NCBI GenBank assembly: GCA_016742075.1
Contig: JACVCL010000001.1
Coordinates: 62,001-126,000 of the forward strand
DNA: 64,000 bases
Reading direction: 5' to 3'
Source: Phycisphaerales bacterium
GTDB lineage: Bacteria > Planctomycetota > Phycisphaerae > Phycisphaerales > UBA1924
Below are positions 1-64,000 of the stretch, in pieces; position 1 is the stretch's first letter, and every line of letters starts with the position of its first letter. The notes beneath the pieces were generated by a model. That model saw only the letters and a program-made list of their open reading frames with translations. It was not told where the DNA came from and did no database searches. The translations under genes and the position numbers were made by a program.

Positions 1-1037
1 TGGCGGTGATCGAGGATCGCTTCCCCGATGCCACGGCGATCGTGCCCCTCAAGGCGGTGGGCGACCAGGTGATCCGCGGCAGCAGCCGCCGGGTCAGCCA
101 AGCCTTCGGCACGACCCCCGATCTGCAGCGGGTGGCCAAGCTGAGGGTGCAGCGCGGCCGGTACCTCACCGAACGCGACATGGAGGAGCGGGCGGCGGTT
201 GCCGTCATCGGTTCGGAGGTCGCCTCAAGCCTGTTCCCGGGTGAGGATCCGATCGACCAGACCTTCCGCATTTCGCGGCAGGTGTTCACGGTGGTCGGGG
301 TCCTGCAGCCGGTGGGGCTGGCGGGCGGCGCCGGGGGGGCGCTGGTCGGCCGCGACCTGAACTTCGACGTTCACATCCCGATGACCACGTCGCGTGACCG
401 GTTCTCCGACCTGCTCGTGCGGTTCACCGCTGGGCAGCGGACCAACGAGGAGGTGCAGATCTCTGAGATCTACATCGAATCGCCCGACCGCGAGCGGGTG
501 GTGGCCGACGCCGACATCCTCAAGCGGCTCCTCGAGGTCCGCCACCGCGGCATGCAGGACGTGCAATTGGTGGTGCCCTACGAGCTGCTCGAGCAGGCCC
601 GGCGCGCGGCGCTCACTTGGCAGGCCGTGCTGGGGCTGATCGCCGCGATCTCGCTTCTCGTCGGCGGCATCGGCATCATGAACATCATGCTCGCGAGCGT
701 CACCGAGCGCACGCGCGAGATCGGCATCCGCCGCGCCCTCGGCGCCACGCGGAAGCACATCGTCTGGCAGTTCCTCGTCGAGACCGGCGTTCTCAGCACG
801 CTCGGCGGCCTCACCGGGGTGGCCCTCGGCATCGGCCTCAGCCTCGGGGTCGAGGGCGCCGCCCGCCGGATCGCGTCGCTGCTCCAGCAGCCCGACATCA
901 GCGTGAACGTCTCGCTCACCGGCTGGTCGATGGTGCTCAGCTTCACGGTGGCCGCCCTCACCGGGCTGGTCTTCGGGATCTACCCGGCGATCGTGGCCGC
1001 CCGGCAGGACCCGATCGTCGCGCTCCGTCACGACTGA
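1..1037 (+). CDS. ABC transporter permease, MacB/FtsX-like (5' truncated by window edge)
   Basis: C-terminal FtsX-like permease: GGIGIMNIMLASVTERTREIGIRRALGATRKHI and terminal FGIYPAIVAARQDPIVALRHD; frame open to the window edge. Confidence 0.9.
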   Translation, partial: AVIEDRFPDATAIVPLKAVGDQVIRGSSRRVSQAFGTTPDLQRVAKLRVQRGRYLTERDMEERAAVAVIGSEVASSLFPGEDPIDQTFRISRQVFTVVGVLQPVGLAGGAGGALVGRDLNFDVHIPMTTSRDRFSDLLVRFTAGQRTNEEVQISEIYIESPDRERVVADADILKRLLEVRHRGMQDVQLVVPYELLEQARRAALTWQAVLGLIAAISLLVGGIGIMNIMLASVTERTREIGIRRALGATRKHIVWQFLVETGVLSTLGGLTGVALGIGLSLGVEGAARRIASLLQQPDISVNVSLTGWSMVLSFTVAALTGLVFGIYPAIVAARQDPIVALRHD

Positions 1038-1059
1038 CCGGCCCGGGTACACTCGACCG

Positions 1060-2658
1060 GTGGAACGACCCTCACGCCGACGCGACGACGCCCCCCGCAA
1101 ACCCGACAAGCGCGGCGGCGGCCGACCGTCCGGGAAGCCCTCCGCCCCGCGCGGCCGCAAGGGACCTACCAAGGGCAAGGGCGGCCCGAGGACCGCCGGC
1201 GGCCACGCGCCGCTGAAGCCCAGGCCCCTTCCTCCCCGCGACCCGGCCCGCGACGCCGTCATGCGGCTGCTGGCCCGCCAGGTCGGCCGGTTCCCCGATG
1301 TGGACATCCTCTCGCCCGAGACCGCCGGCATGTCGGCCCGCGACGCCGCGTTCGCCCACGCCATCTACGACGCCGTGCTGCGCCGCTGGATCACGCTCGT
1401 TGAGATCCTGCGCTACGAACTCACCAAGCCCTGGGAAGAGGGCAACCGCTTCGCCGCGGCGGCGATGCTGGCCGGGGCGGCCCAGATCCTGTTCCTCGAC
1501 AAGGTGCCGGCCCACGCCGCCGTGAACGAGAGCGTCGAGTGGGCCAAGCAGCACGGCGGCCCGGGGGCCGGAGCGCTCACCAACGCGGTGCTGCGGAAGG
1601 TCGTTTCGCTGATCACCCCCCCGCCCCCGCCACCGGCCGACCCGTGGGCCCATGTGCTCCGCGACGGGAGCGAGACCCCTGAAGCGCCGCCGCCGGCACC
1701 GATCGAGCCGGGAAGCCGCCGCCCGCGCTGGGACGACGCACGCAACGAGCTGCCGATGACCGACGGCTCGGCCCTGATGGTCTCTCGCGAGGTTCTCCCC
1801 CGCGACCCGCTCACCCGGCTGGCGGTCGCCACCAGCCACCCTCTCGACCTCCTTCAGGCCTGGGCCCGCGATCTCCCGCTTCGCGAGGTTCGGCGGCTGG
1901 CGGTGCACGGTCTGGCGGCCCCGCCGACGGTGCTGAACACCGCGTACGCGAAGAGCCCCCTGCCCGAGGCATGCATCCCGCACGCCGCGCCCGGTCATCA
2001 TCTGTGGACCGGCGAGTTCGAAGCGTTGGCGTCGCTGCTGGCCGAGCGCAAAGACATCTGGGCCCAGGATCCGGCGTCGAGCCTGGCGGTCTCGAGCGTG
2101 GTGGATCTCCGGCCCTCGTGCATCGTCGACGTCTGCGCCGGCATGGGCACCAAGACCCGCCAGCTGGCCGCCGCGTTCCCCGGGGCAGAGATCTACGCCA
2201 CCGACATCGACATCCCGCGGCTCCGGACCCTCCGCGAGGTCTTCGCCGGCCACGAGCGCATCAGGGTCATCGACTACCGCCAGCGGACGGAGCTCGCCGG
2301 GAAGGCCGACTTGGTGCTGCTGGATGTCCCTTGCTCGAACACCGGCGTGCTGGCCCGTCGCGTGGAGGCACGTTACCGCTTCTCCGCCGCCCGCACCGAG
2401 GAGCTGCTGGGAACCCAGCGGCAGATCATCGCCGACTCGATCCCGCTTCTGCGGCGCGGCGTCGCCACTGGCGGCCAGGGCGGCCTGCTGTACTCGACCT
2501 GCTCCCTCGACCCCCGCGAGAACGAGGAGCAGGCCCGATGGGCGTCGAAGTGGCACGGATTCGAGGTGGCCCGCGAGAACCGCCGGCTGCCCGAAGGAGG
2601 GCCCGGCGAACCCGCCGAACGCTACTCCGACGGCTCCTTCGCCGTGCTCCTGCGGTGA
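1060..2658 (+). CDS. rsmB: RsmB-like 16S rRNA m5C methyltransferase (NusB-like plus SAM methyltransferase domain)
   Basis: NusB-like region, then DVCAGMGTKTRQLAAAFPGAEIYATDID, LLDVPCSNTGVLARR and YSTCSLDPRENEEQ motifs; GTG start. Confidence 0.85.
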   Translation: MERPSRRRDDAPRKPDKRGGGRPSGKPSAPRGRKGPTKGKGGPRTAGGHAPLKPRPLPPRDPARDAVMRLLARQVGRFPDVDILSPETAGMSARDAAFAHAIYDAVLRRWITLVEILRYELTKPWEEGNRFAAAAMLAGAAQILFLDKVPAHAAVNESVEWAKQHGGPGAGALTNAVLRKVVSLITPPPPPPADPWAHVLRDGSETPEAPPPAPIEPGSRRPRWDDARNELPMTDGSALMVSREVLPRDPLTRLAVATSHPLDLLQAWARDLPLREVRRLAVHGLAAPPTVLNTAYAKSPLPEACIPHAAPGHHLWTGEFEALASLLAERKDIWAQDPASSLAVSSVVDLRPSCIVDVCAGMGTKTRQLAAAFPGAEIYATDIDIPRLRTLREVFAGHERIRVIDYRQRTELAGKADLVLLDVPCSNTGVLARRVEARYRFSAARTEELLGTQRQIIADSIPLLRRGVATGGQGGLLYSTCSLDPRENEEQARWASKWHGFEVARENRRLPEGGPGEPAERYSDGSFAVLLR

Positions 2659-2757
2659 AGGACCCCGGAAACCCGGCTCCGGCCGCCCCGAGCGTGGTAC
2701 CATCCCGGCTCGAATCGGTTTCGGGCCACGGGCCCTGGTGACGGCTTGGACTGACGC

Positions 2758-3231
2758 ATGACGTTGATGGACATCCTCTCGCCGGCGTGCATCAAGGCAC
2801 CCCTGACGGCGAGCGACAAGAAGGGCGTGATCGAAGAGCTGGTCGACGTCCTCGCGGCCGCCGGCAAGGTGAAGGACGCTGCCCTGCTCAAAGCCAGCGT
2901 CTGGAGCCGCGAGACCACCCGAACTACGGGCATCGGCCACGGGCTGGCCATTCCCCATGGCAAGTGCGACGGCGTCTCGTCGCTGGCCATGGCGATCGGC
3001 AAACCCGCCAAACCCATCGACTTCGCCTCGATCGACGGCAAGCCCGTCCGGATGATCGTCCTGCTCGCCAGCCCGCCCGACAAGACCTCCGACCACATCC
3101 AGGCGCTCGCCCGCATCAGCCGGATCATGACGGTCGAGGACTTCCGCAACCGCATTTACGACGCGCCCGGGCCGCAGGAGATCTACAACCTGCTCGCCGC
3201 CCAGGAGGGCGCGGCCCCGGCCAAGGCCTGA
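2758..3231 (+). CDS. PTS IIA-like (PtsN-type) phosphotransferase domain protein
   Basis: TTGIGHGLAIPHGKCDGV active-site His context, LLASPPDKTSDHIQALARISRIM. Confidence 0.85.
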   Translation: MTLMDILSPACIKAPLTASDKKGVIEELVDVLAAAGKVKDAALLKASVWSRETTRTTGIGHGLAIPHGKCDGVSSLAMAIGKPAKPIDFASIDGKPVRMIVLLASPPDKTSDHIQALARISRIMTVEDFRNRIYDAPGPQEIYNLLAAQEGAAPAKA

Positions 3232-3243
3232 CCTCGGGTGCCG

Positions 3244-3858
3244 CTACTTCCGGCGGACGCCCTGCTGCGCCGCCGCCACCAGCGTCTCGATCACCGACAT
3301 GCACCGGTCGGCCTGCGCCCGGAACACCATGTGCGGGAAGAGCGTGCCGATGGCCACCATGAGCCCGAAGGCGGTCGTGATGAGCGCCTTGGCGATTCCC
3401 GCCGCGACCTCGTTGATGTCGGTGACCACCTGGGCCGAGCCCAGCAGCCCGAACGACTGGATGATCCCCAGGACCGTGCCGAGGATGCCCAGGAGCGGGC
3501 CGGCGGTGACGATGACGGCCATGAGGTTGCTGAATCGCTCGACCCGCGACCGGTAGGTTTCCGCCAGTTCCACCGCCGAGTTGTCGTGGATCCCGTGCCG
3601 GAGCATCAGCCGCACCATTGAGCCGTAGAGCGACCCGTCGGTTTCAGTGGCGGCCTGAACGCCGGAATGATCTCCGGCGCGAAGACGGTCGGCGATCGAC
3701 CGGAGCCACCGCCGCCGCCCGGGCCGGTGGTTGCCGATCCAGAAAATCGACCGCTCGACCGTGAGCGTGAGTGAGAGCACGCTCAGGCCGATCAGGGGCC
3801 ACATGGCCAGCCCCCCCTTGCCCACCAGTTCCGAGATCCGCAGCCAGGCTTCGTTCAT
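3244..3858 (-). CDS. MotA/TolQ/ExbB proton channel family protein
   Basis: GPLLGILGTVLGIIQSF and GIAKALITTAFGLMVAI motifs. Confidence 0.88.
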   Translation of the reverse strand: MNEAWLRISELVGKGGLAMWPLIGLSVLSLTLTVERSIFWIGNHRPGRRRWLRSIADRLRAGDHSGVQAATETDGSLYGSMVRLMLRHGIHDNSAVELAETYRSRVERFSNLMAVIVTAGPLLGILGTVLGIIQSFGLLGSAQVVTDINEVAAGIAKALITTAFGLMVAIGTLFPHMVFRAQADRCMSVIETLVAAAQQGVRRK

Positions 3859-3941
3859 CGTGAGTCGATGATACGGGCGCCCGCCCCTGCGCCCACCCCG
3901 TCCGAGGGCCTGAGGCGGCCGGCGGCCCGTATACTCGGCCC

Positions 3942-4889
3942 GTGGTCGAGCAGGAGACGGAGATGGCGTTGACCCAGCAGAGAGGCGGCCCGGTGGCGGT
4001 GGATCTGACGGAGGCGGGTCTGTTCGCCGCCGTCCCGCGCGTCGAAGCGTTCATGGACGCGTACGTCGCCTCCCTGGCGCTGCCGCGGAACCTGCTCGAA
4101 GCGGTGCGCTACGCGCTGCTCGGCGGCGGCAAGCGCCTGCGGCCGGTGCTGGCCTCTCACTGCTGCGCGGCCGTCGGCGGCGACTTCGAAGCGGGCCTTC
4201 CCGCGGCCGCGGCGGTGGAGATGATCCACGCCTTCAGCCTCGCCCACGACGACCTGCCAGCGCTCGACAACGACGATCTCCGCCGCGGCCGCCCCACCCT
4301 GCACATCGCCCACGGCCACGCGATGGCCATCCTCGCCGGCGACGGCCTGATGTCGCTGGCCTTCCAGATGCTCGCCGAGCGCTGCGCCGACCCCGAGCTG
4401 GCCGGGCGGCTCTCGCGGGAACTGGCGATCGGCAATACCGCGATGATCGCCGGCCAGGTGCTCGACACGCTCGGCGGGTTCGACGCCGGGCTGGACGCAC
4501 GGGCGCGGCTTGAGGCGGTCCACCGGAACAAGACGGGGGCCCTCATCCGGGCGGCCTGCCGCATGGGGGCCATCGGCGGCATGTGGGCGCGCGGCGTCGA
4601 CGACGCCCTGCTCGCCACCGTCACCGCCTACGGCGAGGCGGTCGGACTGATGTTCCAGATCGTCGACGACCTGCTCGACGTCGAGCAGACCGCCGAGCAC
4701 ACAGGCAAGCGGACCGCCAAGGATGAGCAAGCCGGGAAACTGACGTACCCGGCCGTCCTCGGCATCGAAGGCTCCCGAAAGGAGATCGAGCGGTTGCGGC
4801 AGGTGGCCCGCTCGGCCGCCGAGACGCTCGGCGCCTCCGCCGCCCCGTTGGCCACGTTGGCCGACGTCATGGCCCGCCGCACCAAGTAA
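3942..4889 (+). CDS. ispA: Polyprenyl (farnesyl/geranylgeranyl) diphosphate synthase
   Basis: GGGKRLRPVL, DDLPALDNDDLRRGRPTLH and second Asp-rich motif QIVDDLLDVE; alternative start ATG 3963 has an AGGAG SD. Confidence 0.9.
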   Translation: MVEQETEMALTQQRGGPVAVDLTEAGLFAAVPRVEAFMDAYVASLALPRNLLEAVRYALLGGGKRLRPVLASHCCAAVGGDFEAGLPAAAAVEMIHAFSLAHDDLPALDNDDLRRGRPTLHIAHGHAMAILAGDGLMSLAFQMLAERCADPELAGRLSRELAIGNTAMIAGQVLDTLGGFDAGLDARARLEAVHRNKTGALIRAACRMGAIGGMWARGVDDALLATVTAYGEAVGLMFQIVDDLLDVEQTAEHTGKRTAKDEQAGKLTYPAVLGIEGSRKEIERLRQVARSAAETLGASAAPLATLADVMARRTK

Positions 4890-5081
4890 CCCGCCCCCAC
4901 AATGGGCCACCCCGCCCGGTCTCCCAGGGAACTCTCGGACCCGCCCGGATGGTGAACGGATGAACCGGTGTCTGCGTAACTCACGAAAATCTGGATAATG
5001 TCCGGTCTCGCCCAAGGATGGGCGACCAAGCCGCGTAGGCTTGTTTCAAGTTTGACTGAAAACTCCCAGGACGCACGCCGC

Positions 5082-7085
5082 ATGGCTCTGCTCGAAACGA
5101 TCCAGTCCCCCGCCGACCTGAAGAAGCTCTCCGTGGATCAGCTGGGCGTGGTCGCTCAGGAGATCCGCGAGGCGATCTTCCAGCAGGTGTCGAAGGTGGG
5201 TGGGCATCTGGCCCCCAATCTGGGCGTGGTCGAGCTCACGCTGGCGCTTCACTACGTCTTCGATTTCGCGCACGACCGGCTGCTGTTTGACGTCGGGCAC
5301 CAGTGCTACCCGCACAAGCTTGTGACCGGCCGGCTTCCGATGCTGGCCAACCTGCGCACCCGTCAGGGCATGGCCGGGTTCCCCGAGCCGCGCGAGTCGC
5401 CGTACGACCTCTTCAGCGTCGGGCATGCCGGCACCGGGATCTCGACGGCGGTGGGCATGGCCCGGGGCGATACCCTCAACGGCCAGGGCTTCGACTCGGC
5501 GTCGAATCCCAAGGGCCGCCGCGTGGTGTCGATCATCGGCGACGCGTCGATCGTGAACGGCGTCGCGATGGAGGGGCTGAACGGCGCCGGCACGCTCAAG
5601 CGCCAGTTCCTGGTCATCCTCAACGACAACGGCATGTCGATCGCCAAGCCCCAGGGCGCGCTGGCCCAGTACTTCGACCGGCTTCGGATCAACCCGCTGT
5701 ATACGGGGATGAAGCGCCGGGCCCGCGAGGTGCTCGAGAGCCTGCCGGGCGGGTCGCTCGTGGAGGAGGCCTACCACCGAATGGGCGAGGCGGTGAAGGG
5801 CGCCGTGGCCGAGAACGCCTGGTTCGAGCACTTCGGCCTGCTGACCGTCGGTCCGATCGATGGGCACGACCTCCCGCTCTTGATCGAGTTCCTCGCCGAG
5901 GCGCGCGACTTCGACCGCCCGCTCGTGCTGCACGTCAAGACGGTCAAGGGCAAGGGCTACGCCTTCGCCGAGGGCGACTCGACGAAGTTCCACTCGCCCA
6001 ACTCCTTCACCTACGACCCCGACTCCTGCCGCGTTGAAATCAAGAAGGACGGCCGCTCGTTCACCTCCGCGTGGGGCGAGGCGATGACCGAGATCATGCG
6101 GCGCGACCCGAAGGTGGTCGCGTGCACGGCCGCCATGCCGGGCGGGACCGGCATGGACAAGGTGGCGGCCACGTTCCCCGAGCGTTCGTTCGACACCGGC
6201 ATCTGCGAAAGCCACGCCATGGACATGATGGCCGGCCTCGCCAAGACCGGCTGGAAGCCGTACTTCGCCGTGTACTCAACGTTCCTCCAGCGGGCCTTCG
6301 ACCAGGCCTTTCAGGAGGTCTCCCTGCAGGGCCTGGCGGTGCGTCTGTGCCTCGACCGGGCCGGCCTCGTCGGCGGTGACGGCGCGGTGCACCATGGGTT
6401 CTGCGACATCTCGATCCTCCGGGTGCTGCCGAAGGCGGCCCTGATGGCCGCTATGGACGAGGCCTCGATGATCGCCGCGATGGAGTTCCAGCGCACGTAC
6501 GACGACGGCCTCTCGGCCGTCCGGTACCCGCGCGACAACTGCTCGACGCGCTTCGCCGACCGGCCCTGCCCGCCCTTCGAGCTGGGCAAGGCCCGACCGC
6601 TGATCGAGCACGCCGAGCCCGACGTGGCCATCCTCGCCTTCGGGGTCATGGCCATCTCGGCCTGCGAGGCCGCCGACGCCGTCGGCCCCGAGGTCCGGGC
6701 CAGCGTGTACGACGCCCGCTTCGCCAAGCCCGTCGACACCGCGCTCATCCGCTCGCTCCTCGATCGGCGCATCCCGATCATCACCATCGAGGACCATGGG
6801 CCCCACGGCGGGTTCGGCGCGGCCGTGCTCGAGGCAGCGGCCGACATGAACCTCGACGCCAGCCGCGTCGTGCGCATGTCGCTGCCCGACCACTGGATCT
6901 ACCAAGACAGCCGGCCCAAGCAGCTGGCCGAGGTCGGCCTCGACGCCCCCAGCATCGCCCGCCAGATCCGGGCCTGCGCCGACCGTTGGCCCATTCGGGG
7001 TGCCCACGCCCGGGCCGGCGGCATGGTGGAGCTGCGTCCCGCCGCCGCGGCGCTCCGGTCCGACGGCCGCCCGGCCACCCCGTGA
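5082..7085 (+). CDS. dxs: 1-deoxy-D-xylulose-5-phosphate synthase
   Basis: HLAPNLGVVELTLALHYVF, DVGHQCYPHKL, IGDASIVNGVAMEGLN, GPIDGHD, internal transketolase domains; start chosen at MALLETIQSP. Confidence 0.95.
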   Translation: MALLETIQSPADLKKLSVDQLGVVAQEIREAIFQQVSKVGGHLAPNLGVVELTLALHYVFDFAHDRLLFDVGHQCYPHKLVTGRLPMLANLRTRQGMAGFPEPRESPYDLFSVGHAGTGISTAVGMARGDTLNGQGFDSASNPKGRRVVSIIGDASIVNGVAMEGLNGAGTLKRQFLVILNDNGMSIAKPQGALAQYFDRLRINPLYTGMKRRAREVLESLPGGSLVEEAYHRMGEAVKGAVAENAWFEHFGLLTVGPIDGHDLPLLIEFLAEARDFDRPLVLHVKTVKGKGYAFAEGDSTKFHSPNSFTYDPDSCRVEIKKDGRSFTSAWGEAMTEIMRRDPKVVACTAAMPGGTGMDKVAATFPERSFDTGICESHAMDMMAGLAKTGWKPYFAVYSTFLQRAFDQAFQEVSLQGLAVRLCLDRAGLVGGDGAVHHGFCDISILRVLPKAALMAAMDEASMIAAMEFQRTYDDGLSAVRYPRDNCSTRFADRPCPPFELGKARPLIEHAEPDVAILAFGVMAISACEAADAVGPEVRASVYDARFAKPVDTALIRSLLDRRIPIITIEDHGPHGGFGAAVLEAAADMNLDASRVVRMSLPDHWIYQDSRPKQLAEVGLDAPSIARQIRACADRWPIRGAHARAGGMVELRPAAAALRSDGRPATP

Positions 7086-7237
7086 CGGCTCGGCCCGCGG
7101 GCTCCGTCTTTCCGGCGGCGATATTCCGGCGATAAGGCCCGGAACCTTGGCCGGCTGCGGCTCGTACCGCCGTCTCGGAGCCGACCGCCGCGCCCGGTGG
7201 CGTTCGAGGTGCCCGCCCCCTACCCTGAGGGCTTGTG

Positions 7238-9220
7238 ATGCCCACAGAATGCCGTAATCTTTCAGCGTTTCTCATCGTCACGATCACGGCGACGCTCGGC
7301 CTGCCCGCCGGGTGTGGTGGCTCATCGAGGCCGCCGCCGCAGGCCAGGGTGGTTCCGATCGTCTCCCGGGATGTACCGGCCCCGCTCCGCGGCACGATCG
7401 GGGCCGAAGCCAGCTTCCAAGGGCTTGAGCCGTTCCTCGCGACGGGCTACGGCCTGGTCGTCGGGCTCAACGGCACGGGCGGCTCCGACGTTCCGGCGCC
7501 CATCCGGGCGCAGATGGAGCGGGACATGGCCCGCATGGGTGTGGGCAAGGAAGTGAGCTCGCTTCGCAACCTGACGCCCGAGGAAATGCTGGCGGACAAG
7601 GGCGTGGCCATCGTGTTCGTTCAGGCGCTCGCCACCCCCGGCGCTCCCGCCGGCACGCGGTTCGACATAGTGGTCTCCGCCATACCCGGAAGCGGTGTGA
7701 CGAGCCTGGAGGGCGGCCGGCTGTGGACCACGCCGCTCCGCAGGGGCGTCCCGATCCCCGGCGGGCCCGCCACCGAGCCCATCGCCGAAGCCAGCGGGCC
7801 GATCTTCGTGAACCCGTTCATCGTCCCGGGAGACGCCGCGGCCCTGGCCGCCGCCGGATCGCGGGGCCCCGCCGGAAAGCCCGCCCGGGCTCGCCCTTCG
7901 GCCGACGACGACCGGCAGGTGGGCCGCATCCTGAACGGCGGCGTGGTGAAAAGCGAGATGCGGCCGGTGGTGCGCCTCGACAACCCGTCGCACACGCGTG
8001 CCAAGGCGATCACCGATGCGATCAACACCCGGTTCCCGCGCGGCACCAACCCCCGGCCCACCGCCCGCGGGATGAACGAGGACACCATCGAGATCAGCGT
8101 GCCGCGGGAGTACCAGAACCGGCTCGACGAGTTCGTGCAGGTGCTGCTGCACACGCGCGTCGAGCAGGGGTTCGCTGCCGACTTTGCCGTGCGCTACGCC
8201 GATGCCCTGAAGGAGTATCCCGAGCTGGCGGCGCCGATCAGCTGGTGCATTGAGGCTCTCGGAGAGGCCGCGGTCCCGTCGATCCGCCGTCTTTACAACT
8301 ACTCCGAGGTAGTACCGCGTCTCGCCGCGCTGCGGGCCGGCGCCCGGCTGGGTGACATCACGACCCGCCCATACCTTGAAGAGGTGGTTCGGAGCGGCAC
8401 CGCCGCGCAGAAATCCGAGGCATTGGGGCTGATGGGCCGCCTGGGCTCGGACCCGGCGATCAACCGGTTCCTGCGGGAGAAGATCGACGACCCGGACGTG
8501 CAGGTACGGATCGCGGCGTACGAGGCGCTCGACCGGCGGGCCGACCCGGCGATCGTGCGCAGCAAGCCGGGCGGGAAGTTCCTGCTGCACGCGGTCGATG
8601 CCGCCGAGCCCATGCTGTTCATGACCCAGCAGGGCGAGCCCAAGATTGTGGTGTTCGGCCGCCAGACGCAGGTCAGCCGGCCGGTCTTCGCGAACGTGTG
8701 GGGCGGGAAGTTCATGCTCTCGGCCGACTCGGCGCGGAGCAAGGTCCGCGTCTACTTCCGCGACACCGACGCGGTGCCCCCGCGCGAGGTCGAGATCGGC
8801 CCCGACGTGCTGGAGCTGCTCCAGTTCATGGCGGCTCGGTCCACGCCCGATACACCGGAGCCGGGGCTGGATATGACCTACGCCGAGATCGTCGGGGCGT
8901 TGTACAAGCTGGTGCAGGCGGGCGCGGTCAACGCCTCATTCGTGCCCGAGGACGACCGGCTGGCCCTCGAGCTCATTCGGGCGAACCAGAAGAATCAGGA
9001 GCCTGAGCGGCCTGAACTGGCCGACAAGCCGCTGGACGAGCCGGGCGCTTCGGGAACCGGCGTCGCCGGGGCCACCGGCGCAACGGGGCCACAACCGGTC
9101 GAGGAGGTGGCGACGCCGGCCCGGACGGCCCGGGAGCCCGCCGAACGAGCCCCGGACCCCGAGCGCGACCAGCGCCGCCAGCGGTACGTGGTGCCCATTC
9201 CGCCGCGGCCTCCCAAGTAA
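7238..9220 (+). CDS. FlgI (flagellar P-ring)-like lipoprotein with an internal HEAT-like segment
   Basis: GYGLVVGLNGTGGSD, FDIVVSAIPGSGVTSLEGGRLWTTPLRRG, GRILNGGVVKSEMRP, AITDAINTRF resemble FlgI; helical repeat-like segment in the second half. Confidence 0.75.
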   Translation: MPTECRNLSAFLIVTITATLGLPAGCGGSSRPPPQARVVPIVSRDVPAPLRGTIGAEASFQGLEPFLATGYGLVVGLNGTGGSDVPAPIRAQMERDMARMGVGKEVSSLRNLTPEEMLADKGVAIVFVQALATPGAPAGTRFDIVVSAIPGSGVTSLEGGRLWTTPLRRGVPIPGGPATEPIAEASGPIFVNPFIVPGDAAALAAAGSRGPAGKPARARPSADDDRQVGRILNGGVVKSEMRPVVRLDNPSHTRAKAITDAINTRFPRGTNPRPTARGMNEDTIEISVPREYQNRLDEFVQVLLHTRVEQGFAADFAVRYADALKEYPELAAPISWCIEALGEAAVPSIRRLYNYSEVVPRLAALRAGARLGDITTRPYLEEVVRSGTAAQKSEALGLMGRLGSDPAINRFLREKIDDPDVQVRIAAYEALDRRADPAIVRSKPGGKFLLHAVDAAEPMLFMTQQGEPKIVVFGRQTQVSRPVFANVWGGKFMLSADSARSKVRVYFRDTDAVPPREVEIGPDVLELLQFMAARSTPDTPEPGLDMTYAEIVGALYKLVQAGAVNASFVPEDDRLALELIRANQKNQEPERPELADKPLDEPGASGTGVAGATGATGPQPVEEVATPARTAREPAERAPDPERDQRRQRYVVPIPPRPPK

Positions 9221-9282
9221 CCGCCGAGGCCCGTCCCCGCACCGCGGCAGCGGATCACACCCGGTCTGGGGCGGATCCCCGG

Positions 9283-9311
9283 TTGATCTCGCGGGGGGTC
9301 TTGGTGATACT
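9283..9311 (+). promoter_or_regulatory. Candidate sigma70-type promoter upstream of smc
   Basis: TTGATC-N17-GATACT. Confidence 0.4.
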
Positions 9312-9455
9312 CTGTGACGGTACAAGATGCGGGGTGCGTCGAATGCGGGCCACCAAGATGTACGGCCCCCGCCCCTCGTCAGCGCCGTGCCGGCCCCTCC
9401 GGGGCTCCGGCCACGCCACGGACGGCCCGTCTCGCACGGAGGTCGCGACTCAGCC

Positions 9456-12400
9456 ATGCGGCTCGCCAAACTCACCCTTTCGGGTTTCAAGTCTTTCGCC
9501 GACCGCACCGAGTTCACGTTCGACGCCGCCGTGACGGGCATCGTCGGCCCCAACGGGTGCGGCAAGTCGAACGTCGTCGACGCGGTGAAGTGGGTCCTCG
9601 GCGAGCGATCGGCCAAGAGCCTCCGCGGCTCAGAGATGGCCGACGTCATCTTCTCCGGCTCGGCGGGCCGCAAGCCCAGCGGCCTGGCGAGCGTGACACT
9701 GACGTTTGATAACCCCCTTCTCTCGGAGGCCGAGCTGGCCCTGCGAGAGGCGCGTCGGAAGCTTCGCGATCACGCGGCGGCGCTCGACTCGGCGTCCGCG
9801 GCCGCCGACGCCGCGACGATCGCGCACGAGGACGCCAGCCTGCTCGACGAGGCTTCCGACGCCGGGGCGATGATCGACCGCCACGCCGCGGCCCGGCGGC
9901 ACCTGCCGATCGACGCCGACACCGTCGAGGTGGAGCGTCGCCTGTACCGCGACGGCACCTCCCAGTACCTGATCAATCAGCGCAAGGCCCGGCTCCGCGA
10001 CATCCGCGAGCTATTCATGGACACCGGCGTGGGCGCCGACGCCTACTCGATCATCGAGCAGGGGAAGGTCGACGCCATGCTCCTGGCCAACCCCTACGAG
10101 CGGCGGGTGTTCTTCGAGGAAGCCGCGGGCGTGGCCAAGTTCAAGGCCCGGCGGATCGAGGCGCAGCGCAAGCTCGAACGCGCCGAGACGAACCTGGTGC
10201 GTGCCCGCGAGCAGCTCGAGTCGACCGAGCGCCGGCTGCGGATCGTGAAGGGTCAGGCCGTCAAGGCCCGGCGCTTCAAGGAGCTCGACACCGAACTCCG
10301 TGCCCTCAAGGCCGCGCTCGCCTTTGCGCACTACGACGACCTCCGGCAGAGGCTCGACGGCCTGACGTCGCGGCTGCAGGACCTGGAGTCCGAGCGGATC
10401 AGGTCGGCCCAGCTTCTGGCCGCGTGCGAGCAGGAAAAGCAGGACGCCGAGCTCGTCCGGCACGAGATCATCTCCGCCCAGCAGGGTCTGGAGCGCGAGC
10501 GATCGGCCGCCGAGCACCGCGCGGCCTCCGCGCGGCAGCGCCGGGCGATGTCCGAGTCGGCTCTCGCGGAAGAGCGTCGCCGCCTCTCGGCCGACGAATC
10601 CCGGATCGGTGAGCTGGAGGCTCAGATCGTCGCTCTGACGCGCGATGCCGAGGAGCAGGCCGGTCTGGCCGAGCAGACCACGTCGCTCCTGAATCACGCC
10701 GAGCAGCGGCTGAACGCCGCGGCGACAACGCGGGAGGCGCTCCAAAGAGACCTGACCGACCAGCGATTGAAGCTCGGCGAGGCCCGGGGCTCGGCGGCGA
10801 ACATCGAGCGGGAACGCATCGCGCTGGTCACGCGGGTGGAGTCCGATCGCCGGCGGTTGGCCCAGCTCGCCGAGCAGCAGGCCCGTGCGCAGGCGCGGCT
10901 TTCGGGGATCGAGCGGGAGTCGGCCGATCTCGGCTCCCAGCACGAGGCGGCGTTTTCGCAGGCCGCCGAACGCCGCACCCGCGTCTTGGCCATCGAGGCG
11001 GACCTGGCCCGGCACTCGGCGTCGGCGGCCGATCTCTCGGCCGAGCAGCGGTCTCTGACCGAGCGCCTGAACGAGTCTGAGCAACTCGCGGCACGCCTTG
11101 ATAGTCGGCGCGCGGTGCTCCAGGAGATGGCCGAGCAGCGCGTCGGGCTGGCGGAGTCCGTAAAGGCCGTGCTGGCGCGGCGCGACGACGAGCGCGCCGC
11201 CCGGGCGAGCGACCCGTCCGCGTCGGCCCCGTTCGCGGAGATCATCGCCCCGCTCGCCGAGCTCATCGAGGTCGATCGGTCCGACGCCGTGCCGGTTGAG
11301 GCGGCGCTGGGCTCGGCGCTGCAGGCGCTCGTGGTGCCCAGGCCGGCCGACGCCGGGTTGTCGGCGATGGTCGCGGGCGCGGTCTCGCTGCCGGGGCGCG
11401 TCGCCCTGCTGCCGGTCGAGAGCGCCGCCGAGACGGCACTCGATATCGAGGGCGCCACCCCGCTGTCCGGGCTGGTCCGCACCGACGCGGCCTTCCGCCC
11501 GCTGATCGACCGTCTGCTGGGCCGCACCTTCCTGGTCGAGTCGCTCGACGGGGAGTGGGCCCCCCTGCTCCGTTCGAGGGGCGCCCGCATCGTCACCCGC
11601 GACGGCGCCCTCGTGGAGCCCGACGGACGGGTGGTGCTGGGCCCGATGAGCGGCGGCGGCGGCGAGTCGCAGGGGCTTCTCCAGCGGGCCGCGGAGCTCG
11701 CGGATCTGGAGACCCGCCTGGCCGATCTTTCCACGCGGCTGGATGCCGACCGGAACGCCGCCCGCGACCTCGGCGAGCGTGCCGCGGCGATCAACGCGGC
11801 CATGAGCGAACGCCGGTCGGCACTGGCGGCCGAGCAGCGAGCCCTGGCGGGCGATGAGGCCCGGGTTGAACGTCTGGCCTCCGACGCCAAGCGGCTGGAG
11901 CGCGACCGCACCCAGGCGGCCGACGAGCTCGCGGCCGCCTCGCAGCGCGCCGGGGCCCTCGAGCGCGAGCAGGCCCAGGCCGACGAGCGGGCCCAGAGCC
12001 TTCAGCGGCTGGCCGATGAGCAGAACGCGGTGGTGGCGGAGCTGGAGGCGCAGATCGCCTCGGCCCAGCAGCGTCTGGACACCGCGACCGAGCAGCTGGC
12101 GGCGGCCCGGGTCGAGGCCGGGCAGCTCGGCGAGAAGCTGGCCGGGGCGCGGCGTGAGCTGCGCCGCCTGAACTCGGCGGCTGAAGAGGCGGACCGCGCC
12201 AAGGCCCGCGTGTCCGAGCATCTGGCCCTTGCCCGCGGGAGGCTGGCCGAGCACGAGCGGACAATCGCCGAGGCCGAGGCGGAGGTGGTCTCGTCCACCA
12301 CCGCGTTCGAGCGAGCCGAGGCCGAACTGGCGCCGCTCGCGGCCCGCCTCGACGCCGCGGCCGGCACGCTCTCGCAGCTGGCCGATCGCCTGTCGGCGGC

Positions 12401-13394
12401 GCGGGCCCACGCCGGGCACATCGAACGCGACTGGAACAGCCTCGAAATCTCCAAGCGCGAGCTGGAAGTCCGCCGCGAGCATCTGGAAGACCGCACGCGC
12501 GAGGACATCGCGATCGACCTGGCCGCCGAGTACGACGACTACCGCGCCACCGTCGCCTCGGGCGGGGTGGCCGCGATCGACACCGAGGCCGCGGCGGCCC
12601 AGGCCGAGGCGCTCAAGGACGAGATCCGCAAGCTCGGCAACGTGAACCTTGACGCGATCGACGAAGAATCGCAGCTGGCCACCCGCAACGAGGACCTGAT
12701 CCGGCAGGTGGCGGATATCGACAGCGCCCGCGAGCAGCTCGCGTCGCTGATCCAGCGGCTGTCGGACGCGTCTCGCGATCGCTTCCGCGAGGCTTTCGAG
12801 AAGATCGCGGAGCACTTCTCGGGCGACTCGGGCATGTTCCGCAAGCTCTTCGGCGGCGGCCGGGCTGAGGTGCGACTGATCCCGATGCCCGACACCGGCG
12901 AGGTGGACTGGCTCGAGTCGGGCGTCGAGGTCACGGCCAAGCCGCCGGGCAAGGAGCCCCGATCCATCAGCCAGCTTTCGGGCGGAGAGAAGACGATGAC
13001 CGCCGTGGCGCTGCTGCTCTCGATCTTCCAGAGCAAGCCCTCGCCGTTCTGCATCCTCGACGAGGTTGACGCCGCGCTCGACGATTCGAACGTCGGCCGC
13101 TTCGCCGGCATCATCCGGCAGTTCCTCGATCAGTGCCACTTCATCGTCATCACCCACAACAAGAAGACGATGCAGGCGGCCGACCAGCTGTACGGCGTGA
13201 CGATGCAGGAACGCGGCGTGTCCAAGCGCGTGGCCGTCCGGTTCGATCAGGTCCGCGAGGACGGGCACATCGACGGTGCCGCCGCGGGCGGCGATCCGGC
13301 GACGGCGCCTGCCGAGGCGTCGGCGGGCCAGGCCTCAGCGATCATCGAGCCACGACCGCGCCGGAGAAAGTCGGCCCCGATCCAGGCATCCTGA
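9456..13394 (+). CDS. smc: Chromosome segregation protein SMC
   Basis: [40 protein letters not shown], hinge region, [35 protein letters not shown]. Confidence 0.96.
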
Positions 13395-13435
13395 GAAGGC
13401 CCCTCCGCCGGGTTGCGCACCGGCCAGCGGCCGCT

Positions 13436-14146
13436 TTACTTGGCGACGGCTTCAGCGGGCGTGAGCACGAAGGTGGGGCCCGGCACGCCGCCGAGCGCTC
13501 GGATGGCGTCCTGGATCTCGCGGTCATTGGGGGCCAGGGAGAGCGCCATGCGGTACCGCTCCATCGCCCGAGCCTTGTCGCCGACCGACTGGTAGAAGTC
13601 GGCCAGAAGATACTGCGGGGCCAGGGACCGGCCCTTGTCGACCTCGGCCGCCCGGAGCAGGGCCCGCTCGGCCTCGTCGTGATCGCCCGCGGCCGTCAGG
13701 TACTGCCCGAGGAGCATCCAGTCCTGCGCGCGGTTCCGCGTCTGGGCGCCGCTCCGCAGCTCGGCGGTCATCGACTGGAGGTCTCCGGACCCCAGCATCG
13801 AGGTGGCGAGTCCCTTGATGGTGTCGCGGTCATTGGGCTTGACCGTGTAAATCTGCTCCCAGTGCTCTCGGGCCAGGGCAAACTTCTGCTGCTTCATCAG
13901 CGACCGCGCCAGCCGGGCACGGTCGTCGATGTCGCCGGGCTCGCGCCGGACCAACTCGCGGTACTCACCCTCCGCGGCGGCCCAGTCGCTGCGCCACATG
14001 GCCCGCTCGCCCGACTCGCGGACCACGTGCGAGGCCCGCTGCTGCTGGCAGGCGGGGAGGGCGGACAGGGCGAGGACAAGGGCGGCAGCAAGGGTTCGGC
14101 GGCTCATGGTCGTCTCCGGATGGGTCGCAAGGGTAGTGTACGGCAA
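13436..14146 (-). CDS. Tetratricopeptide-repeat lipoprotein (start possibly downstream at MSRRTL)
   Basis: MSRRTLAAALVLALSALPACQQQ lipobox and TPR-like repeats. Confidence 0.75.
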   Translation of the reverse strand: MPYTTLATHPETTMSRRTLAAALVLALSALPACQQQRASHVVRESGERAMWRSDWAAAEGEYRELVRREPGDIDDRARLARSLMKQQKFALAREHWEQIYTVKPNDRDTIKGLATSMLGSGDLQSMTAELRSGAQTRNRAQDWMLLGQYLTAAGDHDEAERALLRAAEVDKGRSLAPQYLLADFYQSVGDKARAMERYRMALSLAPNDREIQDAIRALGGVPGPTFVLTPAEAVAK

Positions 14147-14238
14147 AGCGTTCGGACGATGAATGTCGGCCGCCCTCGCGATGGGCGCTCAGAGTTGGCG
14201 TCCGGATCCTCGCCGCCGCTGTTTTCCACAACCGCCCG

Positions 14239-14639
14239 TGAACCCCCTGGTCGTCCTCAGACACGATCTGCCCCCGGTGTCCGCCGCTCAGCCCGGCGGC
14301 CACCACTACGACGTGCTGCTGTCCCGGCTTGCCGAGCCGGCCGACCCCGATCAGCGCGTTCTGATGGCCTGGCGGATCGCGGCCGCGGTGTGGAAGAAGG
14401 GCCCGTTCGTCCGCGAGTTCGAGGCCGAGCGCATGCCCGACCACCGGGCGGCGTACCTTGAGTACGAGGGCGAGATCTCCGGCGGCCGCGGCACCGTCAG
14501 GCGGGTGCTCACCGCCTCCTGCGCCATCGACGAGGACGGCCCGAGCGTCGTGCGGATCCGCGTCGGGGTCGGGCCTGTCGTCCGATCGGTCGTCGGCACG
14601 CTGGTGTCCGGCGACCGCTGGCGCTTTGTCGTCGCCTAG
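14239..14639 (+). CDS. Conserved hypothetical protein
   Basis: ORF with GTG start (VNPLVVLRHDLPPVSAAQPGGHHYDVLLSRL...); consistent coding bias, no family recognised. Confidence 0.6.
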
Positions 14640-14703
14640 CGCCCGGCCGCCCGTTCGTCACTGCCCCGAGCCCCGTTCCCCCCAAGCGAGCGACCAGACC
14701 CAC

Positions 14704-16542
14704 GTGTGCGGCATCCTCGGCATTCTCGCGGCGTCCGGCCGCCAGCCTTCGGTGAGCGGAGACGCCGCGGCGCGTCTCCGTGACCGGCTGGCCCACCGGG
14801 GTCCCGATGCCTGCGGGGTGTTCGAATCCTCTCAGATCGTGCTGGCCCACCGGCGGCTGAAGGTCGTCGATCTGTCGGAGGCCGGCGCTCAGCCGATGCG
14901 CGGTGAGCGATTCGTCATCGTGTACAACGGTGAGCTCTACAACGACGCGGAAGTCCGTGCCGAGCTTGGGTCGTTGGGCGCCAGGTTCCACTCAGCATCC
15001 GATACCGAGACGATCCTGCGGGCGTGGGAGCTGTGGGGACGTGGCTGCCTGCCGCGGCTCCGGGGAATGTACGCCCTGGCGGTGTGGGACCGGCTGGAGC
15101 ACCGGCTCACGCTCGCCCGTGATCCGCTGGGAATCAAGCCGCTGTACTACGCCATGGCGGGGGCCGACGAACTGGTCTTTGCCAGTGAGATTCCGGCCCT
15201 GCTCGGTCATCCGCGCATCAAGCCGCGGCCCAATCCGTGGATGGTCTCGGCGTACCTGACGACCATCCGCACGGTGCTGGGGGAGCACACGCTCTTCGAG
15301 GGCGTGCACGCCGTGAAACCGGCGGAGTGGATCGACGTCGACGCCTCGCGGCCGGAGAGCCTGGCCGTAAGCCGTGGCATCCACTGGACCGGCCCCCGGG
15401 TCCGGGCCGACACCACGCTCTCGGACGGCGCGGGGATCGTGCGGAACGCGGTGCAGCAGTCGGTAAGAGCGCACCTCCGGTCGGACGTTCCGGTGTGCTG
15501 CCTGCTCTCGGGCGGACTCGACAGCACGATCATCGCGACCGAGGCCGCGGGCCCCCTTCGCGGCGGCGGACCGGTTCGGACATTCGCGGCGGGCGCCGCC
15601 GACACGGGCGACAACAACGACCTCGACTTCGCCCGCTTCGTCGCCTCGCGACTGGGCACGCGCCACGCCGAAGCCGTGGTGACCCGGGAGCTGTTCGCCG
15701 AGCGTTGGGCGTGGATGGTCAGTCGCCTTGGCGTGCCGCTGAGCACGCCGAATGAGGTGGCGATCCACGCGGTCTCCGAGCGGCTCAGGGCCGACGGCTG
15801 TGTCGTCACGCTCAGCGGCGAGGGGGCCGACGAGCTGCTGGGCGGGTACGAGCTGCCCCTGACCGGGGCGTCGCAGTACCTCGCCGAGCGAGCGGCCGGC
15901 CGGGACCCTCGCCCGGCGGGTGCGTTCGAACTGGCGTTCAACGGCTGGATGACCGGGGAGGTCAAGGCTTCGTTGCTCACTGAGACGGCCTGGCGGTCGG
16001 CCGAGGCCGACGCACGGCTGCAGGTTTGGGCCAAAGAGGAGTTCGCCCGCGCCGCCGAAGAGACGGGGAGCGAGGATCTCTCGGCGCATCTTCGCTTCCA
16101 GCGGCGCGTCAATCTCACCGGCCTTCTCCAGCGGCTTGACACCGCCACCATGCTCGCCGGCGTCGAAGGGCGAACGCCGTTCGCCGATGCCACGGTGGCC
16201 GAGGCTTGCGAGGCGCTGCCGATGGCGTGCAAGTTCCTCGCGTCCCCGGCGGGAGCCGGCGCGGTGCCGGGGCCGGCGGCCGCGGCTCAGACGAAGCTGG
16301 CCCTCCGGGCGGCCTTCGCCGACCGCGTGGCCCCCGAGGTCCTCAGCCGGCCGAAAGCCAGCTTCCCCCTGCCGTTCCAGGAGTGGGTTGCCGACAGCGC
16401 CGCCGGGCTCTGCGGATCGGGCTTCGCCCGGGCGTGGCTGCGCGACGGCGCCGCCGAGCTGCTCGCCGCCCGGGCGAGCGAGCACTGGAACCTGCTGTGG
16501 CCGATGATCAACCTGGCCAGGTGGTGGGCCCGGTGGTGGTGA
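14704..16542 (+). CDS. asnB: Asparagine synthase (glutamine-hydrolysing)
   Basis: GTG start gives (M)CGILGIL with Cys2 nucleophile; HRGPDACGVF, YNGELYND, LLSGGLDSTIIA, SGEGADELLGGY. Confidence 0.92.
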   Translation: MCGILGILAASGRQPSVSGDAAARLRDRLAHRGPDACGVFESSQIVLAHRRLKVVDLSEAGAQPMRGERFVIVYNGELYNDAEVRAELGSLGARFHSASDTETILRAWELWGRGCLPRLRGMYALAVWDRLEHRLTLARDPLGIKPLYYAMAGADELVFASEIPALLGHPRIKPRPNPWMVSAYLTTIRTVLGEHTLFEGVHAVKPAEWIDVDASRPESLAVSRGIHWTGPRVRADTTLSDGAGIVRNAVQQSVRAHLRSDVPVCCLLSGGLDSTIIATEAAGPLRGGGPVRTFAAGAADTGDNNDLDFARFVASRLGTRHAEAVVTRELFAERWAWMVSRLGVPLSTPNEVAIHAVSERLRADGCVVTLSGEGADELLGGYELPLTGASQYLAERAAGRDPRPAGAFELAFNGWMTGEVKASLLTETAWRSAEADARLQVWAKEEFARAAEETGSEDLSAHLRFQRRVNLTGLLQRLDTATMLAGVEGRTPFADATVAEACEALPMACKFLASPAGAGAVPGPAAAAQTKLALRAAFADRVAPEVLSRPKASFPLPFQEWVADSAAGLCGSGFARAWLRDGAAELLAARASEHWNLLWPMINLARWWARWW

Positions 16543-16587
16543 GGCCCGCGGGGCCGCCCGGCCAGGCCGAGGGCACGCGGAAGCGGA

Positions 16588-17667
16588 TTACTTGTCGGAA
16601 GGCGTGAGGTCGATCACGACAGGAGAGTGGTCGCTCGCGTACCCGGGCGGGGTGGGCGTGGTCCGCCAGTCCATCTCGGCCGGCCGCTGGGGGGTGGCGA
16701 GGATGAAGGCCGAACCCGGCACGTACTCCTTGAATACCGCGGCGTTGAGCAGCACGAAGTCGATCGTCCGGCCCGAGGCGTGGCTGATGAACGCCGTGTC
16801 CTTGGGCTTGCGGCCTTCCGCCAGAGGATCGACGAGGCCGGCCCGCTTGTATTCGAGCACCGACTGGGCGTTGGGGGTGGCGTTGAAGTCGCCCAGCACG
16901 ACGATGTTCCGCTCGGGGCTCTCCTTCTGCATCGACACGACGATGTCGGTGAGCGCCTTGGCCTCGGCCTCGCGCCACCAGTCGTTCCTCGCGCCCGACT
17001 TCTGGTGCACCACGATCAGTGTCAGTTCGTAAGGCTTGGCTTCGTCGGACTTGCCGGGGATGTCGATGGTCACGCACAGCGGCGACCGGCGCCAGCGCAT
17101 CGGCTTGCCGGCGCTTTGATTCGGGCGGCCGTCGATTTCCCCCGGCTGGGGGCCGCCGATGATCCGGTCGGGCCAGATCTTCGCCTCGACGATCGGGTAA
17201 CGGGAGAGCACGGCCTGCTCGATGCCCCGCTCGTCGCCGACGTCGAGAGAGAGGATGTGGTCGTAGCCCAGCCCCTTGAGGTACGTGTCGCGGAAGTGCT
17301 TGAGCGTCTCGATCGACTCGACTTCCTGAAGGCCGATCACATCCGCATCGAGGCGGCGGATGGCCTCGGCCACCGCCGCCTTCTCGGAGTCGGGCTTGAC
17401 CGAGCGTGCATCGTCGGACTGCCCGGTGTAGGCCGGCGAGTCGATGTGATCGAAGAGGTTCTCGACGTTGTACGACACCACACGGATGGCCCCCGCTGCC
17501 TTGGGTTTGGGCTCGCGGATGCCCGTCCGGAACGCCGCGGGCGTGGTGGACACCGGGGCCTCGGCCTTGGGCGCCACCGGGGCCGCGGGCTGCCCCAGGC
17601 ACACGGGCCACGCGGCCAGACCGAGGAGAACCGCCACCGACAGCGAGAGCGTCTTCAGACGGGGCAT
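16588..17667 (-). CDS. Secreted endonuclease/exonuclease/phosphatase family protein
   Basis: Signal peptide, VVSYNVENLFDHID, DVIGLQEVES, VVLGDFNATPN, ASDHSPVVIDL. Confidence 0.9.
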   Translation of the reverse strand: MPRLKTLSLSVAVLLGLAAWPVCLGQPAAPVAPKAEAPVSTTPAAFRTGIREPKPKAAGAIRVVSYNVENLFDHIDSPAYTGQSDDARSVKPDSEKAAVAEAIRRLDADVIGLQEVESIETLKHFRDTYLKGLGYDHILSLDVGDERGIEQAVLSRYPIVEAKIWPDRIIGGPQPGEIDGRPNQSAGKPMRWRRSPLCVTIDIPGKSDEAKPYELTLIVVHQKSGARNDWWREAEAKALTDIVVSMQKESPERNIVVLGDFNATPNAQSVLEYKRAGLVDPLAEGRKPKDTAFISHASGRTIDFVLLNAAVFKEYVPGSAFILATPQRPAEMDWRTTPTPPGYASDHSPVVIDLTPSDK

Positions 17668-17953
17668 GCGAGACTCCGATGAGGATTGGTCTCAGACCGA
17701 AGCAGCGCGATAATAACGGCGGTCGATGCTCGGTGTCCGGTAGGGGCGAAGGTGGGGATTCGAGCAGCCCAGGTTCCCCGGGAGGAATCTCCACCACCAT
17801 TGCCGGGGGTTCTCGGACGACGGGGAACGCCCCGGGCGTCGGGTGGTCGATACACGGTTGGCGTCCGTCGACCAATGCGACGGGCGACACCGGGCGGGAC
17901 GCCCGGCGTCGAGTGCCCGCCCGAGGCCGGAGGCCGCTCGAAAGGACGTGTCT

Positions 17954-18166
17954 ATGCCCGGCCGACGGTCCTCGCCCGCCCAGTTCCGATGCGCCCTGCT
18001 CGCCGCCGCGGGCCTCTTGGCGTGCGCGAGCGGGTGTGTGCGGGAACCGACCCGTCGCCTGACGCTCGAGCGTCCGGTGATCGACGCCAAGCCCGAGGTG
18101 CTCGTGGTCGACCTGCCACGGAGCCCCCGTCCGACCCTCGCCAACGCCCCCGACGAAGCACCCTGA
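17954..18166 (+). CDS. Small putative lipoprotein
   Basis: MPGRRSSPAQFRCALLAAAGLLACASGC lipobox; short ORF. Confidence 0.5.
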   Translation: MPGRRSSPAQFRCALLAAAGLLACASGCVREPTRRLTLERPVIDAKPEVLVVDLPRSPRPTLANAPDEAP

Positions 18167-18214
18167 GCCGCCGGCGGCACACCCCGGTTAGCATGACGGC
18201 CGAGCAGAGGCCGC

Positions 18215-19093
18215 ATGCCCAACCCCCCGAGCAACCCAGGCCCCGGCCCCAGCGCCGGCCGAGCGTTCGAACCAACGATCGTCACCGATCTGCGCAATCG
18301 CCTCACGTACGGCTCATACCTTGCGCTCGACGAGCTGCTCTCGGCCCAACGACCCCTGAGCCGGCCGGAGCACCACGACGAGCTGCTGTTCATCATCCAG
18401 CACCAGACGTCTGAATTGTGGATGAAGCTCGTGATCCACGAGCTTCGCTCGGCCATCGACCACGTCCGTCATGACCGGCTCGACCCCTGCTTCAAGATCC
18501 TCGCCCGCGTGAAGCAGATTCAGCGCCAGCTCTTCGATCAGTGGAGCGTGCTGGAGACGCTCACGCCCACCGAGTACGCGCAATTCCGCGGCGTCCTCGG
18601 CCCGGCCTCCGGGTTCCAGAGCAGCCAGTACCGCACGATCGAGTTCCTCCTCGGCAACAAGGACGCCAGTGCCCTGCGGGTGTTCGCGCACGACCCGCCC
18701 ACCCTCGCCAACCTCGAACGAGATCTGGTTTCGCCGAGTCTCTACGACGAGTTTCTGCGGTGGCTCGCCCGCCATGGCCTGCCCATACCCCCGGAGTGCA
18801 CCGATCGGGACTGGGCACGGCCGTACGCCGCGCATCCCGGCGTGATCGCCGTGTTCAAGACGGTGTACGAGCATCCGGCCGAGCACTGGAACGCCTACGA
18901 GATGGCCGAGAAACTGGTGGATGTCGAAGAGGCGTTCACGATGTGGCGCTGCCGGCACGTGAAGACCGTCGAGCGCATCATCGGATTCAAGCCGGGCACC
19001 GGGGGCTCGAGCGGCGTGCCGTTCCTCCGCGCCGCGATCGAGACCCGGCTGTTTCCCGAGCTGTGGGACGTCCGCACCGAGATCGGCCGATGA
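18215..19093 (+). CDS. kynA: Tryptophan 2,3-dioxygenase
   Basis: [77 protein letters not shown]. Confidence 0.96.
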
Positions 19094-20361
19094 CCCCTAC
19101 CACCCACGCCGTCGCCACCGCCCCGCCATCGGCCGCAGACGCCATCGCCGCCGCGGTGGCCGCGATGGGACCGGGGCCTCTGGAGGAGTCCTCTCTGCGT
19201 CGGCATGTCTTCCCGCTCTTCTCGCGGGTGCTGCGGCGTTCGGAGATCTATCTGGCGAACCACTCGCTGGGGCGCCCGCCCGATCGCATGGCCGAGGACC
19301 TCCGCCGCTTCGCCGACCTGTGGTACGCCGACATGGACGCCGCGTGGGCCGACTGGCAAGCCACGATCGATCACTTCCGGGCGGGAATCGCCCGCCTGAT
19401 CGGCACGGCGCGTTGGGACTGCGTATTGCCGAAGACCGCCGCGGGCCAGGGCCTCCGGGCGGTTCTGAACGCGCTCACGCCGCGCGACCCCGGGGGTGTG
19501 CTGCACGTGGTGGCCACTCGGGGGGAGTTCGACGCCGTCGACTTCATCCTCAAGACCTACACCCGCAAGGGCCGCGCCCGTGTGGCCTGGGTGGAGCCCG
19601 ATGGCCGCGGCGTCTTCCACCCGGAGGCCGTCGAGAAGCACGTGCACGCGCTCGGTCCCCGGCTGGACCTGGCCGTCGTCTCGCCTGTCTTCTACGCCAC
19701 CGGCCAGATGCTGCAGGGCCTCAACCGCATCATCAGCGCCGCCCACCGCGAAGGCGGCCTGGTCATGCTCGACATGTACCACTCCGCCGGGGTGCTGCCC
19801 ACCGAGTTCGACCGCTCGGGGGCCGACTTCGCGATCGGCGGCTCGTACAAGTACACCCGCGGCGGGCCCGGTGCAGGATGGCTGGCGCTGGCGCCGCGGC
19901 ACGTGGAGGGGCCGGGGGCGCTCACCACCCTCGACACCGGGTGGTTTGCCAAGAAAGGGCACTTCGACTTCGCCCGGCCCGACGAGCCCGAGTTCGCCGA
20001 GGGCGGGAACGCCTGGCTCGAGGGCACGCCACCCGCGGTGCTCGCGTACCAGGCCAAGGCGGGGCTCGACTTCACGCTCGCCATCGGGGTCGGCCGCCTC
20101 CGCAACTACTCGCTGACGCAGCTCGGCCGGCTGCGGGCGCTGTTGGCCGAGCGCGGGGTGCCCGTCCGCGACGTCGGCGAGCACGGGGCGTTCGTCACGG
20201 TGCCGGCGCGCGACAACGACGGCGCGGCCTTCGCCGGCCGGCTGAAGGCTCTGGGCGTGAACACCGACGCTCGCCTGGGCCATGTCCGCCTGTGCCCGGA
20301 CGTCCTGACCACTGAGGCCGAGCTCCGCGCCGCCGCGGACGCCGTGGCCAAGGCCCGTTGA
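19090..20361 (+). CDS. kynU: Kynureninase (PLP-dependent)
   Basis: [32 protein letters not shown]-lysine context, ATGA overlap with kynA stop. Confidence 0.88.
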
Positions 20362-20368
20362 CCACGCC

Positions 20369-20992
20369 ATGACCATCTTCGACATCAGTTCCCCCATCAG
20401 CCCCGAGCTGGCCGTGTGGCCCGGCGATGCGCCGGTGCGCCGTGAGGTGCACGCCGAGATCGCACGCGGGTCCATCGTCACCGTCTCCAGTTACCACGCC
20501 TCGCTGCACGTGGGCACCCACGCCGACGCACCCTCCCACTACGGCCGCAACGGCCTGACCATAGAGCAGCTGCCGCTGGGCCGATTCATGGGCCGCTGCC
20601 GCGTGGTCGATGTCGCGTGCGGGGCCGGTGTCCGAATCGTGCCCCCGATGCTGCGCGGGCCCGTCGACACCGAACGCGTGCTTCTCAAGACCGGCACCTA
20701 CCCCGATCACCGCGTCTTCAGCCGTGATTTCGCGGCGCCATCGCCCGAACTGATCGATCATCTGGCCGACCGCGGCGTGACGCTCATCGGCGTGGACACC
20801 CCGAGCGTCGATCTGTTCACCGACAAGCAGCTCGTGACCCATGCCGCGTGCCTGCGCCGCGGGATGCTGATTCTCGAAGGGCTGCGGCTCGCCGAGGTTC
20901 CGGCGGGTGTCTACCGCCTCGTCGCGCTTCCGCTGAAGATCGTCGGGGGCGATGGCTCGCCCGTGCGGGCGGTGCTGCTGCCCGACGCGTGA
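20369..20992 (+). CDS. kynB: Cyclase-family kynurenine formamidase
   Basis: DISSPISPELAVWPGD, HVGTHADAPSHYG metal-binding motif, GVDTPSVD; adjacent to kynA-kynU. Confidence 0.9.
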   Translation: MTIFDISSPISPELAVWPGDAPVRREVHAEIARGSIVTVSSYHASLHVGTHADAPSHYGRNGLTIEQLPLGRFMGRCRVVDVACGAGVRIVPPMLRGPVDTERVLLKTGTYPDHRVFSRDFAAPSPELIDHLADRGVTLIGVDTPSVDLFTDKQLVTHAACLRRGMLILEGLRLAEVPAGVYRLVALPLKIVGGDGSPVRAVLLPDA

Positions 20993-20996
20993 TCCG

Positions 20997-21785
20997 TCAT
21001 AGCGTCGGCGTGCGGCCGCCGTCGACCGGCAGGTTGATCCCCGTGATGTACGCGGCGGCCGGCGAGGCGAGGAATGCCACGGCCGCACCAACCTCCGCGG
21101 GTTCACCGAAACGACGTATCGGTATCGTCTGCGCCTGAGCGGCCCGCCACTGCTCCGGTGTCTGGCCCGCGCCGGCCGCCCAGGTCTGGGCCAGGCTCGC
21201 CAGACGGTCGGTGGCCGTGAAGCCCGGAAGCACGTTGTTCACCGTGATGCCCCACGGCCCGAGGTCGGCCGCGAGGCTCTTGGCCCAGTTCGCCACGGCC
21301 GCGCGGACCGTGTTCGAGATGCCGAGGGCGGGGATCGGCGCCTTCACGCTCGTGGAGGTGATGTTGATAACCCGGCCGAATCGGGCCGCCTTCATGCCGG
21401 GAACCAGGGCGCGGACCAGTTCGTGGGCCGAGAGCACGTGCGCCTCGAACGCGGCCAGGTAGTCCTCGGGCCGGCTGTCGAACGCGGCCCCGGCGGGCGG
21501 TCCGCCGGTGTTGTTGACCAGCACGTGGCAGGCGCCGTGCCGCTCCACGGCCACCCTGCCCGCCTCGGCCGCGTTCGCCCTCGAGCCGAGGTCGGCCGCG
21601 ACCCAGTCGTGCCGCCCCGATAGTGGCGGGGGCAACGCCTCCGCCGCGGCACGCAGCCGCCGCTCGTCCCGGGCCACGAGCGTGATCCGGCACCCGAGCC
21701 GCGCCAGTTCGGTCGCGGCCGCCAGCCCGATGCCCTGCGAACCCCCGCACACGATGGCCGACCGTCCCGACAGGTCCAGATTCAT
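20997..21785 (-). CDS. SDR family oxidoreductase
   Basis: VCGGSQGIGLAAATELARLG, LVNNTGGPP, ITVNNVLPGFTATD, FLASPAAAYITGINLPVDGG. Confidence 0.92.
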   Translation of the reverse strand: MNLDLSGRSAIVCGGSQGIGLAAATELARLGCRITLVARDERRLRAAAEALPPPLSGRHDWVAADLGSRANAAEAGRVAVERHGACHVLVNNTGGPPAGAAFDSRPEDYLAAFEAHVLSAHELVRALVPGMKAARFGRVINITSTSVKAPIPALGISNTVRAAVANWAKSLAADLGPWGITVNNVLPGFTATDRLASLAQTWAAGAGQTPEQWRAAQAQTIPIRRFGEPAEVGAAVAFLASPAAAYITGINLPVDGGRTPTL

Positions 21786-22726
21786 CCCGCCGTGCTCCCT
21801 CCTGCCGCCGGGGTGCCAGAGCTATCCCCGGGCTCGGGCAGCCAGATGACGAAGTCCGATCCTTTGCCGGGCTCGGAATGCACCGTCAGCGTGCCGCCGT
21901 GCTGCTCCACGATCCGCTTGGTGGTGGGAAGCCCGAGCCCTGTGCCGCCGGACTTCGTGGTGAAGTAGGGCTCGAAGATCCGTGCGAGCGCCTGTTGGCC
22001 GATACCCGGCCCGGTATCGATCACGTGCAGCACCACGCCCCGCTCGGCCGGGCCATCGCCCGACGCGCCCAGCCGGCGTCCTCTCACCCGTCGGGTCTGC
22101 AGGATGAGCTCCTTGGCCCGGCCGGCTTCGTGCCCCTCCATCGCCTGCGTCGCGTTGATCAGCAGATTCAGCAACGCCTGCTTGAAATGGTTCGGATCCA
22201 CCCGGGCCATCAGCGGGCCCGGGGCCAGATCGGCGCGGAGCCTGATGCCGTGATGCTCGGCTTGCGGGGTGTAGAAGTCTGCGAGCTGCTCGACCAGCGC
22301 GTTGACGTCGTGCGGGGCCGGCTCGAGTCGGAGGTTTCCCGCGAACCGCAGAAAGTCGCGGAGGATGTCCGAAAGCCTGTCGACTTCGCGCCGGAGGATG
22401 TCGGCCCGCCTCAGCAGCCGCTGGCGATCGGGGTCGTCCTCGGCCCCCGGGGTCTCCTTGACCGCCTCGGCCAGAAGCTGGGCGTTGAGCGTGATCGTCG
22501 ACAGCGGGTTCTTGATCTCGTGGGCGAGCCCGCCGGTCATCGCGCCGATCTCGGCAAGACGCTCGGCGGTCCGGGCCTTGGCCTCGGCGGCGCGGGCCCG
22601 GCTCGTCTGCCGTTTGACGGCGAAGAACAGCAAGGGGATGGCCACCGCCAGGCCCACGACGGCCCCGGCCAGCAGACCCCAGAACGTGTCGGACCACGGC
22701 CACATCGCCGCGGGAAGGTACCGCAT
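21782..22726 (-). CDS. Membrane sensor histidine kinase
   Basis: IGAMTGGLAHEIKNPLSTITLNAQ H-box, N-box LINATQAM, GPGIG, FTTKSGGTGLGL. Confidence 0.92.
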   Translation of the reverse strand: MRYLPAAMWPWSDTFWGLLAGAVVGLAVAIPLLFFAVKRQTSRARAAEAKARTAERLAEIGAMTGGLAHEIKNPLSTITLNAQLLAEAVKETPGAEDDPDRQRLLRRADILRREVDRLSDILRDFLRFAGNLRLEPAPHDVNALVEQLADFYTPQAEHHGIRLRADLAPGPLMARVDPNHFKQALLNLLINATQAMEGHEAGRAKELILQTRRVRGRRLGASGDGPAERGVVLHVIDTGPGIGQQALARIFEPYFTTKSGGTGLGLPTTKRIVEQHGGTLTVHSEPGKGSDFVIWLPEPGDSSGTPAAGGSTAG

Positions 22727-22759
22727 TCCCGGGACCCGCCGCTCGGAGATCGCGCTCGC

Positions 22760-23044
22760 CTAGCGGCGCGGGGTCCGGTGCTGAGAGTGGACAGGCCGGA
22801 CGGTGATCTCGGGGTCGAGGCGTACGACCTTCGTCGCGTGCCAGCCCTTGCCGCCCTTCTCGGCGGAGTAGCGGACGTTCGAGCCGTCCTTCAGCACGCG
22901 GAAGCCCTCGCCCTCGATCTGCGAGTAGTGGACGAAGATGTCCTGCCCCTCGGGGCCGACGATGAACCCGAACCCCTTTTTGGGGTCGAACCACTTGACC
23001 ACGCCGTCGATGTCCGTGAGCTTGTCGACGCCAGCGTCACCCAT
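22760..23044 (-). CDS. Cold-shock domain protein
   Basis: GVVKWFDPKKGFGFIVGPEGQDIFVHYSQIEGEGF. Confidence 0.93.
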   Translation of the reverse strand: MGDAGVDKLTDIDGVVKWFDPKKGFGFIVGPEGQDIFVHYSQIEGEGFRVLKDGSNVRYSAEKGGKGWHATKVVRLDPEITVRPVHSQHRTPRR

Positions 23045-23334
23045 ACACGCCTCACGAGTTGCTCTTCGCGCGCACACCTCGAAGAGGCCCCACCCCGACC
23101 GGTGGTGGTCCCGGCCGTCCCACATTATGGCGTGCCGTGATCCGGCAGGGCTGGCCGGAAAACGTTCGGACCCGGGCTCGGAGCGAACGGCGGCGAACCA
23201 CACACAACCCGTCGCCGCGCACACCGACCCCAAAGGTCGCGCACGCACGTCTCGACAACCTTCCCAAGTTACCACCGCCGCGGGGGCGGATCAACGCGAT
23301 TCCGGGATTTCGGCAGAGATCGGGGAGATTGGGG

Positions 23335-25482
<2,148 letters not shown>

Positions 25483-25690
25483 ATTCTGTGGCCTTCCGTG
25501 TTCACGCCGCGTGGGAGTGCGGGAACCATGGGGCCTCCGCCGTCGCGGCGTTCGGGCCGGGCGCGTTCGGCGTGCTGAACTCGGTAGGCGGCAAGTCGCA
25601 GAGCGGAGGCCGGAAGAACCGGGCTGTGCGGATTGCCGGCTACCCGCCAGACACCGGGCCGCGCACGGCCCCGGCGGAGAGCCCAGGAAG

Positions 25691-25718
25691 AAAACGAGCC
25701 TGCGCTTACTTGCGCAGG
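25691..25718 (-). terminator. Intrinsic terminator-like hairpin overlapping the rpsO stop codon
   Basis: Minus strand CCTGCGC-AAGTAA-GCGCAGG followed by CTCGTTTTCTT; the TAA stop lies in the loop. Confidence 0.6.
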
Positions 25719-25975
25719 CCCAGACGCTTGATCAGGGTCAGGTACCGCTCCCGGTCGGTGCGGCGGAGGTAGTTCGTCAGCCGGTTGCGCTTCGACACCA
25801 TGCCGAGAAGCCCGCGCCGGCTGTGGAAATCATGCTCGTGCTCCTTGAGGTGCTCCGAGAGGTCCTTGATTTCCTCAGACAGGATGGCCACCTGAACCTC
25901 CGGCGAGCCGGTGTCGTTCGGGTGGCGCTTGAACTCGGTGACGATCTGCTGACGCTTTTCTGCGCTGATAGCCAT
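25706..25975 (-). CDS. rpsO: 30S ribosomal protein S15
   Basis: [54 protein letters not shown]; rpsO-pnp order. Confidence 0.97.
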
Positions 25976-26232
25976 AGACAATCCGGGGGAACAGGAACCG
26001 ATAGCCTTTCAGCCTCTGAACCGGTCGGCACCGACGGCCGCCCGCCCTCAGAAGCTCCTTCTTTCCGTGAGGTTCGGATAGTAGCGGGGTCGCCCGTTCC
26101 GGGCAAACCCGGGGCCCACCCATGTCTCCCGGGCTACGCCGCCAAACCCGCCTGAACAGGTGGACCGTACGCCCCCCCGGCCGGCCGGGTGTCGGCTGTT
26201 TGGCCGTGGTCCGCTCGATACCCTCTCTGCCC

Positions 26233-27483
26233 ATGCAGGTCTCCCGGCGAGTCCGATCCCTCAAGCCCTCCGCCACCTTGGCCGTCGGAGCCCGTGCCGC
26301 GTCGCTGCGGGCGCAGGGCGTGGATGTCCTGTCGTTCGCCCAGGGCGAGCCCGACTTCGACACCCCGGCCGCCATCAAGGCCGCGGCGTGGGAGGCCCTC
26401 CAGAAGGGCGACACCAAGTACGCCCCGGTTCCCGGCGATCCCGCCACCCGCGCACTCATCGCCGAGAAGCTCAGCCGCGAGAACGGCATCCCCGCCTGCA
26501 CCGCCGACCACGTGGTGATCTCCTCGGGCGGCAAGCAGTCGCTGTATCACCTGTTCCAAGTGCTGCTCGACCCGCCGGCCCCGGGCGAGGCGCCGTGGGA
26601 TGTGCTGCTGCCCGTGCCGGCGTGGGTGAGCTACGCGCCGCAGGCCGAACTGGCCGGCGGCCGCGTTGTGGAGCTGGCGACCACGCCGGAGGCGGGGTTC
26701 AAGATCTCGCCCGAGCAGCTCAGCCGGGCCATCACGCCGCGGTCGCGGGTGCTGGTTCTGAACTCGCCGTCGAATCCGTGCGGCACGATGTACAGCCCCG
26801 ATGAACTCCGGGCTCTCGGCCGCGTGGTGGCGGACGCGGCCGGTTCGGTCTCGCCCGATCTGGTCGTGCTCTCGGACGAGATCTACGAGAAGATCGTCCT
26901 CGGCGCCGACCCGCACTTCTCGATCGGCAGCATGCCGGAGATCGCCGAGCGTGTGGTCACGGTGAATGGGCTTTCGAAGTCCCACGCGATGACAGGCTGG
27001 CGTGTCGGCTACGCCGCCGGATCGGGCGTCTTCGGCCGGGCGGTGGCCGAGGGGCTCAAGACGATTCAGTCTCAGACCACGACGTCGATCCCCAGTTTCA
27101 TCCTTCCGGCGATCCGGGCCGCGCTGACGCAGTGCGCCGGCGACGTGGAAGCCATGCGCCGGGCCTTTGCGCGCCGGGCCGAACTGGCGTTCGCCCGCCT
27201 GCGGGAGATCCCCGGGATGAACTGCCCGCGGCCGACCGGTGCGTTCTATCTTTTCCCGGATATGTCGTCGCACTTCGGCAAGCGGAGCAAGGGTGGTCGG
27301 CCGATCGACTCGGCAATGGCCTTCGCCGCCGCGCTGCTCGACGAGCATCACATGGCCGTTGTTCCCGGCGAAGACTTCGGCTCCGGCGGGGAGCGGTGCG
27401 TACGCATCTCCTTCGCCTGCTCTGAGGAACAGATCGCCAAGGGGATGACCCGCCTGGGTGAGTTTGTCGCGGGCCTGCGCTGA
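26233..27483 (+). CDS. Class I/II pyridoxal-phosphate aminotransferase (aspartate aminotransferase-like)
   Basis: FAQGEPDFDTPAAIKAAA, LNSPSNPCGTMY, VVTVNGLSKSHAMTGWRVGY. Confidence 0.93.
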   Translation: MQVSRRVRSLKPSATLAVGARAASLRAQGVDVLSFAQGEPDFDTPAAIKAAAWEALQKGDTKYAPVPGDPATRALIAEKLSRENGIPACTADHVVISSGGKQSLYHLFQVLLDPPAPGEAPWDVLLPVPAWVSYAPQAELAGGRVVELATTPEAGFKISPEQLSRAITPRSRVLVLNSPSNPCGTMYSPDELRALGRVVADAAGSVSPDLVVLSDEIYEKIVLGADPHFSIGSMPEIAERVVTVNGLSKSHAMTGWRVGYAAGSGVFGRAVAEGLKTIQSQTTTSIPSFILPAIRAALTQCAGDVEAMRRAFARRAELAFARLREIPGMNCPRPTGAFYLFPDMSSHFGKRSKGGRPIDSAMAFAAALLDEHHMAVVPGEDFGSGGERCVRISFACSEEQIAKGMTRLGEFVAGLR

Positions 27484-27568
27484 CCCCCCCACTCCGCCCA
27501 CGTTCCCACGCCCACCTTTCGCCCCAAGGCAAGCCGGTGGGCGAGTGCTCCTCCGTGCCGCCGGCGCG

Positions 27569-29179
27569 TTACGGACAGGCGGTGCCGAAGGCCACGAGCA
27601 GCGTGGTCAGATCGGCCGCGCCGACCGAGCCGTTGTAGTCGAAGTCGGCACCCGGGACAAAGCCGGGATCACCGCGGGATGACCCGAACGCCCCGAGCAG
27701 CAGCGTCAGGTCGTTGGCCCCCACCGAGCCGTTCTCGTCGATGTCGCCGGGGCAGCCGAGCGAGAACGTGACGGTGCCCGCCGACCACGCCCCGGCGACC
27801 GTCCCGCCGTCGGTGATCTGCGCGTACACGTAGTAGGTGCCCGGGGCGAAGTATGCCGAGTTGATCGCACCGGCGCCCACCGAGCCCGGGATGGCCACCT
27901 GATCGGGCAGCGGGAACTCGTGGCCGTCCAGATCGGGGTGATCGTTCAGGAACAGGCTCACCCACGTGGGGTCGCCGTCGGGGTCCGAAGCGGTCCAGGT
28001 CACGGCGTAGGTTTCGATGCCGTGCCGGCGCACCACGTTGCCCGGCGGCGGAGACAGCACGGCGATCTGCGGCGGCGCCGACGACGCGGGGTCGATCGTC
28101 AGCCGATAGCCGGGGCTCGTCGCGCCGTTGTAGCCGTAGACGCGCACGCCGTACCAGCCGCGTGGCCGTCCGCTCAGCGAGACCGACTCGGTGTTGGTGA
28201 TGCCCTGGCTCGTGCCCAGCACCGCGCCCGACGCCGAGAGCAACTGCAGGTCGAGGTCGCCGCGGGAATGGGTGAAGTCGATCCGGACGAAGTCGGAAGC
28301 ACCCCCGACCCCCGCGTTGTAGAACCGGAAGTAGTCATCGTTCCCGCCCGCGTGGATCGTGAGCGCGTCCCGAGTCCAGAGAGGGCCAACGGGGCCGAGA
28401 TTGGGGCTGTTCGGCAGTCCGACGGCGCGGCCGGCCACGGCGCTCAGCGAGTCGTTGGGCTCGAAGGCGTCGGGCGTGAGCCCGCCGGACGGGTCGGGGA
28501 TCACGAGCCGGATCCGTGCGATGTTGTTGCTCTCATCGGACTCGAGAACCCCATTGTCGGGATCCACTTCCGACTCGAGCCAGTAGGTGCCGGGCGCGAC
28601 CCCAGTGATGTCGATGCTCTGGCCGGCCAGCGTCTTGCCATACACGTCGATCCAGCCGACGCTCAGCCCCTGCGTGGTTGACGAGCAGCTGGAATAGATC
28701 GCCGTGGGCGAGAACCCGGGGAGCGCGCTGTTGAAGACCCCCAGATCGAGGATGCAGAACGAGGTCTTGGCCGACTCCGCCACCACGGGGCCAACGCCGT
28801 CGGTGCCCACCACGGTCCGGAGGCGGTACCTGGACCAGTCCTCGAAGTGGATGTGGTTGTGACCCGGGTGGTACACGAACTTGCCCGCGAGCCGGTCGTA
28901 CCAGCTGTTGTTCGAGCGGAACACGCGCTGGACGACGTCCTGCGTCCCGTCGCCGTTCACCTGCCCGCCGTAGAGGTGCAGGCGCCCGGCCCCGATGTTG
29001 GCGGTGCCGTTGGCCAGCCGAAGCAGCCTGCGTCCCGACTGGGTGATGATGTCGTTGTCGAAGAGGTCGTCAGGGCGCACCACGATGTCGGGCAGCAGGT
29101 CGGTCTGCGCCCGGGCGGCGCCGGGGCCGGCGAGAGCGGAGACGACCACGGCTAAGGCGAGCGGCCGGAAGGGGACCAT
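27569..29179 (-). CDS. Secreted lysyl-oxidase-like protein with CARDB/PPC-like region and C-terminal dockerin-like repeats
   Basis: [20 protein letters not shown] copper motif, [24 protein letters not shown], then [22 protein letters not shown] and [21 protein letters not shown]. Confidence 0.82.
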   Translation of the reverse strand: [536 protein letters not shown]

Positions 29180-29257
29180 CACCACAAGATACCCCCAGTT
29201 CTTGAGGTTCCAAGCCCCGGGGTGGCGGAATGTCGCCGCGGCCGATAAAGTCGGCCC

Positions 29258-30395
29258 ATGCACTTCGAAGCCCACCAGCCCGTGATCGACGAGCTTGAGG
29301 CGCGGATCTTGACCATCCGCGACTCTCTTTAACTACGACGCCAAGGCGTCGGAAAAGGCCTCCCTCGAGGCCCGGATGGGGGAACCGGACTTCTGGAACA
29401 ACGCCGACGCCGCCAAGGCGGTGGTCGGCAAGGTCAAGCAGCTCAAGAGCCAGCTCGAGCCCGTCGCCAGGGCGATGGGACAGATCGAAGACGCCAAGGT
29501 CGCGCTGCAGATGGCCAAAGAGGCCGGCGACAAGGATCTTCTGGCCGAGGCCGACGGGATCCTGTTCTCGCTGAAGGGTCAGATCGAGAAGGTGGAACTG
29601 CTCTCGCTGTTGAGCGGCAAGCACGACCACCGCAACTGCTACGTGACCATCTCGGCCGGCGACGGCGGCACCGAGGCCAACGACTGGTGCGAGATGCTGT
29701 TCCGCATGTACCTGCTGTTCATGGAGAAGAACCACCCGGAGTGGAAGATCGAGGAGGTCGAGAAGAGCTACGGGAGTGAGGTGGGGCTCGACTCGGTGAC
29801 TCTGCACATCCAGGGGCCCAGCGCCTTCGGGTACCTCAAGTGCGAGCGAGGCACGCACCGTCTGGCGCGCGTCTCGCCGTTCAACGCCCAGGGCAAGCGG
29901 CAGACCAGCTTCGCCACCGTCGACGTCACGCCCGAGTTCGAAGAGACCACGGTCGAGATCCCGGATAAGGATCTGGAGATCACCCCGTTCGTGCGGGCCT
30001 CGGGGCCGGGGGGGCAGAACGTGAACAAGGTGGCCTCGGCCGTGCGCGTGGTGCACAAGCCCACGGGCATCATGGTGGTCGCCAGCACCTACCGCGACCA
30101 GCCGCAGAACCGCAAGCAGGCGCTCGCCATCCTTCAGGCGAAGCTCGAGGAGATGGAGGAGCAGCGCCGCAGCGCCGAGATCAAGGCGGCCGCGGGCGGC
30201 GATGTGGACCGCGGATGGGGCACACAGATCCGGTCGTACGTCATCTACGACTCGCGCGTGAAGGACCACCGGACCGGTTTCGAGATCATGGACCCGACCC
30301 GCGTGCTCAACGGCGACATCGAGGGGTTCATCGACGCGGAGCTCAAGCGTCGGCGCCGTGAGCAGGCCGAGGCCGAGGGGGCGAAGAAGGCCTGA
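29258..30395 (+). CDS. prfB: Peptide chain release factor 2, expressed via +1 frameshift: join(29258..29329,29331..30395)
   Basis: Short upstream frame MHFEAHQPVIDELEARILTIRDSL ends at CTT TAA; +1 frame continues NYDAKASEKASLEARMGEPDFWNN; GGQ motif ASGPGGQNVNKVASAVRVVH. Confidence 0.93.
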
Positions 30396-30424
30396 TCGCT
30401 CGGGCGGCGGCGCGCTGAACGAAA

Positions 30425-30450
30425 CCGGCCCGGGCGGGCGCCCGGGCCGG
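30425..30450. terminator. Strong symmetric hairpin between convergent prfB and amylase genes
   Basis: CCGGCCCGGGC-GGGC-GCCCGGGCCGG, perfect 11-bp stem; no T-tract on either side. Confidence 0.45.
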
Positions 30451-30477
30451 CGTCAGGTCGCGGGCACGTTCGGATGG

Positions 30478-33417
30478 TCAGCGGCCGATGAGCATGTTGG
30501 CCGTCTCGCCGACGCGGAGCTGGTTCTCCAGAAGCGTGATGTCGGCCGCGTTGACCACGCCGTTGCCGTCCATGTCGGCCTGGCAGAGGTAGCCGCTCAG
30601 CTGGTTGATCGCGTAGAGGTCCTCGCGGTTGACCACGCCGTTCTGGTCGACGTCGCCGGGGATGCCGCCGATGGTGAGGTCGAAGGTGAGCGTCTTCTGG
30701 CGGAGCACCACGCCGGAGGGCGCCCGCTGGATGACGACGGTGACGTAGTTCACGCCGCGGGGCAGGTTCGTCAGGTTGAAGGTCCACTGGCCGCGGTCGA
30801 AGAAGCTGGCGAGGTTCGAGGGCGAGAGCGAGCCGGCGGGCTGGTTCAGGAACACGTAGACGCCGGTGACAGTGCCGTCGAGGTTGGTGAACATCAGCTG
30901 GCCGTTGCGGCTGGTGCACGTGATGCCGCTGACCTGCATCGAGAGGTCGGGGTCCTGGCGGTCGACGTAGATCACCCGGCGGAAGTCGGTGTAGATCGGA
31001 TTGGCGGCGGCGCTGCGGCCGCGGAACGCGAGGGCCGAGATGTAGTGGTAGCCGTCGGTGAGCGAATCGGTGTTGATGATCTGCTGGTAGTTGCCGCTGT
31101 TGTTGCCGCCGCTGGGCGGGCTGTTGACCGTGGCGAAGTTCTCGCTGCCGGCGAACTCGCCGCTGGTGACGTCGACGGAGCCGTTGCCGTTGAAATCCCG
31201 GAAGCCCTGGTCGATCCGGAAGATCGCGGCGTTGCCGCGGCTGGCGACGTCGGGATTCCCGTTGGCGATGCGGGGCGTGGTCTGCAGGTTGATCGTGAAG
31301 GTCGGACTCTGCACCACGTCGACAGTGTTGATGCGCCGCGCCGCGGGGACCTTGCCGGAATTCGGGTTGGCGTTCACGTCGTCGGCCGGCAGCACGGGGC
31401 CCTGGGCGCGCTGGATCGTCAGGGTGCCCTGCGGGGTGCCTGGCGCGTAGACGATGAAGCCCTTGTAGTGCGTGCGCACCACGCTGCTGTTGTCGATCGA
31501 CGAGTTCCGCGGAATCCGCAGGCGGACCTGGCCGGGGGAGAGCCCGAAGAACGAGTCGCCCACGGTGAGGGTGTTGTCGATCTCGTTCTTGGGGTCGATC
31601 GCCGGATCGTCGGCGTTGCCCGTCACGTCGTAGAGGAACGTGCCGTTGATGAAGCGGGTGGAGACGATGCGCTGGTCGTAGTTGGTCGTGCCGCCCGTCG
31701 AGTTGTGGAACCAGGTGTCGCTGGCGACGAGCACGTTGGACTCGGGGGACCCGGCGTTGCCGTTCCAGCGCTCGAACGTGAGGATGTTCGTCTCCAGGTT
31801 CTTCACGTCCCACTGGCCGCGGCCGAACTGGTTGGCGGCGGTCACCAGGCGCGTCAGCGTCGGGTCCAGGCCCTGCTGGGTGCGGGCGAGGCCGAGCGCC
31901 TCGGGGTTGCCCTCGCGCGGCCAGAAGTTGCCGGGCCCGCGGCCGGGGAAGCTCGCGTACTGACGGGCGTTGTGATAGACGATCACCGGCCCCGGGCGCA
32001 GCAGCAGATAGGCCCACTGAGGCCACGCGGCGTTGGAGAGCGGCGGCAGCGGCGGCGACGACGAGCCGTTGCCGGCCGACCCGTTGTCGTGCGAGAAGAT
32101 GTGGTTCATGCCGATCGAGCCGTTGTTGTCGGCGTCGTCGGCGTTATCCAGATGAGACGACAGCACGCTGTTCCAGGTCGTGCCCGACGGATTGAACACC
32201 TGGTTGCGGATGGTGCCGGCACCGTTGAGGTCCAGCGCGTCGCGGTTGCCGAAGGTCTCGGTGGGGCGGGCCGGGACGTTCTTGCGGACGTAGTAGTTCC
32301 AGTTCTGGTCGTTGCCCAGCACGTTCTCGCCGAAGCTGAAGGGCGTCACCCGCGCTCCCGACGGCGTCACGCGCCGGTTGTACACGATCGAATCCCACGA
32401 GCCGTCCCACCAGTCGGGCGGGATGTGCTTGGCGGCGTCGAGACGGAAACCGTCAACTCGGAACTCCTCCAGCAGCCACTGCGTGGACCGCAGCAGATAG
32501 CCGTTGGCGTTCTCCATCACCGCGTCGCCGGCGCTGGCGGTACCGGTGTTGAAGGGGAACACGCCCGACGGCGAGCCGGTGTTGAAGGGGTACACCGTCA
32601 GCGACGAGGCGGGCGCGCTGAAGGCGCCGAACCCGCAGCAGGCGTTGCGGTTGTAGCCGGGGTTGTTGACGACGGTGGGCGTCAGCGCAAGGTCCGGGTA
32701 GAACCGCGCGTTCGCGGGGTCAACCGTGTTGTAGAGCGTGCCGCCCGGGATGTTCACCGGAGGCGAGTTCGCCGAGGGCTGCACGCCCGTCGGCAGCGCC
32801 GCGTTGACCGGGTTGCGGATCGTGAAATTCTGCGAGTACTGGTTGATATCGATCAGACTGACCAGGTCGCCGTCGAACAGGTTGTAGTTCGCGCTGCCCG
32901 GGTCCTGAGACTGCGTGGTGCCGTCGTGAAAGTCGCCCCAGTTGCCGCCGGCCGACTTGTTGCCCGAGGGGGGAGGGTTGAACCAGAACCCCGGGTACCC
33001 GCCCTGGGCGATGAATCCCGACGAGCCGTCGCGCCCCGAGCAGTGGTTCATCACCAGGTCTACGTACACCAGCCCGTTGGCCCGCCGGAACTGGTCCATG
33101 AGGTACCGGAATCCTCGCTCGGTCCCGTAGAGCGTCGGAGAGGCAGGCGTGCCGAGGTCGAACTTTGAGAACTGGTCGAAGCCCGCCGACGACGGGTCCC
33201 GCGTCTTGTGGATCGGCGGGATCCAGTACGCCCCGTACCCCGCGACGAACGCGTCGGGCATGCGGTACTCGAGCGTATCCCAACCCGCTTCAAACCACTG
33301 CAGGTACACCGGGTTGGCCTGGGCGCCGGCGCCGCCCGCGGCCGCGAGCAGCGCGGCAGCGGAAAGGCCGGCACAAACCGACAGGCGGCGGGCGGCGTCG
33401 AAACGTCGGCTGAGCAT
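30478..33417 (-). CDS. Secreted GH13 alpha-amylase family protein with C-terminal dockerin-like repeats
   Basis: Signal peptide; YVDLVMNHCSG, FRVDGFRLDAAKHIP, FSFGENVLGN, GMNHIFSHDNG; GDVDQNGVVNREDLYAIN and DMDGNGVVNAADITLLE. Confidence 0.9.
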   Translation of the reverse strand: MLSRRFDAARRLSVCAGLSAAALLAAAGGAGAQANPVYLQWFEAGWDTLEYRMPDAFVAGYGAYWIPPIHKTRDPSSAGFDQFSKFDLGTPASPTLYGTERGFRYLMDQFRRANGLVYVDLVMNHCSGRDGSSGFIAQGGYPGFWFNPPPSGNKSAGGNWGDFHDGTTQSQDPGSANYNLFDGDLVSLIDINQYSQNFTIRNPVNAALPTGVQPSANSPPVNIPGGTLYNTVDPANARFYPDLALTPTVVNNPGYNRNACCGFGAFSAPASSLTVYPFNTGSPSGVFPFNTGTASAGDAVMENANGYLLRSTQWLLEEFRVDGFRLDAAKHIPPDWWDGSWDSIVYNRRVTPSGARVTPFSFGENVLGNDQNWNYYVRKNVPARPTETFGNRDALDLNGAGTIRNQVFNPSGTTWNSVLSSHLDNADDADNNGSIGMNHIFSHDNGSAGNGSSSPPLPPLSNAAWPQWAYLLLRPGPVIVYHNARQYASFPGRGPGNFWPREGNPEALGLARTQQGLDPTLTRLVTAANQFGRGQWDVKNLETNILTFERWNGNAGSPESNVLVASDTWFHNSTGGTTNYDQRIVSTRFINGTFLYDVTGNADDPAIDPKNEIDNTLTVGDSFFGLSPGQVRLRIPRNSSIDNSSVVRTHYKGFIVYAPGTPQGTLTIQRAQGPVLPADDVNANPNSGKVPAARRINTVDVVQSPTFTINLQTTPRIANGNPDVASRGNAAIFRIDQGFRDFNGNGSVDVTSGEFAGSENFATVNSPPSGGNNSGNYQQIINTDSLTDGYHYISALAFRGRSAAANPIYTDFRRVIYVDRQDPDLSMQVSGITCTSRNGQLMFTNLDGTVTGVYVFLNQPAGSLSPSNLASFFDRGQWTFNLTNLPRGVNYVTVVIQRAPSGVVLRQKTLTFDLTIGGIPGDVDQNGVVNREDLYAINQLSGYLCQADMDGNGVVNAADITLLENQLRVGETANMLIGR

Positions 33418-33673
33418 CGAACTCTCCCTGTCAGGCGGCCGCGGCCGCGAACCCGGAACCTCGGTGATGCAGATCCAGCGCAGACCCTGCGCCGGCCGGA
33501 ACTCTCCAATCATGCCACAAAGCCGGCGCGAGTGTATCGGTTTACTGCGCTTTCCAAGGGCTTTCTGACGCCAGTATTGGCCGAGAACTCGGTGTAGCGT
33601 TTTACTGGATCAGGCCCACGAGACCGAGAAGCTTGGCGGTAGGCTCCGCCCTCCACCCCGAGGAGTTTCACCC

Positions 33674-34264
33674 GTGGCCACTTCGCTCGCTGGTGCCAGC
33701 TTCGCCATGGCGTCCATCCTTCTCTCTTTGCAGCCAGCGTCGTCGGACCGGGCCGACGCCAAGCCGCCGCGTTTCCCCGAGGACTGGGTGGGCGTGTGGC
33801 GCGGCCCCGCCGTTGTCGACCGGTCGGCGGGAACCGCACCACTCCGGTTCACGATGGAGATGCGTGTCGCCCCGACGTCCAACCCGGATCGTTACGCGTG
33901 GACCATCGTCTACGACGCTCCGGAGGGCGGTGCGCAGACGCGGCAGGAGCGGAAGTACGAGCTGGTCGCGGTCGACGCGGCGGCCGGGAAGTGGCGGGTC
34001 GACGAGAAGAATGGCATCGTCCTCGACGTGGCGGTACTCGGCGGCCGGCTGTACGGGCAGTTTGAGGTCGGTGAGGTGCGCATCACCACCACGGATCGGC
34101 TGGAGGTTTCCGGCGCCGAAGGGCCGCGATGGACTGTCGAGATGATCACGACGCGCCCCGCCGAGGCGCGCGAGACCGGGGGCGACGACGCTGGGAGCCC
34201 CAAGGTCACCACTTGGCTGCCGGTCAGCGTCCAGCGGGCCGAGATGGCGCGGGTCAGAGAGTAG
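33674..34264 (+). CDS. Secreted hypothetical protein
   Basis: N-terminal hydrophobic segment; GTG start behind GAGGAG SD-like sequence. Confidence 0.6.
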   Translation: MATSLAGASFAMASILLSLQPASSDRADAKPPRFPEDWVGVWRGPAVVDRSAGTAPLRFTMEMRVAPTSNPDRYAWTIVYDAPEGGAQTRQERKYELVAVDAAAGKWRVDEKNGIVLDVAVLGGRLYGQFEVGEVRITTTDRLEVSGAEGPRWTVEMITTRPAEARETGGDDAGSPKVTTWLPVSVQRAEMARVRE

Positions 34265-34310
34265 ACGCGACCCCAGCGTGGGAATGGGGGTTGCCCCGTA
34301 CCATCGTCCG

Positions 34311-36185
34311 ATGGTCCATGACCGGTTTGAGGTGATCGTGATCGGCGGCGGGCACGCCGGGGTGGAGGCCGCTTGGGCAGCGGCCAACCTCGGGGCTCGG
34401 GCTGCGCTGGTCACCCTCGATCCCGCCAAGGTCGGCGTGATGTCGTGCAACCCGGCGATCGGGGGACTGGCCAAGGGCCAGATGGTCCGTGAGATCGACG
34501 CGCTCCACGGCCTCATGGGGCTGGCCACCGACGCCACCGGCATCATGTTCAAGGCCCTGAACACGTCGCGCGGCCCCGCCGTGCGGTCGCCCCGGGCCCA
34601 GTGCGACAAGCACGCCTACGCCCGCGAGGTGCGGCGGTTGATCGCGTCGCGGCCGGAGATCACCGTCGTCGGCGGGGCGGTGGAGGAAGTCACCGTCGAG
34701 AGCGGCAGGGCCGCGGGCGTGGTCGTCACGGCTTCCGACGGAGGCGTGCGCCGGCTGTGCGCTTCCGCGGTGGTGCTCACCACCGGCACGTTCATGCGTG
34801 GGTTGATGCATCAGGGCGAGTCGAAATCTCCCGGCGGGCGCATCGGCGAGGGGGCGGCCGTGGGCATCTCGGCGGCTCTTCGGGCCATGGGATTCGAGCT
34901 GGGCCGGCTGAAGACGGGCACGCCGCCGCGTCTGAGGCGAGGGTCGATCGACTGGGAGTCGCTGGAACCGCAGCACGGGGATGACCCGCCTGGACCGTTT
35001 TCCGACCTCACGCCGAGCGGGGGACAACCCGGGGAATTCCCCAGACTGCCGCAGGTCGCCTGCCGGATCACTCGGACCACGGGCGCGATCCACGATCTCA
35101 TCCGGGCCAACCTGCACCGGGCCCCGATGTACTCGGGGCAGATCGAATCGGCGGGGCCTCGGTACTGCCCGTCGATCGAAGACAAGGTGGTCCGGTTCGC
35201 CGAACGCGAGTCGCACCACGTGTTCCTCGAGCCGGAGAGCCACGAGAGCGACTGGATTTACTGCAACGGGATCTCGACCTCCCTGCCGCGGGACGTACAG
35301 GAGGCGATGGTGCGGTCGATGCCCGGCTGCGAGCGGGCCGAAATCCTCCAGTACGGCTATGCGGTGGAGTACGACATGGTGCGTCCGCACCAGATCACGC
35401 GCACCGGCGAGACCAAGATCGTGCCGGGGCTGTTCCTCGCCGGGCAGATCAACGGCACATCCGGGTATGAAGAGGCCGCGGGCCAGGGGCTGGTGGCGGG
35501 CGTGAACGCGGTGAGGAGCGCCCGAGGGCAGCCGGCGTGGGTGCTGGGGCGCGACGAGGCGTACCTCGGCGTCATGATGGATGACTTGGTCACCAAGACG
35601 CCCGTGGAGCCCTACCGCATGTTCACCAGCCGTGCCGAGCACCGGCTGATGCTGCGGGCCGACAACACCGCCGACCGCCTGACTCCGATGGCCGCCGACC
35701 TGGGCCTGATCGACCGGGGTAGCGAACGCTGGCACCGCTTCGAACGTCGTCGCGAGGACCTCGCGACGCTCGGCGCAATGATCGACGCGGCCCGCGTCGC
35801 TGGCGAGCCGGTGGCCAATCGCCTCAAGCGTCCGGACTACGACGTGCCCGACCTGCTCGCCGACCTTGCCCTCGACGGAGCCGCAGCGGGCCGGTTTTCG
35901 CGGCAGACGCTGCTCACGGCCCTGGCCGAGCGGCAGTACGACGGGTACATCCGGCGGGCTCAGGCCGAGATCAAGCGGCACGCCGCGATGGAGCGCCGGC
36001 CGCTGCCGCGACATCTGGACTACTCGGCGATCCCCGGCCTTCGGGCCGAGGCCCGGCACTGCCTCACCCGATTCCGGCCGGAGACTCTGGGCCAGGCTTC
36101 ACGCCTGGAGGGGGTGAATCCGGCGGACATCACGCTGCTGGTAGTGGCGCTGGAGCGGGCGCGGGAGGCCCCGAAGGGCTGTTGA
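34311..36185 (+). CDS. mnmG: tRNA uridine-5-carboxymethylaminomethyl(34) synthesis enzyme MnmG
   Basis: VIVIGGGHAGVEAAWAAANLG, SCNPAIGGLAKGQMVREIDALHG, RGPAVRSPRAQCDK, FLAGQINGTSGYEEAAGQG. Confidence 0.97.
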   Translation: MVHDRFEVIVIGGGHAGVEAAWAAANLGARAALVTLDPAKVGVMSCNPAIGGLAKGQMVREIDALHGLMGLATDATGIMFKALNTSRGPAVRSPRAQCDKHAYAREVRRLIASRPEITVVGGAVEEVTVESGRAAGVVVTASDGGVRRLCASAVVLTTGTFMRGLMHQGESKSPGGRIGEGAAVGISAALRAMGFELGRLKTGTPPRLRRGSIDWESLEPQHGDDPPGPFSDLTPSGGQPGEFPRLPQVACRITRTTGAIHDLIRANLHRAPMYSGQIESAGPRYCPSIEDKVVRFAERESHHVFLEPESHESDWIYCNGISTSLPRDVQEAMVRSMPGCERAEILQYGYAVEYDMVRPHQITRTGETKIVPGLFLAGQINGTSGYEEAAGQGLVAGVNAVRSARGQPAWVLGRDEAYLGVMMDDLVTKTPVEPYRMFTSRAEHRLMLRADNTADRLTPMAADLGLIDRGSERWHRFERRREDLATLGAMIDAARVAGEPVANRLKRPDYDVPDLLADLALDGAAAGRFSRQTLLTALAERQYDGYIRRAQAEIKRHAAMERRPLPRHLDYSAIPGLRAEARHCLTRFRPETLGQASRLEGVNPADITLLVVALERAREAPKGC

Positions 36186-36353
36186 CGGGGGAGTGTTGTG
36201 GACGTTCCGGGCCTCGCCGAGAGCCGCCCGATTCGCATGACGCCTCGGCGAAGTGGGCTTCGAACTGGTCACACGTTGCCAAGAGACCCGTGGCCGGCCG
36301 TCCGGACGTCGGGTGGCCGTACGTTCTCGCCGGCGTGCGTGCCACTGCGCAAA

Positions 36354-36424
36354 GCGGGCGACGAGATTCGAACTCGCAACATTCAGGATGGAAACCTGAC
36401 ACTCTACCGTTGAGTTACGCCCGC
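36354..36424 (-). tRNA. tRNA-Gly(UCC)
   Basis: Minus strand GCGGGCGTAACTCAACGGTAGAGTGTCAGGTTTCCATCCTGAATGTTGCGAGTTCGAATCTCGTCGCCCGC; 7-bp acceptor stem, TCAGG/CCTGA anticodon stem with loop TTTCCAT; CCA not encoded. Confidence 0.95.
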
Positions 36425-36467
36425 ATGCCGGAAGGATAGCAGGGCCGGGCGCTCTGGCCCCGGCGGG

Positions 36468-37391
36468 TCATGGTCTCGCCGCTGGGCCGGAGCCGGGCGG
36501 CAGCGGAGGCCACGCGGCGGCGGTGGAGGCGATCACGCGAGCCGCGGCCGCCATCGCGCTGCTGGGGGTATGGGCGAGGCGGTCGTTGATCAGCATCACG
36601 CGGCCCTCGCGAGCGGCCCTGAGCGCCGGTTGCCCTTCCGGTGTCAGGCGGGCAAGGGCTTCCTGTTGCCCCCCCGCTGCGACGCCCGGCGCCCCGGGGA
36701 GGATCAGAACAATCGAGTCGGGGTCGAGACGGACGAGGTCCTCGCGCGTCATGGCGATGTAGGGCGAGCCCCGCTCGGGAATCGGGTGGCCGCCGAGGCG
36801 GGCGACGAGCTGGTAGTGAAAACTGCCCGGGCCGGCGGCCGCGGGGGGCGAGACCGCCACGAGGATGAGCGTTCGGCCCAGCCGCTCGGCCAGGCCCGGA
36901 CGGGGTGCCCAAGACGCGTTGAGGTCGTCGATCAGGCTTCGGGCGCGGTCGCTGAGGGGGGCGTCATCACCCACACCCCGGGCGATGCGGTCGAGCGCGG
37001 CGGCCGCGACGGGGATGTCGTCGAGCCGGAGCATGGGGATGGCGCGGATGCGCCAGGATCGCTCGCGGGAGAGCTGCAGCAAGCGGGGCGGCAGGTCGCG
37101 GGCCGAGGTTTCCAGCAGCACGTCGGTCGGTGCGAGGCGGGCGAGCGTTTCGTAGTCGAAGCCCGCCTGATCGCCGACGGATGGCACCGAGTCGGGCAGT
37201 GTGAGGTCGAAGCCGTGGCGGCCGACGATCGAGCCGGTTTGGCCCAGGTCGGCAAGGAGGATGACCATCGCCGGGCTCAGCACGGCGAGGCGCGGAGCGG
37301 TGGCGGGCTCGGCCGGGGGCTTCTCCGGCACCGGTGCACGCTCACAACCGGCCAGCAGCACGGCCGAGACCAGCAGAATCGCCAGCCTCAC
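36468..37391 (-). CDS. BtuF/FepB-type ABC substrate-binding lipoprotein
   Basis: VRLAILLVSAVLLAGC lipobox; VGDQAGFDYETLARLAPTDVLLE; GTG start overlapping upstream TGA (GTGA). Confidence 0.75.
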   Translation of the reverse strand: MRLAILLVSAVLLAGCERAPVPEKPPAEPATAPRLAVLSPAMVILLADLGQTGSIVGRHGFDLTLPDSVPSVGDQAGFDYETLARLAPTDVLLETSARDLPPRLLQLSRERSWRIRAIPMLRLDDIPVAAAALDRIARGVGDDAPLSDRARSLIDDLNASWAPRPGLAERLGRTLILVAVSPPAAAGPGSFHYQLVARLGGHPIPERGSPYIAMTREDLVRLDPDSIVLILPGAPGVAAGGQQEALARLTPEGQPALRAAREGRVMLINDRLAHTPSSAMAAAARVIASTAAAWPPLPPGSGPAARP

Positions 37392-38752
37392 GATCGGCTC
37401 CCGAATCGGCGGTCGATGCGGGCGGCCAGCTCGGCCAGCACCTCGGGCTCGTAGCAGAAGAACGGCCAATCCCGGCGAGAAGCCGTGCGCCACTCGGCGG
37501 CGCGCACCGCGGCGTCGTCCGCCGCCGCACGCAGGCGGGTCAGCTCCTCGGAGTGCATGTGGCGGGCGCCGGCGATGCGGCGGTGCATGTCGGAGTAGAG
37601 CGCCCGGCGCTCGGGGCTTCGGCGGGGGAGGGCGGCGATCTTGGCCACAAGGGCTGACTTCTCCGCCGCGTCGGACTGCCGGCCCAGCATGGCCGGGTTG
37701 TGCGCCGCCGCGTGAGCCCGCCACCTTGCGGCCGCGACCTCGGCGGGGCCGACCGGACGCCCGCCGAGGGGGAGCACGACGTCGGCGGTGGCCAGCGCCA
37801 TCGGTGACAGCGGCTCGCCGAGCCAGTCGCGGAACCACTCCTCGGCGACGGCGTCGTAGGCCCACCCGCCGCGGCCATGGACGAAGAGCTCGCAGCCGAG
37901 TTGCCGCAGCAGCGCGGTCATCAGGATGGCACGGGGGGCCAGGTCGGAGACTTCCCCGGCGGGCTCGGCCGACGAAACCCGCCGGCGGGGAGCCCCCGGA
38001 GCCAGCCGCCAGAGGGGAAGCTCGATGCCCTTGGCCGACGATGCCAGCGGTGCCAGGCCCGCCTCAGGATGCCGGTGCGCGGCGGCGTTGTAGGCGGAGA
38101 TCGCGGGGCCGGGGTCCGAGGTCAGCCGCTCGACCGCCGCCCGGAACGCCGCGGAGCGGTGGAATTCGGTCGCAAACAGCACGGCGTCGGGCTGCACAAG
38201 CCCGCTCAGGAGCCGCTGAACCGCCGCGGCGGTCTGCCGAGCCGCCGATCGCTCGGCGGCGGAGGCCGAGAGGGCCGCGACAGCCGACTCGAATCCCGAG
38301 CGGATCCGGGGCCGCACCGCGCCCGCGAGATCGGGCTGCACGGGGCTGAAGGGCGGGGCGCTCCCGCTGGGCACGCCGACCGCGATCGGAGCTGAGCTGA
38401 GCCGGCCGGTGCGGGCGGCGAGGCGACCGGCGGCGTCACGCACCGGGACCAGCACCGCCGCGGGGTCTTCGTCGTCCTGATCGACCCAGAGCCACACCAC
38501 CGCCGCGCCCGAGCGGCGGGCCGCGGAGACGGCGGCGCAGTACTTGGCGACGATGCCCGGATGCCACCACTGGGCCTGATGGCCGACCATAATGATCGGC
38601 CGGTCGGTGGGTAGCCCGAGCTCGCGGCGGAAGCCGAGGCGGGCGTCGTCCGCCACCCCCCCGCTGCGACTCCGGGCCGCGTGGATCAACAGCGGCCACC
38701 GCGTGCCGTCGGGCTCGATCGTCACGGCCTGCACGGCTTCCGGGGGCGTCAT
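37388..38752 (-). CDS. BshC-like conserved protein (putative cysteine-adding-enzyme fold)
   Basis: IIMVGHQAQWWHPGIVAKYCAAV and VWLWVDQDDEDP resemble BshC GGQQxGLxxGPLY / FWVAxEDHD; LAPRAILMTALLRQLGCELFVHGRGGWAYDAV. Confidence 0.5.
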   Translation of the reverse strand: MTPPEAVQAVTIEPDGTRWPLLIHAARSRSGGVADDARLGFRRELGLPTDRPIIMVGHQAQWWHPGIVAKYCAAVSAARRSGAAVVWLWVDQDDEDPAAVLVPVRDAAGRLAARTGRLSSAPIAVGVPSGSAPPFSPVQPDLAGAVRPRIRSGFESAVAALSASAAERSAARQTAAAVQRLLSGLVQPDAVLFATEFHRSAAFRAAVERLTSDPGPAISAYNAAAHRHPEAGLAPLASSAKGIELPLWRLAPGAPRRRVSSAEPAGEVSDLAPRAILMTALLRQLGCELFVHGRGGWAYDAVAEEWFRDWLGEPLSPMALATADVVLPLGGRPVGPAEVAAARWRAHAAAHNPAMLGRQSDAAEKSALVAKIAALPRRSPERRALYSDMHRRIAGARHMHSEELTRLRAAADDAAVRAAEWRTASRRDWPFFCYEPEVLAELAARIDRRFGSRS

Positions 38753-39537
38753 GCGCAGCCGGGCACGGCGTCAGCCCGCTCGACGCCCAGGCAGCGGGCG
38801 CAGAGGCCGGCCCGGGCTTCTTCCGGCAGACGCTCGCCGAGCCGGAGGATGTCCCGGTGCAGGGTCTGGCGGTAGTGCTCGAGCCGGACGGCGTCGTCGT
38901 CGAGCACGCCGCCGAAATTGCGGGTGCGGTCCTTGTAGATCAGACGCACGGGGATCTCGGTGATGCGCAGCGGCTCGGCGGCCGCCTGGGCCCAGAACTG
39001 CAGGGGAAAGGCGTATCCGTCGACGTCGAGCTTGAGATTGGCCAGCGCCCGCACCCGATAGGCCTTGAATCCGCAGAAAGCGTCGGTGAGGTTGAGGCCC
39101 AGCCGGTCGTTGAGTTCCCGGGTGATCTGGGCGTTGACCCGCCGGCGGTTCTCGGGGGGCAGGTCGTCGCCGTCGAGGGATCGCAGATAGCGCGAGCCGC
39201 TGACCACATCCCACTTCCCGGTGGCCGCGGCGGCCAGAAAGTCGGGGATCGACTCGGGCTCGTGCTGCTCGTCGCAGTCCATGGTGACCACCCAGTCGAA
39301 CCGGTCGACGGCGGCCCAGCGGAAGGCGTCCATCAGGCTGCGGCCGTACCCGCGGTTCCGGGCGTGGCGGATGACCTCGACCGGGTGCCGGGGCAGAAGA
39401 CAGGGCGTGTCGTCGGTCGACCCGTCGTCGATCACGAGCACCGACCCGCCTTCCGGAACGAACGCCCGCAGGCGCTGCAGCACGCGATCCACGTAGCGGG
39501 ATTCGTTAAAGACCGGAATGGCGATCAGCGTCCGCAT
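38749..39537 (-). CDS. Family 2 glycosyltransferase
   Basis: TLIAIPVFNESRYVDRVLQRL, VLVIDDGSTDDT, RNRGYGRSLMDAFRWA, TMDCDEQHEPE; ATGA overlap with next gene. Confidence 0.9.
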   Translation of the reverse strand: MRTLIAIPVFNESRYVDRVLQRLRAFVPEGGSVLVIDDGSTDDTPCLLPRHPVEVIRHARNRGYGRSLMDAFRWAAVDRFDWVVTMDCDEQHEPESIPDFLAAAATGKWDVVSGSRYLRSLDGDDLPPENRRRVNAQITRELNDRLGLNLTDAFCGFKAYRVRALANLKLDVDGYAFPLQFWAQAAAEPLRITEIPVRLIYKDRTRNFGGVLDDDAVRLEHYRQTLHRDILRLGERLPEEARAGLCARCLGVERADAVPGCA

Positions 39538-39755
39538 ATCCCGGATGCTAGTGCCGCGGCCGCGGCCCGGACGACCCTGCTTCTCGGACTTGTGCCGCGG
39601 ACCGGGGGCCCGCCGGGCCCGCCGGACGGGACGGGGCGATTGTGAAGTTTCCGATCTGCGGAACACGGCCCTGATCGGGGCGGTCGGCTGTGCCGATGGT
39701 CCATGGGGAGTGACCCGCCGAGGTCGCCGGGGACCAAGACGGAGGCCGCAGACCC

Positions 39756-40934
39756 GTGGGCAGCGAACGCTTCATCGACCTGAGCAGACTGAACGAGGCC
39801 GCCCGCGAGGAGCTGCTCAACCGGCTCGACCGCGACGCGGGCTCCCGCAAGCCGTCGAACCGGCGCGGGCCGCAGCGGCTGAGCTACCGCGCCTCCGACA
39901 TCGCGATGACGATCTCGCACCCGGGCGGCAGCCTGTCGCGCTTCCTGGTCTCGGCGCGAAATCTCTCGGCGGGGGGCATGGCGTTCATCCACGGCGGCTA
40001 CCTGCACGTCGGCACCGAGTGCCGGCTGGTGCTCGTGCCGCTGGCCGGTCCGCCGAAGGTGCTGGCGGGGACCGTCCGCCGCTGCCGCCACCTCACGCGC
40101 CATCTTCACGAGGTGGGCATCGAGTTCTACGAGAAGATCGACCCGACACACTTCTGCGACCCGCTGAAGCCCGACCGGGCGCCGCAGGTGACCAGCGCCG
40201 CCTCGCTGGCGCAACGCGCATCCGCGGCGGTGCCGGCCATCGACGGCACGATGCTGTACGTCAGCAACAGCGACCTCGACCGGCAGGTCATGCAGCAGCG
40301 GCTGGCGATGGCCGGGGTGAACGTGGTGACGGCCGACTGCATCGGCGTCGCGGCCGATCACGTCAAGCGTCTGCCGCTGCAGTTGGTGATGGTCGAGATG
40401 AACCTGGCCGAGTCCTCAGGCGCAGAATCGGTCAGGCGGATCCGCGAGGCGGGCTACACCGGCCCGATGATCGCTGTGGCGTCTTCTGACAGCGAGGAGC
40501 AGCAGACGCAGGGACGATCGGCCGACGCCGTGCTGCCACGCCCCTTCACCGCCACGGCGCTGCTGAGCATCGTGCGGTCGAAGATGCAGCGCCCGGAGAC
40601 CGCCGCGCAGGAGACCGAGCCGATCTGGAGCGACCGCGTGACGCGGGGTGAGGATCCGCGGCCGATCGAGAAGTACGTGCAGGAGGTGCGGCAACTCTCG
40701 GTGGCGGCGCGCCGCATGGCCGACTGCGGCGACTGGGCGCGGCTGCGGACGATCGTCGCCTCGCTCCGGGGCTCGGGCACGGGGTACGGATTCCCCGCCG
40801 TGACCGAGGCCGGGAAGCTGGCCTCTCAGGCGTTCGACCGCAACGAGCCGCCGGAGGACCTGCGCCGGCGGGTCGACTATCTGCTGGAGATCTGCGACCG
40901 GCTGTCGGCCGCGGCTCCGCCCAAGGCGGCGTGA
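39756..40934 (+). CDS. PilZ domain protein fused to a degenerate receiver domain and a degenerate Hpt-like domain
   Basis: PilZ RLSYR ... ARNLSAGGMAF; receiver-like LVMVEMNLAES ... DAVLPRPF; Hpt-like IVASLRGSGTGYGFPAVTEAGKLAS. Confidence 0.8.
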   Translation: MGSERFIDLSRLNEAAREELLNRLDRDAGSRKPSNRRGPQRLSYRASDIAMTISHPGGSLSRFLVSARNLSAGGMAFIHGGYLHVGTECRLVLVPLAGPPKVLAGTVRRCRHLTRHLHEVGIEFYEKIDPTHFCDPLKPDRAPQVTSAASLAQRASAAVPAIDGTMLYVSNSDLDRQVMQQRLAMAGVNVVTADCIGVAADHVKRLPLQLVMVEMNLAESSGAESVRRIREAGYTGPMIAVASSDSEEQQTQGRSADAVLPRPFTATALLSIVRSKMQRPETAAQETEPIWSDRVTRGEDPRPIEKYVQEVRQLSVAARRMADCGDWARLRTIVASLRGSGTGYGFPAVTEAGKLASQAFDRNEPPEDLRRRVDYLLEICDRLSAAAPPKAA

Positions 40935-40944
40935 AGCGCGGGGG

Positions 40945-42045
40945 CTACTCCGCGGCGACCCTCAGATCGACGAGTTTCCGCTGGCGTATCCGCTCGTTGC
41001 CGAGCTGGCCGCAGGCGGCCATGGTGTCGCGGCCCTTGGTGCGGCGGCGTTTGCAGTACTGACCCGCGTCCTGGAGCGCACTCAGGAACCGCTGCACCGA
41101 GTCCTCGGTGGGGGCCTCCCACGGCGAACCGCGGCGCGGGTTGTAGGGGATGACGTTGACGCAGCAGCGCACGCCCCGGAGCAGCAGGGCCAGCTCTGCC
41201 GCGTGCTCGGCCCCGTCGTTGATGCCGGGGATGAGCACGTACTCGGCGCAGATGTGCCCGTTGGCCCGCAGGGGCCAGTCGCGGAGCACGGGGATGAGCT
41301 GCCCCAGCGGCACGGCGCGGTTGATCGGCATGATGCGCGAGCGGATCTCGTCGTTCGGCGCGTTGATCGACACCGCGAGGTTCAGCTGCCGCCACCCCTG
41401 ACGCAGCACCCGCTCGCGCATCATCGCCAGGCCATCGGTGCGTCCGACCGTGGAGACCGTGATGTGGCTCATGGCCACCGAGGGGCCGCGGTGATCGGTG
41501 AGCACCTCGATGGCCGCGAGCACGTTCTCGGCGTTGTCCAGCGGCTCGCCCATGCCCATGAACACGATGTTTTTGATCGGGCGGCCCAGCCCGTGCCGCG
41601 CCGCGTACCACTGCTGCACGATCTCGGCCGGGGTGAGCGAGCGCAGCAAGCCCATCTGGGCCGTCTCGCAGAAGGTGCAGCCCATGGCGCAGCCCACCTG
41701 GCTCGACACGCACAGCGTGAGCGTTGTCCGGATGCTCGAACGCATCGGGATCACGACCGACTCGGTTTCCAGCGCGGCGTCGCCCAGCCGCGGCACGCCC
41801 GGAACGGGGAGCAGGAACTTCGTGACCGGACCTTCCGGGCTGTGGGTGACGAGCGTGCGGCCGATCGGCGGAACCACCGATCGCCAGGCCTCGACCTCGC
41901 CGGGACCCCGCCGGTAGAACGAGGCATAGAGACCGAGCCAGCGGTCCCTCGGACCGGCGAGCCCCGACCCGGCGCAGGCGTCGGCGAACGCCGCGGCGGT
42001 CAGGCCCAGCGGGTTAGGAAGCGGCGTGATGCTCGGCTGGGTCAT
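40945..42045 (-). CDS. rlmN: 23S rRNA (adenine-2503-C2)-methyltransferase RlmN-like radical SAM protein
   Basis: SSQVGCAMGCTFCETAQMGLLRSLTPAEIVQQW, FMGMGEPLDN, VSTVGRTDGLAMM, LAVSINAPND. Confidence 0.93.
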   Translation of the reverse strand: MTQPSITPLPNPLGLTAAAFADACAGSGLAGPRDRWLGLYASFYRRGPGEVEAWRSVVPPIGRTLVTHSPEGPVTKFLLPVPGVPRLGDAALETESVVIPMRSSIRTTLTLCVSSQVGCAMGCTFCETAQMGLLRSLTPAEIVQQWYAARHGLGRPIKNIVFMGMGEPLDNAENVLAAIEVLTDHRGPSVAMSHITVSTVGRTDGLAMMRERVLRQGWRQLNLAVSINAPNDEIRSRIMPINRAVPLGQLIPVLRDWPLRANGHICAEYVLIPGINDGAEHAAELALLLRGVRCCVNVIPYNPRRGSPWEAPTEDSVQRFLSALQDAGQYCKRRRTKGRDTMAACGQLGNERIRQRKLVDLRVAAE

Positions 42046-42155
42046 GGGCGGAGGTCCGGCCTCGGTCGATGGCGGAAAGACTAGGCTGATCCCGTCGAAC
42101 ACGCGGCGGACACCGGCCGTAGGTTCGTCCATCCGCGGCACTCGACGGAGCACCG

Positions 42156-43094
42156 ATGACGCCCCCTTCCCCGACCCCGGCCACGCCGACCCCCGATACC
42201 AATCGCGCGACGCTCACGGGCGGCGTCGCCCCTTCAGGCCGGCCTTCTCCAGCGCCGCCCGACGACGAGGTCACACCGCTTGAGGCCATCGCGGACCCCG
42301 CGGCCCGATCGGTCGTTGAGCGGATGCGGCGGGTCGCGCCGCAGGCCGATCCGGTGCGGCGGCTGCCCGACGTCCACCCCTCGCGGATACCGCGGCACGT
42401 GGCGATCATCATGGACGGCAACGGCCGTTGGGCTCAGGAGCGCGGCTTTCCCCGGGTGTTCGGCCACCGCAACGGCGCGGCGGCCGTGCGGCGGACGATC
42501 GAGGAGGCCGGCCGGCTCGGCATCGAGTGCCTGACACTCTTCAGCTTCTCGAGCGAGAACTGGCGCCGTCCTTCGGAGGAAGTCGGCGAGTTGATGCGGC
42601 TCTATCTCGCGTACATGGACGGCGAGCGCGACGAGTTCGTCCGGCGCAACATCCGGTTCCGCCAGATCGGGCGGCGCGACGGCCTGCCGGCAGAAGGGCT
42701 GGCCGCGCTCGACCGCATGGTCGACGCGACGCGCTCGTGCACGGGGCCGGTGCTCTGCCTGGCGGTGAACTACGGCGGGCGTGCCGAGATCGCCGATGCC
42801 TGCCGCGCGATCGCGGCCAAGGCCGCCCGCGGCGAGATCGACCCCGAGTCCGTCGACGAGTCGACCGTGGGTGGACACCTCTACACCGCGGGGCTTCCCG
42901 ATCCGGACCTGCTCATCCGCACGGCGGGCGAGATGCGCATCAGCAACTACCTCTTGTGGCAGATCAGCTACGCCGAGCTCTACGTGACCGATGTTTACTG
43001 GCCCGACTTCGGCTCGGAGGACCTTCGTGAGGCGGTCCGGGCCTTCTCCCAGCGCCGCCGCCGATTCGGCGCGACCACCGAAGCCGGCCCCTGA
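42156..43094 (+). CDS. uppS: Isoprenyl (undecaprenyl diphosphate) synthase
   Basis: HVAIIMDGNGRWAQERGFPRVFGHRNGAAAVR, TLFSFSSENWRRPSEEV, DLLIRTAGEMRISNYLLWQISYAELYVTDVYWPDF. Confidence 0.95.
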   Translation: MTPPSPTPATPTPDTNRATLTGGVAPSGRPSPAPPDDEVTPLEAIADPAARSVVERMRRVAPQADPVRRLPDVHPSRIPRHVAIIMDGNGRWAQERGFPRVFGHRNGAAAVRRTIEEAGRLGIECLTLFSFSSENWRRPSEEVGELMRLYLAYMDGERDEFVRRNIRFRQIGRRDGLPAEGLAALDRMVDATRSCTGPVLCLAVNYGGRAEIADACRAIAAKAARGEIDPESVDESTVGGHLYTAGLPDPDLLIRTAGEMRISNYLLWQISYAELYVTDVYWPDFGSEDLREAVRAFSQRRRRFGATTEAGP

Positions 43095-43112
43095 ACCCGG
43101 TAGTCTGTGGCC

Positions 43113-44045
43113 ATGACCGGCCCGGCGCCGACCCCCTCCCGCCCGACCGAAGCCGACCGCTCGCGATTCGACGCCGCGGTGGTGTTGCTCGGCGGCGAGG
43201 TGCTCCGTTGGCGCGACGGCGAGGCCACCCTGCGACTGCCCGGCGGAGAGGCTCCGCGGCTGGCGGTGTCGTGGGGCACCCTCGACACCCAGTCCGCGGT
43301 GGGGCTTTCGGTCCTCGACGCCGCGGACACGGCCCTCGAGATCGGACCGATGCTGAACCTTCCCGCGCCCGCCGGGCTGCTGGCCGACCTCCGGCGGATT
43401 GAGGGCCGGCTGCGGCCGAGGCTCGTGAGCACCGCGGCCCTCACCGGCCCGGCCCGGCTCATGTGCCGGCGGGACGGCTTCGGCGACCTGCTGCGGGCCG
43501 TGAGCGTGGGAAGCGGATCCGCCCGCGGGGCGTGGTGGGTCACCACCCGGCACCTCGACGACTGGGGCGTCACGTTCGAGGACGTGATGGCCGCGGCGGT
43601 GGCCAACGCGCGAGCCTGCTTCGGGCCCCGGTCGCTGGTGCCGCTGCCATCGGCCCGCGGCGTACTGGCCATGGTGACGCCGAGGGAGCGATCGGGCAGC
43701 GCCGTGTTCGTGCTCGACACCCTGCTCCCGTGGGTCGATCCGGGGGTCGGGGCGGTGTTCAGCGTTCCGACCGATGACGCGTTGCTCGTGCTGCCGCTGA
43801 GCCCGGGGTCCGGGGCCGGCCCGCTGGCCGAGCTCGTCCGCGTCACCCTCGGCATCGACGCCGAGCGGAGCGCGGGCGGCGGTGAGACGCTCTCGGATCA
43901 GGTTTTCTGGTGGCACGGCGGACGGGCCGGGGCCATCGAACACGTGCCGATGACCGCGATCACGGAGCGGCGGGGGCAGCGGGTGCACCTGGAAGCCGAG
44001 GGCACAGTGGCCCGGCTTCTTCGGCTGCTCGGAGAGATCGACTAG
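43113..44045 (+). CDS. Conserved hypothetical protein between uppS and cdsA
   Basis: Long ORF with consistent codon bias in a co-directional cluster; no family recognised. Confidence 0.7.
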   Translation: MTGPAPTPSRPTEADRSRFDAAVVLLGGEVLRWRDGEATLRLPGGEAPRLAVSWGTLDTQSAVGLSVLDAADTALEIGPMLNLPAPAGLLADLRRIEGRLRPRLVSTAALTGPARLMCRRDGFGDLLRAVSVGSGSARGAWWVTTRHLDDWGVTFEDVMAAAVANARACFGPRSLVPLPSARGVLAMVTPRERSGSAVFVLDTLLPWVDPGVGAVFSVPTDDALLVLPLSPGSGAGPLAELVRVTLGIDAERSAGGGETLSDQVFWWHGGRAGAIEHVPMTAITERRGQRVHLEAEGTVARLLRLLGEID

Positions 44046-44082
44046 CTCCGGGCCCGGACCGGTCTTCCTGTATCTTCCGGGC

Positions 44083-44949
44083 GTGCTCCGCCAACGCCTG
44101 CTGCTGGGACCCGTCCTGATCGCCGCGCTTGTGGGGGCCGTCTGGCTCGACGAGTTCATCGGCGCGACCACCGGCTACAAGGCGGTGGTGCTGCTTCCGA
44201 TCCTCACGGGCATGGGCATCCTGGCGGGCCTCGAACTGGTGAACATCTTCAAGCTCGAGGGCTTGGCGGGCTCGAGGTTCGTCACGTGCACGGCGATCGT
44301 CGCGGGGGTGCTGACGGCCAGTTTCGCCCGCGGCGAGGCGGGGCGGGTGTCGGGCATCGCGGTGACCGTCACGGTGGCCGCTGTGGTGCTCCTGGGCGCC
44401 CTGATCTACTACTCGCGGCACCAGGAGGTGGAGGGTGTCTCGAAGAGCGCGGCGATGACCCTTCTGGCGTTCGTCTGGGTGGGGCTGATGGGGGGCCTGG
44501 TGCTGGCGCTGCGGAAGGAGTTCGACGCCTGGGTGATGCTGGGCGTCATCATCATCACCAAGATGTTCGACTCCGGGGCCTATTTCACGGGGCGGGCGAT
44601 CGGCCGGACCAAGCTCATCCCCTGGCTGAGCCCCGGGAAGACGGTGGAAGGGCTGCTGGGCGGCCTGGCCGTCTCGACCGGTCTGGGGGTGCTGGGAGCG
44701 TGGCTGTGCGGACGCTGCCAGCTTTCGGTTCGGCCTGACCTGCTCACCGGAGCCATTCTGGGGATGGTCTTCGGGCTGGTGGGTCAGGCGGGCGACCTGA
44801 TGGCGAGCCTGCTGAAACGCGATGCCGGGATCAAGGATTACTCCGGCGCCCTGCCGGGTTTCGGCGGGGTCATGGACGTGCTCGACTCGCCGCTGCTCGT
44901 GGCCCCCGTGGCCTACTGGCTGCTGATCGCCGTCGCCCACTCGGGCTGA
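44083..44949 (+). CDS. cdsA: Phosphatidate cytidylyltransferase
   Basis: Multiple TM helices; KMFDSGAYFTGRAIGRTKLIPWLSPGKTVEGLLGG, GQAGDLMASLLKRDAGIKDYSGALPGFGGVMDVLDS. Confidence 0.94.
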   Translation: MLRQRLLLGPVLIAALVGAVWLDEFIGATTGYKAVVLLPILTGMGILAGLELVNIFKLEGLAGSRFVTCTAIVAGVLTASFARGEAGRVSGIAVTVTVAAVVLLGALIYYSRHQEVEGVSKSAAMTLLAFVWVGLMGGLVLALRKEFDAWVMLGVIIITKMFDSGAYFTGRAIGRTKLIPWLSPGKTVEGLLGGLAVSTGLGVLGAWLCGRCQLSVRPDLLTGAILGMVFGLVGQAGDLMASLLKRDAGIKDYSGALPGFGGVMDVLDSPLLVAPVAYWLLIAVAHSG

Positions 44950-45038
44950 AGCGGTGGATCGGCGACCGCCGGACGGTTCGGCCACCGCGGGACGGGGATC
45001 GGTGATACACTTGGGACGGTGGGCAGTCGGAGATTCGG

Positions 45039-45854
45039 ATGGGCGTAACCGCGAAGCTGCTGGCACTGTACCGGGTGGATCAACAACTCAGAGGTCTGCG
45101 CTCCCGCCTCAGGCAGGCCGAGGGGTACCTGAAGGAACAGGAACGTCTGCTCGCCGAGCTCTCGGCCAAGAGCGACGCTCTGGCCGGCCAGGTGCGTCAG
45201 CTCGAGGCCACCGCCCACAACGACGAGAACGAGTTCAAGGGTCTCGACGCGAAGATCGAGAAGCTCCGCGAGCGGATGAACACCGCCAAGACCAGCAAGG
45301 AGCACGGCGCCCTGCTGACCGAAATCTCCACGCTCAAGGCCGACCGCTCGCAGATCGAGGAGCGGGCCTTGGAGTCGATGACCAAGCTCGACGCCCTTCG
45401 GAAGCAGCTGGCCGAGTTTCAGGCCGCTCGGACCGAACGGGAGAAGGTCCGGGTCGTCGCCCGGAAGGAGCGGGACGAGCGCGAGGTCGAGATCAAGGAC
45501 CGCGTGGCCGAGCTCGAAAACGAGCGTTCGGCGGCCCTCGCTCAGGTGCCCAAAGAGGCGATGAAGGCCTACAGCGACCTGATGACCCTCGACCCCGACA
45601 ACGTGATGGCGGCGGTCGAGGAACAGGACCGCCGCTCGCTCGAATACACGTGCGGGGCCTGCTACACCCATCTGCCGATCGAGCAGGTCTCGGTGCTGCT
45701 CAAGAAGGGCGACATCACCAAGTGCCCGTCGTGCAGCGTTCTGCTCTACATGGAGCAGGACCTGAAAGACTCCATCGCCGCCAGCCAGGAGAAGAAGGCC
45801 GCGAGCCAGGAGAAGAAAAAGGGCGGCGGCAAGGCGGCGGTTGCGGACAAGTGA
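45039..45854 (+). CDS. Coiled-coil protein with C4-type zinc ribbon
   Basis: Long coiled coil; CGACYTHLPIEQVSVLLKKGDITKCPSCSVLLY. Confidence 0.88.
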   Translation: MGVTAKLLALYRVDQQLRGLRSRLRQAEGYLKEQERLLAELSAKSDALAGQVRQLEATAHNDENEFKGLDAKIEKLRERMNTAKTSKEHGALLTEISTLKADRSQIEERALESMTKLDALRKQLAEFQAARTEREKVRVVARKERDEREVEIKDRVAELENERSAALAQVPKEAMKAYSDLMTLDPDNVMAAVEEQDRRSLEYTCGACYTHLPIEQVSVLLKKGDITKCPSCSVLLYMEQDLKDSIAASQEKKAASQEKKKGGGKAAVADK

Positions 45855-45872
45855 TCCGCGCCGGGCCGGCGG

Positions 45873-46376
45873 TCATCGCCCCGGCGTCTCAAAGAGCCTC
45901 TGCTGGTCCTTGACATCGCGCACGCGGGCGTTGAGCTCCTCCAGCTGCTTCATGATGTCGCCGACGTTCCGGAACTGGTAGTACTCGCTGGCGAACCGCA
46001 CGTAGGCGATCTCGTCGAGGTCGCGGAGCTTGGACGCCACCAGCTCGCCGATGCGCCGGCTCTCGACCTCGCGGTCGTAGGTGCGGTGCAGTTCGTCCTC
46101 GACTTCCTCGACCAGACGGAGCTTGGCCTCCTCGGGCACCGGCCGCTTGCCGCACGCGGCCCGGACGCCCCGGGCGACGTTCTCGCGGTTGAAGGGCACC
46201 CTGCTGCCGTCTCGCTTGATCACCGTCAGACGGACGGTCTCCTCGACCCGCTCGTACGTCGTGTAGCGCTTGTCGCAGCCAAGGCACTGGCGGCGACGGC
46301 GGATGACCCGCCCGGCCTCGCTCGCCCGGCTGTCGATCACCTTGTCATCGTTGTGGCCGCAGTACGGGCAGATCAT
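45873..46376 (-). CDS. nrdR: Transcriptional repressor NrdR
   Basis: MICPYCGHNDDKVIDSRASEAGRVIRRRRQCLGCDKRYTTYERVE plus ATP-cone domain. Confidence 0.97.
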   Translation of the reverse strand: MICPYCGHNDDKVIDSRASEAGRVIRRRRQCLGCDKRYTTYERVEETVRLTVIKRDGSRVPFNRENVARGVRAACGKRPVPEEAKLRLVEEVEDELHRTYDREVESRRIGELVASKLRDLDEIAYVRFASEYYQFRNVGDIMKQLEELNARVRDVKDQQRLFETPGR

Positions 46377-46560
46377 CGGGCGCAGGGGTGCCTGGGGCTT
46401 GCTCCGGCGGCCAGTGACCCACGACGGGTAGGGGCTGCCGCGGATATCCCCAATATCTTGACGTCAAGCGGAGGATTGGTCAAAGGCTGGACCGCCGATC
46501 CGAGATCTGGCGCCAATTGCCGAGGCCTGGTTATCGGACAAGAAATGGCCGGCGGAAGCG

Positions 46561-46605
46561 TTGACTCAGGCCACTGACCTAGGTATTTTCCTAGTGACAC
46601 GTCAC
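46561..46605 (+). promoter_or_regulatory. Promoter with overlapping dyads upstream of the PEP-CTERM-like gene
   Basis: TTGACT-N17-TATTTT; CTAGG-TATTTT-CCTAG inverted repeat around the -10; adjacent GTGAC-AC-GTCAC dyad. Confidence 0.55.
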
Positions 46606-46657
46606 CCGGCATGGGCTACCGCCCGCTCCGGCCGTCAACGAGGAAGGAAGAGGCAGC

Positions 46658-47809
46658 ATGTCCACGAAGATCGTTCGCGCGGCCCGAGTGGCCGCGGCCC
46701 TGTCGCCGGTGATCGTCGCCGGCGCGGTCTCCGCCCAACCGACGAACACGACCCTCCCCAACGGTTGGTCGTGGCAGTCGATCCCCGGCGGCACCTACGA
46801 CACCGGATTCGTCCAGACGGGCACCGGCGGCTTCAACGGCCAGACTACCGGGCCGTTCACCGACACGTCGTACGGCATCCTGAACGAGCCCAACACGCCG
46901 TGGTTCACGGGCACCGACCTCTCGACGCAGCAGTACGTGCAGCGGCAGCTGTTCGGCAACTACGGCACCGGCTCGCCCCCGGGCCCGTCGGGGTATCGCT
47001 TCTTCAACTTCGGCTACACCGGCCCGAACGGCCCGTTCATCAACGGCCCGATCAGCACCGCGAACGGCTCGAACTTCCCGTACACCGCGGCCGAGCGGCG
47101 TTCGGTCAGCCTGACCCAGTGGAACAACCCCAACCGTGACCTGGGCGGGGTGGCGACCCTCAATCAGGTCGTGTATGTGCCGATCTCGGCCACGCTGTCG
47201 ATCACGCAGGGCTTCGGCGCCGACGAGATGCTCATCAAGGTCATCGGCGGCACCTCGGGCCAGCGGTCGGAGATCCGCGTCGACGTCAATGTCAACGCCC
47301 GGTTCAGCACCACCGGCTTCGGCGGGATCACCGGCGACACCTACCGCATCAACATGAACGGGATCAGCCAGCAGAACGATGCCGGCCCTGGCAACAACTA
47401 CGACGTGCCCTTCGGGTTCAACGTCGCGGCCGGCCCGGGCGGCCAGCAGATCTTCCGCGATAACTCGAGCGGCCTGAACAGCGTTTTCAAGAACACCACG
47501 GTGGTCGCCGCGGCTGGCCCGGGCAGCGTGACGAACTCGGTCGGTTACTCGGCCAACGACACTTTCAACGTGCTCTCGTCGATCAGCCAGACGGGCGGCT
47601 CGACCAGCATCGTCTTCAACTCCTCGGCGGAGATGTACATCAGCCGCAACTTCGGGCAGGCCGATGCCCGCGGCTCGATGGGCCCCGGCATGCAGGGGAC
47701 CGCCCGGCTGGTGGTCCAGTGGGCCGCGTTCCGGGCCATTCCGGCCCCCGGCGCTGCCGTGCTCTTCGGCCTCGCCGGTCTCATGGCCGCCCGCCGCCGG
47801 CGCGCCTAG
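46658..47809 (+). CDS. Secreted protein with PEP-CTERM-like sorting tail
   Basis: N-terminal signal peptide; C-terminus AIPAPGAAVLFGLAGLMAARRRRA. Confidence 0.75.
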   Translation: MSTKIVRAARVAAALSPVIVAGAVSAQPTNTTLPNGWSWQSIPGGTYDTGFVQTGTGGFNGQTTGPFTDTSYGILNEPNTPWFTGTDLSTQQYVQRQLFGNYGTGSPPGPSGYRFFNFGYTGPNGPFINGPISTANGSNFPYTAAERRSVSLTQWNNPNRDLGGVATLNQVVYVPISATLSITQGFGADEMLIKVIGGTSGQRSEIRVDVNVNARFSTTGFGGITGDTYRINMNGISQQNDAGPGNNYDVPFGFNVAAGPGGQQIFRDNSSGLNSVFKNTTVVAAAGPGSVTNSVGYSANDTFNVLSSISQTGGSTSIVFNSSAEMYISRNFGQADARGSMGPGMQGTARLVVQWAAFRAIPAPGAAVLFGLAGLMAARRRRA

Positions 47810-47926
47810 CCTCCGGTCATGAATCGCCCGCTCCCGACCGCCACGACGACCTCGACCACGACGTGGTCTGTGCGCCGGCCGGGCACGGGACGCTGAACCG
47901 CCTTTCACGACCCCTCAGCACCCCAG

Positions 47927-47951
47927 CCCGGCCTCCAAGGCCGGGTTTTTT
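47927..47951 (+). terminator. Rho-independent terminator
   Basis: CCCGGCCT-CCA-AGGCCGGG followed by TTTTTT. Confidence 0.85.
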
Positions 47952-48046
47952 CTTGTCCTAGCCGCCAACGATCGATCTGCTACAACCCGAGTCCCCCCAC
48001 TCCCTCTTCGCCCTGCGCGTCGAGCCCACCAGCCACGAGCCCCAGC

Positions 48047-50197
48047 ATGAGCCTCACCATCACTCTTCCCGACGGCAGCAAAAAGTCCTTCCCCGGCCCG
48101 GTCTCGGGCTCGGAGGTGGCGCAGTCGATCGGCCAGCGTCTGGCCAAGGACGCCCTGGGCATCCGGGTCGACGGCCAGCTCCGCGACCTGACCGCCCGCA
48201 TCGACCGAGACGCGGCGGTGTCGATCGTCACCTACAAGAAGCGGGACGGCTCGGTGGATCCCGATGCGCTATTCCTCATGCGGCACTCGGCGGCACACGT
48301 GATGGCCGAGGCGATCCAACGCATCGTGCCGGGGGCGCAGCTGGTGTACGGCCCGCCCCTGGAAGACAAGTTCTACTACGACATCCGCTTCCCGGACGAT
48401 CGCCACCTGCGCGAGAGCGACTTCGCGGCGATCGAGGCCGAAATCGCGGGGATCCTGGGAGAGAACCGGGCGTTTACCCGCTACGAAGAGGCCCGCGACG
48501 CCTGCTTGGCCCGGCTCAAGCGCGAGGGGAACAAGTACAAGCTCGACAACGCCGAGCGGGCTCTGGCGGCCGACCCCGACGCCAAGCTCTCGTTCTACGC
48601 CACCGGAGAGCCGGGCAGGAACTGGGAGGACCTCTGCCGCGGCCCGCACGTGCCGAGCACCGGGCGGATCGGCGCGGTGAAGATCCTGTCGCTGGCCAGC
48701 AGCTACTGGCACGGGGACGAGAACTCGGACCGGCTGACCCGCGTGTACGGGACCGCGTTCGGTTCGCAGGCGGAGCTCGACGCGTACATCCGTCAGCGTG
48801 AGGAGGCGGCGGCGCGCGACCATCGGGTGATCGGGGCCCGCCTGCGGCTGTTCCACATCGACGAGACCGTCGGGCAGGGCCTGATCCTGTGGACCCCGGC
48901 GGGCTCGATCGTGCGCAAGGAGCTGCAGTCGTTCATCTCGGCCGAGCTGCGCAAGCAGGGGTACACCGAGGTATTCACCCCGCACATCGGGCGCCTCGAG
49001 CTGTACAAGACCTCGGGCCACTTCCCGTACTACAAGGACAAGCAGTTCACTCCCTTCCTCGAGCGTGAAGACCTCGACAGGCTCTCCTCCTCGGGCTGCA
49101 CCTGCGCCGAGATGGTCAACCGCGTCGAAGGCGTCAGCGCCCGCCTCGCGGCCGGCATTAACGAACGCACTGGTACCCAGACCATCACCCCCGACCGCAT
49201 CCTCCCCGATGATCAGCTCCTCGGCGGCTTCATGCTCAGACCCATGAACTGCCCCCACCACGCCAAGATCTTTGGCTCCGCCCCGCATTCCTACCGCGAC
49301 ATGCCGGTGCGACTGGCCGAGTTCGGCACTGTCTATCGCTGGGAACTCTCCGGCGAACTCAACGGCATGACCCGCGTGCGCGGCTTCACCCAGGACGACG
49401 CCCACCTGTTCTGTACCGAAGACCAGGTCCCAGCTGAGATCCAAGGCTGTCTCTCACTGGTCAAGACCGTTTTCGCGACCCTCGGAATAAAGGACTTCCG
49501 CGTCCGCGTCGGCTTGCGCGACCCGGACTCCGACAAGTACACTGGCAAGCGGGAGTCCTGGGACAAGGCCGAGCAGGCCTGCCGCGACGCCGCGCGTTCG
49601 CTGGGCGTCCCCTTCTCGGAGGAGCCCGGCGAGGCGGCGTTCTACGGGCCGAAGATCGACTTCGTGGTCAAGGATGTCATCGGCCGCGAGTGGCAGCTCG
49701 GCACGGTGCAGGTCGATTACAACATGGCGGATCGCTTCGACCTCTCGTACACCGGGCCCGACAACCGCCCGCACCGGCCGGTGGTGATCCACCGGGCACC
49801 GTTCGGCTCGATGGAGCGCTTCTGCGGCGTGCTCATCGAGCACTTCGCCGGTGCGTTCCCCACCTGGCTGGCGCCCGAGCAGGTGCGGGTGCTGCCGATC
49901 AGCGAGAAGACCAATGAGTACGCCCGGACGGTCGAGGACGCCCTTCGGGCGGCCGGGGTCCGCGTCAGCACCGATCTCGGCAACGACCGCATTCAGGGCA
50001 AGATCAAGGCGGCCACCGACTGGAAGATCCCGTACCTGCTCATCGTCGGGCCGCGGGACGCCGAGGGGCGCGCGGTGAGCCTGCGGGTGCGGGGCGTCGA
50101 GAAGGACGCAGGCAGCATGCCGCTCGATCAGTTCGTGGACCGGATCGGGCGAGAAATCGCCGAACGACGCGCCGAGTTGTCGGTCCTGACGCAGTGA
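48047..50197 (+). CDS. thrS: Threonyl-tRNA synthetase
   Basis: TGS-like N-terminus, RHSAAHVMAEAI, FMLRPMNCPHHAKIF, MTRVRGFTQDDAHLFCTEDQV, FFAGAFPTWLAPEQV-type C-terminal anticodon-binding domain. Confidence 0.96.
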   Translation: MSLTITLPDGSKKSFPGPVSGSEVAQSIGQRLAKDALGIRVDGQLRDLTARIDRDAAVSIVTYKKRDGSVDPDALFLMRHSAAHVMAEAIQRIVPGAQLVYGPPLEDKFYYDIRFPDDRHLRESDFAAIEAEIAGILGENRAFTRYEEARDACLARLKREGNKYKLDNAERALAADPDAKLSFYATGEPGRNWEDLCRGPHVPSTGRIGAVKILSLASSYWHGDENSDRLTRVYGTAFGSQAELDAYIRQREEAAARDHRVIGARLRLFHIDETVGQGLILWTPAGSIVRKELQSFISAELRKQGYTEVFTPHIGRLELYKTSGHFPYYKDKQFTPFLEREDLDRLSSSGCTCAEMVNRVEGVSARLAAGINERTGTQTITPDRILPDDQLLGGFMLRPMNCPHHAKIFGSAPHSYRDMPVRLAEFGTVYRWELSGELNGMTRVRGFTQDDAHLFCTEDQVPAEIQGCLSLVKTVFATLGIKDFRVRVGLRDPDSDKYTGKRESWDKAEQACRDAARSLGVPFSEEPGEAAFYGPKIDFVVKDVIGREWQLGTVQVDYNMADRFDLSYTGPDNRPHRPVVIHRAPFGSMERFCGVLIEHFAGAFPTWLAPEQVRVLPISEKTNEYARTVEDALRAAGVRVSTDLGNDRIQGKIKAATDWKIPYLLIVGPRDAEGRAVSLRVRGVEKDAGSMPLDQFVDRIGREIAERRAELSVLTQ

Positions 50198-50281
50198 CCG
50201 CCGCCATCAGCCGTGCCGCCCGGCCCCCCCGTTGGGCGTACGCACGCCAGACTCATCGGCAGCGAATGGCCGCTTTGGGCC

Positions 50282-50310
50282 TTGCTTTGGTGCCGATCTA
50301 CAGGTATGGT
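50282..50310 (+). promoter_or_regulatory. Candidate infC promoter
   Basis: TTGCTT-N17-TATGGT. Confidence 0.45.
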
Positions 50311-50330
50311 AAATGGTTGGGAGGGAGGGG

Positions 50331-50360
50331 CTGTGGTGTGCCCTCAGCGAGGGGCCACAG
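50331..50360 (+). promoter_or_regulatory. Nested hairpin in the presumptive infC leader
   Basis: CTGTGG-TGTG-[CCCTC-AGC-GAGGG]-G-CCACAG. Confidence 0.45.
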
Positions 50361-50591
50361 TGGTCTGATCGGAGAACGACCTTTGGCCGAAACACGCTCC
50401 GTCAACCCGGCGCTTCCCGTAAGGCTCCCCGGAGCCGCGAGAAGTGACTTGGCGGCCGCGAAGTTGCTCCGGTCATGACTCGTTTTCCGGGCAAGCTCTT
50501 CCCGATTCGGTCGATTCACTCCGGTCCGCCGCGGCGGCGCGGTGGTTGGTGAGTCTGGTGAGGTCCCCGTACCCGTTCCAGGAGCCCGAGT

Positions 50592-51338
50592 ATCAACAAG
50601 CGTCCCTTCCCAGGCCGTGACGGCCCCGTCGTCCGCAAGACCCGCGTCAACCACGAGATCCGGCTCACGCCGATCCGGCTGATCGATCAGAACAACGCCC
50701 AGGTGGGCGTGATCGAGACCCGCGACGCCCTGCGCATGGCGCAGGAGGCCGGCCTGGATCTGGTCGAGATCCAGCCCGAGGTCCGTCCGCCGGTCTGCAA
50801 GATCATGGACTACGGGAAGCACAAGTTCGAGCTCTCGAAGAAGGAGCGCTCGCAGCGGGCGGCCAGCAAGTCGGCCGAGATGAAGGAGGTCCGCCTCGGC
50901 CGATCGGCGAAGATCGACGAGCACGACGTGGACATCCGCGTCGATCAGGCGCGGCGCTTCATCATGGAGGGGCACCGTGTGCAGTTCGTCCAGAAGTTCA
51001 AGGGGCGAGAGCTGAGCCACAAGGACATCGGGTTCAACCGCCTCGACGAGATCGTCAAGGAGCTCGCGGACATCTCGAAGGTCGAGGTGCCGCCGAAGCT
51101 CTTCGGTAAACAGATCACGCTCATCCTGGCGCCCGACAAGGCGAAGATCGAAGCGGTAAAGGCTCGCGAGGCCCGGGCGGCCGCGACCACGGGCGGGCAG
51201 CCGGCCACGCCGCCGCCGGGCGTTTCCGAGGCTCCGGTTGCACCGGCGGCCCATCCCGCCGGGCCCGCTCCGGCACCGGCGGCGCCCGCCGCACAAGCCC
51301 CGTCGGCGCCGCGCCCCGCGACGGCTCCGCAGCGCTGA
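50592..51338 (+). CDS. infC: Translation initiation factor IF-3, apparent AUC start
   Basis: (I)NKRPFPGRDGPVVRKTRVNHEIRLTPIRLIDQNNAQVGVI... aligns with the IF3 N-terminal domain; PPVCKIMDYGKHKFELSKK; AGGAG SD 7 nt upstream of ATC; no ATG/GTG/TTG between the TGA at 50559 and ATC. Confidence 0.88.
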   Translation: MNKRPFPGRDGPVVRKTRVNHEIRLTPIRLIDQNNAQVGVIETRDALRMAQEAGLDLVEIQPEVRPPVCKIMDYGKHKFELSKKERSQRAASKSAEMKEVRLGRSAKIDEHDVDIRVDQARRFIMEGHRVQFVQKFKGRELSHKDIGFNRLDEIVKELADISKVEVPPKLFGKQITLILAPDKAKIEAVKAREARAAATTGGQPATPPPGVSEAPVAPAAHPAGPAPAPAAPAAQAPSAPRPATAPQR

Positions 51339-51376
51339 ACCCGTCTCGCCGCACGGCCTTATCACCCAAATTCCCG

Positions 51377-51407
51377 AACGCCGCCTGCAACCCGCCGGCG
51401 GCGTTTT
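51377..51407 (+). terminator. Rho-independent terminator after infC
   Basis: AACGCCGCC ... GGCGGCGTT followed by TT. Confidence 0.65.
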
Positions 51408-51635
51408 CGTTCAATGACGGCTGGTCCGGCGGGGCGGGCTCCGCTTATCCGACGCGGGACATGTCCCGGCCGAGACTGGGGGCGTCACGCCAACCGGCGG
51501 GGCGAAACCGCGGGAGAGCACTCCCGAACAACCCGGCGGCCCGTGACGGACGCCGCGTTCTCTCGCGTCTCCCGGTGTCGGGCCGATACGTCCCTCCGGC
51601 CGCGGCTGAGTCGGCAGATTCCCGAGCACACCTCT

Positions 51636-52391
51636 ATGGCACGGATCGCTCTCATCTCGGACATCCACGGCAACCGCGAGGCGCTCGCGGCGGTGGTCGA
51701 TGAGATCCGGGATCTGTGTCTCGACCACGTCGCCTGCCTTGGGGACATCGTGGGTTACGGCCCCGACCCGGAGTGGTGCGTGGAGACGGTCCACGAGCTC
51801 TGCGACGTGGCCGTGCTGGGGAACCATGACGAGGCGTTGATTCTCGACACCTCCGCGTCGCCCCTCGGAACCCGGGCGCGTCCGGGTGTTGAGTTTGCGC
51901 GTCAGCGGCTGGACCCCTGGCATCTTTCGGTGCTGCGCTCGCTTCCCTACCGGGCGGAGATCGCCGGGGTGTCGCTGGCGCACGGGTGCTTCAGCGCCCG
52001 CCGGTTCAGCTACCTCTACACGCCCGAGGCCGCCGCCCGGAGCTTCGAGCACCTGCGGACCCATCTCGGCGTGGTCGGGCACACGCACCTGCCGAGCGTG
52101 TTCACGCAGGAGGCCGCGCGACCCGAAGGCAGGCCCGGCCCCGCGCGGGCTTACCCGGTGGTCGGCTCGGTGGTGGTGGCCCTGCCGGACGACCGGCGGA
52201 TGATCCTGAACCCGGGCGCGGTCGGCCAGCCACGGGATCGGGATCCGCGGGCCTCCTGGGCGATCCTCGATACCGAGCGGCTGACCTTCGAAGTTCGCCG
52301 TTCCGCGTACGACCTCGACGCGACGACGTGGAAGATCCGCGAACTCGGCCTGCCCGAGTTCCACGGCGAGCGTCTGCGCGTCGGGGCGTGA
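51636..52391 (+). CDS. Metallophosphoesterase (YfcE-like)
   Basis: IALISDIHGNREALAAVVDEI, CLGDIVGYGPDP, LGNHDEAL, VVGHTHLPSVF, ILNPGAVGQPRDRDPRASWAI. Confidence 0.92.
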   Translation: MARIALISDIHGNREALAAVVDEIRDLCLDHVACLGDIVGYGPDPEWCVETVHELCDVAVLGNHDEALILDTSASPLGTRARPGVEFARQRLDPWHLSVLRSLPYRAEIAGVSLAHGCFSARRFSYLYTPEAAARSFEHLRTHLGVVGHTHLPSVFTQEAARPEGRPGPARAYPVVGSVVVALPDDRRMILNPGAVGQPRDRDPRASWAILDTERLTFEVRRSAYDLDATTWKIRELGLPEFHGERLRVGA

Positions 52392-52437
52392 GCCCCGCTC
52401 CCCGCGCGGCATGTCATCGTCCGGCCCCCGGCTCGCC

Positions 52438-54024
52438 TCAGATGCGGATGCGCTTCCAGCGCCCCCACCAGAAGGCCAGGCCGAACAGGAACGCCCGGAC
52501 GTAGAGCTCAGCGCAGAGGCCCATCCAGAATCCGACGAGCGGATCGAAGCCCATGCGTTGGAGCGGTCCGCCGAGCGGATTTCGGATGATCCAGTCGTCG
52601 GTGATGCGCATGTCGACGCCGCAGCAGATCCACGCCAACGGGAAACGGATCAGGAATGTGCTGACGATCGTGATAATCATCGCCGAGAGCGTGTCGCCGG
52701 CGCCGCGGAGCGCCCCGCGCAGAACCGTCGCGAGCGCGAAGGGCACCTGGGCCGATCCGCACACGATGAGCAGCTGGGGGACCAGGTGCAGGTGGACGTC
52801 CTGAGAGCTCAGCAGCCCGGAGATCGGCCTCGGGGCGAGCATGAAGACCAGGCCAAACACGCCCATGATGAGCATGCCTATCGTCGCGCACCGCAGGGCG
52901 GCCCGCTGCGCCAGCGCCACGGACCCGGCGCCGAGGTACTGGCCGGTGAGCGTCGCGGCGGCCAGGGCCATCGCGAAGCCGGGGAGGAAGCTGAACGCCT
53001 CGATCCGCACCGCGATAATGTGGGCGCCGTAGAGGCCTTCGGCGCCCATCCACCCGACCATCAGGATCGTCAGGAAGTTCCCGAACCACATGCCGAAGGT
53101 TTCGCCGAAGTTCGGAACGGCGACGGCGAGGAGGCGGCGGATGGTGTGCCAGTGCGGCGCCATCCTTCGGGCTCGCAGCCTCAGGCCGTGCGTGCCGCGC
53201 ACGAGGATGACGAGCAGCGCCGATGCGGCCGTCGCCCAGGCGCAGACGGTGCCGATGGCGAGCCCCTTCACGCCAAGATCGAGCGAAAGCGGGTTGTGGA
53301 TGAGCACGTGCCGGGTGGCGCGGCCCGCCGCGTCGACACTGCTCCAGGTGATGTCGACCCCGGACAGCAGGAAGCTGACGACGATGTTCACCACGTTCGC
53401 CGCCGCGAGCGTGAGCATCGGCCGCACGGCGTCTCCCGCGCCGCGGATGGCGCAGATCGAGGCCTCCATGAACGTCAGCAGGGGCACCCCGGCCGCGGCG
53501 ATGCGCAGGTAGAGAATCGCTTCAGCGCGGGCGTGACCCTTGAGCTTCATGAGATCGGCGAACAGCGGCGCCGCCGCGAAGAGCGTCGCGGCGAAGAACA
53601 GCCCCCCCACGATCGCCAGCAGGGTGCACTGGCCGACCGCCGCGTTGGCGACGCCCAGACGGTTGCGGCCCACGGCGCGCGACACCATGGCCGTGGCCGC
53701 CACGCCGATGGCCAGAGCGAGGTTCGCGGCGAACCACACCACGTACGCCGCCGCCCCCACGCCGTCGGCGGCGTCGACCGACAGCCCGGTTGCCAGGATG
53801 GTGGCGACGAGGCCCACCGAGGCATCGAGAAAGCTGGTGATGAGGACCGGCCATGACAGGGCGCCGATCGCCGCCCACATGGTCTTGCCGGCGAGCTTGC
53901 CGCCGCGGATGCGGCCGACGTCGGCGTCTTCCATGACGCCGGCCGAGCGGTCGATCTCGGCGATCTGGCCGGTCAGCTCGGCAAGATCGGTGTCCGGGAT
54001 TTCGACGGTGCGACGGGTCGCCAC
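52438..54024 (-). CDS. MATE family efflux transporter
   Basis: 12-TM pattern; repeated MATE-like segments (SWPVLITSFLDASVGLVATILATGL; AVPNFGETFGMWFGNFLTILMVGWMG). Confidence 0.85.
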   Translation of the reverse strand: MATRRTVEIPDTDLAELTGQIAEIDRSAGVMEDADVGRIRGGKLAGKTMWAAIGALSWPVLITSFLDASVGLVATILATGLSVDAADGVGAAAYVVWFAANLALAIGVAATAMVSRAVGRNRLGVANAAVGQCTLLAIVGGLFFAATLFAAAPLFADLMKLKGHARAEAILYLRIAAAGVPLLTFMEASICAIRGAGDAVRPMLTLAAANVVNIVVSFLLSGVDITWSSVDAAGRATRHVLIHNPLSLDLGVKGLAIGTVCAWATAASALLVILVRGTHGLRLRARRMAPHWHTIRRLLAVAVPNFGETFGMWFGNFLTILMVGWMGAEGLYGAHIIAVRIEAFSFLPGFAMALAAATLTGQYLGAGSVALAQRAALRCATIGMLIMGVFGLVFMLAPRPISGLLSSQDVHLHLVPQLLIVCGSAQVPFALATVLRGALRGAGDTLSAMIITIVSTFLIRFPLAWICCGVDMRITDDWIIRNPLGGPLQRMGFDPLVGFWMGLCAELYVRAFLFGLAFWWGRWKRIRI

Positions 54025-54069
54025 TGGACGGAGAGGGTAGCACCCCGCCGACGGCCCGGGATGCCGGCG

Positions 54070-55287
54070 CTACCGCAGTTTCAGCGTGGCCAGCGCCCCG
54101 GCGACGAGCACGATCGTCAGGATCCAGAACCGCGCAACGATCTTTGTTTCGGGCCACCCGCCCATGTGCAGATGCCAGTGGTACGGCGCGCAGCGGAACA
54201 CCCGGCGGCCCTCTCCGTACCGTCGGCGCGTGTACTTGAAGACGCCGACCTGCAGCACGACGCTGGTGATCTCCAGCAGGAACACGCCCGCCATGATCAG
54301 CAGAACGTACTCCTGACGGATGACCACCGCGATGTAGCCCAGCAGCGCACCGATGGACAGCGAGCCGGTGTCGCCCATGAACACCGCGGCCGGGGAGGCG
54401 TTCCACCACAGAAAGCCCAGGCACGCCCCGCCAAGGGCCGCCGCCAGAACCGACAACTCTCCGGCGGCCGGGACATAGGGCACGAGCAGGTCGCCCGCCC
54501 ACTCCTCGCTCCCGGCGACGAAGCAGAGCGCGACCAGACCGATGGACACGATGGCCGCGCAGCCCGAGGCCAGGCCGTCCATGCCGTCGGTGATGTTGAC
54601 GGCGTTGGACATCCCGGCGGTCATGAGCACCATCAGGATGATGAAGGGGATCACGCCGAGGTAGACCAGGTGCGGGCTGGCGGGGAAGGGCGCCGGCGGC
54701 CGGCCGGTGTCGTAGGTCTTCTGGAAGGGCAGGTTGAGCACGTGGGCCATCCGGTTCAGGCTCTCGGCGTGCTGCTCCATGCCCTGCCCGCCCGCCCGGT
54801 AGACGAACCAGCCGATCAGGGTGGCGATGCCGAGCTGGAACACCAGCTTCTCCCACGAGTAGAAGCCCTGCCGGGCCGACTTGTCGCGGGAGGCCCCTGT
54901 GAGCTTCAGCCAGTCATCGACGCCGCCGATGGCGGCGAAGCACATGAGCACGATGAGGCCCGCCTGCACGTAGCTGTTGCGGAGGTCGCCCAGCAGAACC
55001 ACCGCCGCGGCGATCGAACCGCAGATGAGCAGGCCGCCCATCGTGGGGGTGTTGGCCTTGGTCTTCAGGGCCGCGTCGAGGGCGGCCACGTCGAACTTGG
55101 CCTGATCACCGATCTTCTTGGCGGCCAGCCAGCGGATGACCCGCCGCCCGAAGACGAGCACCAGCGCGAACGCCACCACGCCGGCGCCGAACGCCCGGAA
55201 GCCCACCTGGTCCATGACCATGAAGGGGCGGTGCAGCTCGTGCTGCCTCAGCCATTCCCGTGTCAATTCCCAGAGGGCGTACAGCAT
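54070..55287 (-). CDS. mraY: Phospho-N-acetylmuramoyl-pentapeptide-transferase
   Basis: KANTPTMGGLLI, DDWLKL, NAVNITDGMDGLASG, FMGDTGSLSIGALLGYIAV, PYHWHLHMGGWPETKIVARFWIL. Confidence 0.96.
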   Translation of the reverse strand: MLYALWELTREWLRQHELHRPFMVMDQVGFRAFGAGVVAFALVLVFGRRVIRWLAAKKIGDQAKFDVAALDAALKTKANTPTMGGLLICGSIAAAVVLLGDLRNSYVQAGLIVLMCFAAIGGVDDWLKLTGASRDKSARQGFYSWEKLVFQLGIATLIGWFVYRAGGQGMEQHAESLNRMAHVLNLPFQKTYDTGRPPAPFPASPHLVYLGVIPFIILMVLMTAGMSNAVNITDGMDGLASGCAAIVSIGLVALCFVAGSEEWAGDLLVPYVPAAGELSVLAAALGGACLGFLWWNASPAAVFMGDTGSLSIGALLGYIAVVIRQEYVLLIMAGVFLLEITSVVLQVGVFKYTRRRYGEGRRVFRCAPYHWHLHMGGWPETKIVARFWILTIVLVAGALATLKLR

Positions 55288-55378
55288 CGTCGGTCGGGGG
55301 ACGCTCCGGTCCGGGGCCGTGGTCGCGGCGCCGGGCCCCAGATTCGTCGGTCAGGGGGTAGGCCGGGCATGAACCTGG

Positions 55379-56905
55379 CTAGCCGCAGCGCCCCCCGCCT
55401 TTCGGCGCCGCGGAGGGGCGGCCGCCGAGCTTGGGTTCGGCTTGCGACGCCGCGCTCAGCCGGGCCAGCGCCTGCTCGACGCGCTCCAGCCCCATGCCTC
55501 GGGAAGCCTTCAGCAGGACGCAGTCGCCCGGCAGCAGACGGCCGACCAGATCGTCGAGGCGCGGGGCGGTCAGCTCGGGGATCAGCAGGGTCTCGGAGGC
55601 GCCGGACCGGCCCTCCTCGCCCAGGTACCGGGCGGCCGGCCCGATGGCGACGAGCCAGTCGGCACGCCCGGCGATCCCGTCGGCGATCGCCCGCCCAACC
55701 TCTCGGTGCACCCGCTCGGACTCGGCCCCCATTTCCAGCATGTCGCCGAGGATGAGCACCTTGCGGTTCGCCGACGCCCGGCCGCCGACGATCTCGGCGA
55801 AGGTCCGCAGCGAGGCGAGCATCGACTCGGGGCTGGCGTTGTAGGCGTCGTTGTACAGCTCGACGTCCCCCCGGCGGCCCGCGGCGGTCAGCGGGTAGAC
55901 GCGCCGCTGCATCCGCATCTCGGGCGCCGGGGCGCGCCGCAGCCCCTCGCGGATCGCCTCGTCGTCGAGGCCGCAGCGGCGCCCGACGGCGATGGCCGCG
56001 ATGGCGTTGGTCGCGTTGTGCGTGCCGACGAGCGGCACTTCGTAGGTCTGCCGCCCGTTGACGGTGAACCGGAGCCCCAGTTGCCCGCCGCCGAGGTCGG
56101 CGTGATCGACCGCGGTCAGCCGCAGATCCGCAGATTCACTGCGGCCGAACGTGATCAGGGGGACCTGGTGGGCCCTGAGCGCCTCGGGCAGATGCGGAGA
56201 ATCCGCGGTCACGACCGCCACGCCGCCCGGACGGACCCCCGACAGCAGCGAAGCCTTCTCGCGGGCGATGCCCGCGATGCCGCCGTGATCGACGAAGGCC
56301 TCGATGTGCGCACGCCCGATGAGCGTGATCACCGCGATGTCGGGCCTGCTGATCTCGGCGAGGGGCGCGATCTCGCCCGGGGCGTTCATGCCCACCTCGC
56401 ACACGAGGTACTGATCGCCGGGCCTGGCCCGCAGGACCGTGATGGGCACCCCGATGATGTTGTTGAAGCTCTTCACCGAAGCGGAGCCACGGAGCCGGGT
56501 GCGGAGCACGCTGTCGATCAGCCGGACCGTGGTCGTCTTCCCGGCCGAGCCGGTGACCGCCACCACGCGGCAGCCCTCCAGCGACTGGCGATACGCCGTG
56601 CCGAGGCGCACGAGCGCCGCGAGGGTGTCGGGCACGAGCAGCACCGGGGTCTGGCCCGCCGCAAGCCCGGGTGTCACGGCCGAGCGTTCGGAGACGATGA
56701 GCAGCCCGGCCCCGGCGGCGGCGGCCTGCGCCAGGAACGCGTGGCCGTCGTACCTGGCGCCCTTCAGCGCGAGAAAGGCCTGGCCAGCCTTCAGCTCGCG
56801 CGTGTCGGTTGACAGGCCGGCGATCCCGCCCTCCGGGGCGGCGGGACGCACGATCCACGCGCCCCCGGCGGCCGTGCGGACACCTTCGTAGGTCCAGAAC
56901 GTCAC
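55379..56905 (-). CDS. murF: UDP-N-acetylmuramoyl-tripeptide--D-alanyl-D-alanine ligase
   Basis: STDTRELKAGQAFLALKGARYDGHAF, VAVTGSAGKTTTVRLI, EVGMNAPGEI, YNDAYNASPESMLASL, LGDMLEMG. Confidence 0.94.
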   Translation of the reverse strand: MTFWTYEGVRTAAGGAWIVRPAAPEGGIAGLSTDTRELKAGQAFLALKGARYDGHAFLAQAAAAGAGLLIVSERSAVTPGLAAGQTPVLLVPDTLAALVRLGTAYRQSLEGCRVVAVTGSAGKTTTVRLIDSVLRTRLRGSASVKSFNNIIGVPITVLRARPGDQYLVCEVGMNAPGEIAPLAEISRPDIAVITLIGRAHIEAFVDHGGIAGIAREKASLLSGVRPGGVAVVTADSPHLPEALRAHQVPLITFGRSESADLRLTAVDHADLGGGQLGLRFTVNGRQTYEVPLVGTHNATNAIAAIAVGRRCGLDDEAIREGLRRAPAPEMRMQRRVYPLTAAGRRGDVELYNDAYNASPESMLASLRTFAEIVGGRASANRKVLILGDMLEMGAESERVHREVGRAIADGIAGRADWLVAIGPAARYLGEEGRSGASETLLIPELTAPRLDDLVGRLLPGDCVLLKASRGMGLERVEQALARLSAASQAEPKLGGRPSAAPKGGGRCG

Positions 56906-58506
56906 CGCATCGTCTCCTGACCGGCGGCCCCGCCGGACATCGCCCGGGCCCCGTCGCGCCCGGCGGCCCGCGCCTCCATCGCGCGGCGGGCGTGCACGCG
57001 GTCGTCGAAGTCGCGCCGAACGATTCCGCCGCGGCCGTCGGGGAGAAGCTGGTAAGTCTCGTGCCCCTTGCCCGCGATGACGACGACATCGCCCGGGTCG
57101 GCGTCGTTCACGGCCCGCTCGATGGCGCGGTCGCGCTCGATATCGACGTGCATGCGCGGGCGTGCCTCCCCGGGGACCCCCTCGATCACCTGCTTCACGA
57201 TCGAGGCCGGGTCCTCGGTGCGCGGGTTGTCGCTGGTGACAATGAAAGAGTCGGCGAGCTCGGCCGCGACGCGGCCCATGCGCGGCCGCTTCGTGCGGTC
57301 CCGGTCGCCGCCGCAGCCGAAGACCACCCGCAGCCGACCGCCCGTCGATCGCACGATCGGGCGCACGGCCGAGAGCACATTGACCAAGGCATCATCGGTG
57401 TGGGCGTAATCGACGAACACCGCGTAGTCGTCGCGGGCGCCCGGGCGCGTCACGCGCTCGAGACGGCCGGGCGGGGCCTCGATGGCCGGGATGGCCGCGG
57501 CGATGGCGTCGCGCGGCACCCCGGCGGTGTGGGCTACCGCGATGGCCTGGAGCAGGTTCATCAGGTTGTGGCGGCCGACGAGCGGCACCGTGCACGCGAT
57601 CTCGCCCCACGGCCCGGCGAAGCGGGCCGCCGTTCCTTCGATGCTCATCTCGCCGCCGACGGCCCGGCAGTCGAGCCCTGTTGCCCGATCGGCCCCGTCG
57701 CCCACACCGCACCGCAGAACGCGGGCGCGGCAATCGCGGATCATGCGGGCGCACCACGGGTCCTCCGCGTTGACGACGGCCGTGGCGTCGGGCGCGAGCA
57801 TCTCGAAGAGCCGGGCCTTGGCCGCGGCGTAGTTCTCCATCGTCCCGTGGTAGTCGAGATGGTCGCCGGTGAGGTTCGTGAACACGGCACAGCGGTACGA
57901 GAGACCCGCCACCCGACGCTGGTCGAGCGAGTGGCTCGACGTCTCCATCGCGGCGGCGCGGCAGCCGGACTCGAGCATGCGCGCCAGCGTCTGGCTGATT
58001 TCCGTCGCCGGCGGGGTCGTCATGACCGCCTCGGCCACCTCGGTGCCGTCGTCGATCCAGACGGTCCCGATGAGGCCGCACCGCACGCCCGCGGCGTTAA
58101 GCAGCTTCCACGTCACGTGCGCGATCGTGGTCTTGCCGTTGGTGCCCGTGACACCCATCAGGAACATGCGCCGCGACGGGCTGCCGAAGAACCGCTCGGC
58201 CGCCCGGGCCGCCGAGCCGGCGACATCGGCGGAGATGGCGACCGCCGGGCGGGCGGGGAGGCCCGCCAGCAGCGCCGGGTCGATCGGCGAGTCGGTGAGC
58301 ACGGCGACGGCACCGGCCCGCACCGCGTCGGCGATGAACCGGTGCCCATCGGTCTTCGTGCCCTTCCTTGCGACGAAGAGAGAGCCGGGCATCGCGGTGC
58401 GGCTGTCCTCGGTGATGTCGCAGATCCGGACGCCGCGGTCGGCGACGCTCTCGAGGGCCGCGTCCAGGCCGTTCAGCAGTTCGTCGAGGTTCATGCTCGC
58501 TCTCAT
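56902..58506 (-). CDS. murE: UDP-N-acetylmuramoyl-tripeptide synthetase (meso-DAP type by DNPR motif)
   Basis: MGVTGTNGKTTIAHVTWKLL, ETSSHSLDQRRVAG, TNLTGDHLDYHGTMENYAAAK, TSDNPRTEDP, GKGHETYQ; murE stop overlaps murF start region. Confidence 0.94.
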   Translation of the reverse strand: MRASMNLDELLNGLDAALESVADRGVRICDITEDSRTAMPGSLFVARKGTKTDGHRFIADAVRAGAVAVLTDSPIDPALLAGLPARPAVAISADVAGSAARAAERFFGSPSRRMFLMGVTGTNGKTTIAHVTWKLLNAAGVRCGLIGTVWIDDGTEVAEAVMTTPPATEISQTLARMLESGCRAAAMETSSHSLDQRRVAGLSYRCAVFTNLTGDHLDYHGTMENYAAAKARLFEMLAPDATAVVNAEDPWCARMIRDCRARVLRCGVGDGADRATGLDCRAVGGEMSIEGTAARFAGPWGEIACTVPLVGRHNLMNLLQAIAVAHTAGVPRDAIAAAIPAIEAPPGRLERVTRPGARDDYAVFVDYAHTDDALVNVLSAVRPIVRSTGGRLRVVFGCGGDRDRTKRPRMGRVAAELADSFIVTSDNPRTEDPASIVKQVIEGVPGEARPRMHVDIERDRAIERAVNDADPGDVVVIAGKGHETYQLLPDGRGGIVRRDFDDRVHARRAMEARAAGRDGARAMSGGAAGQETMR

Positions 58507-58603
58507 CACGCCGGTCACACCGCCCGCCGCGGGAGGTCTCCCGTCCGGTGCCGTTCGGACGCCCAGTTTACCCCACCGATCCAGCCCGCCCGGCCGGGAC
58601 ACG

Positions 58604-59731
58604 TCAGGGCAGGATGAGCATCGCGTCGCCGTAGCTGTAAAACCGGTACCCCTCGCCGACGGCCAGGCGGTAGAGCTCGATCAGGCGGGGCACGCCACCA
58701 TCGAAAAGGGCCCCCACCATCGCCAGAAGCGTCGAGCGCGGCAGGTGGAAATTCGTGATCAGACCCTGCGTCTGCCTGTAGCGGAACCCCGGGGTGATGA
58801 ACAGCCGCGTGGCCGTCTGGAAGCCGGTCTCGGCCAGGCCGGTGTCGAGCTCCCAGCCTTCCGGGAGGCTCTCCATGGCCCGCACGCTCGTGGTACCGAC
58901 GCACACCAGCCGGCCGCCCCTGCGGCGGGTGGCCTGAACCTCGGCGAGGGCGGCCCCGGGCACATCCACCCACTCCTCGTGCATGTCATGGGCCTCGACG
59001 GTGGCCGCGTCGATCGGCTTAAAAGTTCCCACACCCACGTGCAGCACGACGTCCGCCCGTCGAACCCCGGCGCCGGCGACGGTGTCGAGCAGGCCGGGGG
59101 TGAAGTGCAGACCCGCGGTCGGGGCCGCGACGCTGCCGGCCTTCGCGCGGTCGGCGTACACGCACTGGTACCACTCCCGGTCCTGGTCCTCGTCCGGCCG
59201 TCCCTGGTGGTCCTTCCGGGCCTTGAGGATGTACGGCGGGAGCGGCGTGGCCCCGACCGCCGCGAGCACGTCGGCCTCCGACGCCGTACAGCCCGCCCAC
59301 GAGTCACCCACACGCCGGTGGAGCCGAACCCGCCAGGAGTCCTCGTCACGCTCGAGCAGTTCCAGAGCGAACCCACCGCCACTGCCCTGCGGGGTCCGCA
59401 GCTCGACGAGCGTGCGGGGCCGCAGTCGGTTGCTGGCCCTCAAGAGCACCACCCAGACGCCGGGAGAGACGGCACGCACGAACAGCCCATCGATCCTGCC
59501 GCCGGTATCAGCCCGCACCCCCGAGAGACGAGCCGGAAGAACCGCGGAGGTGTTGAATACCAGGGTATCGCCGGCGCGCAGGTAGCCGGGGAGGTCGCGG
59601 AACACACGGTGCTCCACCCGACCGGGATCGGACCGCCAGACCACCATCAGCCGGCACGCATCGCGCGGCTCGGCCGGACGTGTGGCGATGAGGGACTCGG
59701 GCAGGTCGTAGTCGAGTTCGCTGGTGAGCAC
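58604..59731 (-). CDS. queA: S-adenosylmethionine:tRNA ribosyltransferase-isomerase
   Basis: FDYDLPESLIATRP-type N-terminus, GDTLVFNTSAVLPARL, PTAGLHFTPGLLD, TSVRAMESLPEG, YGDAMLIL. Confidence 0.95.
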   Translation of the reverse strand: MLTSELDYDLPESLIATRPAEPRDACRLMVVWRSDPGRVEHRVFRDLPGYLRAGDTLVFNTSAVLPARLSGVRADTGGRIDGLFVRAVSPGVWVVLLRASNRLRPRTLVELRTPQGSGGGFALELLERDEDSWRVRLHRRVGDSWAGCTASEADVLAAVGATPLPPYILKARKDHQGRPDEDQDREWYQCVYADRAKAGSVAAPTAGLHFTPGLLDTVAGAGVRRADVVLHVGVGTFKPIDAATVEAHDMHEEWVDVPGAALAEVQATRRRGGRLVCVGTTSVRAMESLPEGWELDTGLAETGFQTATRLFITPGFRYRQTQGLITNFHLPRSTLLAMVGALFDGGVPRLIELYRLAVGEGYRFYSYGDAMLILP

Positions 59732-59869
59732 GTTGCGTGGATCCGACGTCGACGCGCCGCGGCATCACCGAATGCTCGCCTCCCGCCCCAGGCGCACGAT
59801 GACAGGCCGCGTGAGCCGGGAGTTTATCGGCCGCAGCGGGCACGAGCGGACTGGCACGGGATTCGAACC

Positions 59870-60298
59870 GTGATCCGCGTGCGTATCGACGGACCCAACC
59901 TGCCGCCGTGGCTGCCGGCCCGCGAGGCCTGCCCGCCGCCGGCGTGCCCGCCCAAGCCGGCCGCGGCACCGGTATCGCCGACCGACGAGGAACTGGCGCG
60001 GTGCCCCACGCTGCCCGGCCTCCTCCCCTATTGGGCCCACCTGCACAAGAGCAACCGCGAGACCCCCGATGAGCGCCGCGGCGGGCCGGCATTGGCCGGA
60101 ACAGACCGCGGAGGCGGCCCTCGGAGCCACCCGTGCAGTCAAGCCCACCGGACGGGCCGCGCGAATGACACCCCCGATCGCTCGGAAGAGCTCGGAGCCG
60201 ATGAACATCGACTCGCCCGCATCTCCGCCGCGCGAACGCCGAAAACCGACATCCTGACCCGGTCGGCCACCGGTCGGTTCATCGATCTTTTGGTCTGA
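59870..60298 (+). CDS. Uncertain hypothetical ORF
   Basis: GTG start VIRVRIDGPNLPPWLPAREACPPPACPPKPAAAPVSPTDEELARCPTLPGLLPYWAHL; an antisense ORF competes. Confidence 0.35.
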   Translation: MIRVRIDGPNLPPWLPAREACPPPACPPKPAAAPVSPTDEELARCPTLPGLLPYWAHLHKSNRETPDERRGGPALAGTDRGGGPRSHPCSQAHRTGRANDTPDRSEELGADEHRLARISAARTPKTDILTRSATGRFIDLLV

Positions 60299-60316
60299 AC
60301 ATGACCCGGGTGTTGA

Positions 60317-60565
60317 TCAGGCCGTGGGCTTGCCCCACCCGCAGGAGCGGCCTTCCTCGGCGCCAGCCTTGAGCAGCCGCTCACCTTCTTCCGGGGTCAT
60401 CGTCCCCTCGGCCACATACGCCGCGATTTCCCGACGCGTCCGTTCGCGATTGCTCGAGCGAACCATCGCCGACACCGCGCTGAAGACGATCGCGACGATC
60501 GCCACGAGCAACCCGCCACCGATCGCGATCGCGGGAAGGACGATGTTCTCACCAGCGGCCATCAC
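60317..60565 (-). CDS. Small membrane protein with SHOCT-like C-terminal helix pair
   Basis: One TM helix then SNRERTRREIAAYVAEGTMTPEEGERLLKAG. Confidence 0.7.
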   Translation of the reverse strand: MMAAGENIVLPAIAIGGGLLVAIVAIVFSAVSAMVRSSNRERTRREIAAYVAEGTMTPEEGERLLKAGAEEGRSCGWGKPTA

Positions 60566-60589
60566 GAACCTCCTGGGCCAGGCACCACG

Positions 60590-60892
60590 TCAGACATTCG
60601 ATCGATTCGACCGCTTCCCCGCCGCCATCAGCCGCTCGCCCTGCTCGGGCGTCATCGACCCTTCGGCGATGTACGCGGCGATCTCCCGGCGGGTGCGCTC
60701 GCGCGACCGGGTGTTGACGATCTCCTTCACCGAACTGAGCACGATGGCGATGATCGTGATCATGCCCACCATGAGCCAGAAGAAGTTCTGGTCGATGAAG
60801 TGCAGCAGGTCAGACCGGGAGGTCGCTTCATTGGCCGCCCCGGCTGCCGTTGCGGCGATGAGTGCCGGGTACTCAGCGATGATGGTCAGCAT
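60590..60892 (-). CDS. Small membrane protein, tandem paralogue of the neighbouring gene
   Basis: One TM helix then RSRERTRREIAAYIAEGSMTPEQGERLMAAG. Confidence 0.7.
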   Translation of the reverse strand: MLTIIAEYPALIAATAAGAANEATSRSDLLHFIDQNFFWLMVGMITIIAIVLSSVKEIVNTRSRERTRREIAAYIAEGSMTPEQGERLMAAGKRSNRSNV

Positions 60893-61042
60893 GGCGGCTC
60901 TCCGGTGCGTCAACCCGGCCGCGCCGCGGCCGTTCTGGGAGATCGTTGGGAACCAATTCTTCGGGGTTTCACACTGTATTCCGCCGCCGCAGGGAACTCC
61001 CGAGCGGCACCCGGGACCCCGACCGAATCCCAATCAGCAGCC

Positions 61043-61071
61043 TTGAACACCCCGCCCGCGGCCGGTACCAT
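61043..61071 (+). promoter_or_regulatory. Promoter of tRNA-Ser
   Basis: TTGAAC-N17-TACCAT, 12 nt upstream of the mature tRNA 5' end. Confidence 0.6.
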
Positions 61072-61083
61072 CTCGGCCCCTTC

Positions 61084-61171
61084 GGAGAGATGCCTGAGCG
61101 GCTGAAAGGGCTGGTCTCGAAAACCAGTGTGGGGCTTGTCCTCACCGTGGGTTCGAATCCCACTCTCTCCG
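61084..61171 (+). tRNA. tRNA-Ser(CGA)
   Basis: GGAGAGATGCCTGAGCGGCTGAAAGGGCTGGTCTCGAAAACCAGTGTGGGGCTTGTCCTCACCGTGGGTTCGAATCCCACTCTCTCCG; long variable arm; loop CTCGAAA; CCA not encoded. Confidence 0.96.
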
Positions 61172-61401
61172 CTTCGCACCCCTTCGATTGGTGCCTGCTC
61201 CGCCGGGGTCCACACTGTCGCGAGCCCGGCTCGTCGCGGCCGACCCCGCCACCGAAGATCCGCCGCGCAATCTGGTGACGGATGCGGGTGGGGCATCGAG
61301 CCGCCTGATGCGGCCTGAGCCCGACCCGGCGGATTCGTCTCTGAGCACTCGGCGGGATCGCGCCGAGGCACAGCCGGTCCAGAACACCCCAAACTGGGCA
61401 C

Positions 61402-62028
61402 TCACGAGATCAGCAATAAGCGGAAACCGCCGCGTTCGATCGTGAACTCCAGACTGCTGAAACGCAGCCCGAGCTCGCGAGCGTTCGGCACGGTGAGCCG
61501 GAACGTGTTGCGGGCGATCGTCTCCAGATAGGTGCCGGGAGTCATCTCTCCACCGGGCAGGTTGGAGAGGGTCTCGAAGATGTCCTTGCGGTTGTCCAGC
61601 AGCCATCTGGCGACGTCGCTCTCGGGGCGACCAAGGGCCCGGTACTCCTCCTTGAGCCGATCGGACAGCACCTGCGCTTCGAGCAGGCCCATCTCGCCGT
61701 CGCGGAGCGTTTCGAAAAGGTGCACGAGCAGCTGCCGCGGCGTGTGGCAGATCAGGTGGATCGAGCCGTCGTCGAGCGTCCGTCGGAGGGGGCGTCCGTC
61801 GACCGGCTGCCCGGCCTCGCGGAGCGTGTCCATCGGCGCCACGATCCGCTCCCAGGGGTTCTCCCCGGGTCCCGATCGCTTGGGCGCTGCGGCCTGCGAC
61901 TCGCCACGTTCTCCCCCGACCGATCCGCTGATGCTCTGGAGCCCCCCGCTCACGCTGATGACCCGCCGCTCCTCGGCGCAACCGGCGACCAAGCCGCAGG
62001 CGATCAGGATGACCCGGCAGGCACGCAC
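61402..62028 (-). CDS. Putative lipoprotein, hypothetical
   Basis: VRACRVILIACGLVAGC lipobox; GTG start; adjacent to the pseudopilin gene. Confidence 0.65.
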   Translation of the reverse strand: MRACRVILIACGLVAGCAEERRVISVSGGLQSISGSVGGERGESQAAAPKRSGPGENPWERIVAPMDTLREAGQPVDGRPLRRTLDDGSIHLICHTPRQLLVHLFETLRDGEMGLLEAQVLSDRLKEEYRALGRPESDVARWLLDNRKDIFETLSNLPGGEMTPGTYLETIARNTFRLTVPNARELGLRFSSLEFTIERGGFRLLLIS

Positions 62029-62035
62029 CGCGGCG

Positions 62036-62581
62036 TCACCGCGGCTGGCCGGACGATGAGCCCCCCGAAACCGGCGTCGATGCACCCGAGGGCCGTCCGC
62101 CCGTCCCGCTGCCGGACGATCCGCCGTCGGCCCCCTGATCGCCGGACCAGTTGGCGACGTCATCGGCGTTCCCGTCCTGTCCGTCGGGACCCACCGACCA
62201 CAGGTCGTATTCGTTGCCGTGTTCGGACTGAGCCCGGTAGTTCCAAGGACGGCCCCATGGGTCGTTCGGCGAGGGCTGGGTGACGAACTTGCGCCACTTA
62301 TCCGCGGCCTGGTCGTTGTCGACGCGCAGCTTGCTCTTGTCCCAGAGCACGGTGAGGCCCTCGTCGTCCGAGGGGTACCGGTCGAAGACGAGCTTGAACT
62401 CGTCGAGGGCTTGGGACATACGGGCCAGGGCGATCTTGGCCGTCCCGGTGTCGGCCTCCTTCTTCCGGCCCATCACATTGACGGCGACGATCCCGACGAG
62501 CACGACGACGATCGCGATGGCGATCATGACCTCGATCAGGGTGAAGCCCAAGCGGACGCGTTGGATCGATCGGGTCGGCAT
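62036..62581 (-). CDS. gspG: Type II secretion major pseudopilin GspG
   Basis: RLGFTLIEVMIAIAIVVVLVGIVAVNVMGRKKEAD prepilin motif; NDPWGRPWNYR, EYDLWSVGPDGQDGNADDVANW. Confidence 0.92.
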   Translation of the reverse strand: MPTRSIQRVRLGFTLIEVMIAIAIVVVLVGIVAVNVMGRKKEADTGTAKIALARMSQALDEFKLVFDRYPSDDEGLTVLWDKSKLRVDNDQAADKWRKFVTQPSPNDPWGRPWNYRAQSEHGNEYDLWSVGPDGQDGNADDVANWSGDQGADGGSSGSGTGGRPSGASTPVSGGSSSGQPR

Positions 62582-62658
62582 GACCTTGACCTCCGTGACT
62601 GATCGAGGGGCGGAGCAGAACGTGCGACGGCCGGGAGCGCCGAACGCCCCTCGGGGAT

Positions 62659-63900
62659 TCAAGATACGCGGATTCCCCCGGTCAACTGGAGCATGGGCAG
62701 AATCAGCGCCAGGGCCACCAGGGCGATGGACAGGCCCAGAATCAGCAGCATCGCCGGCTCGATGAGCCGGATGGTGTTGGTGAGCAGGCGATCGACCCGC
62801 GCCTCCAGCGTGTCGGCGATCGTGGTGAGAACCCCCTCGAGGTTGTTGGCCGCCTCGGCCACCGACACCATCTCCAGAACATCGTCGGGAAAGAGGCCGG
62901 TCTTGCCCAGCGGGACACTCAGGGGTTGGCCCGCTCGCACCGCCTCGGCGGCGTCGGCGATCCCGGCGGAGAGACGCTGGGAGCCCGCAGCGTCTTTGGC
63001 GATGGCCAGAGCCCCGAGCACCGGCACGCCGCTGGCGAGCAGCGTCCCCAGAATGCGGCAGAACCGGGCGATGGCCAGCGCTCGCAGAAGCGGCCCGGCC
63101 ACGGGGAGACCCAGAGCGAAGTCGCTGAGCCGATCCCGGACGGACTGTCGGCGGAGCAGCACAAACAACCCGGCCGCCGCCGCGCCGGCGGCGATCGCGG
63201 CGAGAAGCCCGTAGGCGGTGACGGCCGTGCTGAGGGCGAACACCACGCGCGTCAGAGCGTTGAGCTCGAGGTCGGCGAACATCGCCTGGAAGCGCGGCAC
63301 AAAGAACACCAGGACCGCGAGCAGCAGCACCACGCCGAAGACCATGATCGCGACGGGGTAGATCAGATTCCCGACGACCTTTTGGCGCAGCTCGACCTGA
63401 CCCTCGAGAAACCGCGAGAGGCGGTGCAGGGCCTGTTCGAGAAATCCGCCTTTCTCGCCGGCGCGCACCATCGCAATGTGGACCGGGCGGAAAGTCTCCG
63501 GGCGCCTGGCCATGGAGGCGGCCAGCTCATCGCCGGTCTCGACGGCGTCGGCGAGCTCCTTGAACACCGCGGCAAGCCCCGGGGCCGAGCGGCGGTTGGC
63601 GATCACCCGGAGCGACCTCAGGAGCGGGACCCCGGCCTTCAGCAGATCGCCAATCTGGCCGTAGGCGCTCGCAAGCCGGGCGATCGGGACGCGCACCGGT
63701 CTGCGGTCGGCGCCGGCGCTGGCCGACCCTATCACTCCCGCCGGTCCACTGCCAAGGGAGAGCCGCTGCTCGGAGAGCTCGACCGGGGTCAGCCGCTGCC
63801 GCTCGAGCTCGGCGAGGACCGACCGCTGGTCCGGGGCGTTCAACGTCCCGCTGACGCGTTGCCCCGAACCGTTGACGGCGATGTAGCGGAACGACGGCAC
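62659..63900 (-). CDS. gspF: Type II secretion inner-membrane protein GspF
   Basis: Two T2SSF domains: LASAYGQIGDLLKAGVPLLRSLRVIA and RFCRILGTLLASGVPVLGALAIAKD. Confidence 0.93.
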   Translation of the reverse strand: MPSFRYIAVNGSGQRVSGTLNAPDQRSVLAELERQRLTPVELSEQRLSLGSGPAGVIGSASAGADRRPVRVPIARLASAYGQIGDLLKAGVPLLRSLRVIANRRSAPGLAAVFKELADAVETGDELAASMARRPETFRPVHIAMVRAGEKGGFLEQALHRLSRFLEGQVELRQKVVGNLIYPVAIMVFGVVLLLAVLVFFVPRFQAMFADLELNALTRVVFALSTAVTAYGLLAAIAAGAAAAGLFVLLRRQSVRDRLSDFALGLPVAGPLLRALAIARFCRILGTLLASGVPVLGALAIAKDAAGSQRLSAGIADAAEAVRAGQPLSVPLGKTGLFPDDVLEMVSVAEAANNLEGVLTTIADTLEARVDRLLTNTIRLIEPAMLLILGLSIALVALALILPMLQLTGGIRVS

Positions 63901-63949
63901 CGCCTAAGCGTATCGTCGCCCCGCCGGACGGCGAGCGGGCCGATCGCGG

Positions 63950-64000
63950 TCAGCCCGCCGGCTTGGACGCCGGAGCCTCGGCCTTCAGCAGCTCCTCGAT
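63950..64000 (-). CDS. C-terminus of a gene truncated by the window edge (likely another secretion-cluster gene)
   Basis: Minus frame ...IEELLKAEAPASKPAG followed by TGA. Confidence 0.4.
   Translation of the reverse strand: MEELLKAEAPASKPAG

Follow-up and report, generated by a model that had tools for sequence, protein, structure and literature searches.

How prfB, the gene for release factor 2 (RF2), could regulate itself without the usual signals is the question raised by a Phycisphaerales bacterium in which we analysed a 64,000-nucleotide stretch of DNA (the window). Frameshifting in prfB is the textbook bacterial case of programmed +1 frameshifting, and the window's gene resembles the E. 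coli-type arrangement (AGGGGG UAU CUU UGA C) in the gene concerned, a first open reading frame (ORF1) of ~25 codons, the CUU slip codon, a UAU or UCU spacer, the C after the stop, the +1 direction and an internal stop readable by RF2. It differs in that the site has no duplex between a Shine-Dalgarno (SD) sequence and the anti-SD of 16S rRNA, carries a covarying hairpin instead, and uses UAA rather than UGA. In an analysis of >12,000 genomes, 1.4% of 8,164 prfB sites had TAA, in a scattered distribution without broad fixation in any clade, and the SD at prfB was said to be conserved almost universally (PMC12421855); the spacer is usually UAU or UCU (PMC13245932).

The prfB gene is split between two frames and lacks an SD

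ORF1 comprises 24 codons from the ATG at 29258 (MHFEAHQPVIDELEARILTIRDSL), followed by TAA at 29330-29332, and its start and zero-frame reading are recognisable family-wide. The +1 frame, which runs from AAC 29331 to TGA 30393-30395, scores as RF2 in a profile search (TIGR00020, 390 bits, cut-off 370), and both the SPF anticodon-mimic motif and the GGQ motif are present. From the stop that precedes it in its own frame, located in the hairpin loop, to ATG 29376, the +1 frame contains no ATG, GTG or TTG. The preliminary description of this locus as a prfB +1 site with UAA is therefore borne out by the split frames and the RF2 score. As in the broad class of prfB +1 sites, a short zero frame is joined to the RF2 frame at a CUU slip codon, an RF2-readable stop and a C after that stop, and CUU, UCU, the fourth-base C and the length of ORF1 are all as in classical sites (Table 1). 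The UCU spacer and the CUU shift codon recur across the family (counts in Table 1), yet TCT makes up 3% of Ser codons and CTT 6-8% of Leu codons; among 208 class-level shift sites, 205 have C as the base following the stop. The window's genome also has, beside RF2, an RF1 gene with its PAT motif.

The gene lies between two minus-strand ORFs (27569-29275 and 30478-33513), both of which have C-termini that by eye resemble dockerin-type repeats; the ORF at 30478-33513 resembles an alpha-amylase, again by eye. The RF2 profile also has two short, weak matches near its GGQ-domain positions (L003, G000:C217:4754-4918; L004, G000:C9:5909-6157), which are probably ArfB- or PrfH-type rescue factors.

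The window has no SD-like AGGGGG 3 nt before CUU, where the E. coli-type site has it, and no UGA as the internal stop. Over the 14-15 nt before CTT, the predicted SD:anti-SD energy is -0.7 kcal/mol at the window site versus -10.7 at the E. coli site, in agreement with the earlier reading that no SD precedes CUU. The missing SD is a property of the message, because the 3' end of 16S rRNA in this genome is canonical (GGAUCACCUCCUUUCU). We also considered GAGG at 29297-29300 as an SD brought near by the hairpin, and rejected it since this codon varies (CAG, AAG, CGG, TCG, ACG) in the order and class.

Table 1. Features of the prfB frameshift region, in window coordinates
Feature	Position	Strand	Basis
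prfB ORF1, zero frame, ATG...CTT then in-frame UAA	29258..29332	+	sequence
Possible outer pair G29299-C29323, past G.A mismatch 29300/29322	29299..29323	+	inferred
Hairpin stem, 5' strand, CGCGGAU	29301..29307	+	MFE and centroid fold; covariation with 3' strand
Hairpin loop, 7 nt, CUUGACC	29308..29314	+	folds; fast-changing third codon positions
Hairpin stem, 3' strand, AUCCGCG	29315..29321	+	folds; covariation; occupies place of E. coli SD
Spacer / E-site codon UCU	29324..29326	+	85/103 family loci
Shift codon CUU, proposed to slip to UUU	29327..29329	+	102/103 family loci
Internal stop UAA, then C	29330..29333	+	sequence and conservation
RF2 main ORF, +1 frame, AAC TAC GAC GCC AAG ... TGA	29331..30395	+	TIGR00020, SPF, GGQ

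A covarying hairpin stands where the SD belongs

The preliminary description saw no evident stimulator at this site. We find otherwise: a covarying 7-bp hairpin, a candidate for that role, stands directly upstream, in the place of the SD. Its stem pairs run from -29/-9 to -23/-15 (offsets from the end of CUU), the stem alone folds at -9.1 kcal/mol, and the window thus has a stable hairpin adjoining the E site of a CUU-stop site. For the window sequence alone, local folding gives modest z-scores (-2.25 and -1.38), and the case for the hairpin therefore rests on comparison, not on one fold. For this comparison we used 111 prfB loci of the window's family, from 163 genomes and 74 genera, together with samples of the order, class and phylum.

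The complete stem is present in 190 of 208 class-level prfB genes that have the shift site, but in 0 of 17 that lack it (Fisher 3e-16, a value that pools related genomes, so that the tree-based tests below weigh more); one of the 17, L153, was judged by eye, with the same result. Among loci with the shift site, the stem is complete in 101/103 of the family, 53/58 in the rest of the order and 36/47 in the rest of the class. When the same peptides were re-encoded by redrawing codons according to RF2 codon usage, a full stem was expected in only 9-10% of cases, versus the 98%, 91% and 77% observed.

The two variable pairs of the stem, -28/-10 (found as CG, GC, GU, AU and UA) and -25/-13 (GC, AU, CG and GU), take first and second place among 1540 column pairs when 200 distinct sites are aligned without gaps. 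In 60 diverse sites, 93.1% of stem cells pair, with 41 two-sided changes; none of 500 shuffles paired as highly, and sliding the stem gave at most 47%. Comparison of independent sister pairs on supported branches yielded 2-3 pairs per test, none contrary and too few for significance by a sign test, and because that test is too weak we turned to a null in which the number of changes per column on the tree is kept and the branches are randomised. The total stem pairing was reached in none of 2000 draws (p=0.0005). Third codon positions changed 6-8 times on the tree in the stem versus 21-34 times in the loop and upstream (21-31 in the loop). Some of the changes are compensatory: in L016, L041 and L073 the stem reads CGCGCAU/AUGCGCG, a silent CGG>CGC being matched by an Ile>Met replacement on the other strand, and a compensatory stem, CCCGGAU/AUCCGGG, occurs in L015 and throughout the class. 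At the level of sequence, the hairpin, its covariation and its loss together with the shift site are established.

Covariation supports the 7-bp core only. The outer GAG:CUC helix of the predicted fold was rejected as an extension, being 63.3% paired versus 63.4% in shuffles. A single outer pair, 29299/29323, to which the covariation support does not extend, is possible and would leave exactly the 3-nt UCU spacer, as between SD and CUU in E. coli; its G (29299) is found in 161/161 family and order loci, and the first two bases of that codon vary outside the family. The loop leucine (29309-29311) is UUG or UUA in 65/65 family loci, never CUN, and UUR accounts for ~4.5% of Leu codons. One locus of the same family (L107, in G030) has GTT-TAA-G at the site and a broken stem pair (CGG/ATG), which points either to decay of the shift site or to an error in the assembly. 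No Rfam family was found at the hairpin, and ~346 kb of the genome held no second copy of a hairpin followed by CTTTRA besides prfB.

UAA prevails in one order, in which nearly all loci are without the SD-like GGG

Aligning relatives, as the preliminary description had proposed, confirmed that CUU-UAA-C is conserved: CTTTAAC occurs in 81/111 family loci and in 36/69 loci in the rest of the order. The remaining family loci comprise 24 CTTTGA, 5 without a shift site and 1 odd GTTTAA, and the rest of the order has 22 CTTTGA and 11 loci without the site, giving 117 UAA and 46 UGA shift sites for the whole order. The 48 loci in the rest of the class include 45 CTTTGA, 2 CTTTAA and 1 without a shift site, and all 43 shift sites recognised in the rest of the phylum are CTTTGA, with 0 CTTTAA. 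Among the matches listed from a DNA pattern scan of named genomes, the cassette occurs almost only in records named Phycisphaerae, Phycisphaerales or Planctomycetota, with a few records carrying other names.

On the RF2 tree the order forms a clade (SH-aLRT 100), and across the tree as a whole the stop has switched between UAA and UGA 10 times or more. An odd second prfB copy from the same order (L145, G399:C252) falls outside the clade on a very long branch; it has a classical GAGGAGGUAU-CUUUGAC site and is likely contamination or transfer. Of the terminal stops in the window's genome, TAA is the least used, ending 21 of 148 called genes (~14%, at ~70% GC) versus 102 for TGA and 25 for TAG, as counted from 346 kb with crude gene calls. 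This rarity speaks against mutational bias as the cause of UAA at the shift site, and selection is only a candidate.

Outside the class, sites have UGA, many with an SD-like AAGGA, AGGGA or GGGGG, and no stem in this register. Since these sites have the stronger SD-like stretch and no stem, SD and hairpin appear to trade off. In the class outside the window's order, the stem CCCGGAU/AUCCGGG itself holds a weak GGG (median -4.1 kcal/mol), which is buried in the 3' strand at 39/45 UGA loci; SD and hairpin may act together where it is kept. Within the window's order the stem is of the GCG/CGC type, nearly all loci lack GGG and UAA is common, with a median SD:anti-SD energy of about -1 for the UAA sites. 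Elsewhere in the class, L115 and L116, the two loci with UAA, have likewise lost GGG and kept the stem by compensation, and their UAA has a separate origin on the tree. These states suggest a succession from SD, to a stem with weak GGG, to a stem without GGG plus UAA. When independent pairs are compared across the tree, UAA and GGG loss are not significantly associated, and this link is weak. Outside the class, L234 (G430) has a 5-bp hairpin, CCCUG/CAGGG, before CUUUGAC, in a different 5' register and with the same 3' end, possibly of independent origin.

A model for hairpin-stimulated frameshifting and its alternatives

We propose, with a probability of about 0.8, that this prfB is autoregulated by +1 frameshifting and that the upstream mRNA hairpin replaces the SD:anti-SD duplex as the stimulator. 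Frameshifting, stimulation by the hairpin, feedback and an input from RF1 are what we infer from the sequences. When UAA occupies the A site of a ribosome positioned on CUU, the mRNA upstream would fold into the 7-bp hairpin on leaving the ribosome, placing its 3' strand where E. coli has the SD:anti-SD duplex, adjoining the E site. The hairpin may loosen E-site or P-site pairing, or pull on the mRNA; tRNA-Leu would then slip from CUU to UUU, AAC would be read next, and RF2 would be made. When release factor is plentiful, UAA would be terminated first and RF2 synthesis would drop. Given their known codon specificities and the presence of both genes, RF1 and RF2 should both be able to terminate at UAA, and the sensor in this clade may thus respond to both.

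The most serious competitor to the hairpin as stimulator, although an unlikely one, is that a bare CUU URA C shifts unaided and that the hairpin is kept for another role, for example to mask a weak SD-like stretch, to pause the ribosome or to stabilise the mRNA near its start. Naeem et al. reportedly found that SD-less prfB sites still shift in some Bacteroidota, and the burial of GGG in most hairpin-bearing class members would suit a hiding role. However, in the window's order there is hardly a GGG left to hide and compensatory changes keep the stem all the same, the stem is lost in 17/17 loci without the shift site, and the place of the stem at the SD site does not vary. It is very improbable that the inverted repeat lacks any role as RNA and simply follows from GC-rich codons encoding a conserved peptide (EARI..IRDSL): the peptide is indeed conserved, so that many columns hardly vary, but codon redraws give the stem in ~10% of cases against 98% seen, the Ile>Met change matches a silent change on the opposite strand, and p is 0.0005 under the tree-aware null. 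We give even less credence to the absence of any frameshift, through sequencing error, a pseudogene or an RF2 start at ATG 29376. The assembly is a MAG-like draft of 250 contigs and that ATG exists, but the same site occurs in well over 100 genomes, several of them in few contigs, with the zero-frame codons and the +1 junction conserved, and a start at 29376 would cut off a conserved N-terminal part of RF2. Conservation in relatives thus contradicts both sequencing error and the downstream start, which the preliminary description had named as its possible undoing.

Whether the stop itself matters is a closer call. There is not far from an even chance that UAA is neutral drift, read by RF2 almost alone and giving the same control as UGA. 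The 10 or more changes of state on the tree fit such drift, as does evidence cited for RF2 dominance at UAA, RF2 being argued to read most UAA in many bacteria (PMC12421855). Against drift, UAA prevails in one order in spite of TAA being the rarest terminal stop, and where UAA arose separately, in L115 and L116, the SD-like GGG was lost as well. Three other explanations were rejected: an intrinsic terminator, as a U-run directly after the stem is absent; transcriptional slippage, as there is only TTT at the site; and a nascent-peptide stimulator alone, which leaves the silent-site conservation unexplained.

Relation to known systems and significance

The occurrence of UAA at prfB sites has been reported before (PMC12421855). 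Those TAA sites share CTTTAA as the internal stop, but here most shift sites of one order have it, together with a hairpin and no SD, and because of this planctomycete group the statements that TAA is broadly fixed in no clade and that the SD is near-universal need an exception. Stimulation by a hairpin is physically plausible, given that an engineered 12-bp hairpin upstream of CUUUGA gave ~60% of the +1 stimulation of the SD in a 70S system, and did so only in the absence of RF2 (PMC6321510). Those hairpins, like the one at prfB, adjoin the E site at the same slip codon and worked on 70S ribosomes in vitro; they are synthetic and longer, whereas the prfB hairpin is natural, conserved and in its native gene. 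A 5' stem-loop also serves translational bypassing in T4 gene 60, but there a coding gap in a phage gene is bypassed with the help of other elements, unlike the single-base shift in a cellular gene at prfB, and a 2016 review stated that mRNA structure 5' of the shift site 'perhaps' stimulates +1 frameshifting (PMC5009743). In the literature accessible without subscription, we found no description of a hairpin at prfB or of prfB in Phycisphaerae; priority is uncertain. We put forward only tentatively, as a reading with rather less than an even chance, that this is the first natural takeover of the SD role by an upstream hairpin in a cellular +1 frameshift, arisen in Phycisphaerae, and that the switch to UAA in one order made RF2 autoregulation sense the summed level of the class-I release factors RF1 and RF2.

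In this lineage an mRNA hairpin has apparently taken the position of an mRNA:rRNA duplex, and living relatives show intermediate states. Two questions thereby become testable: whether a duplex as such, rather than pairing to rRNA, causes the ribosome to shift, and why prfB usually has UGA as its internal stop. For annotation, prfB genes of this kind would be missed by finders based on the SD.
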